Made by a program: the position numbers and the translations under genes. A stretch of DNA of 62,896 nucleotides from Caldimicrobium sp. (GTDB taxonomy: Bacteria > Desulfobacterota > Thermodesulfobacteria > Thermodesulfobacteriales > Thermodesulfobacteriaceae). Every line of letters begins with the position of its first letter. The stretch's first letter is position 1. Below, piece by piece: positions 1-62,896 of this stretch. The stretch spans positions 1 through 62,896 of the forward strand of contig JANXCE010000010.1 of assembly GCA_025059715.1 (NCBI GenBank), written 5' to 3'. The notes under the pieces were generated by a model. That model ran no database searches. It saw only the letters and a list, made by a program, of their open reading frames with translations, and had not been told where the DNA came from.

Positions 1-199
1 CAATCAAGCCTTGTGATTGTTTAGAACAAACTATATTTTTCAAATTGACCCTCTGAAAGCCTCTATCCATCAGATCCGGCCGATGGTTGGAAATTACTCA
101 TAAAATCGTATACTTTATATAGTTTTACACCTTTTCCTATTTTCACTTGTCAAAGAACATCTTATTATTTCTTTAATATTAACCCACCTCTCAAAAAAG

Positions 200-480
200 T
201 CAAGAGGGGGGTGTATAAGTCCATATGATTTTAGACTGAGGGAGAATTTTCGTTAAATCTCCAACAAATCTACTTAAAAAGCGATATATTCTCAAGCCTT
301 ATACTCACTTCAAAAGTTCCTCTTTTCTTTTGGTGTTAACCTCGATGGCTTCAGGTCTTTGTAATTTTTTAAGTCTTTGAAGAGAACATAAAGATTACAT
401 TTACCTCACTTCGCCTTTTTCTCCAAAAGTCCTACTTAATTTTGATTTGAGGCTTATTTATGAAGGGATAAATTTTCTTG
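200..480 (-). mobile_element. Decayed insertion sequence end, transposase C-terminal remnant
   Basis: The stretch around 215-235 is the reverse complement of the end of another transposase remnant at 41820-41855, sharing the words GTATAAGTCCATATGATT and TTTAGACTGAGGG. The similarity continues into the coding part at about 240-300, where minus-strand translation gives broken pieces resembling the C-terminus of the 41.8-kb copy, interrupted by stops and frame changes. Upstream on the minus strand (300-480) the coding signal becomes too weak to read. Limits are approximate. Confidence 0.6.
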
Positions 481-497
481 ATTAGGTTTCATTGACT

Positions 498-1206
498 CAA
501 TAGCCAAATTGTTGGATTACTTCTATAGGGTTTGAGACATAGATGAGCTTCCTCTGAAGCTTCTTTAGTTTCTCTCGGTCAGTTTCTGCCTTGATCTACT
601 CTTCAAGACCTTTTAGCAGTCTCCCCAAGCTCACTTCTACCTCCTCAAGCTCCACCTATTGAGCATCTTTTAAAAGGCCCTGCTGTAAGCCTTGCTATAT
701 GCCTACCTTCATTCCCCCTATGTAAAAAGAAAATCTCTTCTCTTATCAATCACAATTGACATACTCGTTTCTTCCTTATATAACCTTACTATTTCATTGT
801 AAGCATCTTTCCTTAAGGTCCATCAAGCTTTAAAAGCTTCATCAAAAAATCTCTTCTCTTTCCCACCTTTAAGTCTTTCAACCCTCTCCCTAGGTCTCTC
901 CCAAAAGTCCCTCTCCCTCTTACTCAAAATAGCAAGCAACTGATCCTCCCTTACCTCACTTCAAGTAACTCCCTATAACTAATCTTCCTCATCTCCACAA
1001 CCTTAACTCAATGCTGAAGTCTTCCCAAAGGATACCGCTCTCTGTAGGGACACTTCCTGTCTCCAACCTAGGTAAAACCTGTAAAGGATAGCTCCGTATC
1101 TCCTATAAATCCAAAAGTGAAACTCAATAAGCCTTAGAGGCAAGGTGGGATTATAGGTGCTCCGAATTTCAAGGTGAATAAGGGTGCCATTTTCAATTCT
1201 TCCCAC
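498..1206 (-). pseudogene. Rpn-family nuclease (PD-(D/E)XK, transposase_31) pseudogene
   Basis: The 5' part (1206-1003) still translates to a segment of the type LIHLEIRSTYNPTLPLRLIE followed by a WIYRRYG-like motif, typical of the core of Rpn/YhgA-like recombination-promoting nucleases (HxExQS-type motif, then R..EY..YRRYG). After several stops and frameshifts the 3' part (about 700-498) matches the tail of the intact Rpn-like gene at 18965-19987: a glutamine/glycine-rich stretch, then a region like EQIKAETDREKLRKL, and finally an FGY followed by a stop at 498-500, where the intact protein has FGYSLD. It is clearly dead. It shows that this genome carries several diverging members of the family. 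Confidence 0.65.
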
Positions 1207-1210
1207 AAAG

Positions 1211-1731
1211 TCTGCCTTTCTCTCTTTGGTTGTAGGGAATGAGCTTTCAAGGAGTTCTTAGACCTTGGAGCCAAAGAGGATTTAGATGGTTTTGAGAGGA
1301 GGTCCTTTGCAGAACTTCTCTTAAAGTTCGGTCAAAGGGAAAGGAGGGATGGGCCATGAAGATATTTTAGTATATGTTTTGGAAATAGTTAATTTTTGAA
1401 CGAAGGGGTGATTAAAGCGGGGGGGGCAGGATGTAATTCCCAATACTATACAAACCTCATCAATTTAGCCTTGTGACTATCTATTACAAGTTAAGTTTTG
1501 CTAATTACCCCTTTATTAGCAAAGAACCTCAAGAAGAATTTTGATAGCGCACTCTTGCCACCTCCTTAGAAAAACCTTCTACCCAAAAGAAATCCTTCAT
1601 ACACCTTTAGAATCCCTTAGTAGTTAATAGAAACACCAAGATTTTTGAATAATTGGGAACCTAATCCCCTGACTTTGTCCTATTTTTGCACTTTCTTCGG
1701 GTCTTAAGGTTTTGCCTTCTAAATATATACC
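1211..1731. other. Non-coding or decayed interval
   Basis: No intact gene. Short plus-strand coding-like fragments around 1220-1350 are broken by stops and not recognisable. Positions 1-50 and 1460-1505 share a loosely similar stretch around AGCCTTGTGA, possibly old repeat ends, but too degraded to name. Confidence 0.4.
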
Positions 1732-1759
1732 TTGACCTTGGAATTTTTTTAAATAAAAT
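1732..1759 (+). promoter_or_regulatory. Sigma-70-type promoter of the HARP gene (leaderless start)
   Basis: TTGACC at 1732-1737 and TAAAAT at 1754-1759, separated by 16 bases. The ATG of the next gene begins 9 bases after the -10 box and there is no Shine-Dalgarno sequence between them, so transcription probably starts at or within a base or two of the start codon. Confidence 0.55.
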
Positions 1760-1767
1760 TCCCTTTT

Positions 1768-2349
1768 ATGGAGAAGGAACGTCTTATCCCAGATACCAGT
1801 ATCTTTACTAATCCTGATGTGTATCGTCAATTTGGGGAGGATCCTTCCCTTGCCTTTCATAACTTTCTTCTCATGGTGGCAGAGCTTGAGGGCGAAATAG
1901 GGGTCTATCTTCCTACCTCAGTCTATGATGAGTTAAAACGAATGCTTCCCCAATTAAAGGTTCCACCAAAAGCTCGCTCTATTTTGAAAGTTAAATCCCC
2001 CAAAAAATATGAACTCTATATTCCTGCCTTTCTAATGTATGAATTCATTGAGGAAATAAGAAATCGCATAAATAAGGGGTTAAGAGTTGCAGAGGAAGCG
2101 GTTAAAGCCTCCAGTTACAAAAATCCTGAAGAAATACTCAAATCCTTGCGAAGGAGATACAGAGAGGTTCTGCGAGAGGGGATTATTGATAGTAAAGAAG
2201 ATCTGGAGATAATTCTCCTTGCCTTAGAGTTAGACGGAGTAGTACTCTCTGCAGATCGGGGGGTTCTTTATATGGCAGATTCCTTAGGGCTTCGCTTCTG
2301 GGAACCTAAGGAAATAAAGGAAACCTTAGAGGGTTTTAAGGTCTGGTGA
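1768..2349 (+). CDS. RNA-free ribonuclease P (HARP, Aquifex Aq_880 type PIN protein)
   Basis: A 193-aa PIN-domain protein. The N-terminus reads IPDTSIFTNP (Asp9) and the C-terminal part holds DSKEDLEIILLALELDGVVL followed by SADRG, giving acidic residues Asp141, Asp145 and Asp163. Their positions agree within two or three residues with the catalytic aspartates I recall for Aquifex aeolicus Aq_880 (D7, D138, D142, D160). The helical middle (about 85-135) corresponds to the oligomerisation/tRNA-binding insertion of HARPs, a family also annotated as RNA ligase partner protein. HARP removes the 5' leader of pre-tRNA without an RNA subunit. The gene stands alone, convergent with lptE 20 bases away, and appears to be read from a leaderless mRNA. 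The alternative is a PIN-domain toxin, but no antitoxin is next to it and the length fits HARP better. Confidence 0.82.
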   Translation: MEKERLIPDTSIFTNPDVYRQFGEDPSLAFHNFLLMVAELEGEIGVYLPTSVYDELKRMLPQLKVPPKARSILKVKSPKKYELYIPAFLMYEFIEEIRNRINKGLRVAEEAVKASSYKNPEEILKSLRRRYREVLREGIIDSKEDLEIILLALELDGVVLSADRGVLYMADSLGLRFWEPKEIKETLEGFKVW

Positions 2350-2369
2350 AAAACTCTACCTAAGGACTA

Positions 2370-2897
2370 TTATTTAAAAATTATCTCCTGAAAGATAAGT
2401 TCCGCTATATCCTGAGATAGCTTTCTTAAAGCTTCTACTTTACCTAATTCTACGCTTCCTTGAGGAATTTCCAAAACTCTATAGGTCTCAAAACGAGTTA
2501 ACTTTGGATTTTCATGAATCTTCTGCTGAGTTTTCCTCTCTAAGAGCTGAAACTTCCCCTCAAAAAGAACCCTTCTCTCTCTCGTTTGCAGAAACACCTC
2601 ATAGGAAATAGGCTCCACATAGATTCGAGTAACCTCTCCTCTGAGAACTAAATCTGCTTCCTCTTCTCGGTAGACGGGTAGAAGTATTTTACCCTGGGCA
2701 AACTTATGTCTCAACTCATAGGCTAACATTTCGCTAAATTCTGGATCCTGTGTGTAATTCTTAAAGGGAGGAATGAAAATGGTTTTCCAATGGGGTTGAA
2801 ACACCTTAGGTCTCTCATAAAAAGAGTAGCCACAAGCAAAGAGAGATAAACTAATCAACCACAATATTAATGAGTTTATCCGGGACAAAAACCACAT
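2370..2897 (-). CDS. lptE: LPS-assembly lipoprotein LptE
   Basis: A 175-aa protein with a signal peptide and lipobox ending SLFAC (Cys22), followed by GYSF, the usual LptE opening (C-G-Y). The next part resembles the family pattern of [10 protein letters not shown] and a YELRHKF helix. LptE is the outer-membrane lipoprotein that plugs the LptD barrel during LPS insertion. The start lies inside the 3' end of leuS (47-base overlap), and leuS-lptE order is common in diderms, so translational coupling is likely. The sequence is divergent, as usual for LptE; the call rests on lipobox, size, CGY motif and context. Confidence 0.78.
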
Positions 2898-5439
2898 TCT
2901 TTATTGTTTTATTTTTTAAATATTTTTGAATCTTTGGTAATTGCATGACGAGCTCTAGGGCTTCCTCCTTGGCAAGCCCACTTGCTACCTCAATTTGATC
3001 TCTAACTTTGCCGTTCACCTGTATTACTAAGGTTATTGTCTCTTCTTTTATTAACTCCTCTGACCACTGAGGAAAGGACTCCTGAGCAATTAAGCTCTCA
3101 TTGCCGAGTCTTTGCCAAAGTTCTTCACAAATGTGAGGGCACACCGGTGATAGACATAAAAGAGTTTTCTCTAAAGCCTCCTTTAAAAGTTTGCGATTAG
3201 TCTCATCCCTGAGATCGAGCTCCTTTAGAGAATCCTGAAGAAAGTTTATAAATTCCATTATGCTGGCAATACCAGTATTAAAATGCATCCGTTCCTCAAA
3301 GTCCTGATGAACCTTCTTTACCATCTGATGAAGTTTGCGACGAAGTTTCTTAGCGGGAGGAGTAAGTTCCTTAAATTCTTCCTCAGAAAAACTAACTTCC
3401 CTCAAGAGATCCGCATTTTCTGCAACTAAATTATAGATTCTCCTCAAAAATCTATAGGCCCCTTCAATTCCGTGGTCACTCCACTCCAGGTCCTTTTCCG
3501 GAGGTGCAGCAAAGGAGACAAAGAGCCTCACTGTATCCGCACCATATTTCTCAATTAACCTGTCAGGATCAACCACATTACACTTACTCTTAGACATCTT
3601 CTCAGGTTTACCTACTAAAACTTTTTCCCCACATCCTTCCTTTAAACAAAAGCCGTCCGAAGAGACTTCCTCGGGATAAATCCAACCGTGTTTGGGACAC
3701 TTATAGGTCTCCTTAATGACCATCCCCTGAGTCAAGAGCCTCTTAAAAGGTTCATCAATGTGGAGGTAGCCTAAATCTCGCAAAGCCTTAGTAAAAAAGC
3801 GGGCATAAAGGAGGTGAAGAATAGCATGTTCAATACCTCCAATGTATTGATCTACTGGAAGCCAATAGGCAACATCTTCTTTGTTAAGAGGTTGAGGATC
3901 CTTCGGACAGGTAAATCTGGCAAAATACCAAGAGGACTCTACGAAAGTGTCAAAGGTGTCAGTTTCTCTTCTACCTTTGCCCCCACACCTGGGACAAGTT
4001 GTCTCTACAAACTCCTTAAGTTCTGGAAGGGGACTTCTCCCACGAGAATCAATTTGGGCATTAAGGGGTAATATCACTGGTAGATTTTCCAGTCTCTCCG
4101 GCACAATACCACACCTTTCACAATAAATCATAGGAATAGGACAACCCCAATACCGCTGTCTGGATATACCCCAATCCCTCAATCTATAAGTTATTTTTCT
4201 CTTACCCAAACCAAGAGCTTCTAGTTTTTCAACGATCTTTCTCTTGCCCTCTTCACTTGCTAACCCTGTAAATTCTCCCGAGTTAACCATTACGCCAGAT
4301 CCTTCATAGGCAGACTCCATAGATTCGGGTTGAAGCTCCTGAGTTTCGGGCTTAATTACCACTTTTATGGGTAAGCGATATTTTTGGGCAAATTCAAAAT
4401 CTCGCTGGTCATGAGCAGGAACACCCATTATTGCCCCAGTCCCATACTCCATCAATACAAAATTCGCAGTATAAAGGGGTATCTCTTCTTTGGTTAGGGG
4501 ATGAAGGGCATAGGCTCCCAGATAAAAACCTTCTTTTTCCACCAGTTCTTCTTCAATCTTTTTCCTTTCCCTTCGAACCCTTTCTCTAAACTCCAAGAGT
4601 TTTTCCCTTAAACTTGTAGCTTCCGCAATTTCTAGAGCTAAGGGATGCTCCGGAGATAGCGCCAAAAAGGTGACTCCAAAGAGGGTGTCAGGCCTGGTTG
4701 TGAAAACCGTAATTTGCTTATCAATAAGGGGCACATAAAAGTTAATCTCTGCTCCTTCACTCTTCCCGATCCAGTTTCTTTGCATTAGGATGACCTTTTC
4801 AGGCCAATAGCCATCAAGTTTTTTTAGATCTTCAAGTAATTCCTCTGCGTATTGAGTGATCTTAAAGAACCATCCTTCCATTTCCTTAACAGTAACCACT
4901 TCGCCACAGCGCCAGCATTTTCCCTCCTCAACTTGTTCATTAGCTAAAACTGTTTGACAACTTTCACACCAATTAACCAAAGATTTACTCCTATAGGCAA
5001 GCCCTTTCTCATAAAGTTCTATAAAGAATCGTTGTTCAAACTTATAATACTCGGGATCACAGGTTGCAAACTCTCTATCCCAGTCATAACTAAATCCAAG
5101 CTTTTTTAGCTGAATTTTCATGTATTCAATATTAGAATAAGTCCATTTTGCAGGATGAATTCCCTGTTTTAAAGCAGCATTTTCAGCAGGAAGGCCAAAG
5201 GCATCCCACCCCATAGGATGAAGCACATTATAGCCCTTCATTCGCTTAACACGCGCAACTATGTCACCCAGAGTGTAATTCCGCACATGACCCATATGAA
5301 TGCGCCCTGATGGATAAGGAAACATCTCTAAAACATAGTATTTTGGTTTATGAACATCTCTTTCTACCTTAAAGACGCCCCTTTCCTCCCAAATCTTTTG
5401 CCACTTACTCTCTATAGCCAGGGGATCGTAACCTTTCAT
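2851..5439 (-). CDS. leuS: Leucyl-tRNA synthetase
   Basis: A class I aminoacyl-tRNA synthetase of 862 aa, the normal bacterial size, charging tRNA-Leu in the cytoplasm. The HIGH-type signature is HMGH near residue 48 in the context [15 protein letters not shown]. The KMSKS loop is at residues 614-618, followed by the expected NVVDPD. Zinc-binding cysteine pairs are seen around CESC/CWRC and again in CERCG and CPRCGG. The CP1 editing region holds the [11 protein letters not shown] motif. It is upstream of and overlaps lptE. Confidence 0.97.
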
Positions 5440-5473
5440 AAAACAATTCTCCTAAGGGTCTCTCTATAAAGAA

Positions 5474-6685
5474 TTAAATATTTTTTACTATTTCATCTGC
5501 AAACTGAGAGCATTTCACTTCTTTGGCCCCTTCAAGTTGGCGGGCAAGGTCATAGGTTACTACCTTACTTTGAATGGTTTTAGCTAAGGCCTTCCAAATG
5601 AGTTCTGCTGCCTCCGTCCATCCTATATATTCAAGCATCATTTTAGCGGATAATATTAAGGAGGAAGGATTAGCCTTATCAAGACCAGCATACTTGGGAG
5701 CTGAACCATGAGTTGCCTCAAACACTGCATAACCATCGCCAATGTTTGCACCAGGAGCCATCCCCAATCCTCCAACTTGGGCCGCCAAGGCATCAGAGAG
5801 ATAATCACCATTTAAATTAGGTGTGGCAAGAACGCTATATTCCTCAGGCCTAAGCAAAGCCCATTGAAACATGGCATCCGCTATACGATCCTTTATCACC
5901 ACCACTCCCTCTGGCACCCCCTGGGGATATCTCTGAGGAATTTCCTCCTCCCAAACTGTTACCTCTGAAAATTCCTCTTTTGCAAGTTCATATCCCCAAG
6001 CCCTAAAGGCACCCTCAGTATACTTCATAATGTTTCCCTTGTGGACCAGAGTCACACTTGGAAGTTTATGAGAAAGGGCATATTGAATAGCCTTCCTCAC
6101 TAACCTCTTCGTCCCAAAAGAAGAAATGGGTTTAATGCCGATTCCAGAATCCTCCCGTATTTCCTTTCCAAAGTTTTCCCTTATAAATTCAATTAACTTT
6201 TTAGCCTCTGGACTTCCCGCTTGATACTCAATACCCGCGTAAACATCCTCTGTATTCTCTCTAAAAATTACCATGTTAACTTTATGGGGTTCTCTTACAG
6301 GGCTTGGCGTTCCTGGTATCCAACGAACCGGTCTCACACAAGCATAGAGATCTAAAACCTGTCTCAAAGTTACATTTAAACTTCTAAAACCACCTCCCAC
6401 AGGAGTAGTAAGAGGACCCTTTATAGCTACCACACACTCCCTAATAGCCTCAAGAGTTTCCTCGGGTAGGTAGTAGCCTGTTTGAGTATAGGCCTTCTCT
6501 CCTGCTAAAACCTCTCTCCAAATGATTTTCCTCGCTCCTCCATAAGCCTTATCAACCGCTGCATCAACAACCTTAAGCATAGCCTTAGTTATGTCTGGCC
6601 CTATCCCGTCACCCTCAATGTAAGCAATTTCAGGATCATCTGGAACCTCAAGAGTAAAATCCTCTCTGAGTTTTATTTTAGCCAT
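5474..6685 (-). CDS. icd: NADP-dependent isocitrate dehydrogenase
   Basis: A 403-aa decarboxylating dehydrogenase that turns isocitrate into 2-oxoglutarate for the TCA pathway and glutamate synthesis. Family marks: [11 protein letters not shown] near the N-terminus, the [14 protein letters not shown] motif, [10 protein letters not shown], and HGSAPKYAG near the C-terminus; the Lys-Tyr of the last motif is the usual mark of NADP rather than NAD preference in E. coli-type enzymes. A GAGGGGG site lies upstream of the ATG. The start overlaps the small ORF 6678-6911 by 8 bases, implying one transcript greA - small ORF - icd. Confidence 0.95.
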
Positions 6686-6911
6686 TTAATTCCCCCTCTA
6701 TTATGTTTTTGTTTTGGATTCTTCTCTTTAATTTTCTAATAGCCTCTCCATAGAGAACAATTCTTCCGATGGTTTCACGCTTTTCAATTTTCTCCTTTAA
6801 TAAATTCAAAGTCAAAGGTTTACTCAACCAAAACTTAACCTCTCTATAATGCATGCTTGAACTCTCAAACAAGTTGATTGATGTATGTATAGATAGGTTA
6901 GGGGATGCCAT
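6678..6911 (-). CDS. Small hypothetical protein between greA and icd
   Basis: A 77-aa ORF starting 2 bases after the greA stop and overlapping the icd start by 8 bases; this tight fit is the main reason to believe it. I do not recognise a family. The C-terminal half is strongly basic ([10 protein letters not shown]). A second start, the internal ATG at 6854 ([12 protein letters not shown]), has a GAGAG sequence at a good distance and may be the true one, giving 58 aa. No signal peptide or membrane segment. Confidence 0.5.
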
Positions 6912-6913
6912 TA

Positions 6914-7384
6914 TTACAACTCAATGTCTAAAATCTCATATCTTCTCTGCCCTGCAGGTGTTTGAACTTTCACCTCCTCACCTATTTCTCGTCCAATTAA
7001 GGCTCTTGCTAAAGGGGAATTGACTGAAATGCTACCATCCCCGGGATTGGCTTCATAGGGACCAACAATTTTGTAAGTAACCACTTCCTCAGTCTCTAAA
7101 TTCAGAAGCTTTACCTTAACTCCGAACTGCACCCGTTCTGGAGGCTCCTTCAGGGGAGGAATAACCTCCGCTTGCGCCAAAATCCCAGAAAGTTCTTGAA
7201 TCCTTCCCTCAATATAAGCCTGTCTCTCCTTGGCTGCCTCGTATTCCGCATTTTCCGAGAGATCTCCATGAGCTCTTGCCTCTTCAATAGCCTTTACTAC
7301 CTGACGCCTCTCAACCTTAATAAGATGCTCAAGTTCTCTCTTCAGTTTTTCTAATCCCTCAGGTGTAAATGGAATCTTGCTCAC
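6914..7384 (-). CDS. greA: Transcription elongation factor GreA
   Basis: A 156-aa protein, full GreA length. The N-terminal coiled coil carries the family signature AIEEARAHGDLSENAEYEAA, whose acidic tip residues enter the RNA polymerase secondary channel and stimulate cleavage of backtracked RNA. The C-terminal FKBP-like domain ends with an EEVKVQTPAGQRRYEILDI-type segment. The start codon is GTG, with an AGGAGGTGA Shine-Dalgarno sequence about 10 bases upstream. It leads a probable operon with the 77-aa ORF and icd. About 200 non-coding bases separate it from the upstream AICAR transformylase. Confidence 0.96.
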   Translation of the reverse strand: MSKIPFTPEGLEKLKRELEHLIKVERRQVVKAIEEARAHGDLSENAEYEAAKERQAYIEGRIQELSGILAQAEVIPPLKEPPERVQFGVKVKLLNLETEEVVTYKIVGPYEANPGDGSISVNSPLARALIGREIGEEVKVQTPAGQRRYEILDIEL

Positions 7385-7582
7385 CTTTGGCTCACCTCCT
7401 AATTTTTTCCAAAATATAATTCACCTTATACAAAGTGCAATTACAAAACAAGTTTATAAAATACCATAATCACCTTGCTCTTGCTAATGCTAATAGGTAT
7501 ATCACTTAAGAGTTTGGGAAGAAGTCACCTTTACAAGGTTTTTTTAGCAAAGCGGAGGGACACTTAAGGGCTAAGCTTTTCC

Positions 7583-8875
7583 TTAGTGCTTAAAGGCCCT
7601 TTGACCTGTAAACATCATGGCCACAGGTGGATAGGCCTCGTTACAAGCCTGGATTACCTCCCAATCTCTAACTGAACCTCCAGGCTGTAAGATGGCACTA
7701 ATACCCTGCCTGATAGCTACATCCGCAGCATCTCTAAAGGGAAGGAATCCATCGGAAACCATTACCGCATTTATAAGCCCTGCCTTAGCTTTTTTAGTCT
7801 CCTCATCGATAGCCTCCTTTTCATCCTTAGGTCTTAAACCCTTTTCTATCTCAAGTTCAAGTTGCTTATAGGGAATGCCTAACTTGGTGTAACAAAGCCA
7901 ATCTGCATAATTTCTATAAGCTTTAAAAATAGCAATTTCTGTGCATCCAACGCGGTCCTGCTCTCCTGTCCCGATGGCCACAGTTCTCTCATCTTTGACA
8001 AAAAGCACCGAATTAGAGGTCACTCCCAACTCAACTGCCCACCCAAAAATCATGTCCCGAATCTCCCTTTCGTCTGGCTCTCTGACACATCTATACTCCA
8101 CTCCATCTTTTATCGCAACCGCAGGCAGTAGATCTTCCTTTCTCCGAATTTTATTTTTTTGCGATACCTGCAAGACTATACCTCCATCAAGGAGGCTTTT
8201 AAACTCAATTACAAATTGATTACCATATTCTTCAAGCTTATCCATCCTTTTTATTTTTATGATTCGGAGATCCTTTTTTTTCTTTAAAATCTCAATAGCC
8301 CCACCCTCGTATTCCGGGGCTGCGATGACTTCAAAGTAGTGAGAAGCGATAGCTTCAGCACAGGCCTTATCTACAGTTCTATTCAAAGCAAGAGCACCAC
8401 CAAAGGCTGCAACCCGATCCGCACTCCAAGCCCTTAAAAAAGCTTGCTCAATAGTTTCTCCATAGGCCACACCACAGGGGTTGTTATGCTTCACTATAAC
8501 ACAACAGGGCTTCTCTGTAAGATACCTCAAAATATTAAGGGAATTATCTATATCGGTAAGATTGGTCTTACTGGGATGTTTGCCAAATTGGATAAAATCA
8601 ACCTCTCTAAGAGAAGAAACTAAACCCTTCCCAGGTTGAATGAATTCTATTTCTCCCAGAATCAAATTGCCGGCAACGAGCTCGTAGAGCGCTGCCTCTT
8701 GATCAGGATTCTCTCCATATCTTAACCCCCGTCTCTCTATTACTCCAGGTTCTACTTCTAAATCCCAAGTGCGCTTTTTGTAGATAAGGGTTTGATCACC
8801 AAAGGTTATTCTCAACTCCGAGGGAAAATGATCCGTTACAATTGTTCTGTACATCTTTTTTAGATCCTCCGCCAT
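7583..8875 (-). CDS. Stand-alone AICAR formyltransferase (PurH C-terminal domain only)
   Basis: A 430-aa protein covering only the AICAR transformylase part of the bifunctional PurH family. Motifs: KHNNPCG (catalytic Lys-His), ADRVAAFGGALALNR, and SDGFLPFRDAADVA followed by ILQPGGSVRD. The N-terminal IMP cyclohydrolase (MGS-like) domain of about 200 residues is missing; only some 45 residues precede the RYGENPDQEAALY motif that opens the transformylase domain. It transfers a formyl group from 10-formyl-THF to AICAR in purine synthesis; ring closure to IMP must come from another gene. It lies 58 bases after lpxB on the same strand and may be read with that operon. Confidence 0.88.
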   Translation of the reverse strand: MAEDLKKMYRTIVTDHFPSELRITFGDQTLIYKKRTWDLEVEPGVIERRGLRYGENPDQEAALYELVAGNLILGEIEFIQPGKGLVSSLREVDFIQFGKHPSKTNLTDIDNSLNILRYLTEKPCCVIVKHNNPCGVAYGETIEQAFLRAWSADRVAAFGGALALNRTVDKACAEAIASHYFEVIAAPEYEGGAIEILKKKKDLRIIKIKRMDKLEEYGNQFVIEFKSLLDGGIVLQVSQKNKIRRKEDLLPAVAIKDGVEYRCVREPDEREIRDMIFGWAVELGVTSNSVLFVKDERTVAIGTGEQDRVGCTEIAIFKAYRNYADWLCYTKLGIPYKQLELEIEKGLRPKDEKEAIDEETKKAKAGLINAVMVSDGFLPFRDAADVAIRQGISAILQPGGSVRDWEVIQACNEAYPPVAMMFTGQRAFKH

Positions 8876-8933
8876 GAGACACCCCCTATGCTTAAAAGCT
8901 TTCTTTTTAGTATGTTTTTATTTTGTAAAATTG

Positions 8934-10058
8934 TCAAGGTAGCTTCTTTATGTGTTGAGCAAAGCGAATTATTTCCTCAGCCACCCTCCGAGAGGCCCCT
9001 GGGCCCCCAAGGAGATGGGAAATTTCATTGAGATCCTTTAATATTAAATCTTTAGACTTAGCCATTTTATCTAAGGCCAAACTTAACTCCTCGGGAGAAC
9101 TTCGGTCCTGTAATATCTCTGGATAGACCTCCCTATTTAAGATCAAGTTAGGTAAACTTATGTAGGGCACCTTCACTAAGTGTTTAGCTAAAAAGTATAG
9201 CCAGCTCGGTAAGCTATAAGTTACAACCGCAGGCGTTCTCAAAAGAGCAGCCTCCAAAGTTATCGTGCCAGAAGCAAGGAGAGCACAATCCGAATACTTC
9301 AAAACATCATATTGGTTATTCTCTATTACCAAAAGCACCTTATTTGCCCTCTCCCAAAGAGGAGAATCCCTTAGCCCAGGAGCTTTAACCATTATACCCT
9401 GATAGTTAGTATTTCTCCTTTTCAACTCCTCGTAAACTCTCAAAAAGAGAGGTAAATGGCGCTCTACCTCTCCCTCTCTACTGCCAGGGAAAAAACTCAC
9501 CAACTGCTTCGAAGGATCCAATTGATAAACATCAAAAAACATCTCTCTGTTTAAGTTAGGCTTAATTACATCTAAAAGGGGATGTCCCAGATATTTCACA
9601 TTGATGCTGTATCTTTTAAAAAACTCCTCTTCAAAGGGAAGAATTACCAACAAGAGATCCACGCATTTTTTTATGGTCTTTACTCTATTACGGTGCCAAG
9701 CCCATACTTGTGGAGCCACATAATACACCACTGGATAATCATAAGTCTTGGCAAGCTTGGCTATTTTTAAGTTAAAACCAGGAAAGTCAATCAACAAAAC
9801 CAGATCTACCCTTCTTTTCTTCAATAGTTCCTCAATTTTACGGTATATAAAATAATATTTTCTTATTTCAGAAGGTTTTGGAATACCTACTAAGGAGAGA
9901 CTCTCCGCGGAAAAAAGGATTTCCGCTTCTGTTCCCCTGAGCCTTGGTCCTCCAATTCCTATAAAGTGAATAGACGGATTTACCTCTCGCACCCTCTTTA
10001 CTAAAAGGGCACCATAGAGATCTCCTGAAATCTCACCAGTAATTATCAAAATTCTCAT
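8934..10058 (-). CDS. lpxB: Lipid-A-disaccharide synthase
   Basis: A 374-aa GT19 glycosyltransferase that joins UDP-2,3-diacylglucosamine and lipid X into the lipid A disaccharide at the inner membrane. Family features: ITGEISGDLYGA at the N-terminus (GEaSGD motif), YYVAPQVWAWHRNRV, YLGHPLLD, and LFPGSREGEVERHLP-type text with FFPGSR. The start overlaps the upstream Gfo/Idh gene by 4 bases (ATGA), showing translational coupling as the last gene of the fabZ-lpxA-lpxI-Gfo/Idh-lpxB operon. Confidence 0.95.
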   Translation of the reverse strand: MRILIITGEISGDLYGALLVKRVREVNPSIHFIGIGGPRLRGTEAEILFSAESLSLVGIPKPSEIRKYYFIYRKIEELLKKRRVDLVLLIDFPGFNLKIAKLAKTYDYPVVYYVAPQVWAWHRNRVKTIKKCVDLLLVILPFEEEFFKRYSINVKYLGHPLLDVIKPNLNREMFFDVYQLDPSKQLVSFFPGSREGEVERHLPLFLRVYEELKRRNTNYQGIMVKAPGLRDSPLWERANKVLLVIENNQYDVLKYSDCALLASGTITLEAALLRTPAVVTYSLPSWLYFLAKHLVKVPYISLPNLILNREVYPEILQDRSSPEELSLALDKMAKSKDLILKDLNEISHLLGGPGASRRVAEEIIRFAQHIKKLP

Positions 10059-11017
10059 AAAACTCCAAATTTCTTTAAATTTTTCGAAACTTCTTCTTTA
10101 ATCTTCAGAGCCATTCTCAAGGACTCCAAAGCCTCTCTTCCGGACACGGAGACCTCTCTCTTTTCTTTCACCGCACTAATAAAGTCAAGAAGTTCCTCCC
10201 TCAAAGGATCGTCTTCAGAAAAGATTTTTTTGTCCAAATAAAAGTCCCGCTCTTCAGTCTTTGGCCTTATCTCTATAAAGCTCTTCTCCAGGGTATCAAC
10301 GCTGTAATATACCCCCCTTTCAAAGACTCTAAACTTTCTTTGTTTTGAAAGGGAGATTCTGCTTGCGGTTAGATTGCAGGTGGTTCCATCCCTAAAGAGG
10401 AGACGCACATTAACGATGTCAGGTTTGTCAGTAAAAATTGGGGCCCCAACCGCATGCATGAATTCAAGATCAAAACCTCCTTTTACACAAAAAACTAAAT
10501 CCAAGTCGTGGATCATCAAATCAAGCACCACATCAATATCCAAATTTCTCTCTACAAATCCACTTAATCTGTGGGCCTCAATAAAGAGAGGATTCCGAAC
10601 CTTTTCAAAGAGTAATTTAACTGCACTTTGATATCTCTCGATGTATCCTACCTGAAAGGGAACCCTATTCCTCTCTGCAATCTCTACTAACTCCTCCCCC
10701 TGCCATAGCTCTGAGGTTATTGGCTTTTCCAAAAAGAGGGGTTTTTCTGCGGATAAAATCTCTTTTGCAATCTCGTAGTGAGTAGTAGTGGGGGTGGCCA
10801 CCACAAAGAGATCCCCTTTAGATAGAACCTCTCTATAATTGCAGGTAAGTTTTAATGGTATCTTTGCTTTAGTTTTAAGGGCCTCTGCAACTTCTTTTAA
10901 GCGTTCTTCTCTCAAGTCAACTAAGTAGAGGAGATCCACCTCTGGGATTTCCAAGAGTTTTTCTCCATGAAATCTTCCTAAATGCCCAACTCCTATTAGC
11001 ACCACTTTGAATCCCAT
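10055..11017 (-). CDS. Gfo/Idh/MocA-family oxidoreductase in the lipid A operon (possible GnnA)
   Basis: A 320-aa NAD(P)-dependent sugar dehydrogenase. The Rossmann motif is GVGHLGRFHGEKL near residue 9, followed by the family's EKPITSELWQGEELVEIA segment and a DLMIHDLDLV motif carrying the usual His-Asp. It sits between lpxI and lpxB, 2 bases after lpxI, overlapping lpxB by 4 bases. In organisms with amide-linked lipid A, such as Acidithiobacillus, a Gfo/Idh dehydrogenase (GnnA) between lpxA and lpxB oxidises UDP-GlcNAc at C3, and an aminotransferase (GnnB) completes UDP-GlcNAc3N. No GnnB-like gene is present here, so the GnnA role is inference; general sugar oxidoreductase is the safe call. 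Confidence 0.8.
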   Translation of the reverse strand: MGFKVVLIGVGHLGRFHGEKLLEIPEVDLLYLVDLREERLKEVAEALKTKAKIPLKLTCNYREVLSKGDLFVVATPTTTHYEIAKEILSAEKPLFLEKPITSELWQGEELVEIAERNRVPFQVGYIERYQSAVKLLFEKVRNPLFIEAHRLSGFVERNLDIDVVLDLMIHDLDLVFCVKGGFDLEFMHAVGAPIFTDKPDIVNVRLLFRDGTTCNLTASRISLSKQRKFRVFERGVYYSVDTLEKSFIEIRPKTEERDFYLDKKIFSEDDPLREELLDFISAVKEKREVSVSGREALESLRMALKIKEEVSKNLKKFGVL

Positions 11018-11019
11018 TT

Positions 11020-11832
11020 TTACTGAACCCCTACGATTGTTAGGTGATATTTATCCGCAAGGGAAATTGCCTCTTCCCTCTGTAAAAAGAAGGTCTTTCC
11101 AACCTCTAAGGCCAAGACCTTAGCCTTGGCTTTTATCATAGTTTCCACGGTCTGGAGTCCCACTACCGGCAAATCCAATCTCATATCCTGATTAGGCTTA
11201 GCAATCTTCACTACTACCGCTTGAGTTCTGAGTTTGCCACCCCTTAAGATCGTAGCATCCGTTCCCTCCAAGGCTTCCACTGCTACAGTCATCTTATCCT
11301 TTACTACCACACATTGACCAATATCGAGCTCGCCAATAGCCCTTCCAATGCGCAATCCGTAGGCAATATCTTCCCACTCCGAGGGAGTAGGCTTTCTTTT
11401 AGTGTAAACTCTCTCTTCTACTAAAAATCGCTCCAAAAACTCCGCAGGACCTCTTACTCTGAATCCCTCACTCTCAAGCTCCTCCACCAAGATCTTAAGT
11501 AAGGTGTTATCCTCCCTATTTGTGGCCTTCTTCCAAAGCAAAAGAGCTCTTTTGTCGGGAAAACTAAACCTTAATGCTAAGGTTTTTTCAATTTTGCCAA
11601 GAAAAATGAGATCAACTACCTTTTCTTTCTTGAATATTTCAATTAGTTTTTCAAGTTGACCAATGTAAATTTGGTAGATCCTATCTACCAGAGGTTGCAA
11701 ACTTTTGGCTTGGCTCTTTGAGAAGGTGAGAGCTACGATTTGAAAATTCAGGGTCTTGAGCTCCTTTGCCAGAATGAGTGGAAAGGCTCCCTCTCCTGCA
11801 ATAAGGCCTATCTTCGAGTTACCCTCTTCCAT
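11020..11832 (-). CDS. lpxI: UDP-2,3-diacylglucosamine pyrophosphatase LpxI
   Basis: A 270-aa DUF1009 protein. It opens with IGLIAGEGAFPLILAKELK, typical of LpxI, and carries the C-terminal pattern VVVKDKMTVAVEALEGTDA, then ILRGG and DLPVVGLQTVE. LpxI hydrolyses UDP-2,3-diacylglucosamine to lipid X, replacing LpxH in many alpha- and deltaproteobacteria and related phyla. It is 5 bases downstream of lpxA and 2 bases upstream of the Gfo/Idh gene. Confidence 0.93.
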   Translation of the reverse strand: MEEGNSKIGLIAGEGAFPLILAKELKTLNFQIVALTFSKSQAKSLQPLVDRIYQIYIGQLEKLIEIFKKEKVVDLIFLGKIEKTLALRFSFPDKRALLLWKKATNREDNTLLKILVEELESEGFRVRGPAEFLERFLVEERVYTKRKPTPSEWEDIAYGLRIGRAIGELDIGQCVVVKDKMTVAVEALEGTDATILRGGKLRTQAVVVKIAKPNQDMRLDLPVVGLQTVETMIKAKAKVLALEVGKTFFLQREEAISLADKYHLTIVGVQ

Positions 11833-11837
11833 AGGGT

Positions 11838-12659
11838 CTAAAGGGCCTCTTCACCCTCGTAAGGCTTTCTTCTCATTATACCCTGCTTGGAGGGATTTTC
11901 CAAAAATTTGATAAGTTGAAGAATGAGAGGATCGTCTCCAAAGATGTCCCTTAATTCTTGCACGACCTCTCTGATAGTAGCAGGCCCGTCGGTAAAGATG
12001 CCAAGGGCTTGGGAGATCCGGCGAATTTCCTCCTTGGAAAACCCCGCTCTTCTTAGACCCACTAAATTTAGACCCTGAATTTTGGCAGGAATTCCAAAGA
12101 CCTTCACAAAGGGAGGAACATCCTTATCCACCCCAGTCATGCCACTAACAAAGGCATAACTTCCAATACGGCAAAACTGATGCACTGCGGAAAAACCACC
12201 CATCACTACCCTATCGCCCACTTCTACATGCCCTCCCAGGGTTGCATTGTTAGACATAATCACATAATTTCCAATCTTACAATCGTGGGCCACATGAACA
12301 TAGCTCATCAACAGATTGTGATTCCCAATACTGGTAACCCCACCACCCTGTTGGGTGCCTCTATGAATGGTAGCAAATTCCCTTATGATGTTGTAATCCC
12401 CTATTTCCACCCAAGTTTCCTCTCCTTTATAAGCCAAATGTTGAGGGGGGGTGCCAAGCACCGAAAGGGGACCTATTTGATTGTATCTTCCAATCTTGGT
12501 ATAGCCTTCAATGTAGGTATGAGCCTTAATATGAGTTCCCCTTCCGATAAATACCTTAGGCCCTATGTAGGCCTGTGGTCCTATGATAACTCCTTCCTCC
12601 AGTTCTGCAGAAGGATCTACGTAAGCGGTAGGATGAATCTTAGACATCCTTAGCCTCAA
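11838..12659 (-). CDS. lpxA: UDP-N-acetylglucosamine acyltransferase
   Basis: A 273-aa left-handed beta-helix acyltransferase, the first committed step of lipid A synthesis. Hexapeptide repeats run through the first two thirds. The catalytic histidine is in HVAHDCKIG (residue 125 from the first ATG), followed by NNATLGGHVEVGDRV and AVHQFCRIG as in other LpxA. The C-terminal helical domain contains GLRRAGFSKEEIRRI. Two starts are possible: 12659 or, more like other LpxA (MSKIHPTA), 12647. The 5' end overlaps fabZ by 8-20 bases. Confidence 0.95.
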   Translation of the reverse strand: MRLRMSKIHPTAYVDPSAELEEGVIIGPQAYIGPKVFIGRGTHIKAHTYIEGYTKIGRYNQIGPLSVLGTPPQHLAYKGEETWVEIGDYNIIREFATIHRGTQQGGGVTSIGNHNLLMSYVHVAHDCKIGNYVIMSNNATLGGHVEVGDRVVMGGFSAVHQFCRIGSYAFVSGMTGVDKDVPPFVKVFGIPAKIQGLNLVGLRRAGFSKEEIRRISQALGIFTDGPATIREVVQELRDIFGDDPLILQLIKFLENPSKQGIMRRKPYEGEEAL

Positions 12660-13098
12660 TCATAGCGGCAATTATTTCTGCCTGAGCCACTAATTTTTCT
12701 CCAACCCAGGCTTTAACTCCCGTTTTAATAATGTGCCCTTTCTTCTTAAACTTTTCAGCTTCAATTATTAAAGTATCCCCAGGATATACTGGACTTTTGA
12801 AACGCACATTTTCCAGCCCTGCAAGGACAAAAAGCTTGTCTCTATATTCGGGAAATAGGACCTTCAAGTAGATAGCTCCAGTTTGGGCCATGGCCTCCAG
12901 AATTAACACTCCGGGCAGAATGGGATTTCCAGGAAAATGGCCTTGAAAATATGGTTCATTTATGCTCACATTCTTAATTGCCTTAATGTATTCCCTTTCA
13001 GGGTCTAACTCAAGCACTCTATCTACCAGCAGAAAGGGGTAGCGATGAGGTAAGGCACTTAAAATTTCCTTTATATCAATATCCACTCTTCTCTCCAT
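12640..13098 (-). CDS. fabZ: 3-hydroxyacyl-ACP dehydratase FabZ
   Basis: A 152-aa hot-dog-fold enzyme, usual FabZ length, dehydrating 3-hydroxyacyl-ACP in fatty acid elongation. The active-site His lies in GHFPGNPILPGVL and the acidic residue in ILEAMAQTG; the opening LPHRYPFLLVDRVLEL is typical. It is the first gene of the lipid A operon, linking acyl-chain and lipid A synthesis. A CGGAGG ribosome site lies about 9 bases before the ATG, and a pair of direct repeats lies upstream in the region shared with the divergent gene. Confidence 0.95.
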   Translation of the reverse strand: MERRVDIDIKEILSALPHRYPFLLVDRVLELDPEREYIKAIKNVSINEPYFQGHFPGNPILPGVLILEAMAQTGAIYLKVLFPEYRDKLFVLAGLENVRFKSPVYPGDTLIIEAEKFKKKGHIIKTGVKAWVGEKLVAQAEIIAAMIEAKDV

Positions 13099-13131
13099 GC
13101 TGAGAGCCTCCGTTGAAAAAATGTTTAGATT

Positions 13132-13161
13132 ATATTATCATGAGGGTAATATTATCATGAG
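13132..13161. repeat. Two 13-bp direct repeats in a divergent promoter region
   Basis: The word ATATTATCATGAG occurs at 13132-13144 and again at 13149-13161, 17 bases apart start to start, between the divergent fabZ and siroheme decarboxylase genes. Read on the minus strand, one copy overlaps a TATAAT-like -10 sequence for fabZ. Paired repeats over a promoter suggest an operator for an unknown regulator. Confidence 0.45.
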
Positions 13162-13217
13162 AGTTAAAACTTACAACCAAACTTAAAACTAAGGATGCTT
13201 CTCAAAAGTAATGAGTT

Positions 13218-13712
13218 ATGAGTGATACTTTAAGGGAGATCCTTGACCTTTTGGGAAAGGGGAAAAAACTAAAGGAAGAAGCCTATAGAGAGCTTCTAAA
13301 CCTACTCCAAAAAGACTTTCCCTTAGTGAAGGAGCCCTTTAAAGTGTTAGGAGAAAAAGTTGGTTTAAAAGAAGAAGAGGTTTTAGAATTTTTAAGAGCC
13401 CTTCAGGAAAAGGGGGTGCTTCGCCATCTGGGGGCAAGCCCCGATTCTCTTGCCCTTGGCCATTTTACCTGTCTTTGTGCCTGCAAAATTCCCCAAGAAA
13501 AGTTATCTCAAATGGAGGCAATTGCAGATCTTCCCGAGGTAACCCATGCCTACTTAAGGGACCACGAGCTTAACTTCTGGTTTACGGTGGTTCTTCCAAA
13601 AGAGGAAGACTTAGCTCCCTTTATAAAACGGTTGGAAGAACAATATCAGATAAAGATTTGGACCTTTCCCGCCATTAAAAAGTTTAAGGTCCGGGCGGTA
13701 TTTGATATTTAA
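13218..13712 (+). CDS. Siroheme decarboxylase subunit (AhbA/AhbB, AsnC/Lrp-like)
   Basis: A 164-aa protein with an N-terminal helix-turn-helix-like domain (DFPLVKEPFKVLGEKVGL, then EVLEFLRALQEKGVLRHLG) and a C-terminal Lrp/AsnC-type domain carrying VTHAYLRDHELNFWFTV. The last motif contains the His and Arg/Asn pattern typical of the siroheme decarboxylase family (AhbA/AhbB, NirDGHL). This enzyme converts siroheme to didecarboxysiroheme in the alternative heme pathway of sulfate reducers and archaea. Whether it is the A or B subunit cannot be told from sequence alone, and the partner is not adjacent. The short frame starting 7 bases upstream ends at once, so 13218 is the start. Confidence 0.8.
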   Translation: MSDTLREILDLLGKGKKLKEEAYRELLNLLQKDFPLVKEPFKVLGEKVGLKEEEVLEFLRALQEKGVLRHLGASPDSLALGHFTCLCACKIPQEKLSQMEAIADLPEVTHAYLRDHELNFWFTVVLPKEEDLAPFIKRLEEQYQIKIWTFPAIKKFKVRAVFDI

Positions 13713-14356
13713 ACCTTACCTTTAGGGGTCCTCTTCAAAAGTTTGTATTTCAGTAGCACATATCCTACTATCAAAAGCCCTGAAAAGATTATTACTCCAT
13801 AAGATCCTTTAGCGAGGTATTCCTTGAGGAGGGCTTCGTTTTTACCAAAATAATAACCACAAAGGGCAAGAACAGTGCACCAGATGAAGGCTCCCACAGT
13901 AGTATAAATACAAAAGAGTGTAAGCGCCATTCTGGCAAAGCCTGCAGGGATGGAGATCACATGTCTGAGCCCAGGTAACAGCCTTCCCACAAAGGTGCTA
14001 ATGTGGCCATGATTATGCCAAAACCCCTCCATCTTAAGAAAGCTTGCCTCAGTAAGTAGAACATATTGTCCATATTTTCTTATAAATCTCAAAAAAGCAG
14101 GACGCCCAAATTTTAACGCCATGTAGTAATTTAAAAGAGCCCCGGCTAAGCTTCCAAAAGTGCCTGCCAAGATCACGCCTAAAAGGGATAGCTCCCCCTT
14201 AGATGCCAAATAACCCGCAGGCGGAACCACCACTTCACTGGGTATAGGCACAATAGTAGACTCTAACGCCATAAGAAAAAATACACCCACATACCCCGAT
14301 TTCTGAAAAAAGAGCAAAAAATACTGCAAAACCTCTCTTATCCACTCCACTATCAC
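13709..14356 (-). CDS. DedA-family membrane protein
   Basis: A SNARE-associated/VTT-domain (DedA) protein of about 215 aa, a likely lipid or small-ion transporter of the inner membrane. Several membrane helices are visible, plus the family text FMALESTIVPIPSEVVVPP and GRLLPGLRHVISIPAGFARM with the conserved basic motif. The longest frame begins at a TTG at 14374, but a GTG at 14356 is preferred: TTGAGC and TAAAAT boxes lie just upstream, the -10 ending 8 bases before the GTG, with no Shine-Dalgarno sequence. The 3' end overlaps the convergent siroheme decarboxylase gene by 4 bases. Confidence 0.88.
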   Translation of the reverse strand: MIVEWIREVLQYFLLFFQKSGYVGVFFLMALESTIVPIPSEVVVPPAGYLASKGELSLLGVILAGTFGSLAGALLNYYMALKFGRPAFLRFIRKYGQYVLLTEASFLKMEGFWHNHGHISTFVGRLLPGLRHVISIPAGFARMALTLFCIYTTVGAFIWCTVLALCGYYFGKNEALLKEYLAKGSYGVIIFSGLLIVGYVLLKYKLLKRTPKGKV

Positions 14357-14364
14357 AGATCCAT

Positions 14365-14393
14365 ATTTTAACAAAAAAATCTTAAAAGCTCAA
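14365..14393 (-). promoter_or_regulatory. Promoter of the DedA gene (leaderless start)
   Basis: On the minus strand TTGAGC (14393-14388) and TAAAAT (14370-14365) are separated by 17 bases. The GTG at 14356 begins 8 bases after the -10 box. Confidence 0.5.
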
Positions 14394-14561
14394 CTCTATT
14401 TAAACCCCTATCTATGAAAAGCTTTCCCTTAAATCCCTCTAAAGGGCCTCTCCGTTAGCTTACCTGGAGAGACCCAATACTTAGGGCACTTTCCGCAAAA
14501 GCCTTAGGACAAAGAAATTGCCTTCAAAGCAGCTCTACTAATCTTGAGAGAGGGGCTTTCC

Positions 14562-14732
14562 TTAAACTCCACAGGCACAACCAATCCTCTTGTAGCTCTC
14601 CAACCTAACCATCTTTCTCTCATTGAACTCCTGTTGCTTTCCCGGGTTCCAATTAGCTACCGGCCTAAAATAACCTACAACCCTCGAATAAACCTCACAG
14701 GGTACAACTCTTACCTTTACCCTCTCCTCCAT
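14562..14732 (-). CDS. Detached glycyl-radical domain of class III ribonucleotide reductase
   Basis: A 56-aa protein consisting only of the C-terminal piece of anaerobic ribonucleotide reductase NrdD. Residues 12-36 read CEVYSRVVGYFRPVANW followed by NPGKQQEF, the conserved NrdD ending; Gly20 in RVVGY is the predicted radical-bearing glycine. A perfect AAGGAGGTGGAT ribosome site stands just before the ATG at 14732, and consensus -35/-10 boxes lie further upstream. The frame can be extended to 14774, but that ATG falls between the -35 and -10 boxes and is poorly spaced from a ribosome site. The preceding gene nrdD ends exactly before this domain would be expected. The product probably docks on NrdD, is activated by NrdG (not in this window) and supplies the radical. 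A basic tail ending GCACGV is unusual. Confidence 0.85.
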   Translation of the reverse strand: MEERVKVRVVPCEVYSRVVGYFRPVANWNPGKQQEFNERKMVRLESYKRIGCACGV

Positions 14733-14756
14733 ATATCCACCTCCTTGATGTTGATA

Positions 14757-14783
14757 ATTATAGCCCAAAAACATTTATGTCAA
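14757..14783 (-). promoter_or_regulatory. Consensus promoter of the glycyl-radical subunit gene
   Basis: Minus strand: TTGACA (14783-14778), a 15-base spacer, and TATAAT (14762-14757). Both hexamers are perfect; the spacer is short. It lies in the gap after the nrdD stop, giving a predicted leader of under 20 bases that carries the ribosome site of the 56-aa gene. Confidence 0.55.
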
Positions 14784-14796
14784 GGGACCTCCTTTC

Positions 14797-16866
14797 TTAG
14801 GCTCTCCTGAAAGCTTTCTCCGATAAGGAGTTAACCACAGTTAGAGGAAGGCATACTTCCACGCCGTATCTTTCCATTTCTTCTTCTGTGTGAGGGAAAG
14901 GACAAAAATCGTGCCTTCCTGGAATATAGCCGTGCACAGGGCAGACGGAAAAGGTAGGCGTAATGGAAAAATAGGGAAGTCTAAAATTATTCACAATTGC
15001 TCTGACTAACTCTTTGACTACCGCTCTATCAGTTATCTCTTCACCTACAAAGAGATGCACCACTGTTCCACCCGTAAACAAAACTTGCAGATCGTCTTGA
15101 TGGACGAGGATTTCAAAGATATCGTCGGTGTAATTCACAGGTAGGTGCACCGAGTTGGTATAATAGGGCGTTTCTGAAGTTCCCTGAGTGATAATGCGAG
15201 GAAACTTTTTCTTATCCAAACGAGCAAGGCGAAAACTTGTGCCCTCCGCTGGAGTTGCCTCTAAATTGTAGAGATTGCCGGTGGTCTCTTGGAATTCTGC
15301 AATCTTTTCCCTCATAAATCTTAATACCTTTATCGCAAATTCTTTGCCCGATTGGGTGTAAATGGGTTCTTCAAGAAAGTTTAAGCAGGCCTCGTTCATA
15401 CCCACTATGCCTATGGTAGAAAAGTGATTTGCCCAATATTGGCCCCTTGTGGACTTAACCTCACTTAGGTAAACCTTAGAGTAAGGATAGAGGCCCTTTT
15501 CGGTGAAATCTTCAATAACCTTTCTCTTAATCTCCAAAGAGGTCTTAGCGAGCTCCATCAGGCGCTCAAGCCGTTCAAAGAATTCTTCTTCACAGGTAGA
15601 AAGATAGGCTAATCTTGGAAGATTTATGGTGACTACACCTATAGAACCTGTCAGGGGATTAGCTCCAAAAAGCCCACCCCCTCTTTTTCTTAACTCCCTT
15701 TGGTCAAGTCTGAGCCTACAACACATACTCCTTGCATCATCGGGATCCATATCCGAGTTCACAAAATTGGCAAAATAGGGAATGCCATACTTTCTGGTCA
15801 TCTCCCAGAGAGGCTCATAGTCGGGATTTTCCCAATCAAAGTCCTTTGTGATGTTGTAAGTGGGTATAGGAAAAGTAAAGATTCTTCCTTTGGCATCTCC
15901 AGCCATCATGAGCTCACAGAAGGCTCTATTGATCATAGACATTTCTTTATGAAATTCTTCGTAAACTTCTTCTTTAGGTTTTCCTCCAATGATGACATTC
16001 GTTTTGGCGTAAAGTTTTGATGGTTTGAGATCAAAGGTAAGATTGGAAAAGGGGGTTTGGAAGCCAACCCTGGTTGGAACATTCATGTTAAAGAGGAACT
16101 CCTGCATACACTGTTTTACTTCTTCATAGGAGAGCCTGTCGTATCTAACAAAGGGGGCAAGCAGGGTATCAAAATTTGAGAAAGCCTGTGCTCCCGCACT
16201 TTCCCCTTGAAGGGTATAGAGAAAATTTACAATCTGTCCCAGGGCAGACCGAAAGTGTTTAGCTGGCGCACTCTCTACTTTACCCGATACCCCTCCAAAG
16301 CCCTTCAATAATAGATCATAGAGATCCCAACCGACACAGTAGGGAGAAAGGGAGCCCAAATCGTGAATATGCAGGTCGCCCTCTTTGTGAGCCTTAGCAA
16401 CTTCCTCTGGATAAAGCTTCTCTAACCAATAGCGAGCAACGATCGAGGAACTCACATGAAAGTTTAATCCCTGAAGGCTATAATTCATATTGGAATTTTC
16501 CCGAACTCTCCAATCCTCCTGTCCAAGGTATTCCTCAATCAGGTTGTTTCCATCCACCAAGGCCTTGGTAATTTCTCTGGCTTCCCTTCTCTTTTCACGA
16601 TAAAGTATGTAAGCCTTGGCTACCTCGGGAAAACCTCTTTCCATCAAGGTTCTCTCTATTAAGTCCTGAATGGTTTCCACATGGGGAATATCGCCCCTCT
16701 TGAAGTAACTCCGATAGAGTTGAACCGCAACAGCATCCGCTATCTTCTCCGCATCCTCCTTAGTCCCTATACCTACCGCCTTCATTGCCTTATGAACTGC
16801 ATTCACTATCCGCCCCCTTGAAAAGGGCACTAACTCTCCACTCCTTTTCCTAACTAAAGGCTCCAT
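14797..16866 (-). CDS. nrdD: Anaerobic (class III) ribonucleoside-triphosphate reductase, catalytic chain without glycyl-radical domain
   Basis: A 689-aa protein making deoxyribonucleotides without oxygen. The N-terminal ATP-cone covers about residues 3-95 (VRKRSGELVPFSRGRIVNAV). The catalytic barrel contains HIHDLG, SMCCRLRLDQRELRKRGGG, GLFGANPLTGSIGVVTINL and the C-terminal CPVHGYIPGRHDFCPFPHTE zinc-site region. The chain then ends in TAA where other NrdD proteins continue into the CEVYSRVVGY radical loop; that loop is encoded by the next gene at 14562-14732. Two NrdR-box-like palindromes and a consensus promoter lie upstream, and AGGAGG precedes the ATG. No activase gene nrdG is adjacent. 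Confidence 0.93.
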   Translation of the reverse strand: MEPLVRKRSGELVPFSRGRIVNAVHKAMKAVGIGTKEDAEKIADAVAVQLYRSYFKRGDIPHVETIQDLIERTLMERGFPEVAKAYILYREKRREAREITKALVDGNNLIEEYLGQEDWRVRENSNMNYSLQGLNFHVSSSIVARYWLEKLYPEEVAKAHKEGDLHIHDLGSLSPYCVGWDLYDLLLKGFGGVSGKVESAPAKHFRSALGQIVNFLYTLQGESAGAQAFSNFDTLLAPFVRYDRLSYEEVKQCMQEFLFNMNVPTRVGFQTPFSNLTFDLKPSKLYAKTNVIIGGKPKEEVYEEFHKEMSMINRAFCELMMAGDAKGRIFTFPIPTYNITKDFDWENPDYEPLWEMTRKYGIPYFANFVNSDMDPDDARSMCCRLRLDQRELRKRGGGLFGANPLTGSIGVVTINLPRLAYLSTCEEEFFERLERLMELAKTSLEIKRKVIEDFTEKGLYPYSKVYLSEVKSTRGQYWANHFSTIGIVGMNEACLNFLEEPIYTQSGKEFAIKVLRFMREKIAEFQETTGNLYNLEATPAEGTSFRLARLDKKKFPRIITQGTSETPYYTNSVHLPVNYTDDIFEILVHQDDLQVLFTGGTVVHLFVGEEITDRAVVKELVRAIVNNFRLPYFSITPTFSVCPVHGYIPGRHDFCPFPHTEEEMERYGVEVCLPLTVVNSLSEKAFRRA

Positions 16867-16878
16867 GAACTAAACCTC

Positions 16879-16927
16879 CTACAATATATTGTAGCATTTT
16901 AATTTGGAATACTACTATATATAGATT
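16879..16927 (-). promoter_or_regulatory. Tandem NrdR-box-like operators of nrdD
   Basis: Box A is the perfect 16-bp palindrome CTACAATATATTGTAG at 16879-16894. Box B at 16912-16927 has the core CTATATATAG at 16915-16924 and covers the -10 box. Both cores fit the known NrdR core CwATATATwG. Centres are 33 bp apart, close to the three helical turns usual for NrdR box pairs. NrdR would repress nrdD when dATP is plentiful. Confidence 0.72.
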
Positions 16928-16946
16928 AACAAATAAATTTTGTCAA
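16918..16946 (-). promoter_or_regulatory. Consensus sigma-70-type promoter of nrdD
   Basis: Minus strand: TTGACA (16946-16941), 17-base spacer, TATATA (16923-16918), lying within the distal NrdR-like box. Confidence 0.7.
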
Positions 16947-16969
16947 GGGGGGAGTTGAGAAGAATTTTT

Positions 16970-17839
16970 TTAAGGTGGAGCTTTTAAAAGAAGGATTGCC
17001 CATTCCTTTGAAAACTGCCTTTTTAGTCTTACGAAGCCTTGATTTAGGTAGTATTGTTCCAACTCGGGAAGATCTTCCTTTAGGATTCCCGAAAGAAGCA
17101 GGATGCTTTCTCCAGGGATACTAATTTCAAGAAAGGTGGGTAGTAAGGCTTTGAGTTCCCGGAACCCAATATTGGCAAGAATTAGGTGAAATTTGACCTC
17201 CTCTTTGGACAGGCGAGATTTTATCTCTATCTGGGAGAAAACTTGGTTTAAAGTAGCATTTTTCTTAGTTGCTTCTAAGGCTAGCTCATCTACATCAACT
17301 GCCACTATTTTAGCTTTAGGACAAAGTTTAGCGGCCGCGATAGCAAGTATCCCCGTGCCACAGCCCAGATCGAGCACTCGGGGTTCACAGATTGCTTGGC
17401 AGATATCCTCTAAATAGAATTCGAGGTTTTCAAGCATGAGCTGAGTTGTAGCGTGATGGCCTGTTCCAAAGGCCTGGCCAGGATCAATGTAGATAGTAAT
17501 TAGCTCCTCTTCCGCTATAGGGCTCTCCCAAGGGGGAAGAATAAGGAGCTTTTGTCCCACTCTCAAAGGCTTAAAGTGGGCCTTCCAAATTACTTCCCAG
17601 TTTTCCCTCTCTATAAGTTGATACTCTATTCTTACCTCTAAAAACTGGGCGGAGATTTTCTCTAAGAGAGATAGAATTTTTTGATCTTCTTCCTTTAGGT
17701 TGAGGGGAAAATAGAATTTAAAGAGGGTTTCTTCTCCTTTTTCTTCAGTTTCCCAGCTGAGCTTATTAACGAGATAGAATTCTTCTTCCAAAGTTTCCGC
17801 TAATGTCTTGGGTGCTCTAATTGTTAAGAGGATATACAT
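16970..17839 (-). CDS. prmA: Ribosomal protein L11 methyltransferase PrmA
   Basis: A 289-aa SAM-dependent methyltransferase that trimethylates ribosomal protein L11. The N-terminal substrate-binding domain (about 1-115) is followed by the PrmA signature DPGQAFGTGHHATTQLMLE and the SAM site VLDLGCGTGILAIAAAKL; LILANIGFRELKALLP matches the family's NxxN-like catalytic loop (here A-N-I-G). The ATG lies in TATAATG with no clear ribosome site. It is 100 bases upstream of nrdD, which has its own promoter. Confidence 0.92.
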   Translation of the reverse strand: MYILLTIRAPKTLAETLEEEFYLVNKLSWETEEKGEETLFKFYFPLNLKEEDQKILSLLEKISAQFLEVRIEYQLIERENWEVIWKAHFKPLRVGQKLLILPPWESPIAEEELITIYIDPGQAFGTGHHATTQLMLENLEFYLEDICQAICEPRVLDLGCGTGILAIAAAKLCPKAKIVAVDVDELALEATKKNATLNQVFSQIEIKSRLSKEEVKFHLILANIGFRELKALLPTFLEISIPGESILLLSGILKEDLPELEQYYLNQGFVRLKRQFSKEWAILLLKAPP

Positions 17840-17964
17840 TATAGAAAATAATAATTCAAAAGGGCGTAAAATAAAGGCATAATTGCCCTTTTTGAGGTTG
17901 GATCCCTTTGATTTTCTATTTCAAAAGAACACTTCTAATTTTTACGAAAACACAAGGGAAGTTC

Positions 17965-17992
17965 TTGACGGTTGTCAAAAAGAATCTATTCT
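17965..17992 (+). promoter_or_regulatory. Promoter of tRNA-Ser
   Basis: TTGACG at 17965-17970 and TATTCT at 17987-17992 with a 16-base spacer, 23 bases before the tRNA. The -35 box is one arm of the short inverted repeat TTGACGGTTGTCAA. Confidence 0.5.
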
Positions 17993-18015
17993 ATTAGAAG
18001 AGGAGGTAATAGTTA

Positions 18016-18107
18016 GGAGGAGTGCCCGAGTGGCCGAAGGGGGCCGACTCGAAATCGGCTGAAGGGGCTTAAAGCTCCTTCCGGGGGTTCAAATCCCTCC
18101 TCCTCCG
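18016..18107 (+). tRNA. tRNA-Ser(CGA)
   Basis: A class II tRNA. The acceptor GGAGGAG (18016-18022) pairs with CTCCTCC (18100-18106), discriminator G18107. The anticodon stem GCCGA/TCGGC encloses the loop CTCGAAA, anticodon CGA. A long variable arm AGGGGCTTAAAGCTCCTT and a T arm GGGGG-TTCAAAT-CCCTC follow. CCA is not encoded immediately after the discriminator. It stands at the left edge of an accessory island, a usual integration position. Confidence 0.95.
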
Positions 18108-18124
18108 CGCTCACCAATTTTTTT

Positions 18125-18775
18125 TAAAGGCCTCAGCTCTTCCTTTCACTTTCCTAAACCTCACCTCTTCACCTCTTCCACTCTACTCTTAAACCCCCTA
18201 AATGTTCTCTCAAAATCCCTCCTTGTATCCTCAAACCTGAGCTTTGCCTCACCTACTACTTCGTCTCACCTACTATATACACCTCATATACACTTGCCTC
18301 CCATTCTGTTTGTCTTTCGCCAAAAAAGTTTATTCTCCTCATCCTCAGGCTCTGCCCCGATGAACCACTCCGTAACAATTATATTATATCTGCTCAATAC
18401 TTGAGGTAACTTCCTACAAACCTCATTCTCAAAGACAAAACTATTGGTCATAACTAATCCACCAAATTCCCCCCTTAAGCCCCTTATCTCTTTCTCTGCC
18501 CTTCTCTAAGCTACGGCTAATCCTCTTATCTCATCCTCTGCGCCTCAGCTAACTCACTAACCTTCTTCTCTGTCTCCCTTTGTGCTTTAGCAAATTCTCT
18601 TAATTTTTCCTTAATTCTCCTTTGTGCCTCTGCAACTCTTTTCTATGCCTTCAACTCACTGAAATTACTGGCCTTTACTAACTTGTCTGAAAAATCAAAT
18701 AGATCCTCCAACTCCTCCGCCTGCACAGGCTTAGAGACCTCCTTAACCCTCTGCGCTATCGCCCTTCGTCTCATT
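18125..18775 (-). pseudogene. Coiled-coil PD-(D/E)XK nuclease-like (DUF3782-type) pseudogene
   Basis: Minus-strand translation gives repeated coiled-coil text of the type REFAKAQRETEKKVSELAEA, then fragments LVMTNSFVFENEVCRKLP, EVYIVGET and VGEAKLRFEDTRRDFE. Together these match the layout of DUF3782-like proteins: coiled coil followed by a nuclease-fold domain with an EVDIVG...VGEAK core. Many stops and frame changes interrupt it. Such genes spread together with Rpn-like nucleases in thermophiles. Confidence 0.6.
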
Positions 18776-18929
18776 ACCTTAGACCTTATCCTTCATCTCA
18801 ACCTTTTCAAACCCCCTCATGCACTTAAATCCCCTCATATACCTGTCAAGTATTAAGAGAATTACTATTAAAACACATGTTCAAATCCGAACGCAGAAAC
18901 ACAAATCCAGGGCTTTCTCGCATAACCTC

Positions 18930-18958
18930 TTGCCTTCTCAACAGATTTCCCTTATACT
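18930..18958 (+). promoter_or_regulatory. Promoter of the Rpn-like gene (leaderless start)
   Basis: TTGCCT at 18930-18935, 17-base spacer, TATACT at 18953-18958. The ATG at 18965 follows 6 bases later with no ribosome site. Confidence 0.5.
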
Positions 18959-18964
18959 TCTTCT

Positions 18965-19987
18965 ATGGCAGAGCTTAAGGCCTATGATCTCTATGCCAAG
19001 GCAATCCTTAAAGACCCTGAAAATCTTAGGGTCTTCCTTCAAGAGTTTCTCCCAAAGGACCTCCTTCCCCACTTAGACCTCTCTCAGCTTTCTCTGGTCC
19101 CTGAAGAACAAATCTCCCTCCCCAAAGAAAAACGCCTCCTTCCTGACCTCATCGCCCAAGTCCCCTTCCTCGGAAAACCTCTTCAACTCTACATCCTCCT
19201 CGAACACAAATCCTATCAAGATCTCTCAGCTTACGCTCAAATCTTAAACTACATCTCCGCTCTTTTTGAAAAAACCCTCAAAGAAGGCTCAAAACCTATC
19301 CCCGTGCTTCCCTTCATCTTCTACCATGGAGAAAGGCCTTGGCTCTATCCTGTTGAGTTTGTGGAACTCTTTGAAATACCTCCTAAGATTAGGTCTTACT
19401 TTCTAAACTACAGAGTGTTACTTCTTGACTTGGTAAGCCTTAACCAAGAAGACCTTTTGAAGGGGATTGAGCTCTATAGTGTGGTGTATGCATATCTTTA
19501 TTTGCTTAGAAATCTTGATAGACCGCTTGAAGAGTTGTTGAGGGGGATAGTGAGGTTTGTAGAGGTGGTGGGTAAGTTAGGGGAAAGGGAAAGATGGTAT
19601 TTGGAGTGGTTTTTGTTGATAATTTCAAAGGAGAAGGGTCTTGACGAGGAGCAGGTGTTGATTAAATTAAGAGAGGTAGGAGGTGAGAGAGTGGAGTTTG
19701 AGTTGAAGACCTATTCAGAGAGGAAATACGAGTTGGGTTTGCAGCAGGGAATACAACTGGGCTTGCAACAAGGGTTACAACAGGGAAAGTTTGAGGGGCT
19801 ATTAGAAGATGCTCAGGAGATGGTGCTTGAGGTGATGGAGGTAAAGCTTGGGAGAGTGCCAAAACAACTGGAGGAGCAAATCAAAGCGGAAACTGATCGA
19901 GAGAAACTTAGAAAACTTCTTAGAGAATTGGTAATCACCTCAGAGCCTGAAAAGGTTCTCATTAAATTCGGTTATAGCCTCGATTAG
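18965..19987 (+). CDS. Rpn-family recombination-promoting nuclease / putative transposase (PF04754-like)
   Basis: A 340-aa protein with an N-terminal PD-(D/E)XK nuclease-like domain (about residues 5-190). The core residues appear as LLPDLIAQV and YILLEHKS (E-x-K) followed by LSAYAQILNY, the family order; FLQEFLPKDLL is the usual opening. The C-terminal half has glutamine/glycine repeats (GLQQGIQLGLQQG) and a helical tail. Related E. coli Rpn proteins are DNA endonucleases that promote RecA-independent recombination; here that is inferred. A dead relative lies at 498-1206. The gene sits between a pseudogene and IS remnants and appears to be leaderless. Confidence 0.8.
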   Translation: MAELKAYDLYAKAILKDPENLRVFLQEFLPKDLLPHLDLSQLSLVPEEQISLPKEKRLLPDLIAQVPFLGKPLQLYILLEHKSYQDLSAYAQILNYISALFEKTLKEGSKPIPVLPFIFYHGERPWLYPVEFVELFEIPPKIRSYFLNYRVLLLDLVSLNQEDLLKGIELYSVVYAYLYLLRNLDRPLEELLRGIVRFVEVVGKLGERERWYLEWFLLIISKEKGLDEEQVLIKLREVGGERVEFELKTYSERKYELGLQQGIQLGLQQGLQQGKFEGLLEDAQEMVLEVMEVKLGRVPKQLEEQIKAETDREKLRKLLRELVITSEPEKVLIKFGYSLD

Positions 19988-20023
19988 GGTATCTATATAT
20001 GCAAATTCAGAGAAAAGTTGCCT

Positions 20024-20066
20024 TGGATCTCTCCCCCCTTTTGGACAAATTATATGTTAGGGTTAA
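20024..20066 (+). repeat. IS-end-like inverted repeat, left copy
   Basis: CCCCCCTTTTGGACA at 20033-20047 is matched in inverse orientation by TGTCCAAAAGTGGGGGG at 22497-22513. The sequence that continues, TTTTGGACAAATTA then ATGTTAGGGT, recurs almost unchanged at 30565-30590 beside another IS remnant. It looks like the outer end of an insertion sequence. Confidence 0.5.
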
Positions 20067-20540
20067 AACCTAAAACATAAATCATCCCTATCCTTTCTGA
20101 AACTGGGTTGCCAGATTACTTCTTTGCTGCTACCAAAGAATTATACGAAGTCTACAGATTTGGCAACTTTCTTCCGGTAAAGCTTTACTTTCAAAAAACC
20201 GACCATACACAAGTAAGACATCTTAAATGGAATATCTGAACTAATCTATAAAAGGCTTCGAATCACCTTTATTTACCTGTCAAGTGTTTTTAATGGTCCC
20301 TTACACTATATGATTGGCGATTATCTTAGAATTTAGTATTGAAGAGAGTTTTGCTGTTCACAAAAGTTTTTATTCATAAAAATTGGGTTATCTCCTTGAT
20401 AAAACTGATTAAATTGAAAAGCATCTAAGAGATGCCATTCCCGACCTCAAATAGACTACTACAACACGGTTGCATAGTGGCATAAAGGTGATAGATATAG
20501 TAGTTAAATATATGGAAAACTAAAATATAAAATAGAAGGC
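20067..20540. other. Interval without an intact gene
   Basis: A coding-like plus-strand stretch around 20085-20236 (ending in a stop) gives text like ETGLPDYFFAATKELYEVYR but has no start and no recognised family. The rest is AT-rich and non-coding. A good ribosome site (GGGAGGTAAAG) for the next gene begins at about 20542. Confidence 0.4.
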
Positions 20541-20552
20541 GGGAGGTAAAGT

Positions 20553-21710
20553 ATGAAAGCCCAAGAAAGAGCTTTTAAGTTTCTAAGCATGGAAGGTAAG
20601 GTAAAAATACCTTTTTTTCAGCGAACTTATGTATGGACAGAAGATAACTGGGAAGAACTTTTAAATGAACTTTTGAATGAATCTAGAGAAACTAATTTTT
20701 TAGGAGCAATAATTCTCAAGCAGATACCTACAGCCTCTGGGGAACCAAAACAGCTTGAGGTTATAGATGGTCAACAAAGATTAACTACTTTGAGCATTTT
20801 GCTTAAAGCTCTGTTCGACACTCTTTCAGATGAAACCAAAAGGTATTGTGAAGGTGATGTTATGTCAATTTTGAAATATAGAAAAGATTTTACTTCACCA
20901 GATTACGAATTAAGAATTGAACATTCCCATGTAGATTCAGCAGCTTATAAAGCCGTTATGGAAAATACCTCAAGTGATTTTATACAACAGATCGATAATA
21001 ATTCTCATTTAATTTTGAGATGTTACAAATATTTTTATCAAAGATTAAAAGAAATGAGTGAGGAGAAAAAGAGATTTCTGCTTAACAGACTCCTTGATCC
21101 TGAGAACAAGATGTTAGTTGTCATAGATTTAGAAGAAAAAGATGATGAACAATTAATTTTTGACACTCTAAACACGGCTGGTGTGAGATTGACTGTTACT
21201 GAGATAGTTAAAAATGCTATTTTCAAAAGATTGATAGAACTTGATAATAAACAAAATGCTATTGAATTCTACAAAAAAACTTGGGAAGAGACCTTTTTGA
21301 AAGATGAGGAAACATTAAAATATTGGGAAACTGAGAGAGCTACAGGAAGGCTAAAACGAGATAATGCTGAGATATTACTTCATTGCATCGGGGTCATTAA
21401 GGGATTCTACGATCCCAACAAACACACCTTATCAGACCTTTCTAAGTTATACAAACAAGAACTTAAGAAGATAGATTCAAAAGATAAACTAAAAGAATTT
21501 ATTAAAGAAATAATAAACTATGCGAGAATTTACAGGGAGAAAATTATAACTCTAAGCAATGGAGAGACTTATTCTTTCGATGACTTCATTAAAAGGCTAC
21601 TTCATATTCTTGAAGTCCTGGAAATTTCAACCTTTCATCCCCTTATTCTTTTCGTATTCAATAAGTATAACGATGAAAAAAAAAGATTAAAAAAACTTTC
21701 TTTGAGTTAG
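20553..21710 (+). pseudogene. DUF262 domain half of a broken GmrSD-like restriction protein
   Basis: A 385-aa ORF with an N-terminal DUF262 (ParB/Srx-like NTPase) domain: KIPFFQRTYVWTEDNWEELL, then FLGAIILKQ and the diagnostic IDGQQRLTTLSILLKAL. In GmrSD/BrxU-type enzymes this domain hydrolyses NTPs and drives the C-terminal DUF1524 nuclease against modified phage DNA. The frame ends at 21710 just after an A-run. The sequence continues in another frame with FFELEKFIVRN, the normal DUF262 continuation, and meets a second stop 20 codons later. With more stops before 21807 the gene is probably dead, though this half may still be made. A strong GGGAGGT site precedes the ATG. It is more AT-rich than its neighbours, suggesting transfer. 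Confidence 0.75.
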
Positions 21711-21806
21711 AAAAATTTATCGTGAGAAACATGTTAGGGAAAATTGTATCTTGTTAAAAATTACAACTAACTTTGTAAACAATTTATTGATGATTGAAAT
21801 AGTCTT

Positions 21807-22322
21807 ATGAATAAGTTAAATGAAATGGAGTGGAGTAAAGTTAGCACGAGCTTACGTAAAATTTCCAATGATGATGCAAAATTATTATTATTTTGGGTAG
21901 CACTATATCGCCGATCCAAAGATGACAGATATGATGAAAAGAAACTGAAGTATGAATACGAATTAGAGCACATCATGCCAATAAAATGGGAGGAACTTTG
22001 GGGTTTAGATGTTGTCCCTCATCCAAATAACTCTCATTCACCTGAAGAGCAAAAGAGGGATAGAAACGAAAAAGTAAGGTGGATAGGTAACATGACCCTT
22101 CTTAAATCAAGTTTAAACAATGAAATCAAAAACAATAGATTTGATATTAAGATGGAAGGAAAAGGACAAAAAAAAGGCATAAAACACTATGCCACACTAT
22201 CTATAACCAGGGATGAGATCGTAGAACCCTATGAAAAGGGGGATAAGGTATGGAATGAGAGTAAAATAGAAGAAAGAACTAAAAAATCGGAAAGAGAAAT
22301 AGAAGAAATATGGGGAAGATAA
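21807..22322 (+). pseudogene. DUF1524 (HNH-type nuclease) half of the broken GmrSD-like protein
   Basis: A 171-aa ORF holding the DUF1524 nuclease: YEYELEHIMPIKW carries the catalytic His motif, IGNMTLLKSSLNNEIKNN is the conserved N-rich strand-helix segment, and NRFDIK and a final IW complete the usual layout. It belongs directly downstream of the DUF262 part; stops in its own frame between 21755 and 21806 and the frame change separate the two. There is no ribosome site at its first ATG. Confidence 0.75.
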
Positions 22323-22419
22323 ATATCCATTTGGTGAGAGAATCGATGAATAAATGGGCTTCTTAAAAAGGTATTAGTGTAATGCACTTTTAAATACCTC
22401 TCAGTTATCCTGATAGTCA

Positions 22420-22521
22420 CTGTGCATTAGGATAGGTAGTGCCTCAAGATGTTTGGAGGCTAAGGGTCACAATAGGTATGAGGTTAACACAAGGGATGTC
22501 CAAAAGTGGGGGGCATCCTAT
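22420..22521 (+). mobile_element. Insertion sequence 3' end remnant
   Basis: Plus-strand text CACTGTGCATTAGGATAGGT, then GATGTTTGGAGGCTAA, matches at roughly three bases in four the end of the transposase remnant at 30720-30770 on the minus strand. It is followed by ATGAGGTTAACACAA and the TGTCCAAAAG end repeat in both copies. Only the last few dozen codons of an integrase-type transposase remain. Confidence 0.55.
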
Positions 22522-22654
22522 TAGATATCCTTCTTTGTTCCTCTAAAAGGAAGAGATATGATACCCAGAAAATTAATTAAACCTCCTTGGTTAAATAAGA
22601 AAAAAGGACAAACAATCTTACTTGTTATTCCGCACAGAGTCATGGAAAACTAAT

Positions 22655-22682
22655 TTGACTTTTAAATAAAATCTATTATTCT
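22655..22682 (+). promoter_or_regulatory. Promoter of the tpx operon
   Basis: TTGACT at 22655-22660, 16-base spacer, TATTCT at 22677-22682, about 37 bases before the ATG. Confidence 0.4.
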
Positions 22683-22718
22683 TTGAAAAAACTCTCACCA
22701 AATTAAAGGAGGAGTGTC

Positions 22719-23225
22719 ATGGAAAGAAAAGTCACACTATTTGGAAATCCTTTAACTCTAATTGGAAAGGAAGTTAAAGTTGGAGACAGAGCTCCTGATT
22801 TTATTGCTTTGGATAAGGAGCTAAGGGAGATTAAGTTAAGTGATTTTAGAGGCAAAATCAAGGTTATAAGCGTTACTCCTTCTTTAGATACACCTGTTTG
22901 TGACCTTCAAGCTAAGACCTTTAATGAGCGAGCAAGTAAACTATCTGAAGATGTAGTAATAATTAATATCAGTATGGATTTGCCCTTTGCTATAGCCAGA
23001 TTTTGTTCTACGGCAGGAATAGACAAAATAGTTGTGCTTTCCGATCATCGAGAGGCCTCCTTTGGATTAAACTATGGCCTTCTTATAAAGGAACTTCGGC
23101 TTTTATGCAGAGCGGTGTTGATTATTGATAAAGAGGATATTATTAGATACTTGGAGATTGTGCCCGAGATTACCCAGCATCCAGATTATGAAAGAGTTTT
23201 CCAAGAATTGTCTAAAATTCTTTAG
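22719..23225 (+). CDS. tpx: Thiol peroxidase Tpx
   Basis: A 168-aa atypical 2-Cys peroxiredoxin reducing hydroperoxides with electrons from thioredoxin. The peroxidatic Cys61 is in SLDTPVCD with the upstream Thr; the resolving Cys96 is in ARFCSTAG, spaced as in E. coli Tpx (61/95). Full family length. AAAGGAGGAG precedes the ATG. It leads tpx-pfpI-wrbA-queH, an oxidative-stress cluster; thioredoxin and its reductase are encoded at 29.2-30.5 kb. Confidence 0.95.
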   Translation: MERKVTLFGNPLTLIGKEVKVGDRAPDFIALDKELREIKLSDFRGKIKVISVTPSLDTPVCDLQAKTFNERASKLSEDVVIINISMDLPFAIARFCSTAGIDKIVVLSDHREASFGLNYGLLIKELRLLCRAVLIIDKEDIIRYLEIVPEITQHPDYERVFQELSKIL

Positions 23226-23238
23226 TTGAGGTTCCAAA

Positions 23239-23763
23239 ATGAGAGCTCTCATAATTAGTGCGGATGGCTTTGAAGACACCGAACTTCTGTATCCCTTATA
23301 TCGTCTTATTGAAGAAGGAGTGCCAGTGGATATAGCTTCTATAAAAAGAGGTAACATTAAAGGGAAACATGGTTATGTAGTTTCCGCAAATCTATCTATT
23401 GAAGAGGTTGTTCCTGAAAATTACCAGCTATTGATACTTCCTGGGGGTAAAGCGCCATCCATTCTCAGAGAAAATCCCTTAGTATTAGATGTAGTTAAAA
23501 AATTTTTTAAGGAGAATAAGCTTATTGGTGCTCTTTGTCATGGTCCTCAAATTTTAGTCTCTACGGGACTTGTGGCAAATAGGAGAATGACTGGCTATAA
23601 GAGTATAGCCACGGAATTAAAGGAAGCAGGGGCAAGGTTTGAGGATACTGAGGTAGTGATAGATGGCAATCTAATAACTTCCCGAATGCCTGCTGATTTG
23701 CCTTATTTTATGAGGGCTATAATTAAGGCTTTAAAAAGTGCTCAAAAGGAGGAGGAACTATGA
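23239..23763 (+). CDS. DJ-1/PfpI family protein (protease or deglycase)
   Basis: A 174-aa protein of the PfpI subgroup. The nucleophile elbow is GALCHGP (Cys100-His101), preceded by ILPGGKAPSILRENP. The N-terminal GFEDTELLYPLY segment supplies the acidic active-site partner. Members are described as ATP-independent proteases in archaea and as glyoxalase/deglycase-type repair enzymes in bacteria; sequence alone does not decide. It lies 13 bases after tpx and overlaps wrbA by 4 bases. Confidence 0.88.
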   Translation: MRALIISADGFEDTELLYPLYRLIEEGVPVDIASIKRGNIKGKHGYVVSANLSIEEVVPENYQLLILPGGKAPSILRENPLVLDVVKKFFKENKLIGALCHGPQILVSTGLVANRRMTGYKSIATELKEAGARFEDTEVVIDGNLITSRMPADLPYFMRAIIKALKSAQKEEEL

Positions 23764-24368
23764 AGGTTTTAATAGTGTATTACAGCACTTTTGGAAATAC
23801 CTATAAAATGGCTCTTGAAGTTGCAGAAGGAGTAAAAGCTGTGCCTGGAACCATTCCAGTCATACGAACAGTGCCCGAGCTTATACCTGAGGAGATAATT
23901 CAATCACGAGAAGACTTGCGCAGAGGAAAAGAATTACAGAAGGATGTTCCTTTAGTTACCCTTGATGATTTTAGAGAGGCTGGAGCTGTAGCCTTTGGCA
24001 CCCCAACGCGTTTTGGAGCGGTATCTGCTCAACTAAAAAACCAGATTGATAGACTTTCCCCCCTTTGGCAAGAGGGGGCCTTAGAAGGCAAACCAGCAGG
24101 AATATTTGTCTCTACCGCTACTCTTCACGGTGGCCAAGAGATGACTATTTTCTCCTTGCTCCCCTCTCTTCTCCACTTGGGGATGATCTTCGTAGGTGTT
24201 CCCTATTCGGTGAGAAACCTCTTTACAACAAAGGGTGGTGGCTCCCCCTATGGACCTGGCCATGTAGCTGGGGATAACTCTCAAAGAGAGCTCGATAGCG
24301 ATGAAATAGCCATTCTCAGAGCCTTTGGTAAAAGACTTGCGGAAATCGGTCTAAAACTGATGAAATAA
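23760..24368 (+). CDS. wrbA: NAD(P)H:quinone oxidoreductase WrbA
   Basis: A 202-aa flavodoxin-fold protein. The FMN phosphate loop is YYSTFGNTYKMA at the N-terminus, followed by GTPTRFGAVSAQLKNQIDR and STATLHGGQEMT, all typical of WrbA. It reduces quinones by two electrons, avoiding semiquinones under oxidative stress. ATGA overlap with the pfpI gene and a GGAGGAAC ribosome site; queH follows 2 bases later. Confidence 0.95.
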   Translation: MKVLIVYYSTFGNTYKMALEVAEGVKAVPGTIPVIRTVPELIPEEIIQSREDLRRGKELQKDVPLVTLDDFREAGAVAFGTPTRFGAVSAQLKNQIDRLSPLWQEGALEGKPAGIFVSTATLHGGQEMTIFSLLPSLLHLGMIFVGVPYSVRNLFTTKGGGSPYGPGHVAGDNSQRELDSDEIAILRAFGKRLAEIGLKLMK

Positions 24369-24370
24369 CT

Positions 24371-24907
24371 ATGATACTTCTACACATCTGTTGTGGCCCC
24401 TGTGCCCTATATCCGGTGAGCTGTCTAAGGCAAAGGGGACTTTCTATTAAGGGTTTTTTCTACAACCCTAACATTCATCCCTACCAGGAATATCAGATGC
24501 GAATTCAAGCCTTAGAAAAGGTAGCCCAAATAGAAACCTTAGAGATAATCTGGCATAGAGAGTATGATTTGGAATATTTCCTTGAAGAAACACTCTTTCG
24601 GTGGCAAAAACCAAAGAGATGTGAAAGATGTTATTACCTTCGGTTAAAAAAGTGTGCAGAACTGGCGGTTAAACTTCGAGCTGAGGCCTTTACTACCACC
24701 CTGCTCCAGAGCCCCTTTCAATATCATGAACTTATAAGAGATATAGGCAAAGAGCTCGAAAGCCGATACAAAATTCCCTTCTATTATGAGGACTGGAGAG
24801 TAGGCTACAAAGAAGGTAAGAATAGGGCCAAAACACTTGCCCTATATCTTCAGAGATATTGTGGGTGTATTTTTAGCGAAAAGGAACGCTATCTTTCCCG
24901 TAGCTAA
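24371..24907 (+). CDS. queH: Epoxyqueuosine reductase QueH
   Basis: A 178-aa DUF208 protein, the non-cobalamin epoxyqueuosine reductase that completes queuosine in tRNA. It carries HICCGPC at the N-terminus (Cys7, Cys8, Cys11), CERCYYLR (Cys84, Cys87) and YCGC (Cys164, Cys166), the cysteine set of the Fe-S and metal sites. Last gene of the tpx operon by spacing (2 bases after wrbA); its function is not obviously tied to peroxide defence. Confidence 0.93.
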   Translation: MILLHICCGPCALYPVSCLRQRGLSIKGFFYNPNIHPYQEYQMRIQALEKVAQIETLEIIWHREYDLEYFLEETLFRWQKPKRCERCYYLRLKKCAELAVKLRAEAFTTTLLQSPFQYHELIRDIGKELESRYKIPFYYEDWRVGYKEGKNRAKTLALYLQRYCGCIFSEKERYLSRS

Positions 24908-24951
24908 TAGCTTGTTATAATTAATTACTAAAAGAGGAGGTGGATATAACT

Positions 24952-25401
24952 ATGGGTCTCTTTGATAAGGTGATAGATTTCATCAATAAACAAAGGATTA
25001 AAGCGGAAAAGGATAATATACTTGTCTCTGCAATTAATCAGATTATGCAGGAAGATCTGGGATGGCGTCCTAAAAAACTTAGCTTTGGAGTGGATAAACA
25101 TGAACTGGAATACTATAAACCAGATAGTCCCCTCTCGGAGCTTGATATAGAAGCGGAGAGGTCTGGTGGTAAACTTTATCTCAAATTTGAGGGTGAGTTA
25201 AAATTTGGAGGAGCCTTAGGTAGTCTTTTAGAAGACCTCTTTGATGTAGATTTGGAGAAGGAAATTAAATACCACATAGTATTGAATCTCTCAGACTTTG
25301 TTAACGATAATTTAGAATTGATAAACGAGGAAGAGTTGAGAAGAATTTTAGTCTCCTATGTTGCCTCCATTGAAGAGAGGGCTAAGAATTATATTTCCTA
25401 A
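24952..25401 (+). CDS. Hypothetical protein
   Basis: A 149-aa soluble, acidic protein from the ATG at 24952 (11 bases after AGGAGG); a GTG at 24940 would add four residues but overlaps the ribosome site. I do not recognise a family. The N-terminal 20 residues form a charged helix, the middle is beta-rich (SPLSELDIEAERSGGKLYLK), and a helical end contains LINEEELRRILVSYV. It lies between queH and secA, about 45 bases after queH. Confidence 0.7.
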   Translation: MGLFDKVIDFINKQRIKAEKDNILVSAINQIMQEDLGWRPKKLSFGVDKHELEYYKPDSPLSELDIEAERSGGKLYLKFEGELKFGGALGSLLEDLFDVDLEKEIKYHIVLNLSDFVNDNLELINEEELRRILVSYVASIEERAKNYIS

Positions 25402-25497
25402 TTAACTTTTCACTACTTGCTTGTCTTAATACTAAAAGAGATTAAATTTACATTATAAACTTGGCTAAGTTTAATCACCGCAGGGGTAGAGAAAACT

Positions 25498-28260
25498 ATG
25501 ATTACACAACTAATAACTAAGATTGTGGGAACTAAAAATGAGCGGGAACTTCGAAAGTTGAGGCCCTTAGTGGAGAAGATTAATGCCTTAGAGGGCACCA
25601 TTAAAAAGCTTTCTGATTCGGAGCTTTCAGGAAAAACTGCGGAATTTAAAGAAAAACTTTCTCGTGGAATAACCTTAGAGGAACTTCTTCCTGAAGCCTT
25701 TGCGGTAGTTAGGGAGGCCTCTCGCAGGGTTCTGGGCTTACGGCACTTTGACGTTCAACTAATGGGCGGTATTGTGCTTCATCAGGGTAAGATTGCCGAG
25801 ATGAAAACTGGCGAAGGTAAAACCTTAGTAGCCACTTTACCCGCTTATCTCAATGCCCTAACTGGTAAGGGAGTCCACATTGTTACCGTGAATGACTATC
25901 TTGCTAAGAGAGATGCAGAATGGATGGGGCCAATTTATAGATTTCTGGGACTCAGTGTGGCTTATCTATTAAATGGAATGGATGATAGTGAGAGAAAAAA
26001 GGCTTATCAGGCGGATATCCTATATGGCACAAATTCCGAATTTGGCTTTGACTATCTAAGAGATAATATGAAATTCTCCTTGGATGACATGGTTCAAAGA
26101 GGACACTATTATGCCATAATTGATGAGGTAGACTCTATTCTCATAGATGAAGCAAGAACACCTCTAATTATCTCTGGTCCCTCGGAGGAATCTACCGACC
26201 TCTATTATTACATAGATGAGATTGTGAGAAAACTGAAAAGGGATAAACACTTTACTGTGGATGAAAAAACTAAAAATGCCCACCTTACTGAGGAGGGGAT
26301 CCAGGAGTGTGAGAGATTGCTTGACATTAAAAACCTTTATAATCCCAAATACGTAAGACTTGTTCACCATATTCATCAGGCATTAAGAGCTCACCACCTC
26401 TTTAAAAGAGATGTAGATTATGTGGTAAAGGATGGAAAAATTATCATTGTTGATGAATTTACTGGAAGACTTATGCCTGGAAGACGGTGGAGCGATGGAC
26501 TCCATCAAGCCATCGAAGCAAAAGAAAGGGTGAGAATTGAAGCGGAAAATCAAACCCTCGCTACTATCACTATCCAAAACTATTTCCGAATGTATGAAAA
26601 ATTAGCGGGAATGACCGGAACTGCGGAAACAGAGGCGGCAGAGTTTAAAGAAATCTACAACTTAGATGTAGTAGTAATTCCTACCCACAAACCCATGATT
26701 AGAATTGATTATCCAGACCTTGTCTTTCGCACCTTTAAAGAAAAACTTGAAAAGGTAGTTGAGGAAATTGAGGAGAATTATCGCAAAGGAAGACCTGTTC
26801 TTGTTGGCACTACTTCCATTGAAAAAAGTGAACTTCTCTCCAAGATGCTCAAGAAGAGAAGAATTCCCCATCAGGTTTTAAATGCTAAACATCACGAGAA
26901 GGAGGCTCAGATTATTGCTCAAGCGGGCAGGTCTCATGCAGTTACCATTGCTACAAATATGGCAGGAAGGGGAGTTGACATTCTCCTTGGAGGAAATCCC
27001 GAAGGTTTAGCTAAGGCACAACTTGAAGCAGAGGGCTATGATCTGTCCCAAATCCCTGAGAGGGCCTGGAACGATGTTCTGGCTATGGCAAGACAGGGAC
27101 TCAACCCCTTAGAAAAATACCAAGAATACTGGGCAAAGGTCCTCTACGAAAAATATTTAGAATGTATGAAAGATGCTGAAAAAGTAAGAGAACTCGGTGG
27201 TCTATACATTATTGGCACTGAAAGACACGAATCCAGAAGAGTGGATAACCAACTTCGAGGTAGAGCAGGCAGACAGGGAGATCCTGGCGCAAGTAGATTT
27301 TTCCTCTCCTTAGAGGACGATCTCTTGAGACTCTTTGGTTCGGAGAAGCTTAAAACCTTTATGGATAAACTGGGGCTCCCTGAGGGTGAACCCTTAGAAC
27401 ATCCTTGGTTAACTAAAGCTATTGAACAAGCTCAAAAGAAAGTAGAGGCTTATCATTTTGAAATAAGAAAGCACCTTCTTGAGTATGACGATGTAATGAA
27501 CAAACAGAGAGAAACCATCTATTCTCAGAGAAAGGAAATTTTAAAAAGTGCCTCCATTAGAGATTGGATTATCTCCATGATTGAGGAAGAAGTGGAGACC
27601 TTACTTAGAGAAAAACTACCTCCTGATAAGATAATACCCCCTGAAGTCCTTGAGGAGTTAAAATCCTCCTTTAGAGAAATTTTTGCCTTCATACCCAATA
27701 TAGAAGCCTCTTCATTAGATCATCACAGTCTTACTCAAGATCTTAAAAAACAAGTAATTGCCTACTATGAGCAAAAGGAAAAGAGCATCGGTCCAGATCT
27801 AATGAGAAATCTTGAAAAATATTTCCTTTTAACCACGATTGACACCCTCTGGAAGGAGCATCTGCTATTTCTTGATTATGTCAAGGAAAGTGTTGGATTA
27901 AGAGGTTATGGCCAGAAAAATCCTCTCCAGGAATACAAAAGAGAGGCCTTTCATCTTTTTGTAGATTTAATGCATAAAATAAGAGAAACAACTCTAAGCT
28001 ATCTCTTCAGAGTAGAGGTGCGAGAGGAAGCAGAGAAAGTTCAAGAGATGATTCTGGAAGAAGGAGAAATAGACGAGAGAAGATTACAATTTAAAAAAGA
28101 AGATCCCTTTCAAGAGAGGGAGACGAAACCTGAGCCCATAAGAAGTGTTAAAATTGGTAGAAACGATCCCTGTCCCTGTGGTAGTGGTAGAAAGTATAAA
28201 AAATGTTGCGGTAAAGATACTTTGGAGAGAAGTGAAGGCTATGAAGTGTCCCAAGTGTAG
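25498..28260 (+). CDS. secA: Preprotein translocase ATPase SecA
   Basis: A 920-aa motor that pushes unfolded preproteins through SecYEG. Walker A is MKTGEGKT (residues 102-109), and the DEAD-type Walker B sits in [18 protein letters not shown]. The second motor domain carries [17 protein letters not shown] and [23 protein letters not shown]-type text (RGRAGRQGD visible). The C-terminus ends in a SEC-C zinc motif, [13 protein letters not shown]. Length and domain order are normal. The 3' end overlaps the zinc-ribbon gene by 20 bases. Confidence 0.98.
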
Positions 28261-28453
28261 ATACTTCTTCTCGGAGGAACTTCGTAATTGTCCCAGATGT
28301 GGGCAAGACATGGGGGTGGAAATTGAGAAGCTTGGTCTCTTTCCAATATCTACTAATATGCCCTTCTTAGATATTGAAGATTTTGTTGAACAGGAAGAGA
28401 CCTTTGAAGCAAAGAGATCTCTTGAACTTTCAATATCTGACGAGTTAACTTAG
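28241..28453 (+). CDS. Small zinc-ribbon protein
   Basis: A 70-aa protein from the ATG at 28241 ([20 protein letters not shown]). Two CxxC pairs form a zinc ribbon at the N-terminus; the rest is acidic and without a known domain. The frame extends to 28145 inside secA, but that part is a secA shadow. It overlaps the secA end by 20 bases, so it is probably coupled to secA; function unknown. Confidence 0.65.
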
Positions 28454-28460
28454 GGAACTT

Positions 28461-29213
28461 TTAAGGAACTTGGCCTCCAAAGAAATCCTTCTTTATACCT
28501 CTATTTATTTCCTCTGTCTCCTTTAGAGAATCTCGATAATATCTTTCTAAGAGATTCTTGGCATACTGAGCAGTTCCGGTTTCAGGATAGATCTCAATCA
28601 AACGCAAGAGGCGTTGATAGGCACCTCTATAATATCTTATTTTGTGATAGAAGGTTGCCACATAAAGTTCATGCTCTGCTAAAAGCTCTCTAAGTTCTCT
28701 TATACGTTTTTCAGCCTCTAAGCTATAGGGACTTTGGGGAAAATTTTGAAGAAGTCTTTGATAGTTTTCTATGGCCTTTTTAGTAAAAGATTGGTCTCGA
28801 TCTGGAGGCTGTCTTAGTTTATAGTAAGAGGTAGCAATTTGAAAGATAACATAGGGTATAGCTTCGTTATTGGGGTAAAATTTTTCAAACTCTTCATAAA
28901 GAGTAATTGCCTCCAAGTACTCTCCAGCCCAAAATTTAGTATCTCCAAGCTTAAGCTCCGCAAGAATTGCCTCCGGAGTTCCTGGATACTTATTTTTGAC
29001 CTCTTCATAGTATTGATAAGCCAAATCATATTGGCCCCTCTGAAAGTATCTTTCCGCTCTCTGCATCAATTCAAAAAGAGGAGCCTCTTCCTTAATTTTT
29101 ACCTCTCTTGCCTGCCAAACCTTTAGAGGTTGAGGAAGTTTAGCACATCCACTCAACAGAAAGAAAAGCAAAATAATCATTGAAATTAAAAAAACAAAAA
29201 GGGATCCCTTCAT
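28461..29213 (-). CDS. bamD: Outer membrane protein assembly lipoprotein BamD
   Basis: A 250-aa lipoprotein: signal peptide with lipobox LLSGC (Cys23), followed by TPR-like helices (FELMQRAERYFQRGQYDLAYQYYEE, split between residues 47 and 71; later units near YLEAITLYEEFEKFYP and AIENYQRLLQNFPQSPY). This is the YfiO/BamD layout. It works with BamA in folding outer-membrane proteins. The ATG overlaps the trxB stop by 4 bases. Confidence 0.9.
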   Translation of the reverse strand: MKGSLFVFLISMIILLFFLLSGCAKLPQPLKVWQAREVKIKEEAPLFELMQRAERYFQRGQYDLAYQYYEEVKNKYPGTPEAILAELKLGDTKFWAGEYLEAITLYEEFEKFYPNNEAIPYVIFQIATSYYKLRQPPDRDQSFTKKAIENYQRLLQNFPQSPYSLEAEKRIRELRELLAEHELYVATFYHKIRYYRGAYQRLLRLIEIYPETGTAQYAKNLLERYYRDSLKETEEINRGIKKDFFGGQVP

Positions 29214-30136
29214 AATTCCCTTATATATTCGTGGGCACTAAGGGCAGCTACCGCACCCTCTCCACAGGCATTAACTATTTGCCGAAATTTCTTACTAATA
29301 CAATCTCCACAGGCAAAAATCCCTGGAACAGAGGTTCTCATCTCTCTATCTGTTATTATAAAACCAAGAGCGTCAAGCTCAATAAGCCCTTTTAACCAGG
29401 AAGTCTCTGGCTCGAATCCTATAAACACAAAAATTCCTGATAGTGTTAACTCTTCCTCTTTACCCGTGTGAAGATTCTCTAGCGAAACTTTTTCTACTTT
29501 ATCTTGACCATAGATTGCCTTAACCACTCTGTTCAGCTTAAGCTCAATTTGAGGATGAGATTTAACCCTTTCCTGAAGTATAGGGGAGGCTCTGAAGGTC
29601 TCTCTTCTGTGAATCAGATAAATTTTCTTGGCAAACTTAGTTAAGTAAAGGGCTTCCTGCAGGGCTGTATCTCCTCCTCCTACAACTGCAATTTCCTCTC
29701 CCTTAAAGAAAGGCCCATCACAAATGGCACAATAGGAAACCCCCTTACCGGTGAGTTCTTTCTCACCCGGAACTCCGAGTTTGCGGGGTTTAGCTCCAAG
29801 AGCTAAAATAATAGCTTTAGTAATTATGCTTTCCCCAGTAGAGAGAGTAACAGTCTTAATTGGGCCTTGATCCTCTATACGAATAGCCTCCGCCTGCATT
29901 AAGTTTAAGCCCAACTTTTCTACTTGCCTCTTCATTAGATCAATAAGCTCGTAACCTGAGATACCCTCTGGAAACCCTGGATAATTCTCAATAAGATCAG
30001 TATAAAGAACTTGTCCACCCACAGGGCCTTTTTCTATTAATAGGGTTTTAAGAAGTGCCCTGCGGGCATAAAGATAAGCGGTAAGCCCTGCAGGACCTGC
30101 TCCTACAATAACCAGATCAAATTGGGGCTCTCTCAC
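29210..30136 (-). CDS. trxB: Thioredoxin reductase
   Basis: A 308-aa FAD/NADPH flavoenzyme. FAD site GAGPAGLTAYLYARRA at the N-terminus, redox-active CAICDG in the middle with VVGGGDTALQEALYL for NADPH binding, and the C-terminal GIFACGDC motif. It reduces TrxA, whose gene is 23 bases upstream, and through it the Tpx peroxidase. Full length for the low-molecular-weight type. Confidence 0.96.
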   Translation of the reverse strand: MREPQFDLVIVGAGPAGLTAYLYARRALLKTLLIEKGPVGGQVLYTDLIENYPGFPEGISGYELIDLMKRQVEKLGLNLMQAEAIRIEDQGPIKTVTLSTGESIITKAIILALGAKPRKLGVPGEKELTGKGVSYCAICDGPFFKGEEIAVVGGGDTALQEALYLTKFAKKIYLIHRRETFRASPILQERVKSHPQIELKLNRVVKAIYGQDKVEKVSLENLHTGKEEELTLSGIFVFIGFEPETSWLKGLIELDALGFIITDREMRTSVPGIFACGDCISKKFRQIVNACGEGAVAALSAHEYIREL

Positions 30137-30159
30137 GAAATTTACTTAGCCTAAGTTAA

Positions 30160-30483
30160 TTAGCCTAAGATTTTGTTTAAAGCATTAACAATAGTAGCTT
30201 TGGAAACTGCCCCAACAATGGTCTCTACAGCCTGTCCATCCTTAAAGATTATCAAAGTGGGTATGGCACGAATGCCATACTTATTGGGAGTCACAGGATT
30301 TTCGTCTACATTTAATTTGCAAATCTTTACTTTTCCTTCATATTCCTCCGCAAGCTCATCAATTACCGGAGCAATTGCTCTACAGGGACCACACCATGAG
30401 GCCCAAAAATCTACCAAAACCGGTATAGTTGAATGCAAAACCTCCCTTTCAAAATCCTGATCAGTCACTTTACAAGCACCCAT
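30160..30483 (-). CDS. trxA: Thioredoxin
   Basis: A 107-aa thioredoxin with the active site [13 protein letters not shown] (Cys31, Cys34), the cis-Pro segment [11 protein letters not shown] and no signal peptide, so cytoplasmic. AGGAGGGAAGG precedes the ATG. It begins the trxA-trxB-bamD series. Confidence 0.97.
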
Positions 30484-30550
30484 CCTTCCCTCCTACAGTT
30501 TAAAAATTTTCTATAAGTTAGCACAACTGAGAATATTTACAAGGTTATGT

Positions 30551-30850
30551 ATGGATCGCTTCCTTTTTTGGACAAATTAAATGTTAAGGTCAAAGCAAAT
30601 AAAAGGTAAGTTCGTGGCTCTTTGGATGCCCCCAAATTTTGGACAACTAAAATATTTAAGGTTGGTTTTTTTGCCCTATTTCTCGGACACCAATTGTGTT
30701 AACCTCATCCCTGTCGTTATTTCTTTAACCTCCAAATATCTTTAGGCAAAACATATCCCAATAAACAGTGAATCCTTTCCCTACTATGCCTCCCCATCCA
30801 TTTATACTCATCCTTACAGATATTATATCCCCGGTAGCAGCAGGGGATAA
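30551..30850 (-). mobile_element. Remnants of two insertion sequences
   Basis: Minus strand 30830-30725 encodes the end of an integrase-type transposase: YKWMGRHSRERIHCLLGYV then LPKDIWRLKK and a stop, like the H(S/A)LGY..P.E ending of IS3/IS481-type enzymes. Its outer end (CCAAAATTTGGGGGCATCC on the minus strand) lies at 30621-30640. A second, oppositely oriented IS end at 30565-30590 repeats the sequence at 20039-20063. The region up to 30975 holds no gene. Confidence 0.6.
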
Positions 30851-30975
30851 ATGCAGATACACCCTGACCTTAGGCTTTTTTTATTTGGAGATCCTTCTAA
30901 ATTTGATTTTTTGAGCTATAACTTTACCCTTTTTTCTTGTGCCTCTAATAGAAAGTAAAGCTTATGCAAGGTTAG

Positions 30976-31656
30976 TTAATCTTTTAAAAGCTCTCTCTTT
31001 GTTAAGATAGTAATTTTTCTGAATAAAAGTTCCACTTCCTTAATAATTCTATCCCTCTTTAAGATAAAGTAATTGTAGGCTAGTGCAGAGGGTATGGCCA
31101 CTAAGAGGCCCATAGCGGTATTCACGAGAGCCTCTGCGATCCCAGGGGCAACTATTGCTAAGGAGGCACTACCCTTTTGACCTATATCATGAAAGGCCTT
31201 CATTATACCCCAAACCGTCCCAAAAAGGCCAATAAAAGGTGCAACACTGGCGGTAGTTGCTAAGAATCCCAGGCCCCTTCCTAATTGGATCAGCATCCTC
31301 TCCTGCTCTAAAAGGGCTATTTCCTCTATCTCTCTTTCCGCCTCTGACCTCAAAGACTCTTCCCCTGTTTTCCCTCCCTTGTAAAAATCGTATATCTCTC
31401 CAAATTTCGCCAAAAATCTTTTAAAACTGGGGGCAAGGTAATCCTCTGAACTTGTTTTGACCTCCCTAATGAAAGGTGCTAACTCCTTTAAAAGTTCGAG
31501 TTTAGATGTCCAAAGTGAGAGATCTCCTCGAAACTTATAAAAAATAAAATAATTGTAAAAGATATAATACCAAGAGAGGATGCTCATAAGAATTAGCACA
31601 AAAAGAACAATCTTTCCCATTAATCCTATTTGCCAGAAAAATTTAATAAATTCCAT
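30976..31656 (-). CDS. tolQ: TolQ/ExbB/MotA-family proton channel protein
   Basis: About 226 aa, inner-membrane protein using proton flow to energise outer-membrane processes. Three membrane segments are visible (near 10-30, 115-140, 155-180 from the ATG at 31656), with the family text GLGFLATTASVAPFIGLFGTVWGIM and AIVAPGIAEALVNTAMGLLVAIPS. The longest frame starts at 31695, but ATG 31656 has GGGAG 7 bases upstream and overlaps the end of mqnD by 14 bases, as expected for a coupled operon. No tolR/exbD follows: the downstream region is IS debris. ExbB cannot be excluded. Confidence 0.87.
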   Translation of the reverse strand: MEFIKFFWQIGLMGKIVLFVLILMSILSWYYIFYNYFIFYKFRGDLSLWTSKLELLKELAPFIREVKTSSEDYLAPSFKRFLAKFGEIYDFYKGGKTGEESLRSEAEREIEEIALLEQERMLIQLGRGLGFLATTASVAPFIGLFGTVWGIMKAFHDIGQKGSASLAIVAPGIAEALVNTAMGLLVAIPSALAYNYFILKRDRIIKEVELLFRKITILTKRELLKD

Positions 31657-32482
31657 CTTCATACTCCCAGATATCTCTCTTGGGATTAAAAACAAACCTT
31701 AGATATTTAAAAAAGACCCTCAAACTCTCCACTGCCTCTTCACTTAATTTATATGTAAATCTATTAACATAGGTATCTACATGTTTAAAAATAACTTCAG
31801 GCTCAAGTTCTTGAGCGTGTTGTTTTAACAGGAAATATACCTCTTTACGATTTTTCTGAGCAAATTCCAGGCTTTTTCGAAAACTCCTTAATAGAGTCCT
31901 TTTAAGTTCCTCAGGTAATAATCTTTTGATAAAAAAACCACCCAAGGGAAGGGGAAGCTTAGTTGCTTCTTCCCAAAGTTTTCCAAGATCAGCTACAAGT
32001 TTCAGACCATATTTTTCAAAAACAAATCTACCTTCGTGAATTAAAACTCCATAGTCCACCTTTCGTGCCAGTAATGCAGGAATGATCTCATGATAGGGAA
32101 GATAGATTTTCTCGTAAACCTGAGGAAACAGAAAATCCATTAGAAAATTAGCAGTGGTAAATCTTCCTGGTAGAGCAACCCTTTTATTAGTAGAATTTTC
32201 ATTAGTAGGATTGAGGGATACTTCCCTTAGGGAAACAAGCAGAGGTCCTAACCCAAAGCCCATAGCGGAGCCACACCCCATTATTTCATAATCAGAGGCT
32301 ATTTGGGGATAAAGGGCAAAGGAGGCCTTGATTACGGAAAACCGCCCTTCTAAGGCCCAAGTATTTAACTCTTCAATATCCGCAAAAATAAACCCTACTT
32401 CTAAGGTTGTTTCTATGGACCCTAAGATTAGTCCCGAAAGTATGAAGACATCGTTGGGGCAGGGAGAAAGAGCTATTTCCAC
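31643..32482 (-). CDS. mqnD: 1,4-dihydroxy-6-naphthoate synthase MqnD
   Basis: A 279-aa enzyme of the futalosine menaquinone pathway, converting cyclic dehypoxanthine futalosine to 1,4-dihydroxy-6-naphthoate. Typical text: IALSPCPNDVFIL at the N-terminus, ADIEELNTWALEG, KASFALYPQI, and GCGSAMGFGLGPLLV. A GTG start at 32482, overlapping the mqnB stop, puts the SPCPND motif at the usual position; the frame runs open to 32542 but those extra residues lie in mqnB. mqnB and mqnD adjoin; mqnA and mqnC must be elsewhere. Confidence 0.93.
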   Translation of the reverse strand: MEIALSPCPNDVFILSGLILGSIETTLEVGFIFADIEELNTWALEGRFSVIKASFALYPQIASDYEIMGCGSAMGFGLGPLLVSLREVSLNPTNENSTNKRVALPGRFTTANFLMDFLFPQVYEKIYLPYHEIIPALLARKVDYGVLIHEGRFVFEKYGLKLVADLGKLWEEATKLPLPLGGFFIKRLLPEELKRTLLRSFRKSLEFAQKNRKEVYFLLKQHAQELEPEVIFKHVDTYVNRFTYKLSEEAVESLRVFFKYLRFVFNPKRDIWEYEDGIY

Positions 32483-33096
32483 TCTTTGGCTAAACACTCC
32501 CAGACCTCTCTTAATCGCTGTCCCGCCTTTTGGAGATCCCAATCTTTTTCTGGTTCACTTAATAAATTACTTACTATTCTTACCTCTAATAAAAAAACTT
32601 TAGCTCTTTTTGCCGCTCGCCCAACCGCAAAACCTTCCATGTTTTCTCCTAAGACCTGAAACTTTTCCGCGATAAAATGAGCTCTCTTTCGGTCATAAGT
32701 TGCAGCACAAACTGTAGCCAAGGGACCTCCCTGAGGATTAAAGCCCTTAACCTCTAAAAGATAAATTAATTTCTCAGTAAAAACATGGGTAAGGGGGCAA
32801 TAATCTGTGGAAGGAAGATGCTCTGGAAAGGAGACAAGATGAGTTTCATATTTTCGACCAAAATCCACAAATTTTTCACAGGTTGCTACAATTACATCAC
32901 CAATTTCCAAATCTGTTTGGGGATATGCACCTGCAAAACCCGTTAAAAAAACAAGAGATGGCCTCTTCTGTAAAAAGATTTCATAGGCTGACAGAGCGGC
33001 CTCTACTGGTCCAATGCCAATAACATACAATTCCAAAGGAAGCCCCTGCAAAAACTGGGCTTCTATCTCTGTGGGAACAAGAACTATTAGTCCCAT
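32473..33096 (-). CDS. mqnB: Futalosine hydrolase MqnB
   Basis: A 207-aa nucleoside-phosphorylase-fold enzyme releasing hypoxanthine from futalosine. Markers: VIGIGPVEAALSAYE near the N-terminus, LTGFAGAYPQTDLEIGDV, and the substrate loop ENMEGFAVGRAA followed by VRIVSN. It overlaps both the small ORF upstream (10 bases) and mqnD downstream (10 bases), so the menaquinone genes are tightly coupled. Confidence 0.93.
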   Translation of the reverse strand: MGLIVLVPTEIEAQFLQGLPLELYVIGIGPVEAALSAYEIFLQKRPSLVFLTGFAGAYPQTDLEIGDVIVATCEKFVDFGRKYETHLVSFPEHLPSTDYCPLTHVFTEKLIYLLEVKGFNPQGGPLATVCAATYDRKRAHFIAEKFQVLGENMEGFAVGRAAKRAKVFLLEVRIVSNLLSEPEKDWDLQKAGQRLREVWECLAKEWK

Positions 33097-33371
33097 AAGC
33101 CTTCCCTTTCCCCAAGATCATCCAAGTAGAGAACTTCCCCTTCAATTCCCCAATTATAAAGCCCAGCCAAAAAAAAATCAACTTCGTTATTTCTCATTAG
33201 ATTACCCTCAGAATGGAAGGGAAGTAATATTAAAACCTTAGGTGGAGCCACACTTAAAACCTTGATCTCAGGCTTAACTTCTTCTGGTAAACCCTTAAAA
33301 CTTCTCATAAATAGTCTTTTAACAAAGAGCCTAATATCCTTTTCTGAAGAAAACCCCTTTGGATTCATCAA
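33087..33371 (-). CDS. Small hypothetical protein upstream of mqnB
   Basis: A 94-aa ORF overlapping the MurU-AmgK gene by 4 bases (ATGA) and mqnB by 10 bases; this packing supports it as real. I recognise no family. It has a basic N-terminus (VKRLFMRSFKGLPEEVKPEI) and a hydrophobic strand PPKVLILLPFHSEG followed by an acidic end. No signal peptide. Confidence 0.6.
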   Translation of the reverse strand: MMNPKGFSSEKDIRLFVKRLFMRSFKGLPEEVKPEIKVLSVAPPKVLILLPFHSEGNLMRNNEVDFFLAGLYNWGIEGEVLYLDDLGEREGLWD

Positions 33372-35236
33372 AAAAAGCCTCTTCTCCTAAGAATGCCCTC
33401 AACTCTTTCTAAGTAGGCTTTCAAAGTAGGAAGCGATATGGAGTTAACCTCTTCCTTGAGATATCTGAAAGCGCAAGGAATATATTTGAGAAAATGGGCC
33501 TTACCTCTGACCAGGGCTAAATTTGCATAGGCCCCTAAGGCCTGAAGATGCCTTTGGATTCTTAATACCGGTAAACTTCTTAAAAAAAGCTCTTCTTCAA
33601 AATCAGGATCTATTTCTTTTCTTTTATAGATATAATACCTAAGGAGAGCTTCTCTTAAGGGAGGGGAGATTTCCACATAGGGATCAAAAACAAGGGCTAC
33701 AAAATCGTAGCCAGGAGGACCAAGTCTTGCGCCTTGATAATCTATCAGATATACCTTGTTTCTAAAAAGGATAACATTTTGGGATTGAAAATCACGATGA
33801 ATTAGATTTTTAGGAAAAAGGGCTGCCTCCCTGGCTAAAGCCTCAAGTTCACTGTCTAAAGCGGATTCTCCCTTTAAGGAACAAAAAAGGTCAAGAAATT
33901 TTTCCTGAAAGTATTTTGACTCCCAGCGAAAGTGCTCGTAATCAAAAAGTGGAAAGGTAGGAGCTTTTCCGTCAAGTCTTATGGTGTGGAGCTTAACCAT
34001 CACATCAATTACTCTTCGGTATATTCTTTCTCGTGCCTCCTTATCTCTTATTATTTTCAGATAATTATATAGGGAAAGATCTCCTAAATCTCTAAAAAAC
34101 ACTTCTCCTTTTTCGAGCTCTACCCTAAGAATTTTGGGCACAGGAATACCGCTTTTTGCCAAAAATAGGTTATATTCAACAGTTCTCTTTAACTCCTCAC
34201 TTTCCCTTAAGGCCTTCATTTTCACCATATTTGAGGCTAAACGATAGAACTTTCTTTCAGAGCCCCCATAGCCAATGGCATAACTTTGAGAGCTATCTGA
34301 AAAGAGTTCCTCTCTGCTAAATGAGAAAACCTTTTCTCCTAAGATCAAGGCATTTTCAAATCTGCCTCTTACTTCTCTCTCCTCTGCTAAAAGAACTACA
34401 TTTTTTAAAAAACTCTCTCTCTTAACATAAGTTTTACTTTCAATGGAGACAAATTCGTGAAGATTAAGGGTGCTAATCGTTGCCTCAGGATGAATGTAAA
34501 AATTCTCTCCCTCTTTTCGCAAGAGATGTATAACAGCCTTAAGATAATTAAGAGGTGTTCCAAGGTCAAACCAGGTTCCTTCAAGGGGATAAGTTAGAAT
34601 AGTTTCACCTGAATATAGGGCGGAAAGCCAAGCTTCAATAACCGAAAAGTTACCCTCTTTGAGATATCTTAAAAATCTCCTGTCATAAAAGGCAATACCT
34701 GTAAAAGCCACTTTCCTTTGAGGGGACACTCTATGGGGAGATTTTTCAATATTTAAAAGTCTTCCTTCCTCATCTATGATAAGCTTATTTTCAATAGGAT
34801 AATCAATTACCAAGAGAGTAGCAATTGGCTTGTGTTTTAAATGAAACTTGAGAGCAGGAAAAAGATTAGCTTCTGTAAAGATATCTCCATTATGCACTAA
34901 AAAGGTTGAATCCTCAAGAAAGGCATATGCATTTTTTAGAGCTCCACCCGTGCCTAAAATCTCCTTTTCCCAAAAAATTTTAAACCTTGGGAAGTCAGGA
35001 TGTTCCCTAAGAAATCTTTCAATTTTATGCGGAAGATGATGCAAGTTAAAACCAAATTCTGTTATAGGAAGAAAAGACAAGTTTTGAAGGATATAGCTAA
35101 GTAATGGTTTCCCTAAGAGAGGAATAAGGGGCTTGGGTAATACCTGAGTGATAGGTCTTAATCTTGTTCCCAAGCCTGCACATAGAATGAAGGCCTTGAT
35201 TTTCACTGAGGTTCCCACCGAATTTAAAGATACCAT
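33368..35236 (-). CDS. Nucleotidyltransferase-sugar kinase fusion (MurU-AmgK type)
   Basis: About 622 aa. Residues 12-235 form a sugar-1-phosphate nucleotidyltransferase (FILCAGLGTRLRPITQVLPK, LVHNGDI, then GTWFDLGTPLNYL), like MurU. A short segment resembling a left-handed helix follows, then an aminoglycoside-phosphotransferase-like kinase with LIHRDFQSQNVILF and YLIDYQGARLGPPGYDFVAL, the AmgK pattern. In Pseudomonas the separate AmgK and MurU make UDP-MurNAc from recycled MurNAc; here both would sit in one chain, so the same cell-wall salvage role is inferred. Start ATG 35236 has AGGAGA 6 bases upstream; the frame is open to 35281. It is the first gene of a run leading into mqnB-mqnD-tolQ. 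Confidence 0.85.
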   Translation of the reverse strand: MVSLNSVGTSVKIKAFILCAGLGTRLRPITQVLPKPLIPLLGKPLLSYILQNLSFLPITEFGFNLHHLPHKIERFLREHPDFPRFKIFWEKEILGTGGALKNAYAFLEDSTFLVHNGDIFTEANLFPALKFHLKHKPIATLLVIDYPIENKLIIDEEGRLLNIEKSPHRVSPQRKVAFTGIAFYDRRFLRYLKEGNFSVIEAWLSALYSGETILTYPLEGTWFDLGTPLNYLKAVIHLLRKEGENFYIHPEATISTLNLHEFVSIESKTYVKRESFLKNVVLLAEEREVRGRFENALILGEKVFSFSREELFSDSSQSYAIGYGGSERKFYRLASNMVKMKALRESEELKRTVEYNLFLAKSGIPVPKILRVELEKGEVFFRDLGDLSLYNYLKIIRDKEARERIYRRVIDVMVKLHTIRLDGKAPTFPLFDYEHFRWESKYFQEKFLDLFCSLKGESALDSELEALAREAALFPKNLIHRDFQSQNVILFRNKVYLIDYQGARLGPPGYDFVALVFDPYVEISPPLREALLRYYIYKRKEIDPDFEEELFLRSLPVLRIQRHLQALGAYANLALVRGKAHFLKYIPCAFRYLKEEVNSISLPTLKAYLERVEGILRRRGFF

Positions 35237-35344
35237 AGTAGCTCTCCTTGGCAACTGAGAAAAATACAAGAGAATTTGCAAATTTACAAAATTGAGCTAA
35301 TCTTTATCTAAATAATAAAATAATAATAGCTTGAGGTTTCAACA

Positions 35345-35689
35345 ATGGAGACCCTTATGATCCTCTTTCAGATAATTTTAGCTATCCTTATTGTGCTTAT
35401 AGTGCTTGTTAATGTGACCAAAGGTTCTGAATATGGAGCTGTTTTTCGGGGAGCAGAGGTTATCTTTGGAGGAGCAGGACCAACAAGCTTCTTAAACAAG
35501 GTAACTATGTTCCTTGTAGTGCTATTCTTTTTAAACTCCCTTTTGTTGACTAAGGTTTCCTCGCAAAAACATAAAATCTCTCTGCCTGATAAACCCGCTC
35601 CCACTAAAGAAGCTCCAAAGACACCCCCTGTTCCTACACCTTTACCTATTCCTCCCAAGGAAGTCCCTGGTAAGGCACCTACAAATTAG
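35345..35689 (+). CDS. secG: Preprotein translocase subunit SecG
   Basis: A 114-aa protein with two membrane helices (about 5-25 and 50-70) around the loop GAVFRGAEVIFGGAGPTSFL, the SecG signature. The proline-rich tail after residue 75 is longer than in E. coli. It assists SecA-driven export. The stop is directly followed by the dxr ATG. It opens the plus-strand run secG-dxr-rseP-tsaB-dppB-dppC. Confidence 0.92.
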   Translation: METLMILFQIILAILIVLIVLVNVTKGSEYGAVFRGAEVIFGGAGPTSFLNKVTMFLVVLFFLNSLLLTKVSSQKHKISLPDKPAPTKEAPKTPPVPTPLPIPPKEVPGKAPTN

Positions 35690-36868
35690 ATGAAAAATAT
35701 CGTTATAATTGGTTCTACCGGTTCCATTGGCACCTCCGCAATTGAGGTCGTAAAGGAATTTCCTGATAAATTTCGAATCATAGGTTTATCCGCTAAGACC
35801 CAGCTAGAAAAACTAAGAGTTCAAGGAGAAACCTTTAGAGTGCCCTTTCTTGCAGTTGAAACTAAGGAAAGTGCCGTTTGGCTTAGATCTCAACTCAGCT
35901 ATCCCGCAGAGATTTTAGTGGGTGATGAGGGCCTTGTAGAGCTTGCTCAATTAAAGGAAGGGGATGTGGTTCTAATTGGTATTGCAGGTATCAAGGGACT
36001 AATTCCTGCCTACTATGCCTTAAAAGCGGGGAAAAGGGTAGCCTTAGCTAATAAGGAATCCATTGTATCCGCAGGAGAATTATTGAAAGAGATAGCCAGA
36101 GAACACGGTGGAGAAATAATCCCAGTTGACAGCGAACATTCTGCCCTCTTTCAATTACTGCGCTGTGATGAGAAAAAGTATGTTAAAAAGTTGATTTTAA
36201 CCGCCTCAGGAGGTCCCTTTTTGACTTGGGATCCTAAGGATTTTGACAAAATTACCCCCGATTTAGCCCTAAAACACCCTACATGGCAAATGGGACCAAG
36301 AATCACGATTGATTCCGCAACTTTAATAAATAAAGGGTTGGAAATTATAGAAGCCAAAATTCTCTTTGATTTTCCCCTGGAGGCTATAGAGGTAATTATT
36401 CATCCTCAAAGTGTGGTGCATAGCTTAGTGGAATTAGAAGATGGAACAATTTTAGCCCATCTAAGTTTGCCCGATATGCGTCTTCCTATAAGTTATGCTT
36501 TAAACTATCCTGAGAGGAATACCCTTAGCCTAAACACACTGGATCTCACAGCTATAGGAAGCCTAAACTTCCAGAAGGTAGATTGGGAGAAATTTCCCTG
36601 TCTAAGGCTTGCCTACGAGGTAGCTCGCCTCGGGCCTCCCTATCCTCTTATACTTGAAGCCAGTGATGAAGCCCTTGTTGAGGCCTTCCTTGAAAGAAAG
36701 ATCTCCTTCAGAGAAATTTCATACTATATTGAAAAAACTTTAAATGAATTTAAATTTTTCACAAAACCAGAAAAAGACTTAAATAGTTATTTAACTCTCC
36801 ATCAAGAGGTGAAAACTTTTACGAAGCAACTTATTGAGAGGGAAAAACTATGTGGATTTACATCATAG
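35690..36868 (+). CDS. dxr: 1-deoxy-D-xylulose-5-phosphate reductoisomerase
   Basis: A 392-aa NADPH enzyme of the non-mevalonate isoprenoid pathway. NADPH site GSTGSIGTSAIEVV near the N-terminus; catalytic/metal segments NKESIV, PVDSEHSALFQ and LTASGGPF; MGPRITIDSATLINKGLEIIEA-type text with IDSATL, and IHPQSVVHSLVE. It starts on the base after the secG stop and overlaps rseP by 19 bases. Isoprenoids feed menaquinone and undecaprenyl-phosphate. Confidence 0.97.
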   Translation: MKNIVIIGSTGSIGTSAIEVVKEFPDKFRIIGLSAKTQLEKLRVQGETFRVPFLAVETKESAVWLRSQLSYPAEILVGDEGLVELAQLKEGDVVLIGIAGIKGLIPAYYALKAGKRVALANKESIVSAGELLKEIAREHGGEIIPVDSEHSALFQLLRCDEKKYVKKLILTASGGPFLTWDPKDFDKITPDLALKHPTWQMGPRITIDSATLINKGLEIIEAKILFDFPLEAIEVIIHPQSVVHSLVELEDGTILAHLSLPDMRLPISYALNYPERNTLSLNTLDLTAIGSLNFQKVDWEKFPCLRLAYEVARLGPPYPLILEASDEALVEAFLERKISFREISYYIEKTLNEFKFFTKPEKDLNSYLTLHQEVKTFTKQLIEREKLCGFTS

Positions 36869-37932
36869 CTACCATAGTAGTTATAGGAATTCTGGTGTTT
36901 GTGCATGAATTAGGCCATTTTTGGGCGGCAAGACGAATGGGAGTAAGGGTAGAAATCTTCTCCATTGGTTTTGGTCCTAAAATTTTAAGTTTTGTAAGAG
37001 GTGATACTGAATACCGAATATCTTCCATTCCCTTTGGTGGTTATGTGAAATTATATGGTGAACATCCGGACATCCTGCCTTCTATTATAGAAAAGGAAAA
37101 GGCCTTTGCCTTTAAGAAGACCTGGCAAAAAGCCCTTATAGTCTTAGCTGGTCCTCTGGCTAACTTTCTCTTTGCCTTCCTTGCCTTTTGGTTAATCTTC
37201 ACCTTAATAGGTAAAACCTATACACCGCCTAAAATTGGAGAAATTCTTCCTTCTAGTCCTGCAGAGATAGCAGGACTTCAAGTGGGAGATCACATTCTGG
37301 AGATAGATGGTAAAAAAATCAAAAGTTTTGAGGAGCTGCTGATGGACTTAAGACAAAGGGACACATCTGCTCCAATTTTTTTAAAGATCAAAAGAGGAGA
37401 AGAAATCCTTGATATTTGGGTTACACCCCAAATGGTTGAAGGAACAAATCTTTTTGGAAAAAAGACGCGCATTCCTATGTTAGGGATTAAAGCTTCTCCA
37501 GAGCGGTTACAGGAGAGACTTAATCCACTTTCCGCTTTTATATTGGCAGGGGAAAGAGTTTATGACTTTACCGCACTTACCTTTTTAGCCATTTTTAAAC
37601 TCTTTACTGGGGAGCTACCCTTTTCCACCTTAGGAGGCCCCATCACCATAGGCAAGTTTGCTGGAGAATCCGCTAAAATGGGCCTTATGGCCTTTTTTAC
37701 CTTCATGGCTCTTCTCTCTATAAATCTTGCGGTAATCAACATCTTACCTCTTCCTATGTTAGACGGAGGACATTTGGTAATCTTTGCCATTGAAGCCCTT
37801 AAAGGTAGCCCTCTACCACTGAAAACTCAAGAACTACTCTTTAAAATAGGTCTCATACTTATTATAGGTCTCACTGTTGTAGTTTTTTATAATGACATAA
37901 TCAGATTATTATCTGGATGGAAACTCCCCTAA
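36850..37932 (+). CDS. rseP: Site-2 protease RseP
   Basis: A 360-aa intramembrane zinc metalloprotease. The HExxH motif is VHELGHFWAARRMG at residues 19-23; the second metal motif LPLPMLDGGHL is near the C-terminus. One PDZ domain in the middle includes EILPSSPAEIAGLQVGDHIL. In E. coli RseP cleaves anti-sigma factor and leftover signal peptides. It overlaps dxr and tsaB; dxr-rseP order is common. Confidence 0.95.
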   Translation: MWIYIIATIVVIGILVFVHELGHFWAARRMGVRVEIFSIGFGPKILSFVRGDTEYRISSIPFGGYVKLYGEHPDILPSIIEKEKAFAFKKTWQKALIVLAGPLANFLFAFLAFWLIFTLIGKTYTPPKIGEILPSSPAEIAGLQVGDHILEIDGKKIKSFEELLMDLRQRDTSAPIFLKIKRGEEILDIWVTPQMVEGTNLFGKKTRIPMLGIKASPERLQERLNPLSAFILAGERVYDFTALTFLAIFKLFTGELPFSTLGGPITIGKFAGESAKMGLMAFFTFMALLSINLAVINILPLPMLDGGHLVIFAIEALKGSPLPLKTQELLFKIGLILIIGLTVVVFYNDIIRLLSGWKLP

Positions 37933-38618
37933 TCCTTGCCATAGAGACCGCTGGACAAAGAGGAGGGCTTGCCCTTTATCAAGAGGGTCTAATAGCGGAA
38001 ATAAACTTCTATGCGAAACAGTCCTATTCCACCATCCTCTTTGAGTATCTCCCCAAGATTTTACAACAAACGAACAAAAGGCTCCAAGATATTCAGTATA
38101 TAGCGGTAGATGTTGGACCAGGAAGCTTTACAGGACTAAGAATCGGCCTCTCAGTAGTAAAAGCCCTCTCCTTGGTAGGAAATTTTCCAATACTTCCTAT
38201 AATAAGTCTGGAGAGTTTAGCCTTTAGATTTTGGGGAACTTCCCTACCTATAGTATCTCTTATAGACGCCTACACCAAAGAGGTTTATGTGGGAATCTAT
38301 AAACACACTCCTGCAGGCTTAGTAACCGTTAAGGAGCCAACCCTACTTTTCTACAAAGAAGTCCCTAAATTGATTCAAGAGAGAGCCCTTTTTGTCAGTG
38401 AGTCCTTGGAGAAATGGGAAAACTTTCTCTCCTCACAATTGGGAGATCTTTTTGTTAAACCTCCCTTCAAGGTCTCTCTAAAGGCAAGCCTCCTTTCTGA
38501 GCTTGCCTGGGTAAAATGGCAAAGAGGGGAGCTCCTGCCCCTTGATGCCGAAGCCATTTTTCCCCTTTATCTAAAAGCCTCGGAGGCGGAGAGAAAAAAA
38601 TGTTCATCTACATTATAA
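37917..38618 (+). CDS. tsaB: tRNA threonylcarbamoyladenosine protein TsaB
   Basis: A 233-aa ASKHA-fold protein. Family marks: LAIETAGQRGGLAL at the N-terminus, then VDVGPGSFTGLRIGLSVVKA. TsaB scaffolds TsaD in t6A37 formation on ANN-decoding tRNAs. It overlaps rseP by 16 and the permease gene by 19 bases, so all are on one transcript. Confidence 0.94.
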   Translation: METPLILAIETAGQRGGLALYQEGLIAEINFYAKQSYSTILFEYLPKILQQTNKRLQDIQYIAVDVGPGSFTGLRIGLSVVKALSLVGNFPILPIISLESLAFRFWGTSLPIVSLIDAYTKEVYVGIYKHTPAGLVTVKEPTLLFYKEVPKLIQERALFVSESLEKWENFLSSQLGDLFVKPPFKVSLKASLLSELAWVKWQRGELLPLDAEAIFPLYLKASEAERKKCSSTL

Positions 38619-39586
38619 AAAGACTCTTAATAATGCTTGTTACCTTTTGGGGTATAACTGTTATATCTTTTGGTATACTTCATCTTGCCCCTGGTGGCCC
38701 CTTAAGCCCTCTTACAGATTTTAATCCCAAAATGACCCCGGAATTTCGAGAAAAATTAATAAAAATGTATGGTTTAGATAAACCCCTTCATATTCAATAT
38801 TGGAATTGGCTAAAAGGCATACTTAAGCTGGATTTTGGAAGATCCTTTTCCTTAGACCAAAGACCAGTATGGGATAAAATAAAAGAAAGACTACCAGTAA
38901 CTCTCTTAATAAATAGTTTAGCCCTTTTACTGATTATTTTGATAAGTATTCCCCTTGGGGTTTTCTCCGCTGTTAGAGCGGGATCTAAAACTGACCAATT
39001 TTTTACCTTTATTACCCTTTTTGGCTATGCTATGCCCAGTTTTTGGCTAGCCCTAATGCTAATGATGATTTTTGGGGTCAAACTCCAGCTCTTACCTATC
39101 TCTGGACTTCACTCCGTGGTGGGATACGAGCAGATGACGACCTGGGAAAAAATTTGGGATTGGACAAGACACCTCATCTGTCCTCTTTTTGTAGCTACCT
39201 TTGGAGGTATAGCGGGATTCTCCCGGTATCTCAGAAACTCTCTCGTTGAAGTTTTACAAGCCGATTATATCACCTATGCCAGAGCCAAGGGACTTCCAGA
39301 AAGGGTAATAATTTATAAACACGCTCTAAGAAATGCCCTTCTTCCCATGATTACTCTTCTTGGGTTGTCCCTACCGGGTTTAATTGGAGGAAGTGTTATC
39401 TTTGAAACTATATTTGGCATCCCTGGCTTAGGGCAACTTATGTGGCAAGCGGTCATGGGAAGAGATTATCCTGTAATTATGGCAAACCTAATATTAGTCT
39501 CCATCCTTACACTTCTGGGTAACTTCCTTGCAGACCTGGGATACGCTCTGGCGGATCCCAGAATAAGACTCGGAGAGAAGAGATAA
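38600..39586 (+). CDS. ABC transporter permease, DppB/OppB type
   Basis: A 328-aa inner-membrane permease of the peptide/nickel/oligosaccharide ABC class with six predicted helices. The start IKRLLIMLVTFWGITVISF, the LAPGGPL segment, MYGLDKPLHIQYWNW, and the EAA-like loop YITYARAKGLPERVIIYKHALRNALLP are characteristic. It pairs with the DppC-like gene 3 bases downstream. No binding protein or ATPase gene is next to it, so substrate is unknown. Confidence 0.93.
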   Translation: MFIYIIKRLLIMLVTFWGITVISFGILHLAPGGPLSPLTDFNPKMTPEFREKLIKMYGLDKPLHIQYWNWLKGILKLDFGRSFSLDQRPVWDKIKERLPVTLLINSLALLLIILISIPLGVFSAVRAGSKTDQFFTFITLFGYAMPSFWLALMLMMIFGVKLQLLPISGLHSVVGYEQMTTWEKIWDWTRHLICPLFVATFGGIAGFSRYLRNSLVEVLQADYITYARAKGLPERVIIYKHALRNALLPMITLLGLSLPGLIGGSVIFETIFGIPGLGQLMWQAVMGRDYPVIMANLILVSILTLLGNFLADLGYALADPRIRLGEKR

Positions 39587-39589
39587 GAG

Positions 39590-40408
39590 ATGCTTCGACG
39601 AATAGTAGAAACTAAACAAGGCCTATTTTCATTAGTTATTCTGATGACTTTGCTTTTCATCGCTCTTTTTGGGCCAAGCTTTTATCCCTATCATCCTAAT
39701 GAAATTAATGTTCATGCGATTTTACAAGGACCAAGTCTTAAGCATCCCCTGGGCACTGATCTCCTTGGACGGGACCTCCTAAGTAGAATGATTTATGGAG
39801 CAAGAATATCCCTTCAAGTGAGCGTAGTCGCTGTAGGTATCTCCCTGGTTATAGGAATTGTCTTAGGGACTCTTGCCGGCTACTTAGGGGGTTTAGTGGA
39901 TCAAATTATCTCCCGTTTGATTGATATAATGCTTTGCTTTCCTACTATTTTCTTAATTCTTGCGGTAATAGCCTATTTAGAGCCCTCTATTATTAACATT
40001 ATGATTGTTATTGGATTAACAAGCTGGATGGGTGTGGCAAGACTAATTAGAGCAGAATTTCTCACTCTTAAAGAGAGAGAATTTGTGCTTGCGGCCAAGA
40101 TTTATGGTGCAAGCACCTTTAGAATAATTTTTAGACATATCCTACCAAATGCATTACCACCAGTGTTAGTATCTGCCTCCCTGGGTATGGGACAAGCCAT
40201 ATTGATTGAATCCGCACTCTCCTTTTTGGGAATAGGGGTGCAACCGCCAACTCCTTCCTGGGGCAACCTGCTCATTGAAGGTAAGGAAACCCTGGAAATT
40301 GCTTGGTGGCTTTCTATATTTCCAGGTTTGGCTATATTACTGACCGTATTAGCCTTTCTCCTTTTAGGTGAAACCCTGCAGGATGTCTTGAATCCACGAA
40401 GGCGCTAA
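39590..40408 (+). CDS. ABC transporter permease, DppC/OppC type
   Basis: A 272-aa permease, partner of the gene just upstream. It has HPLGTDLLGRDLLSRMIYG, the DppC N-terminal signature, and an EAA loop REFVLAAKIYGASTFRIIF followed by HILPNALPPVLV. It is the last gene of the secG run; the convergent tRNA-Leu begins directly after its stop. Confidence 0.93.
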   Translation: MLRRIVETKQGLFSLVILMTLLFIALFGPSFYPYHPNEINVHAILQGPSLKHPLGTDLLGRDLLSRMIYGARISLQVSVVAVGISLVIGIVLGTLAGYLGGLVDQIISRLIDIMLCFPTIFLILAVIAYLEPSIINIMIVIGLTSWMGVARLIRAEFLTLKEREFVLAAKIYGASTFRIIFRHILPNALPPVLVSASLGMGQAILIESALSFLGIGVQPPTPSWGNLLIEGKETLEIAWWLSIFPGLAILLTVLAFLLLGETLQDVLNPRRR

Positions 40409-40409
40409 A

Positions 40410-40494
40410 TGCCGAGGGCGGGACTCGAACCCGCACGGGAATGAACCCACTAGCCCCTCAAGCCAGCGCGTCTACCTAATTCCGCCACCTCGGC
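40410..40494 (-). tRNA. tRNA-Leu(GAG)
   Basis: Minus strand: acceptor GCCGAGG pairs with CCTCGGC, discriminator A (complement of 40410). The anticodon stem CTGGC/GCTAG encloses loop TTGAGGG, anticodon GAG. A long variable arm and T arm with GGTTCGAGTCC complete a class II tRNA. CCA is not encoded. Confidence 0.95.
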
Positions 40495-40503
40495 TTTTAA
40501 AAT

Positions 40504-40531
40504 AATATAACCCTATATGAACCTTTGTCAA
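40504..40531 (-). promoter_or_regulatory. Promoter of tRNA-Leu(GAG)
   Basis: Minus strand TTGACA (40531-40526), 16-base spacer, TATATT (40509-40504), 9 bases before the mature tRNA. Confidence 0.6.
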
Positions 40532-40564
40532 GTCCTCTAAAAATACCCACTTTCCGAAGTAGTT

Positions 40565-40996
40565 TTACTTTACTTCAAATTCAGCTACCCAGAGATCATG
40601 GAGATTACAAAAACTTGTAGCATAAAGCTTACCTTTGAATCCCTGGGGTAGCGAATAGGTAGATCTCGCTTCTCTATCATTTGGAGTAAAAACCTTTCCT
40701 CCCAGAAAATTTCCCCTCTCATCAACAAGGGTATGTCTTACTATAAAATGGGCATCAGTCATTACGTGGTAGGTAAATACGGTCACTTTGTCTCCTTGAA
40801 CCTCAATTATAGGAACATGACTACCCGCCTTCCCCTTCCAGATACCTTCATTATCCTTAGTATATACAATAGCCCTAAGATAAGGAGGGAGATTGGCAGG
40901 CAAGAAGGCATAAGCCTCCCTAACACTTAAAATATCAAGAACACCTAAACCTCCCACACCAGCTAAAAAAACCTTCATAAAATTTCTCCTATTCAT
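40565..40996 (-). CDS. Tat-exported superoxide reductase-like (neelaredoxin-type) protein
   Basis: A 143-aa protein with a twin-arginine signal (MNRRNFMKVFLAGVGGLG) and a desulfoferrodoxin/superoxide reductase domain. All five expected iron ligands are present: His60 in SHVPIIE, His77 and His83 in YHVMTDAHF, Cys130 and His133 in FCNLHDLW. The usual Glu-Lys before the first ligand (EKHVP) is replaced by Gly-Ser, so the catalytic lysine is absent or elsewhere. No N-terminal rubredoxin-like domain. It probably works in the periplasm, reducing superoxide to peroxide; an electron-transfer or sulfur role cannot be excluded. GGAGGTGG precedes the ATG. Confidence 0.82.
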   Translation of the reverse strand: MNRRNFMKVFLAGVGGLGVLDILSVREAYAFLPANLPPYLRAIVYTKDNEGIWKGKAGSHVPIIEVQGDKVTVFTYHVMTDAHFIVRHTLVDERGNFLGGKVFTPNDREARSTYSLPQGFKGKLYATSFCNLHDLWVAEFEVK

Positions 40997-41230
40997 AATC
41001 CACCTCCCAAAAATTAAAATTTGTTTTTTATATTATTTAACATATATAACTTTAATTTCAACTATTTGTAAAGTTAATTTTTTGTTAAAAAATAGTATAA
41101 TTTTTCTAAAATTTTGGATTTTAATAAAATAAAACTTTATTTTATATCTTCTCCTCCCCTACCTCCCCCTGCATAAGTTCAAGGTCTTTTTAGCTTCTCA
41201 CTAACTCCTTCTCCCATCAAAGACTTAAAA

Positions 41231-41858
41231 ATGCTGCAAAGACTTGAAGCAATCAAAGATGCATCCCAAAGAAGAGAAATCGCCTTTAGACTAAAGGTCA
41301 TCGAATTTTACAACTCCTTTGGCACCAAAGCCACTATTGACCAAAGAGAAAATGTTCAAAGAGGTGGCGAATGAGGTAATAGAATTTATCCTGAGTTATA
41401 GGAGAGAACATCCTTGCATACAGGGACAAAGAAGCTTAAGCCCTTGGGATATAGATTTTGGAGGGAGAGGGGTATAAAGAAAGGGGGTAAGTTTGAGGAG
41501 AGGTAGTGAAGAAGCTTTAGTTTTTATGGCTGACGGGAAGGTTTATTTAGTGGGAGATGAGGGTGTGAAGGATGTGGCTAGTAGATTTAGATTTGCCTAT
41601 TAAGAGTAGTCATCTATCGAGTAGCATTGGGAGGGACTTTTGGAGATGTTGGATGAGGAGTTTATTGAATATAAGGAGTGGATGTTGAAGGATGATTTGG
41701 AGGAGTTTAATAGAGAGCTTATGAGGAACTTGATATGGTATAATACGGAGAGGGTGCATAGTGGTCTTGGGAATGTATCGCCTTTGGAGTGGATTTGTTA
41801 TAAATTTTATGAGAATTCCCCTCAGTCTAAAATCATATGGACTTATACATTATCTTGA
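41231..41858 (+). mobile_element. Decayed insertion sequence (IS3/IS481-like transposase pseudogene)
   Basis: It opens with MLQRLEAIKDASQRREIAFR, like the helix-turn-helix start of these transposases, then frameshifts several times. The last part reads in frame from 41640 to 41858: RNLIWYNTERVHSGLGNVS then PLEWICYKF, the usual integrase-core ending. The sequence around its stop recurs in reverse at 200-300. No inverted repeat could be delimited. Confidence 0.7.
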
Positions 41859-41910
41859 CTTATTACATTTTTATCTGCATAATAATTATAAAAAAAGTGG
41901 AGGTATTGCT

Positions 41911-42198
41911 ATGGGTATTTATATCGTTTTAAGTAAACTTACTGATTCAGGCAGAGAAACTCTTAAAGAAAAACCTCATCGAATTTTTGAAGTAAACAAG
42001 GAACTTGAAGCCATGGGTATCAAAGTCTTACAACAATATGCGGTCTTAGGTCCCTACGATTTTGTCAATATTATTGAGGCTCCCGACAACGAAACAGTTA
42101 TGAAAATGTCTATAGAGTTAGGTTCTAGAGGATCTGTGGAGCTCATGAGTCTCCCAGCAATTAGGGTTGATGACCTTCTAAAAATCTTAGGAAAGTAA
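41911..42198 (+). CDS. GYD domain protein
   Basis: A 95-aa protein (PF08734-type) beginning IYIVLSKLTDSGRETLKEKP. The middle LQQYAVLGPYDFVNIIEAPD contains the GPYDFV motif that names the family. These proteins have a ferredoxin-like fold and no assigned reaction. GTGGAGGT stands 7 bases before the ATG; the frame open to 41761 is IS debris. A terminator follows directly. Confidence 0.88.
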   Translation: MGIYIVLSKLTDSGRETLKEKPHRIFEVNKELEAMGIKVLQQYAVLGPYDFVNIIEAPDNETVMKMSIELGSRGSVELMSLPAIRVDDLLKILGK

Positions 42199-42202
42199 TT
42201 TT

Positions 42203-42238
42203 CGCAAAAAAGGGGCCCTCCTTCCGCCCCTCTTTTTA
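42203..42238 (+). terminator. Rho-independent terminator after the GYD gene
   Basis: Stem AGGGGC (42211-42216) with GCCCCT (42226-42231), a 9-base loop, an A-run before and CTTTTT after. The flanking A- and T-runs make it usable in both directions, serving the convergent helicase remnant too. Confidence 0.8.
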
Positions 42239-42245
42239 GGATTTT

Positions 42246-43329
42246 TTATATTTCTTTATATACTTCGGTGTTATTTTTTATCTTTCTAAGAATAAAACTC
42301 AAATATTTGTTTTCTGAGGGAGTCAAGAGGGAAATAGCGGTTCCCTCTCTCCCTGCTCTTCCTGGCCTTCCTATTCTATGAATATAAAAATTTAAATCCT
42401 TTCATCTTTAATATCCAAACCCCTTGAAGCTATATCGGTAGCTACTAAAATATGAAAGGATCCTTGTCGAAAATTTTTTAAAACACTTTCTCTCCTCTTT
42501 TGTGAATAATCTCCATGGAGGGCTTCAACTTTAAATCCTAACCCTTTCAACTCCGTAGCGAGCTCTTGTGCTTCTCTTTTGGTATGAGTAAAAATAATAG
42601 TTTTATTATTAGGTGATGATTGAAGTATTTTAATTAACTTATCCTTTAAACCTCTTTCTGGGATTTGATAAAACTTTTGCCTTATAGCTTTCAGTGTGGG
42701 CTCTTCAGGTTTAATTTTCACTACTCCATAGTCCTCTCTAAGAAATTTCTCCGCAAGAGACACAACTTCCTTACTAAAGGTAGCGGAAAAGAGCAAGGTT
42801 TGTCTCTCTTGGTTTGTAGCTGAAATAATCTCTTCCATATCCTCTATAAAACCCATATCAAGCATCCTATCCGCTTCATCTAAGACTAAATAATTAATCT
42901 TGTGTAGTTTAGGTATCCTTTATTAAGAAGGTCTTTTACCCTCCCGAGAGTTCCTACCACAATATTATTGAGACCCTTCTTTAGAAAATCAATTTGTCTT
43001 TGTAGAGGCTTTCCTCCATATATAGTTAAAACGAATAATCTCTTAAATTTTCCCAAACTTTTGAGTTCCTCTGAAACTTGAAGAGCAAGTTCTCTCGTTG
43101 GCACGAGAATTAAAGCCTGAACTCCTCTAACTTTCGGGGTAACTCTCTCTACAACTGGAATACCGTAAGCGGATGTTTTCCCAGTCCCAGTTTGAGCTTG
43201 AACAATTAAATCCTTTCCCAAAAGAACCTGGGGAATAACTTCCTTTTGAACCTCTGTTGGTGTTTCATAAAGCAATGCTCCAATACCTGCTAAGAACTCT
43301 TTTGATAACCCAAAATCCTTAAATAACAT
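42246..43329 (-). pseudogene. DEAD-box RNA helicase pseudogene
   Basis: Three pieces of one helicase. 43329-42886 holds the Q-motif region and Walker A (AQTGTGKTSAYG, PTRELALQ). A single-base shift near 42890 breaks it just before the motif LVLDEADRMLDMGF, which continues in another frame to 42392 (LLFSATFSKE, IIFTHTKREAQ, VATDIASRGLDIKDE). A second lesion removes the stretch normally following the GLDIK motif; a third frame then reads YIHRIGRPGRAGREGTAIS to a stop at 42246-42248. With at least two frame changes and an internal deletion the gene is inactive. An AGGAGG site still stands before the ATG. Confidence 0.88.
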
Positions 43330-43466
43330 TTAAAAATCCTCCTTTAGTTTTTTTGAGGAGAGGGACTCAAAAGAAAAAGAAATAATTCAGATCTTTTTGA
43401 GGCTCGCTCCTCGATGTGATAATAACAATGATAATACTTTTTTTTTCGAAAAGAAAAGATTAAATT

Positions 43467-44210
43467 TTAGACTAAATTTTTTTCAACTCTCTTAATCTCT
43501 TTACGCGACAGCTTACTTAGATCTTCTTTTACAGCATAAAGAACTTTAAATTTATTATTTAGCTCCTCTAAAAGAGCTTCTTTTTTGGTAGGGGCTAAGT
43601 CTTCAATTCTAAGAAAGACCATTCTCTTTTGTTCTGGAACTGCTCCCACACTCTCACCACCTTCCACGGGAAAAGCAGCCTCTAATCTCCAAGTCAACAA
43701 GCTGTGCACTGCTACTTCAAACCTTTTTAGGATGTCAAAGAGCTCTGAAAGTTCATGGTGATGATTGATAAGTAAGCTAATCTGATAGGGACTATAATAT
43801 ATACCTGTTATATTAACAAAAAGCTTAAAGATATCGGTCTGAGTAATAATGCCAACCACATAGCCCTCTTCATCCACTACGGGAAGACCTGAAATCTTGT
43901 TTTCTAACATTAAAGCTGCCGCATATTCCACTGTATCTTCTGGACTTACTGTAAAGGGATCTTTAGTCATAATATCCTTAAGGGTCATCTCTGATAGAAG
44001 ATAATACATTTCATGAACATCCAGGGCCATAATCTTTGAAGGGGTCACCTCTTTTATATCTCGGTCGGTAACAATTCCTACTAATTTCCCATTCCTGGTT
44101 ACCGGTATCCTTCTTATTTGATGCTCCTTTAAAACTTGTAAAGCCTTCATAATGGAGGTATTTTCATCTAAGGTTATTACATGTTTGGACATCCAATCTT
44201 TAACTAACAT
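43467..44210 (-). CDS. CBS-domain pair protein with C-terminal ACT-like region
   Basis: A 247-aa cytoplasmic protein. The first CBS motif (3-60) includes MSKHVITLDENTSIMKALQ and RRIPVTRNGKLVGIVTDRD; the second (78-135) includes DIMTKDPFTVSPEDTVEYAA and GLPVVDEEGYVVGIITQTD. Residues 140-225 look like an ACT-type regulatory domain, as in AcuB-like proteins. It probably senses adenine nucleotides; the target is unknown. AGGAGG lies just before the ATG. Confidence 0.85.
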   Translation of the reverse strand: MLVKDWMSKHVITLDENTSIMKALQVLKEHQIRRIPVTRNGKLVGIVTDRDIKEVTPSKIMALDVHEMYYLLSEMTLKDIMTKDPFTVSPEDTVEYAAALMLENKISGLPVVDEEGYVVGIITQTDIFKLFVNITGIYYSPYQISLLINHHHELSELFDILKRFEVAVHSLLTWRLEAAFPVEGGESVGAVPEQKRMVFLRIEDLAPTKKEALLEELNNKFKVLYAVKEDLSKLSRKEIKRVEKNLV

Positions 44211-44232
44211 ATTAACCTCCTGTTAATGAATC

Positions 44233-45141
44233 TTAACTTAAGCCACCATAGCTGTGTAACCCTGACAATAGGAAGTTAACTCCAAAATAGGTAAAAAGAA
44301 CTGCCATAAATCCAATAAGAGAGACTAAGGCTATTTTTTTTCCTTGCCAACCGCGGACTAAGCGGGCATGGATGGCACCTCCGTAAATCAACCAGGTAAT
44401 TAAAGACCATGTCTCCTTCGGGTCCCAGCTCCAATAATTACCCCAGGCTTGATCTGCCCAAATAGCTCCAGTAATTATACCCAGACTGAGCCAGAAAAAA
44501 CCAAATAATATACATTTATACATGAAATTATCCATGATCGCCTTGGGAGGCAACTTATCCTTTAGTAGGGGTTTATCACCTAACAGGTAGAAAATACTTA
44601 CCACAAAGGCAATGGCAAAGCCTGCATATCCCAAGAAACAAGTGATCACATGGGCTATGAGCCAATTACTCTTAAGGGCTGGAATTAGAGGTTTAATAGT
44701 GGAATCGGTTAAAAAACTTGCAAAGGCCATAATTAAAGAGGCAAGAACAAAAACAAAGCTTCCAAAAATTCTCTTAGCCAGTTTTAACTCCCAGAATAGA
44801 TATATACCAGAAATTGATAATCCAAAGAAAATCAAGGATTCGTAAAGATTAGATAGAGGCACATAACCAAAGCCTGTCTGATGAGTTTGAATCCATCGAA
44901 TTATAAAACCATATAAGTTAGCTATAAAGCCTGCCCAAGCTATTGTTGAGCCCCAAAAGGCCCCCTTTTCCCAATTGAAAATCCAATGTGACAGGTAATT
45001 TATACCTGCAATGAGGTAAATAAAGGTAACTAAACTAAAAATTAGGGCATTATCAGGAAGAATTGATTTTTCTGAAAAGGCTAAGATTAGATATAAAAGA
45101 CTTGCTAAAATAAGCCCTAATAGAGGACTTTTTTCTTTCAT
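44233..45141 (-). CDS. Cytochrome c biogenesis protein CcsA/CcsB (heme handling, CcsB/ResC-type)
   Basis: A 302-aa membrane protein with about eight helices and the tryptophan-rich WWD heme-binding motif WADQAWGNYWSWDPKETW, followed by LITWLIYGGAIHARL. It transports or presents heme in the system II cytochrome c maturation pathway, needed for multiheme cytochromes such as the one at 60934. GGAGGCGG precedes the ATG. The partner ResB-type gene is not in this window. Confidence 0.92.
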   Translation of the reverse strand: MKEKSPLLGLILASLLYLILAFSEKSILPDNALIFSLVTFIYLIAGINYLSHWIFNWEKGAFWGSTIAWAGFIANLYGFIIRWIQTHQTGFGYVPLSNLYESLIFFGLSISGIYLFWELKLAKRIFGSFVFVLASLIMAFASFLTDSTIKPLIPALKSNWLIAHVITCFLGYAGFAIAFVVSIFYLLGDKPLLKDKLPPKAIMDNFMYKCILFGFFWLSLGIITGAIWADQAWGNYWSWDPKETWSLITWLIYGGAIHARLVRGWQGKKIALVSLIGFMAVLFTYFGVNFLLSGLHSYGGLS

Positions 45142-45211
45142 AACCGCCTCCTTAAAGTTTTCTCTAACTTAAATATATATCTATCTCAAAAAAAAGACAA
45201 TAAGAAAAACA

Positions 45212-48200
45212 TTAATTCTTTAAACTATTCATAACCAGGTCCTTTAGTTTTTTACAAATCTCCTCCCAGTACCTCTCCCCCTTTTCAACAGCGTCCATGA
45301 AGTCCTCTAATTCTCTCGTAAACTCTTCTGAAATGAATTGATGAAATCTTTGATTTAGATGGGCATAGACCTTCTTTCCTAAACTTGTGGGCACAAGGCT
45401 ACCGTTTTTTAATTCATAGACATAATAGCGCTGAAGAAGTGTAGAGACAATTTCCGCATAAGTGGAAGGGCGACCCAAGCCCTTTTTCTTCATCTCTTGG
45501 ATGAGACTACCCTGATTGTATAGAAACACTTTGGGAATTCTGTGAAGTTCAGCCTTTTCGGGTTTAAGTCCCTGCCTCCATTTAAAAAGTGGAGGTGACT
45601 TCCAAAGAAGATTAAACCCATCCCTAATTATCTCGGTGTTCAATATCTCTTGCCATTCGTAAGAAGGAAGTTGGAAAAGAAATACCCCTTTTTTCACTTT
45701 TAGAGGCGCACATTGACTAGCCATAAATCTTCTAAAAATAAGATCATAAATTCGGAGAGAATCCTTTGTATTTTTGAAGGAAATCAATCCATGGGCTACT
45801 CTCATTTTCAACTCTGGAGCATCCCAGGGATTAGTGGGTCTAATTGCTTCATGGGCTCCCTCCTTCGACCATTCACGAGGTAAAAATAACTTGGGCTCTA
45901 AATTTTTTTCAATATAAGGTTTAGCCACTTGATACCTGCCTGTCTCTGACACCCTGGTAGAATCAGTTCGATGATAGGTTATAAGCCCCAGTTCAAAGAG
46001 TTCCTGAAGTAGTTCCATGGTATAAGAAGTTGAAAAGCGGAAATGACTGTAAGCATCTTCAAGGATGGTATCAGTAGTATAGGGAGGTGGTGGAAAAAGC
46101 TCCTCCTCTCTCTCCTCAAGCAAAAGCACTTTAAGTTCAGGAAGTTCTTCTAAGAGACCCTTAGCCTTATCTCCATCCTCAATATCTAAACTAAAGGTAT
46201 ATTCACCTAAAGTAAAAGAGAGACGATACTTATAAGTTTGGGCTTCTTCTGCCCTTTTTATTATCCAACCTAAAACAGGAGTCTGCACCCTTCCTGCAGA
46301 GAGATTTTTCTTACCAAAGGCTTTCCATAATTCTCTGGAAAGGGAGAATCCTACCCATCTATCTGCTACTCTCCTAGCCAACTGGGCTCTTACCCTGTTT
46401 AAGTTTATCTCTCCGGCCTCTTTAAGTGCTTTCAGAAAAGCCCTGGGTGTTACCTCATGAAAGTCCATTCTTTTTATATTCCTCTGAAAGGGCCTAAGGT
46501 TAATGTATAAGTCATAGGCAATTTTCTCTCCCTCTGAATCAGGATCTGAAGCAATATAAATCTCTGTAGCACAAAAAGCTAACCTTCGAAGAGCGTCAAT
46601 AAGTTCACCCTTATCATAAAGATTTTCTCCCTCGACGGCAATCTCATCTACTATCTCCTCTCCCTTCTCTTTGAGAATTTTTATAGTATCAAAAAGTGGT
46701 AAAAACTTATCCTTTTCTTCTAAAACTCCGAAAATCCCCTCCTTGCGTGAAAGGTTTAAAATATGTCCCATAGAAGCACAAACAGATAGAAGGGTGTTTT
46801 CAATAGGTATTTCATAAACCCATAGATTCTTAATTCTTCTTTTAGAAGGCTTACCAAAGAAACTGGCGATGGTTTTAGCCTTATGCGGAGATTCCACTAT
46901 AATTAGATAATTCTTAAAATCAAAGGAAGTCTCCTCAAGATTTTTTCTCTCCTCTCTAATCCTTTTATCAATCTTTGCCAATTCTTCAAAATCAACCTCT
47001 TGAAATTCTGGTTCATCACCTATAAAAAACCTAAGTCTCCTCTTCAAACTTTGAAAAGCTTTGGCGTTATCTACCAAGAGAAGAGAAATTCCTGGTAAAA
47101 GCCCCTTAGCAGTAAGCCTTGACACCCTCCCTGAGCCTTGAAGATAGACTTGAGCATTACCAACGACTACATAATATCTTCCCTCCTCTACTTCAAGAAA
47201 GACTTCTTCTGAAGTCCTCAGTTTTTCCATAAAGTTTGGGTCAGAAAGCTTATTTATAAGAAACTCTCTGATATTCCCCACCTTTTTTTGTAAGCCTTCA
47301 TACTGAGCAAGATTTTCCTCTTTTAAAGTAATATATTTTCGAAGATAGTTAACAAAAGAGAGAGATTGAAACCTTTCTTCATCTTCAAAGAGGGGCATAA
47401 GAGCTATCAAGAGATTATAGAGAAATTGAATGGATAAAGGGAGTTCTAAAGGATTTTCACCCTTTGTTAAGGGGAAACGATATCTGGGGACTCCTAAGAA
47501 AAGCACATATCTTAACACTTCGGGGAGATCGAGCCCCCTTAAAAGGGGATTACTCAGATGAGACAAACCAACTGCAACCTCTACTTTACCCTCTTTAATT
47601 AGCTGAAGTAATTCCTCCTCTTCCACATCTAAATAAGAGATAACCTCTAAACCATTTTCTTTAAGGAAATTGGTCACCCACTCAACACCGTTTCTGCCAA
47701 AGCTCTCCTCTACAAAGATTAAACCACCACTTCCCAATACTCTGATAGAATCCAGGGCCTTTTGGGTTAGTTTTTCAAGCTTAGAGTCTCTTACCTCTAA
47801 ATAGACATCCTTTACCTTTCTTAAGGTAGAGACAAAACGAGTTACTTCAAAACCAAGTAGATTCTGAAAAAGGATTGCTCTACTGGTTTTCGGTTTTAAG
47901 GTTGCTGAAGAAACCAAAAGTCTTTTATGGACTTTACTATGTTTTTCTTTTATTTTCTCAAGCCTATGATAATCCTCCTCATCCTTTTCTCTTTTTAAGG
48001 CTAAGGCAATCTCTTTGGAGGAAAAACCTAAGAGATAAAAGAGTTCCTCTACATTTTTTCCAGTTTTAAGAAAGGAATCTACATCGTCTACAAAGATCAG
48101 TGAAAAATCAAGTTTTTTAAGAAGTTCAAAATGGCGATGAAAAAAGGCCTGCGTGCAGATAAAAATATCAAAATTTCCTTGATCTAACACTTCCTTTTCT

Positions 48201-48703
48201 TTAGCGGAACCAGTATATGGTAGAATTCTTTTTGTGCGTATGTCTTCGGCCGTAGATAGTTCCATAAGTTTTTTGATTCTCTCTGTTAAGTGAGTTACTA
48301 AGACCCGAGTAGGCACTATAATGAGGGTTTTATCTTTATTAAGTAGTGCGGATATCAAGCCAAAGGTGGTTTTGCCTGTGCCAGTGGGTGCTACAATAGC
48401 AAAGGATTCTCCCAAGAAGAGTCTCTTTGCCCACCCGATTTGAAGTGAAGTAGGATTGGTTCCAACCATCTCTTGAAAGGCTTTAACAAATAGGGCAACT
48501 TCCGTTTCTATCTGGGCAAAAGCTTTTAGACCCTTTAGTTTTTTGAGCTTAACTAAATTTGTAACTACATCCGCAAAGCTGAGAAAATTCAACTCTAAAT
48601 ACTTATCAGGTAGACATTTTACACAAGGTAACCCTTGACTTAATCTTTCATCAGATATAATCCCTCCGCAGTTGGGACATCCTCTGGCTAAGTAAAAAAG
48701 CAC
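45212..48703 (-). CDS. rgy: Reverse gyrase
   Basis: An 1163-aa fusion of a helicase-like domain and topoisomerase IA that introduces positive supercoils; the hallmark enzyme of hyperthermophiles. An N-terminal zinc finger (CPNCGG, CVKC) precedes the helicase part with [11 protein letters not shown] and the Walker [10 protein letters not shown]. The topoisomerase part begins at [17 protein letters not shown], includes [16 protein letters not shown], and carries the active-site tyrosine in [15 protein letters not shown]. The start codon is GTG with AAAGGAGG upstream. Length is normal. Divergent from hslV. Confidence 0.97.
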
Positions 48704-48800
48704 CTTCTTTCCTCCTTTGGTAAATGTATTTTATCTTAGAGGAAAAAAGAGAAATTCCAAGGGGTTTCTTTTTTTCTCATCCTGTGTTATAAATAGAAAT

Positions 48801-49328
48801 ATGTTTAAAGGGACAACAATTATAGCGGTTAAAAGAGAAGGCAAGATAGCAATGGCTGGTGATGGGCAGGTTACCTTTGGGAATACGGTGTTAAAACACG
48901 GAGCAAAAAAAATCCGAAAACTCTATAAAGGGCAGGTTTTAGTGGGTTTTGCTGGAGCCACTGCGGATGCCCTTACACTCTTTGAAAAATTAGAAAAGAA
49001 GTTAGAGCTCTATAGTGGACAGTTACTTAGGTCTGCAGTGGAATTAGCCAAAGACTGGAGAACGGATAAGATCCTTCGAAGGTTAGAGGCCTTTATCATC
49101 GCTGCCGATAGAGAGCATTTACTTTTAATTTCTGGAGCTGGTGATGTGGTAGAGCCCGATGAGGAAGTTATAAGCATAGGATCAGGTGCGCCTATGGCAT
49201 TAGCCTCTGCCAAGGCTCTTCTAAGGTATACCAATCTCTCCGCAAGAGAGATAGCGGAAATTTCCCTTAAAATCGCCAGCGAAATTTGTATCTATACCAA
49301 TTCGGTCATAGTAGTCGAGGAGCTTTAG
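48801..49328 (+). CDS. hslV: ATP-dependent protease subunit HslV
   Basis: A 175-aa proteasome-like peptidase. After a four-residue leader (MFKG) comes [20 protein letters not shown], the mature N-terminal threonine motif; [15 protein letters not shown]-type text follows near the C-terminus. The longer frame from 48717 is ignored: ATG 48801 gives the normal start. No ribosome site is present, but TATAAA at 48788-48793 lies 7 bases before the ATG, so the mRNA may be leaderless. hslU begins on the next base. Confidence 0.95.
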
Positions 49329-50660
49329 ATGCACTCCGAAGAGAGGGAATTAACTCCCAGGGAAATTGTAGCAGAGCTTGATCGTTACATTATTGGTCAA
49401 ACAAAGGCGAAAAGGGCTGTAGCCATAGCTCTCAGAAATAGATGGAGAAGAAGACAATTACAAGGTCCCATTAAAGAAGAAATATATCCTAAAAATATAC
49501 TTATGATTGGACCAACGGGTGTGGGGAAAACAGAGATTGCTAGGCGTCTTGCTAAACTGGCTAAAGCACCCTTCATCAAGGTAGAGGCCACTAAGTTTAC
49601 TGAAGTAGGTTATGTAGGAAGAGATGTAGAATCCATGATTCGAGACCTTACCAATGTAGCAGTGCAAATGGTAAGAGAAGAGGAAGAGAAAAAAATTTTA
49701 GAGAGGGCAAAAGAGTTAGCGGAAGAAAGGATCGTTGAGCTTCTTCTTCCCCAATCCTCTCCTAGAGTCACCTACGACAGTTTAACCAAAGAGAAATTAT
49801 TAAAGATGCTAAAAAGTGGGGCTCTTGACGAAAGAGAAATCGAGATAGAAATAAGTCTCCAAGATAGAGCTCCCGCTATAGAGATACTGGCAGCCTCCGG
49901 TTTGGAAGAAATAGAAATACAGCTTAGAGAGATGCTTTCCTCCTTTATACCCTTTAGAACAAAAAAAAGAAAGGTAAAGATAAAAGAAGCCCTACCCCTC
50001 TTGGTAAAGGAAGAAGCAAATAAACTCATTGATATGGATAAAGTTATCAGAGAGGCCATACATCGCACCGAGACAAGTGGTATAATCTTCATTGACGAGA
50101 TAGATAAGATAGCCAGTAGAGGTTTAACTGCTGGACCTGATGTCTCCCGAGAGGGTGTTCAAAGAGATCTGCTCCCTATTGTGGAAGGAACCACTGTCAA
50201 TACCCGTTATGGTATGGTAAGAACGGACTACATTCTATTCATAGCCAGTGGAGCCTTTCACATGGCAAGACCGTCAGATCTCATTCCAGAACTTCAGGGG
50301 AGATTCCCTATACGGGTAGAATTAGATTCCCTAACTAAAGAGGATTTTGTTAGAATCTTGACTGAGCCAGAAAATGCCATTTTAAAACAATATCAAGCCC
50401 TTCTTGCTACAGAGGGTGTAGAAATAGAATTTACAAAAGAGGCTGTAGAAGAATTAGCCCAGATTGCCTTTGAAATAAACCAAAAAATGGAAAACATTGG
50501 TGCTCGGAGATTATACACGGTAGTAGAAAAGGTCTTAGAAGATCTCTCCTTTGAAGCCTCAGATATTGCACCTACAAGAGTGATCATTACTCCCCAATAT
50601 GTTAGAGAAAAATTAAGTGATGTAATGGAAAAAGAGGAATTAATGAAATTTATCCTTTAA
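49329..50660 (+). CDS. hslU: ATP-dependent protease ATPase subunit HslU
   Basis: A 443-aa AAA+ unfoldase feeding substrates to HslV. Walker A GPTGVGKT at residues 61-68; Walker [15 protein letters not shown]; sensor/Arg regions near [20 protein letters not shown], a strong HslU signature. The I domain lies between about 110 and 240. The ATG follows the hslV stop at once, with GAGGAG inside the hslV end as ribosome site. Confidence 0.97.
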
Positions 50661-51941
50661 ATGGGTTATTCAAGATCCCTTCTTTTCACAGGGATAGTGG
50701 GAAATATCCTTGAATGGTATGACTTTATCATCTATGGCTATTTTGCCAGCCAGTTTGCCAAACTTTTTTTCCCTGCCTCAGACCCTGTAGTATCCCTGAT
50801 TTTAAGTTTTTCTACCTTTGCAATGGGATTCTTTGCTAGACCTATAGGAGCATTCTTTATTGGATATTTGGGAGATCGCAAAGGGCGGAAACCTGCGCTA
50901 CTTGTCTCCATCATTCTTATGGCTATCCCTTCTTTTCTTATAATCTTTCTTCCCACATATGAAACCATAGGTATCTTAGCTCCTATACTTCTTACTCTTC
51001 TCAGACTTCTGCAGGGCTTCTCCGCAGGTGGTGAATACACTACCTCAATTGCCTTCCTGTTGGAACATAGTTCACCTGATAAAAGAGGCCTTTGGAGTAG
51101 TGTAAATCTTTTCGGCGCTATTTTAGGAATCCTCTTAGGATCACTTTCCGCAACATTACTTCACTCAGTGTTAGATCAAACTTCCCTTGAAAGGTATGGT
51201 TGGAGATTAGCGTATCTACCTACTATCTTTTTAGCCCTGGTGGGTTATGTCATCAGAAAACATACCTACGAAACTCCAGCCTTTCTTAAGGCACAATTAT
51301 CCCCTCTGCGGGGGTTCCCCCTGATGTATGCCCTTAAACACTGTCCCCGATCTTTTTTTCTGACAATATTGCTCTCAATGGTCCAAGGGGTAGCTTTCTA
51401 CATCCTCTTTGTATATTTCCCTACTTATTTTTCTCGATATTTGAAACTTTCTGCGGATCAGGCACTTATTTCTAATACTCTGGCTATGGCTCTGCTCTGC
51501 GCCCTAATTCTACCCTGTGCTTATCTCTCTGACCGCATAGGGAGAAAACCTCTCTTAGTTTTTTCCCTCAGTCTCTATGCAGGCCTTTCTTTTTGGCTTA
51601 ATAAACTTCTTACGATAAGTAGCTTTAAGGAAATCGTATTTATTCACCTTCTCTTTGCACTCATTTCAGGATTTTTCATGAGCATTTTACCGGTAACCCT
51701 GGCGGAACTCTTTCCAGTGAAAATAAGAAGCACCTCCTTAGCGGTGCTTTACAATGTTTCCTTGGCAATATTTGGTGGAACAGCACCAATGCTTGCTACC
51801 TACCTTGTAGAAAAAGTAAACTTACCCCTCTTCCCCGGATTATATCTTTCTTTGACAACTGCCTTTGTTTTCTTAATTGTTCTAATATTTTTACCAGAAA
51901 CTCATCCCCTCAAATCTAAGGGAATTGCCCAAAGATCGTAG
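50661..51941 (+). CDS. MFS transporter, metabolite:H+ symporter type
   Basis: A 426-aa inner-membrane carrier with 12 predicted helices. The start GNILEWYDFIIYGYFASQFA and the loop GYLGDRKGRKPALLVSI place it in the ProP/KgtP-like metabolite:H+ symporter branch; RLLQGFSAGGEYTTSIAFL and LSDRIGRKPLLVFS are further family motifs. Substrates of the branch include organic acids and osmolytes; none can be assigned. It starts on the base after the hslU stop and overlaps convergent rimO by 40 bases. Confidence 0.9.
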   Translation: MGYSRSLLFTGIVGNILEWYDFIIYGYFASQFAKLFFPASDPVVSLILSFSTFAMGFFARPIGAFFIGYLGDRKGRKPALLVSIILMAIPSFLIIFLPTYETIGILAPILLTLLRLLQGFSAGGEYTTSIAFLLEHSSPDKRGLWSSVNLFGAILGILLGSLSATLLHSVLDQTSLERYGWRLAYLPTIFLALVGYVIRKHTYETPAFLKAQLSPLRGFPLMYALKHCPRSFFLTILLSMVQGVAFYILFVYFPTYFSRYLKLSADQALISNTLAMALLCALILPCAYLSDRIGRKPLLVFSLSLYAGLSFWLNKLLTISSFKEIVFIHLLFALISGFFMSILPVTLAELFPVKIRSTSLAVLYNVSLAIFGGTAPMLATYLVEKVNLPLFPGLYLSLTTAFVFLIVLIFLPETHPLKSKGIAQRS

Positions 51942-53206
51942 GTTCCACTCCTTATAATTTTAACCTTTACTTTGTCGCCTACCAAAATCGAAGTCCCCTT
52001 AATCTTTAATAGGTATGTAACTCCATCAATATCTGGAGCTTGAATTTTAGCTATACCAAAGGGTCTACCTTTGGGATCTTCCCCCAAGATTAGGACTTCC
52101 TCTTCATGGCCTATCCTTTCCCTTAATCTTGACTTAGTTATTTCCCTTTGAACCTTTAATAACTCCCTTTTTCTTTTTAGTTTCTCGCGATAGGGAACTT
52201 GAGGGGAATAATTTTCTGCCATTGTGCCTTCCTCTGGATAGTAGATAAACACTCCAAGATAATCAAATAAAGCTCTTTTTAGAAAATCAAGAAGATAAAC
52301 AAATTCTTTTTCTCCCTCTCCTGGAAAACCCACAATGATACTTGTTCTTATTGATGCTTGTGGACATACGGTTCTTATGTGTTCAATTAGAGATAAAATC
52401 TTTTCAGGAGTATACCCTCTTTTCATCTTTCTCAAAATCTCGGGGTGGGCATGTTGTATGGGAATATCGAAGTAGGGGACAACCTTGGGTTGAGATAACA
52501 CCTCTTCAATAAAGGCCTTTTCAAGGGTGGTAGGATGAAGGTACAAAAGACGCAGTCTAAAATCATAGGGTAGGGCTGTGAGTCTTTCAACGAGGGTTAA
52601 AAGCCCATTCTTCAGGGATAAATCTCTGCCATAAGAGGCAAGATCCTGACCTACTAATATTAGTTCCTTGACTCCTCTATTTAACAAGTTTTTAGCCTCA
52701 ACTAATAAGAGCTCCTCAGGTTTACTCTTGAGAGGGCCACGGATCTTAGGGATCGTGCAATAACTACACCGATGATTACAGCCTTCAGAGATCTTTAGGT
52801 AGGCATAAAAGGGGCTTTCAGTCAATACTCTATCAGGAGGTTCTTGAGAGGCAAAATATTTATAGGGTTCTATATCGTAAAACTCATCTACCTCTGGAAG
52901 AAGTTCTTTTAATTTTTCGCTGCCATATCTTGCGGTCAAACAACCGGAGACAATTAATTTCTGAGTATCTTTTTTTTGAGCTCCAAGCTCAATTATATGT
53001 TCCAAGGCCTCTTCCACAGAAGGTCTTATAAAAGCGCAGGTATTCACCCAGAAGAGATTAGCCTCCCCTGGATCTAAAGTAAATTCATAGCCCTGTTTTT
53101 TTAAAATGTAGAGAAGCTTTTCAAAATCACACTTATTTTTAGGACAACCTAAACTAACAGGATAGACCTTCTTAGGCACTTTTGACTTGGTGAATTTCAT
53201 TTCCAT
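51902..53206 (-). CDS. rimO: Ribosomal protein S12 methylthiotransferase RimO
   Basis: A 434-aa radical SAM enzyme that adds a methylthio group to Asp88 of S12. The N-terminal UPF0004 domain has Cys21 (SLGCPKNKCDFE), Cys57 and Cys89; the radical SAM cluster is CNHRCSYC (Cys143, Cys147, Cys150) in SEGCNHRCSYCTIPKIRG; a TRAM domain ends the chain. The SLGCPKN opening marks RimO rather than MiaB. It overlaps panD by 35 bases. Confidence 0.92.
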   Translation of the reverse strand: MEMKFTKSKVPKKVYPVSLGCPKNKCDFEKLLYILKKQGYEFTLDPGEANLFWVNTCAFIRPSVEEALEHIIELGAQKKDTQKLIVSGCLTARYGSEKLKELLPEVDEFYDIEPYKYFASQEPPDRVLTESPFYAYLKISEGCNHRCSYCTIPKIRGPLKSKPEELLLVEAKNLLNRGVKELILVGQDLASYGRDLSLKNGLLTLVERLTALPYDFRLRLLYLHPTTLEKAFIEEVLSQPKVVPYFDIPIQHAHPEILRKMKRGYTPEKILSLIEHIRTVCPQASIRTSIIVGFPGEGEKEFVYLLDFLKRALFDYLGVFIYYPEEGTMAENYSPQVPYREKLKRKRELLKVQREITKSRLRERIGHEEEVLILGEDPKGRPFGIAKIQAPDIDGVTYLLKIKGTSILVGDKVKVKIIRSGTYDLWAIPLDLRG

Positions 53207-53528
53207 CTTTTAGGTAAATGATTCTAGTTTTAAAATAGGGAAGATCTGCCTCGCCCACCCAGGCATAAGCAACAATTATAAGGGGATCTCCAACTTCCCC
53301 AAGCCTTGCAGATGGACCATTTAATATTACCTGCCCCTTTTCTCCTTCAATTAAATAAGTCTCAAACCGATGGCCATTATTTAAATTATAAACCCACACT
53401 GCCTCAAAGGGCAAAAGACCTGCCTTTTCCATAATTTCCCTATCTAAAGTAAGACTTCCCTCATAATAGAGGTTCTTTTCGGTTACCCTTGCAAGCTGAA
53501 TTTTAGCCTTTAACAACTTTCTATACAT
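53172..53528 (-). CDS. panD: Aspartate 1-decarboxylase PanD
   Basis: A 118-aa pyruvoyl enzyme making beta-alanine for pantothenate. Self-cleavage is expected between Gly24 and Ser25 in YYEGSLTLD, the conserved position; LNGPSARLGEVGDPLIIVAY completes the family pattern. It overlaps panC (19 bases) and rimO (35 bases). Confidence 0.94.
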   Translation of the reverse strand: MYRKLLKAKIQLARVTEKNLYYEGSLTLDREIMEKAGLLPFEAVWVYNLNNGHRFETYLIEGEKGQVILNGPSARLGEVGDPLIIVAYAWVGEADLPYFKTRIIYLKDGNEIHQVKSA

Positions 53529-54385
53529 TCTTTCTCCTCCTTTGGATAAATGATTTTATTATCTATTAGTCTGGTTTTGCCCACATATACCGCCAAAGCT
53601 GCAAGAAAGGGGCCCTTAATTTCTTTTATTTCCTGAAGAGTATCCACATCTACCAACTCCACATATTGAACCTTAGTAAAGGGGAACCTCTCTATGTATT
53701 CAATAGCTAATTCCTTTATTCTTTGAGGTTCCCTTTCTCCTCCATGCACCAACATCTCAATAAATTTTAAAGTTTGATAAAGACAGATCGCAGATCTTCG
53801 CTCTTCAGAGGACAAATAGTTATTTCTTGAACTCATAGCCAAACCATCTTCCTCTCTTACAATCGGATGAGGGATTATTTCAATATCCAAATCCAAATCT
53901 TTAGTCATTTGTTGAATTATTTTTAACTGTTGATAATCCTTTTCGCCAAAAATAGCAAAATTTGGTTTTATTATGTTGAAAAGTTTTAGCACCACGGTGG
54001 CCACTCCTCGAAAGTGGCCAGGTCTGAAGGCCCCACATAGTCCCTGAGAGAGCTCAGTTACTTCCACATAGGTTTGATAACCTGGGGGATAAAGTTCTTC
54101 CACATCGGGACAAAATAAAACATCTACTTCTTCCTTTTCCAGGAGAATTCTATCTCTTTCTAAATCCCGAGGATATATCTCATAATCTTCTCCTGAAGCA
54201 AATTGAAGAGGATTGACAAAGATACTCACCACTACCTTGTCCGCCTTTTTTTTCGCTAATCTAACTAACTGGAGATGTCCCTCGTGAAGAAAACCCATAG
54301 TGGGAACAAACCCTATGGTATAACCCTTTTCTTTTAATTCTTTACTAATCTGCTTCATCCTGTTTTTAGTTTTAACTACTTCCAT
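53510..54385 (-). CDS. panC: Pantothenate synthetase PanC
   Basis: A 291-aa ligase joining pantoate and beta-alanine with ATP. PTMGFLHEGHLQLVRLA (HIGH-like motif, residues 28-43), VSIFVNPLQF, FGEKDYQQL and AMSSRNNYLS are all present. First gene of panC-panD-rimO on the minus strand; 224 bases without a gene separate it from the L,D-transpeptidase. Confidence 0.96.
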   Translation of the reverse strand: MEVVKTKNRMKQISKELKEKGYTIGFVPTMGFLHEGHLQLVRLAKKKADKVVVSIFVNPLQFASGEDYEIYPRDLERDRILLEKEEVDVLFCPDVEELYPPGYQTYVEVTELSQGLCGAFRPGHFRGVATVVLKLFNIIKPNFAIFGEKDYQQLKIIQQMTKDLDLDIEIIPHPIVREEDGLAMSSRNNYLSSEERRSAICLYQTLKFIEMLVHGGEREPQRIKELAIEYIERFPFTKVQYVELVDVDTLQEIKEIKGPFLAALAVYVGKTRLIDNKIIYPKEEKECIESC

Positions 54386-54609
54386 AACTCTAAATCAATC
54401 CTAATCTACCTTCTACCCACTCCTCCCATAGAAGACGCCTTGAACCTTTATATTCCTTTCTTATTTTAAAATACCAAAAAGTAAAATTATTGATGATCTT
54501 TAAAATATAAAGCACCTTCCCAAAAATCCAAAGGCTTAACTACTTGCGGATATGACAATTTTTTTAACATCTCAAAAAGCGATTTAGAGGAATCTATAAT
54601 AAAGACTTT

Positions 54610-55137
54610 TTACATAGGTTTCAAAAATCTGAGCAGCACTTCCAGATCTGAGTTGTTTAGGGCAATACAACCTTGAGTCCAATTAAAATTAATCTTGGTC
54701 CCTTCTCGTTTTCCATCTCCTCCACCGTGAATGCCTATGGCATATCCTAAGGTATTCTTCAGGCTATCTGTGGAACAACTCCAAACCTCTTTAAGTTTTT
54801 CCCAATCAAGATCTCCTCTGTAATATGCAAGGGATATATCATTTATATTGGGATAGGTTAACTCTGCGAATAAATAATATAATGAGGAGGGTCTAATGTC
54901 TTTTATTTGGTAGAGCCCCTCAGGAGTAAGGAAATCTCCTTTTTTATTTTTAGGCAAGAAGGTTCTTAAACCGTGCCCGGCAGGGAATTCTAAAAGCGTC
55001 TTTTCTCCTTTTCTTACATAAATACGATACTTTGCCTTATCATAGAGTAGAAAAATCTCCTCCTTTGTTTCCGCAAGGCAAAGAGATTTAGCGAAAGTGA
55101 AAACTAAGGTTTGTAGAAGAATAAAAATTACAACCAT
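54610..55137 (-). CDS. L,D-transpeptidase (YkuD family), exported
   Basis: A 175-aa protein with an N-terminal signal peptide (hydrophobic residues 1-20). The YkuD catalytic core appears as GIHGGGDG and TQGCIALNN, matching the HG...S-x-G-C-(I/V)-x-(L/M) pattern with Gln in place of the usual Ser. The catalytic cysteine is kept. These enzymes cross-link peptidoglycan or attach proteins to it in the periplasm. Divergent from yjbQ. Confidence 0.87.
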   Translation of the reverse strand: MVVIFILLQTLVFTFAKSLCLAETKEEIFLLYDKAKYRIYVRKGEKTLLEFPAGHGLRTFLPKNKKGDFLTPEGLYQIKDIRPSSLYYLFAELTYPNINDISLAYYRGDLDWEKLKEVWSCSTDSLKNTLGYAIGIHGGGDGKREGTKINFNWTQGCIALNNSDLEVLLRFLKPM

Positions 55138-55153
55138 TTTACCAAGTTACCCC

Positions 55154-55181
55154 TTGACAATATTTTAAAATCTTTTAAAAA
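55154..55181 (+). promoter_or_regulatory. Promoter of yjbQ (leaderless start)
   Basis: TTGACA at 55154-55159, 16-base spacer, TAAAAA at 55176-55181; the ATG at 55191 follows 9 bases later and there is no ribosome site. Confidence 0.45.
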
Positions 55182-55190
55182 TTAGAAAAT

Positions 55191-55577
55191 ATGGAAATTA
55201 TTACCATTAAATCTACCAAGAAAACAGAGCTGATTGATATAACCTCGGATATTGAAAAACATCTTCCCCACAAAGATGGTATTTGTATAATTTTTAATCC
55301 CCATACTACCGCAGGTCTCATAGTCAATGAAGGGGCTGATCCTTCAGTTAAGGAGGATATTTTAGCCATCTTTTCACACATAGCACCTGAAAAGTATCCT
55401 TATCGTCATCTTGAAGGCAATTCTCCTGGGCACATCAAGTCAAGTCTTACCGGGCCGACCGTTATCCTATTAGTTGAAAAAGGTAAACTTATTTTGGGCA
55501 CATGGCAAAGAATATTCTTTGCAGAATACGATGGTCCAAGGACAAGGAAGATCTATCTGAAATTTGTAGAAGGATAG
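55191..55577 (+). CDS. YjbQ/UPF0047 family protein
   Basis: A 128-aa protein of the YjbQ family, some members of which show weak thiamine-phosphate synthase activity. Text: FNPHTTAGLIVNEGADPSV, then HLEGNSPGHIKSSL and GTWQRIFFAEYDGPR, all conserved and including the His residues of the metal pocket. Full length. It probably is read from a leaderless mRNA; the TPR lipoprotein frame begins inside its 3' end. Confidence 0.92.
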   Translation: MEIITIKSTKKTELIDITSDIEKHLPHKDGICIIFNPHTTAGLIVNEGADPSVKEDILAIFSHIAPEKYPYRHLEGNSPGHIKSSLTGPTVILLVEKGKLILGTWQRIFFAEYDGPRTRKIYLKFVEG

Positions 55578-56353
55578 TAAAATTAAAAAAATTAAAAAAG
55601 TTTCTTCTAATTTTATGTTTAGTTTTAACTTCAATTTCTTGTAAAGCCCAATCTAAATATTATATTGATAAACTCAGTTCTCACAAAGAGATAGCTAAAC
55701 TCTACATAACTGAAGGGAGATATACTGATGCTTTAAAGGAATTAGAATTTGCTCAAAAAACTATGGAATGTGATGCGGAGACCTTCAATCTTTTAGCTAC
55801 AGTTTATATGGCAAAAAGGAATTTTGAAAAAGCGGAACAAGCACTAAAAGAGGCTTTAAAAAGAGATCCTTCCTACTCAGAGGCTTATACTAACTATGGC
55901 ACCTTAAGGATGCTTCAGGAAAGATATCAAGAGGCCATTCAATATTTTGAAAAGGCCTTAGCAAACCCTTTATATCTCAATGCCCATTTAGCTATGACTA
56001 ATATGGGTTGGGCTTATTATCAATTGGGAGACAAAGAAAAGGCTCTAAATACCCTTTATTCCGCTGTGAGGGAGAATGCTCGTGCCACAAAAGCCCTTGT
56101 TTACATTGCCCTTATCTATTTACATGAAGGTGATCTTAACTCCGCAGAGTTTTACCTAAAAAGAGTTTTAAGAGCAGACCGATCTTCAATAGAGGCTAGG
56201 TATTATTTAGGGGAGGTCTTTTTTAGACAGGGCAAAATAGAATTAGCAAGAGAAATTTGGGAATCGGTGGTGCAACTTTATCCAGGCACTGAATGGGGAA
56301 ATCTCGCAGAAGATAGATTATATCTTTTAAAGAGAATGGAACACTCAAAGTGA
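55502..56353 (+). CDS. TPR-repeat lipoprotein (PilF/PilW-like)
   Basis: A lipoprotein with about six tetratricopeptide repeats (for example EAYTNYGTLRMLQERYQEAI and YFEKAL; KALVYIALIYLHEGDLNSAE). The lipobox is LTSISC with Cys47 from the first ATG. Type IV pilus secretin pilots of the PilF/PilW type look like this, but no pilus genes are near. Start problem: the only ATG in frame (55502) gives a 30-residue extension before the signal peptide; no ATG, GTG or TTG lies closer to KKLKKFLLILCLVL. A non-standard start near the yjbQ stop is possible. Convergent with leuA, 9-base overlap. Confidence 0.8.
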   Translation: MAKNILCRIRWSKDKEDLSEICRRIVKLKKLKKFLLILCLVLTSISCKAQSKYYIDKLSSHKEIAKLYITEGRYTDALKELEFAQKTMECDAETFNLLATVYMAKRNFEKAEQALKEALKRDPSYSEAYTNYGTLRMLQERYQEAIQYFEKALANPLYLNAHLAMTNMGWAYYQLGDKEKALNTLYSAVRENARATKALVYIALIYLHEGDLNSAEFYLKRVLRADRSSIEARYYLGEVFFRQGKIELAREIWESVVQLYPGTEWGNLAEDRLYLLKRMEHSK

Positions 56354-57967
56354 TGCTTTAAGTTTTTCTCCCTTTTCTAAATAAGCTTCTCTTCTATTTA
56401 GGGCTTTTATAAGGGCTTTTAAGCTGGCAATTACAATATCTCCATCTCTACCTAATCCTGCAGATCTCCTTCCAGCTTCATCTTCAAGTATAACGGCACA
56501 GATGCCCTCTGCAGAGGTGCCTCCAGAGAGGGCATCGATGTGAAAATCTACCAGTTTAAGAGGCTTCTTGTCTTTCTCTCTTTCAAAGGTATAGCCTAAA
56601 GCCCCTGCCACTGCCTTATAGGCCGCATCAATTGGGCCAACTCCCAATCCCACTGAAACCCGCCTGCCCTCTCTTTTGTCCTCTATTTCTACCTGAGCAA
56701 TAGGTTTGAGCGATCCACTAAGGACGCTAATAACCTGTGAGGAAAGTAATTTGTAACGATATTCATTCTCTAATAGGAGATCTAAAACAATACCCTCTAA
56801 ATAGGCATCCTCTACCTGCCTTAAGATATCTTTGACCTCTTCACGGTAGCGCTCAAACACCCTATCAATCTGCTCTTTACTTAAATGCCATCCCAGACTT
56901 TCTAGTTTGTAAGCTATAGCATGTCTTCCAGAATGCTTACCCAACACTATGGCAGACCCCGTCCATCCAATATCTTCAGGATTAATTATTTCATAAGTAG
57001 ATCTCTCACAGAGAACCCCATGTTGATGAATTCCAGATTCATGAGCAAAGGCATTGGCTCCAACTATAGCTTTGTTAGGCTGAATAACCATACCAGTATA
57101 CTTGGAAACCAACTGACTCACCGGGACTATCTTAGTGGTGTTTATATTAACCTCAGGCTCATACCCTAATTTTGATTTAAAAAAATCAGCCCGTGTCTTT
57201 AAAGTCATTATAATTTCCTCTAAGGCAGCATTTCCTGCCCTTTCTCCAATACCATTAATAGTGCCCTCAATTTGAGTTGCACCTGCCAGGACAGCAGATA
57301 TTGAATTCGCTACTGCTAAACCAAGATCATTGTGACAATGAACCGAAATTCTCAAGGTTCCCTCTCGAAGGGACTCTTCATACCCAGCTTTGATCAATTG
57401 TTCAATAAGGTATTTAATTAAATCATGGTACTCCTGAGGCACAGTATATCCAACAGTGTCGGGAATGTTCACCGTGGTTGCTCCTGCCCTAACCACTTCT
57501 AAAACCACTTGAGCCAAAAATTCTCTATCACTCCTTGTTGCATCCTCTGCTGAAAATTCAACATCTGGAACCAAGCTTTTGGCATAAGATACCGCATTTT
57601 TCGCTAACTCTAATACCTCTTCTTTTGTTTTTTTTAATTTGTATTTCATGTGGATGTCAGAAGTAGCAATGAAGGTGTGAATTCTTGGGCTTTCTGCACC
57701 TTTAAGAGCCTCCCAAGCAGTGTCAATATCTTTTGGATTAGCTCTGGCAAGAGCAGCCACAGTTACCCCCTTCAATTCCTTCGCTAACGCCTGCACCGCC
57801 TGAAAATCTCCAGGGGAGGTAACAGGAAAGCCCGCTTCAATTACATCAATGCCAAGCTCTACCAGAGCCTTAGCAATTTCAATTTTTTGCTTTAAATTTA
57901 AGGCCACCCCGGGAGACTGCTCCCCATCTCTTAGGGTAGTATCAAAAAAAATTATCCGGGAATTCAA
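56345..57967 (-). CDS. leuA: 2-isopropylmalate synthase
   Basis: A 540-aa enzyme, first step of leucine synthesis, condensing acetyl-CoA with 2-oxoisovalerate. DTTLRDGEQSPGVALN at residues 9-24, metal-binding HCHNDLGLAVANS and GIGERAGNAALEEI are present; the C-terminal LeuA regulatory domain (VEIEDKREGRRVSVGLGVGP) binds leucine. The start codon is TTG with AGGAGGG at good distance. Length fits LeuA; the related citramalate synthase of the CimB type cannot be fully excluded. Confidence 0.94.
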   Translation of the reverse strand: MNSRIIFFDTTLRDGEQSPGVALNLKQKIEIAKALVELGIDVIEAGFPVTSPGDFQAVQALAKELKGVTVAALARANPKDIDTAWEALKGAESPRIHTFIATSDIHMKYKLKKTKEEVLELAKNAVSYAKSLVPDVEFSAEDATRSDREFLAQVVLEVVRAGATTVNIPDTVGYTVPQEYHDLIKYLIEQLIKAGYEESLREGTLRISVHCHNDLGLAVANSISAVLAGATQIEGTINGIGERAGNAALEEIIMTLKTRADFFKSKLGYEPEVNINTTKIVPVSQLVSKYTGMVIQPNKAIVGANAFAHESGIHQHGVLCERSTYEIINPEDIGWTGSAIVLGKHSGRHAIAYKLESLGWHLSKEQIDRVFERYREEVKDILRQVEDAYLEGIVLDLLLENEYRYKLLSSQVISVLSGSLKPIAQVEIEDKREGRRVSVGLGVGPIDAAYKAVAGALGYTFEREKDKKPLKLVDFHIDALSGGTSAEGICAVILEDEAGRRSAGLGRDGDIVIASLKALIKALNRREAYLEKGEKLKASL

Positions 57968-58113
57968 GATAATCCCTCCTAATTTATATTCATTTTAATT
58001 TTAAATCTCCTTTAAAAACTTTCAAGATTAGGTTATATAAATTATAACACCATGTTGTTGAGCTTAAAAGAATCCTCCAGTAAATTAACTATTTTGTGAT
58101 AAAATAGAATTTC

Positions 58114-59268
58114 ATGAAAACTATAAAGGAATCGATTTATGGTGTAAATCAAATAATAAGATCCTTTTGTCAAAAACTATCCAAAGATGAAGTACTCCTC
58201 TACGCTCAAAGTCTTACTTACAATAGCTTATTAACTATCATACCTCTTCTTGGAGTTGTAATCTCCCTAAGTAGAGTGCTTCTACCAGAACATTATCTTA
58301 TTCAACAAAGTTTCCAACTTTTAGTTAGATATTTCACCCCGGAGGCGCTCATATCAATTATGGAAACTATTATAAAAATCCTTGATAACCTCAAGAAATT
58401 TCCTTTAGGACAGTTTAGTTTGATTGTTTATTTTCTGATGAGTTTAGGATTACTCCTCCAGATAGAAGATGCCCTAAATCGAATCTTTGTGACCCCTAAA
58501 AAAAGAACCTTAAAAGAACGAATTCTTCTCTATTGGATAACTCTTACCCTATCTCCTTTTATACTTCTTTTACCTCTTTTAATTCAAACCTCTTTAAAAT
58601 TAGGCACAAAATATCACCTGCCCCTTTATTTTGGCTTCCTGTTGCTTTTTTTCTTTTTGGTTTATATCTACTTTCCTGCAAGGAAAATTAACAAAAGCTC
58701 TGCCCTCAAAGGAGCCATTTTAACAACACTATTGTGGTATCTTTTTTCTCTTCTTTTCAGTATTTATGTTAAAAAGGCAGTAGCATATTCGAAGATTTAT
58801 GGAAGCTTCTCTGTGGTCCCCCTCTTTTTTATCTATCTCTTCTTGAATTGGTTGAATTTTCTAATTGGTGCAGAGATTACCTATTTTTTAGAGAGAAAAC
58901 CTTGGAAGAAACATTTTATTGACCTCTCAAGTCCCTTAAGGGATCTATTGGTTTTACTATGTTTGACAAAAAACTTTTACTCATCAAAAGTTAATTCCCT
59001 TAACAACTTATATGGAACACTTCCTTTTCCTGAAGAGATACTACTTGAAACCTTAAAAAACTTAGAACGCAAAGGAATTATCCTTCTTAAGGAAGAAGAG
59101 ATATTTTTCCACCGACCTCCTGAGAATATAAACCTTCGCGAGATCCTCAATTTCACCAACAAAGATGCTCTAAGAAAAGTTTGTCAAAAAATTGGATTAA
59201 GCCCTTCCTTTGAGATATTCGATAGGTCATTTCAAGAAAAAACTTTGAAAGACTTGTTATTAGAATAA
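58114..59268 (+). CDS. YihY/BrkB-family membrane protein
   Basis: A 384-aa inner-membrane protein with about six helices in the first 270 residues (QSLTYNSLLTIIPLLGVVIS opening; YGSFSVVPLFFIYLFLNWL and LIGAEITYFLERK near the end of the domain, all typical). Residues 280-384 form a cytoplasmic winged-helix-like tail. Often misnamed RNase BN; true function unknown. No ribosome site; TAAAAT at 58100-58105 lies 8 bases before the ATG, so it may be leaderless. Confidence 0.9.
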   Translation: MKTIKESIYGVNQIIRSFCQKLSKDEVLLYAQSLTYNSLLTIIPLLGVVISLSRVLLPEHYLIQQSFQLLVRYFTPEALISIMETIIKILDNLKKFPLGQFSLIVYFLMSLGLLLQIEDALNRIFVTPKKRTLKERILLYWITLTLSPFILLLPLLIQTSLKLGTKYHLPLYFGFLLLFFFLVYIYFPARKINKSSALKGAILTTLLWYLFSLLFSIYVKKAVAYSKIYGSFSVVPLFFIYLFLNWLNFLIGAEITYFLERKPWKKHFIDLSSPLRDLLVLLCLTKNFYSSKVNSLNNLYGTLPFPEEILLETLKNLERKGIILLKEEEIFFHRPPENINLREILNFTNKDALRKVCQKIGLSPSFEIFDRSFQEKTLKDLLLE

Positions 59269-59320
59269 GCTCCAAGGCCCATGGACACCTGTCCATCCAT
59301 GGGCACTAAGAGCTTTTTTA
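59268..59320. terminator. Bidirectional Rho-independent terminator
   Basis: Inner hairpin GCCCATGGA (59277-59285) with TCCATGGGC (59296-59304), extended by an outer stem AGCTC (59268-59272) with GAGCT (59310-59314), followed by a T-run. It lies between the convergent yihY and rhodanese genes. Confidence 0.85.
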
Positions 59321-59337
59321 CAGGATTGAAAGTTTGA

Positions 59338-60639
59338 TTATTCTGTTATGCTATATTTTCCGTCTTCAAACTCTACATTCGCCATAAGAACCTTCACATT
59401 AGTGAATCCCAAATCTCTAAGAGCATGATAGCCCATCTCCGCTCTCACACCGGTTACGCAGTGTACATATATAGGTTTATCCTTAGGAAGGATGTGCGCT
59501 TTTTTAGGAATGTCATCAACTGGAATATTTATAGCACCTGGAAAATGACCTTTTTTGAATTCCTCTGGGGTCCGAACATCTAAAATTATAGCATGCCTAT
59601 CCTTAAGAGCCCGCTCAAAATCTGCAGGACTAACCTCAAATGGTCTGTAAGTTCTAACATAGGTAATCTCGGTAGGTATAGGCCCTTTTTTAACCTCTAA
59701 GCCCTTAGCTATCCAATCCTTTAGTCCTCCGGAATATACGGTCACATTAGGATAACCAAATTTCTTGATAATCTTTACTGCCTTTTCAAGATCCTCTTTT
59801 TTGTCTGAGTAAACAACAATTGGTGCCTTTGTATAAGAGGGAAATTTACCTTCCGCCTTTTCTAAGTCTTTCATTGGTATATTTACCGCTTTAGGAATAT
59901 AGCCTGTTTTTGCAATAACTTCAGGATCTCTTAGGTCAATGAGAACAATATTTTCCCTTTGAATGTATTCAGCGGTTGATTCGGTATAATATCCTGCCCT
60001 TTTCCAGCCAGGCTCACCATCCATATAGACCTTTACATTCTTAAAACCCCATTTGACGGCAAGTCCTGCCGCCTTCGGACTAAAAGGTCAAGTGGGCCCT
60101 CCACAATAAAAAATTATTAGTTTATCCTTAGGTATATTTTGAAGGGTCTTCTCCCCTTCCTCTTCCATTATTTTAATAGGAATACTTATAGCGGTAGGAA
60201 TAAAAGAAGCATGATATCTTGGAGCTGGTCTGGAATCAATTAAAACATAAGTCCCTGGGGCTTCATTAATAAGTTTTGCAAGTTCCTTCGTAGAAATTTC
60301 CTTAACTCCAGGTGGTAATTCTGCAATGGCTAGTCTTATTGATTTAGCTAAGTTAATACCATCTACAACTACATATGTAACCTCTACTTCCTGTCCTTGA
60401 ATTTCCCTTATCTTTGCCGGATCTATTTTCTCAAAAACTGTCTTGTCATCATACTTAATATTGATCCTCTTTCCCGCATGATCTACAGTGATAGTCTTAA
60501 TTGTAACCGCAACTGCTGTTACTTGCCCTTTAATTTTGTGCTCCTGAGTGGAACTAAGGACTATAGAACTTTGAAAAACTATTAAAATTAGAAACAAAAG
60601 CAAGACCTTTAAACTTCGAAACTTTATTAGTCCTTCCAT
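59338..60639 (-). CDS. Predicted selenocysteine-containing, secreted three-domain rhodanese
   Basis: Two open frames (60645-60088 and 60087-59338) are in the same phase, separated by one TGA at 60090-60088. Read as selenocysteine (U184) this gives a 433-aa protein from the ATG at 60639 (GAGGGGGG ribosome site). Order: signal peptide (to about 28), a small beta-rich domain (30-105), then three rhodanese domains. Domain 1 has Cys179 in FYCGGPT followed by U184 and PFSPKAAGLA; relatives usually have Cys at the U place. Domain 2 lacks the active Cys (VVYSDKKED near 278). Domain 3 keeps it (HCVTGVRAEMGY, Cys394). A SECIS-like hairpin starts 15 bases after the TGA. It probably handles persulfide in the periplasm. 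A nonsense mutation is the alternative, but intact coding continues for 249 codons. Confidence 0.82.
60055..60073 (-). promoter_or_regulatory. SECIS-like hairpin downstream of the in-frame TGA
   Basis: Minus strand: stem GGCGGC (60073-60068), loop AGGACUU (60067-60061), stem GCCGUC (60060-60055), six pairs including one G-U. The loop begins 21 bases after the UGA and has guanines at its second and third places, as bacterial SECIS elements require. A competing pairing AGUCC/GGACU is possible. Confidence 0.6.
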
Positions 60640-60808
60640 ACACAACCCCCCTCTATAGATTTAGTTTATAAATTATTAAGTATATTTTAACAACAAAAAT
60701 ATAAAAATCAAGTTCTGAAAACTTCACTTAAAAGAAAAAAACAAAATTTTTTATGATTCTTTTGAGCGCAAAGAGTAATATTTACGTTTTAAAGTATTTA
60801 AAAGGATA

Positions 60809-60893
60809 TGCCGAGGGCGGGAGTCGAACCCGCACGGGGGCGAGCCCCAGTGGATTTTGAGTCCACCGCGTCTGCCAGTTCCGCCACCTCGGC
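60809..60893 (-). tRNA. tRNA-Leu(CAA)
   Basis: Minus strand: acceptor GCCGAGG/CCTCGGC, discriminator A (complement of 60809). The anticodon stem GTGGA/TCCAC encloses loop CTCAAAA, anticodon CAA. Long variable arm GGGGCTCGCCCCC-type and T loop TTCGACT. No encoded CCA. It shares acceptor and much of the T arm with the GAG isoacceptor at 40410. Confidence 0.95.
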
Positions 60894-60933
60894 TTACCAT
60901 TAGTTTAATATCAAACATTAACTTTACAAGGGG

Positions 60934-62163
60934 TTAATACTCTAAGATCCTCTTTTCCTCATGAACCAAAAATTCCATCCCAGATTTTACATAGTATTTG
61001 ACCCTGATTATAAGTTCAACTTTTCTCACATCTTGAGGAAAGATGGCGTAAAATCTCTCAGTGGTGACCTCTCGGGGAGGTAGAGAAAAATCAACGAGAT
61101 CCTTTATCTCATAAGAGACAAACCTTCTATTTCCATACCAGTCAAGTCCGATTTCAAAATACTCTTTGTTGCCTTTCCACACCACCTTTCCCTTTTCATC
61201 AAGCGCAACAAGCTCAAGTATTACCTTAGATGTCCAATAACAACCATCAGGAATGCGATGGCCAGCGTTATTAATTAGATCCACAGTTATTACCGCAGCA
61301 GGATTTCTTTTGGTATAATCAGTGAGAGGTGCAAAGGGCTTATATTCTATTACATTCCTAACCTGCACATTGAGTCCGATCCCCTCTTTCAGCATGTCTA
61401 CCACATAGGTTCCCGGAAAGGTATGTCCACGATTTTTGGCCCTCATATGACAATCCTGACAGGATAATTGACCACCCATCGCTACATAGTGATCTCTATA
61501 GCTTTGGGCAATAGTGCTACAAAAAATTGGCTCTCCATCAGGAGCCAGGTAAGCACCGTGACACTGCATACAAAAATTGGAATTTCCTATGTATGGATGT
61601 CTCTTAACGGCGTGAAAAGGCGACTGACCTTTACCTTTTGTGCCATACATTACATTAGGTTCTGGCCTCTCTGGTGGATGAAGAGCCTTCATGTTGTGAC
61701 AAACATAACAGGTAACGGTAAGCCGTTCCAATAGATTTTTTGCCTTGCTATCTTTTTTCTCATAGTAATCAATCACCGCCTGGGCCACCTCTCTCATGAA
61801 TTTCTCTGAAGCCTGCTCTAACTGTGGTGCATGGCAAACGAAACACTTCATAAGCTCTGCTTTGTAACCTCCAGGCTTCTTGGCCCGGGCACTTCTCTCA
61901 GGATCATTAGGAACGGCATTTTTTATATAGGAATAAATTATGTCGATAGAATGCAAAATGCTCCGTGAATGCATAGAAACTTTCCACTGCTCATAGACAT
62001 CTCCATGACAACTCGCACACACTTCTGCAGGTGGATAAAGTCGCTCAAGTTCATCAATACTATCTACAAGTTTACCCTTTTCAACACTAACTGGCGCTGA
62101 ATTTACTTGACCAAGTAAAAGAGCTATCAATAAGAGCATGATACCAAAGGTCCTCCTTTGCAT
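60934..62163 (-). CDS. Pentaheme c-type cytochrome, periplasmic
   Basis: A 409-aa protein with a signal peptide (MQRRTFGIMLLLIALLLGQV) and five CxxCH heme sites: CASCH (49-53), CFVCH, CYVCH, CMQCH and CQDCH, all in the first 240 residues, resembling the cytochrome c554/NapC-like multiheme arrangement. Residues 250-409 are heme-free and probably beta-rich (VITVDLINNAGHRIPDGCYW). It should carry electrons in the periplasm; partner unknown. CcsA/CcsB at 44.2 kb would serve its maturation. AGGAGGG precedes the ATG; tRNA-Leu(CAA) lies just downstream. Confidence 0.88.
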   Translation of the reverse strand: MQRRTFGIMLLLIALLLGQVNSAPVSVEKGKLVDSIDELERLYPPAEVCASCHGDVYEQWKVSMHSRSILHSIDIIYSYIKNAVPNDPERSARAKKPGGYKAELMKCFVCHAPQLEQASEKFMREVAQAVIDYYEKKDSKAKNLLERLTVTCYVCHNMKALHPPERPEPNVMYGTKGKGQSPFHAVKRHPYIGNSNFCMQCHGAYLAPDGEPIFCSTIAQSYRDHYVAMGGQLSCQDCHMRAKNRGHTFPGTYVVDMLKEGIGLNVQVRNVIEYKPFAPLTDYTKRNPAAVITVDLINNAGHRIPDGCYWTSKVILELVALDEKGKVVWKGNKEYFEIGLDWYGNRRFVSYEIKDLVDFSLPPREVTTERFYAIFPQDVRKVELIIRVKYYVKSGMEFLVHEEKRILEY

Positions 62164-62896
62164 AGGCCCTCCTAATATTTAAATAGTTATAATTTTTAGA
62201 CATGTAAGAAAATTTATGTTACATTTAACTTTAATATTAATACTTATCTAGGTCAAGAGATAAACAGATTCCCAATTTGCAAGTGGGAAGATAAAGAACA
62301 GTCTAAAGGTCCTGTCTTTCCTTGATTCCCCAATATTCCCTAATTTCACCCAATTTGTGAAATGAAAACTTTTAAAATACCCTCTGCCCATACTAATCAA
62401 ACTTCTCTCCCTTTAAAATTGGACCTTCCAGAGAAGATAGCTTACACCAAAAAGTAGCCTTACACACCTTTCTCAGAATTCCTTAAAGCCCCTTACATAA
62501 AAAGCCCTTGAAATAAAGAGCCTTAAGTTAATACCTTAATACTTAAGCCAGATTCAATGAGAGTCTACAGCCCCTGGCAAACGCATAGAGGATCTAGAGA
62601 AGATAAAAAAGGATAGAGGCTTGAGGCACGAAGGTATGAAGCCAAGATGAACTATCTTGGAGTTAAAGGTTGTAGGCCGATAATGCACAGGGGAAACAAA
62701 ATAAGCGTTGGGGATGTGCTGGAAGCAATAAAAAAGCTCTATAAACTCTTACCAGAGGAAAAAAAGATAAGACTTGCCTGTCTTAGATGGTGAGTATTAC
62801 AGAATAAATAGATGTGAAGAAAACACGTAAGCGGAAGAGGGAGAGTCCTTGTATAGCCGCTGAAAGAAAAGTAGCGGTGAAGGAGACAATAAGTGG
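62164..62896. other. AT-rich interval with a decayed coding remnant at the window edge
   Basis: 62164-62560 shows no gene. From about 62600 to 62790 the plus strand reads NYLGVKGCRPIMHRGNK, then ISVGDVLEAIKKLYKLLPE and a stop, with further coding-like text in another frame up to the window end. It looks like a broken transposase-type or accessory gene, but I cannot name the family. Confidence 0.35.

Follow-up and report, generated by a model that had tools for sequence, protein, structure and literature searches.

We find that the 62,896-nucleotide stretch of DNA analysed here (the window) encodes a three-rhodanese protein whose frame contains one in-frame UGA. It is very probable that this UGA is decoded as selenocysteine (Sec) by the cell's own SelABCD machinery together with a downstream SECIS hairpin. 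The predicted exported product would, most likely, act as a periplasmic carrier or reductase of sulfane sulfur or reduced selenium. Standard annotation would split such a gene or label it a pseudogene, despite the strong support for a selenoprotein. The finding connects selenocysteine with a group of exported multi-rhodaneses whose genes accompany those for reductases of thiosulfate/polysulfide, tetrathionate and selenite.

Gene and protein architecture

The features on which the argument rests are as follows.

59338..60639, minus strand: gene of the predicted exported tri-rhodanese, from ATG at 60639 to TAA at 59338; 433 residues with Sec
60570..60639, minus strand: probable signal peptide, an N-terminal hydrophobic segment (sequence inspection)
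60322..60540, minus strand: small N-terminal domain rich in beta strands, residues about 34-106 (model secondary structure)
59974..60318, minus strand: rhodanese domain 1, residues about 108-222, containing C179 and U184 (Pfam, alignment with 6mxv, structural comparison)
60103..60105, minus strand: Cys179, the catalytic position, with which the rhodanese active-site loop opens (unchanged across 46 aligned members; alignment with 6mxv)
60088..60090, minus strand: in-frame TGA, Sec184 (translation; Sec/Cys column in all family members)
60055..60073, minus strand: SECIS hairpin, a 7-bp stem GGCGGCA/TGCCGTC with loop GGACT, the loop beginning 21 nt after the TGA (comparative evidence)
59680..59973, minus strand: rhodanese domain 2, residues about 223-320, loop YSDKKED without Cys (Pfam, orthologues, model)
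59374..59652, minus strand: rhodanese domain 3, residues about 330-422, canonical loop C394-VTGVR (best Pfam stretch, 337-418)
60934..62163, minus strand: 409-residue multiheme cytochrome c of the ExtKL family, Cys form (AGHRIPDGC; NF040886, 333 bits over a cut-off of 250)

With the TGA read as Sec, translation of 59338-60639 on the minus strand yields 433 residues, a single TGA at residue 184 and a terminal TAA; the context of Sec184 is IIFYCGGPT-U-PFSPKAAGLAVKWG. The initial annotation had reported one in-frame TGA (60090-60088) in an otherwise open 433-codon frame, followed by two further rhodanese domains. Translation confirms the frame and the coordinates, and PF00581 matches the protein in three stretches (173 bits against a cut-off of 22.2), which places it in the Rhodanese family. 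As the TGA lies within the first rhodanese domain, two such domains do come after it. The AlphaFold2 model is confident (mean pLDDT 92.5), and structural comparison of domain 1 with solved rhodaneses gives Z values of 14-18. Domain 2 is probably non-catalytic. The protein starts with positive charge and is hydrophobic at residues 13-23 on inspection, while the model places a low-confidence helix at residues 9-21; this segment is a probable signal peptide. The N-terminus, the gene neighbours and the lipobox or CxxCH motifs of relatives suggest a periplasmic location and a role in sulfur metabolism.

Predicted selenocysteine at the in-frame UGA

The host genome, a draft of 1.84 Mb in 80 contigs, contains selA, selB, selC and selD, all above curated cut-offs (contigs C12, C17, C7 and C44). 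Its selD (G000:C44:53272-54204 (-)) itself carries one in-frame TGA, so that selenophosphate synthetase is in turn a predicted selenoprotein. The TGA of the tri-rhodanese is kept in the orthologues of G003 (81% identical) and G006 (62%), and again at 35-41% identity in G001, G005, G011, G013, G019 and G022, reaching through the same genus, family and phylum. Profile matches at E<=1e-30 occur in 44 of 395 genomes of the phylum, most of the strong ones with exactly one TGA, and Geobacteraceae supply many additional TGA-bearing tri-rhodaneses. The orthologues of separate genomes hold the TGA at the same codon, which excludes chance or an assembly error as its source. Among plasmid records, no relative was found at E<=1e-20, and a viral structure library returned generic rhodanese matches only.

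In the family rows of the tree, the TGA column is either Sec (31 rows) or Cys (47 rows) and holds no other residue; the active-site loop has disappeared from one diverged clade of paralogues. The tree of 82 rows needs 11 changes between Sec and Cys, at least 10 of them forced by well-supported branches (starred). Cys forms are over-represented in the named-genome sample because one of the two patterns used for that scan spelled Cys at this column; the whole-genome profile scans are free of this bias. This natural mixture of Sec and Cys versions on one tree makes a good test bed for bacterial Cys/Sec swaps in sulfur-handling enzymes. Comparison of the window's genome with G003 gives a pN of about 0.1 to either side of the TGA, against saturation at synonymous sites (pS about 0.8). 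What the initial annotation had asked of a selenoprotein here, namely Cys or TGA at this column in homologues, selA to selD in the genome and conserved coding downstream, is thus found on each point, and the selenoprotein reading gains extra, independent support from a conserved SECIS hairpin.

This hairpin occupies nucleotides 17-35, counting the T of TGA as 0. All 34 Sec sequences form its four inner stem pairs and have G as their second loop base. Of 48 Cys sequences, just 14 have this G, a count that is approximate because a few of these loops belong to a different protein or are a second loop in the same chain (L112-L114 and L065, for instance). Stem cells pair in 84% of cases in Sec sequences and in 53% in Cys relatives; 1000 synonymous-codon shuffles give 61 +/- 2%, and sliding one arm by 1-4 bases gives 26-55%. 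Six of the Sec-form loops read GGTCT, which we take to be the loop of E. coli fdhF. The window hairpin satisfies the published bSECIS constraints of an apical loop of 3-9 nt, a stem of 4-16 bp, a G at loop position 1 or 2 and a distance of 16-37 nt from the UGA (PMC13188914).

Could the UGA be a real stop, leaving a truncated or decaying rhodanese or a gene whose two pieces are translated separately? Translation table 11 does split the frame, into ORFs of 185 and 228 residues. Yet the retention of TGA at this codon by dozens of species despite saturated synonymous sites, purifying selection on both sides of it, a column confined to Sec and Cys, a SECIS confined to the TGA forms and the presence of selABCD all argue against a stop, which we regard as very improbable. 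A sequencing error or pseudogene is ruled out by the orthologues that keep the TGA, by the Sec/Cys column and by selection. An open frame, taken alone, would also be expected if UGA were a sense codon (Trp or Gly) throughout the genome, but 8 of 39 selected long ORFs of the window end at TGA as an ordinary stop, which argues for site-specific recoding in place of a genome-wide code reassignment, and relatives have Cys at the TGA column, not Trp or Gly; the chance of such a reassignment is next to nil. The selenium reading of the TGA, drawn from comparative sequence data, is very well supported.

The active-site loop and a possible mechanism

The loop of domain 1 reads C179-G-G-P-T-U184, and thus keeps the catalytic Cys and carries Sec at loop position 6. 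In alignment with the solved rhodanese 6mxv, C179 falls on the loop Cys and U184 on the loop Arg, with two residues inserted after U184; Sec184 is for this reason the sixth loop residue and not the classical catalytic one. Both C179 and U184 (as Sec or Cys) are invariant among the 46 aligned members, so that a retained Cys is followed at +5 by strict Sec/Cys conservation, and C394 of domain 3 is almost invariant. The expectation that rhodanese relatives have Cys in place of the TGA holds within this subfamily; in ordinary rhodaneses the position is usually Arg, Thr or Ser.

The protein is likely to serve periplasmic respiration as a sulfane-sulfur or selenium carrier or reductase partner, with C179 and U184 as its redox couple. 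C179 would take up sulfane sulfur as a persulfide, perhaps handed over from C394, and U184 would resolve this persulfide through a C179-U184 selenenylsulfide. The chalcogen would then leave as sulfide or be taken over by a cytochrome or respiratory reductase acting as partner, and the pair would be re-reduced by a cytochrome, the partner reductase or a thiol. The assignment of U184 as the specific persulfide-resolving residue is tentative, and we put its chances somewhat below even. A wider proposal, which we regard as speculative and rather improbable, is that the family is an undescribed periplasmic selenoenzyme subfamily, in which the C-x4-Sec pair of the rhodanese loop would have made, out of a sulfurtransferase, a reductase of persulfide (or selenium-sulfide) that feeds several unrelated sulfur and selenium respiratory reductases, Sec having been gained or lost at least 10 times.

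Gene neighbours

The neighbours of the window gene are a BrkB-family protein and the ExtKL-family cytochrome, which lies upstream of the tri-rhodanese in both the window and G003. Within the genus, this cytochrome is a neighbour in these two genomes only, with a tRNA gene lying between. The tri-rhodanese is present in 6 of 12 genomes having ExtKL, and apart from the window's genome the genes are on different contigs; linkage to ExtKL as a general rule was rejected on this ground. The arrangement raises the question whether the gene is ExtH of the Geobacter selenite/tellurite ext operon, a 49-kDa rhodanese-like protein clustered with extKL (PMC5877670), since an ExtKL homologue adjoins the window gene. 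The rhodanese-like proteins beside extI and extKL in two genomes (L182, L183), however, have no match to the family profile at E<=1e-3, and we give this identity very little credence.

Two observations concern the cytochrome itself. A second ExtKL copy in the window's genome (G000:C17, L180) has TGA at the Sec site and the window copy has Cys, so that one genome holds Sec and Cys versions of ExtKL. The G003 orthologue (L055 4114-5300 (-)) has an early in-frame TAG (IIYS*IKN) in place of a Tyr codon of the window copy, which may reflect decay, an assembly error or something else.

Among relatives of the tri-rhodanese, neighbours vary by lineage. In gammaproteobacteria (L081, L087, L089, L092, L096, L105), a molybdenum reductase of the PhsA/PsrA type lies closely downstream of the Cys-form gene. 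In Vibrio and Photobacterium, the gene comes after a cytochrome of the octaheme tetrathionate reductase family and a cytochrome b. In Thermodesulfovibrio and its relatives, Sec forms (L077, L106) and Cys forms (L075, L109) are followed by a multiheme cytochrome that has 6-8 CxxCH motifs, and SrrA-like molybdenum reductases are also found among the neighbours of relatives. The srr selenite-reductase operon of Bacillus selenitireducens ends in rhodanese-domain genes (PMC12481199). A Cys-form homologue in Mesobacillus selenatarsenatis (L112 940-6960) is likewise the final gene of a six-gene srr-like operon, in the order rhodanese lipoprotein, PhsA-like subunit, Fe-S subunit, anchor-like protein, chaperone-like protein and tri-rhodanese; it is likened to SrrF by the gene complement of the operon, not by the SrrF sequence, and differs from the window protein in having Cys for Sec and in belonging to Bacillota. 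SrrF-like placement beside a reductase operon is thus seen for relatives such as L112, L087 and L089, and at the window locus no reductase operon adjoins the gene.

The partners that recur are reductases or electron carriers of the periplasm, for oxyanions of sulfur and selenium. The proteins adjoining molybdenum reductases or octaheme tetrathionate reductases are Cys forms, and Sec forms have multiheme neighbours at only 3 of 13 loci examined. A Sec protein with a redox-protective or signalling role (thiol peroxidase-like, or in chalcogen sensing or detoxification), and not a partner of respiratory reductases, deserves consideration as an unlikely but serious alternative: a role as redox enzymes is assumed for most Sec thiol proteins (PMC13188914), sigma-54 regulators or related PAS proteins lie near the gene at 16 loci, and the window genus has no conserved operon around it. 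Repeated, independent adjacency to multiheme cytochromes and to respiratory reductases of sulfur and selenium oxyanions speaks against this alternative and for a respiratory carrier or reductase partner.

Relation to known rhodaneses and paralogues

Selenoproteins of the rhodanese kind are not new and have been catalogued since about 2005. A 2026 review lists five forms, with motifs UxxS, UxxG, CxU, UxxG and UxxxxU (TsoB) (PMC13188914). Form 1, a rhodanese-like domain-containing protein with UxxS (WP_010941598; Zhang and Gladyshev 2005, listed in PMC13188914), has in common with the window protein a rhodanese domain, one Sec and the UxxS motif; in the Sec members of the present family the motif is U-x-x-S or U-x-x-T (U-PFS, U-ALS, U-GMS). 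Because UxxS fits and Geobacteraceae carry a tri-rhodanese, with CAGVT-U-ALSP, form 1 may be the same family, a comparison made by motif and host group and not by the WP_010941598 sequence. Its catalogue entry leaves three domains, a C-x4-U pair and gene neighbours undescribed, and a literature search for the accession returned reviews only.

TsoB (NF045694), a rhodanese/DsbD fusion, has Sec at the same loop position 6 with the same spacing (UAGLT-U), but differs in a second Sec at loop position 1, a single rhodanese domain and a DsbD-like part. The window protein, with one Sec and no DsbD part, scores 70.8 bits against this model, a weak match to the rhodanese part far from the cut-off of 805, and was rejected as a member. 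NF041203 (CxU) also has Sec in the rhodanese active-site loop; it is a small rhodanese with Sec at +2 from the Cys, whereas the window motif is CxxxxU, and membership was again rejected (69.8 bits, cut-off 115). Geobacter carries both the tri-rhodanese and the CxU kind. YnjE and EanB, multi-rhodanese sulfurtransferases with solved structures, resemble the window protein in having several rhodanese domains per chain and are structural matches, but they have no Sec, share about 16-24% identity over the aligned parts and arrange their domains differently.

Further tri-rhodaneses were seen in the same genus. Paralogues L047 2185-3540 (-), L048 2280-3626 (+) and L049 2347-3684 (+) have an N-terminal CxxCH and an altered loop, YDIGGCLSP, and on the opposite strand beside them lies a protein with Cys motifs of iron-sulfur type. 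A second Sec tri-rhodanese lineage (YCEGPRU; L051, L052, L053, L057), with an N-terminal CxxxCH, occurs in the genus and family and groups on the tree with Thermodesulfovibrio, not with the window protein. In a Geobacter-like genus, TGA-containing rhodanese matches are of two kinds, the tri-rhodanese and small CxU selenoproteins (L243, L246; FYCAUPTEHTS), the latter probably of the NF041203 type.
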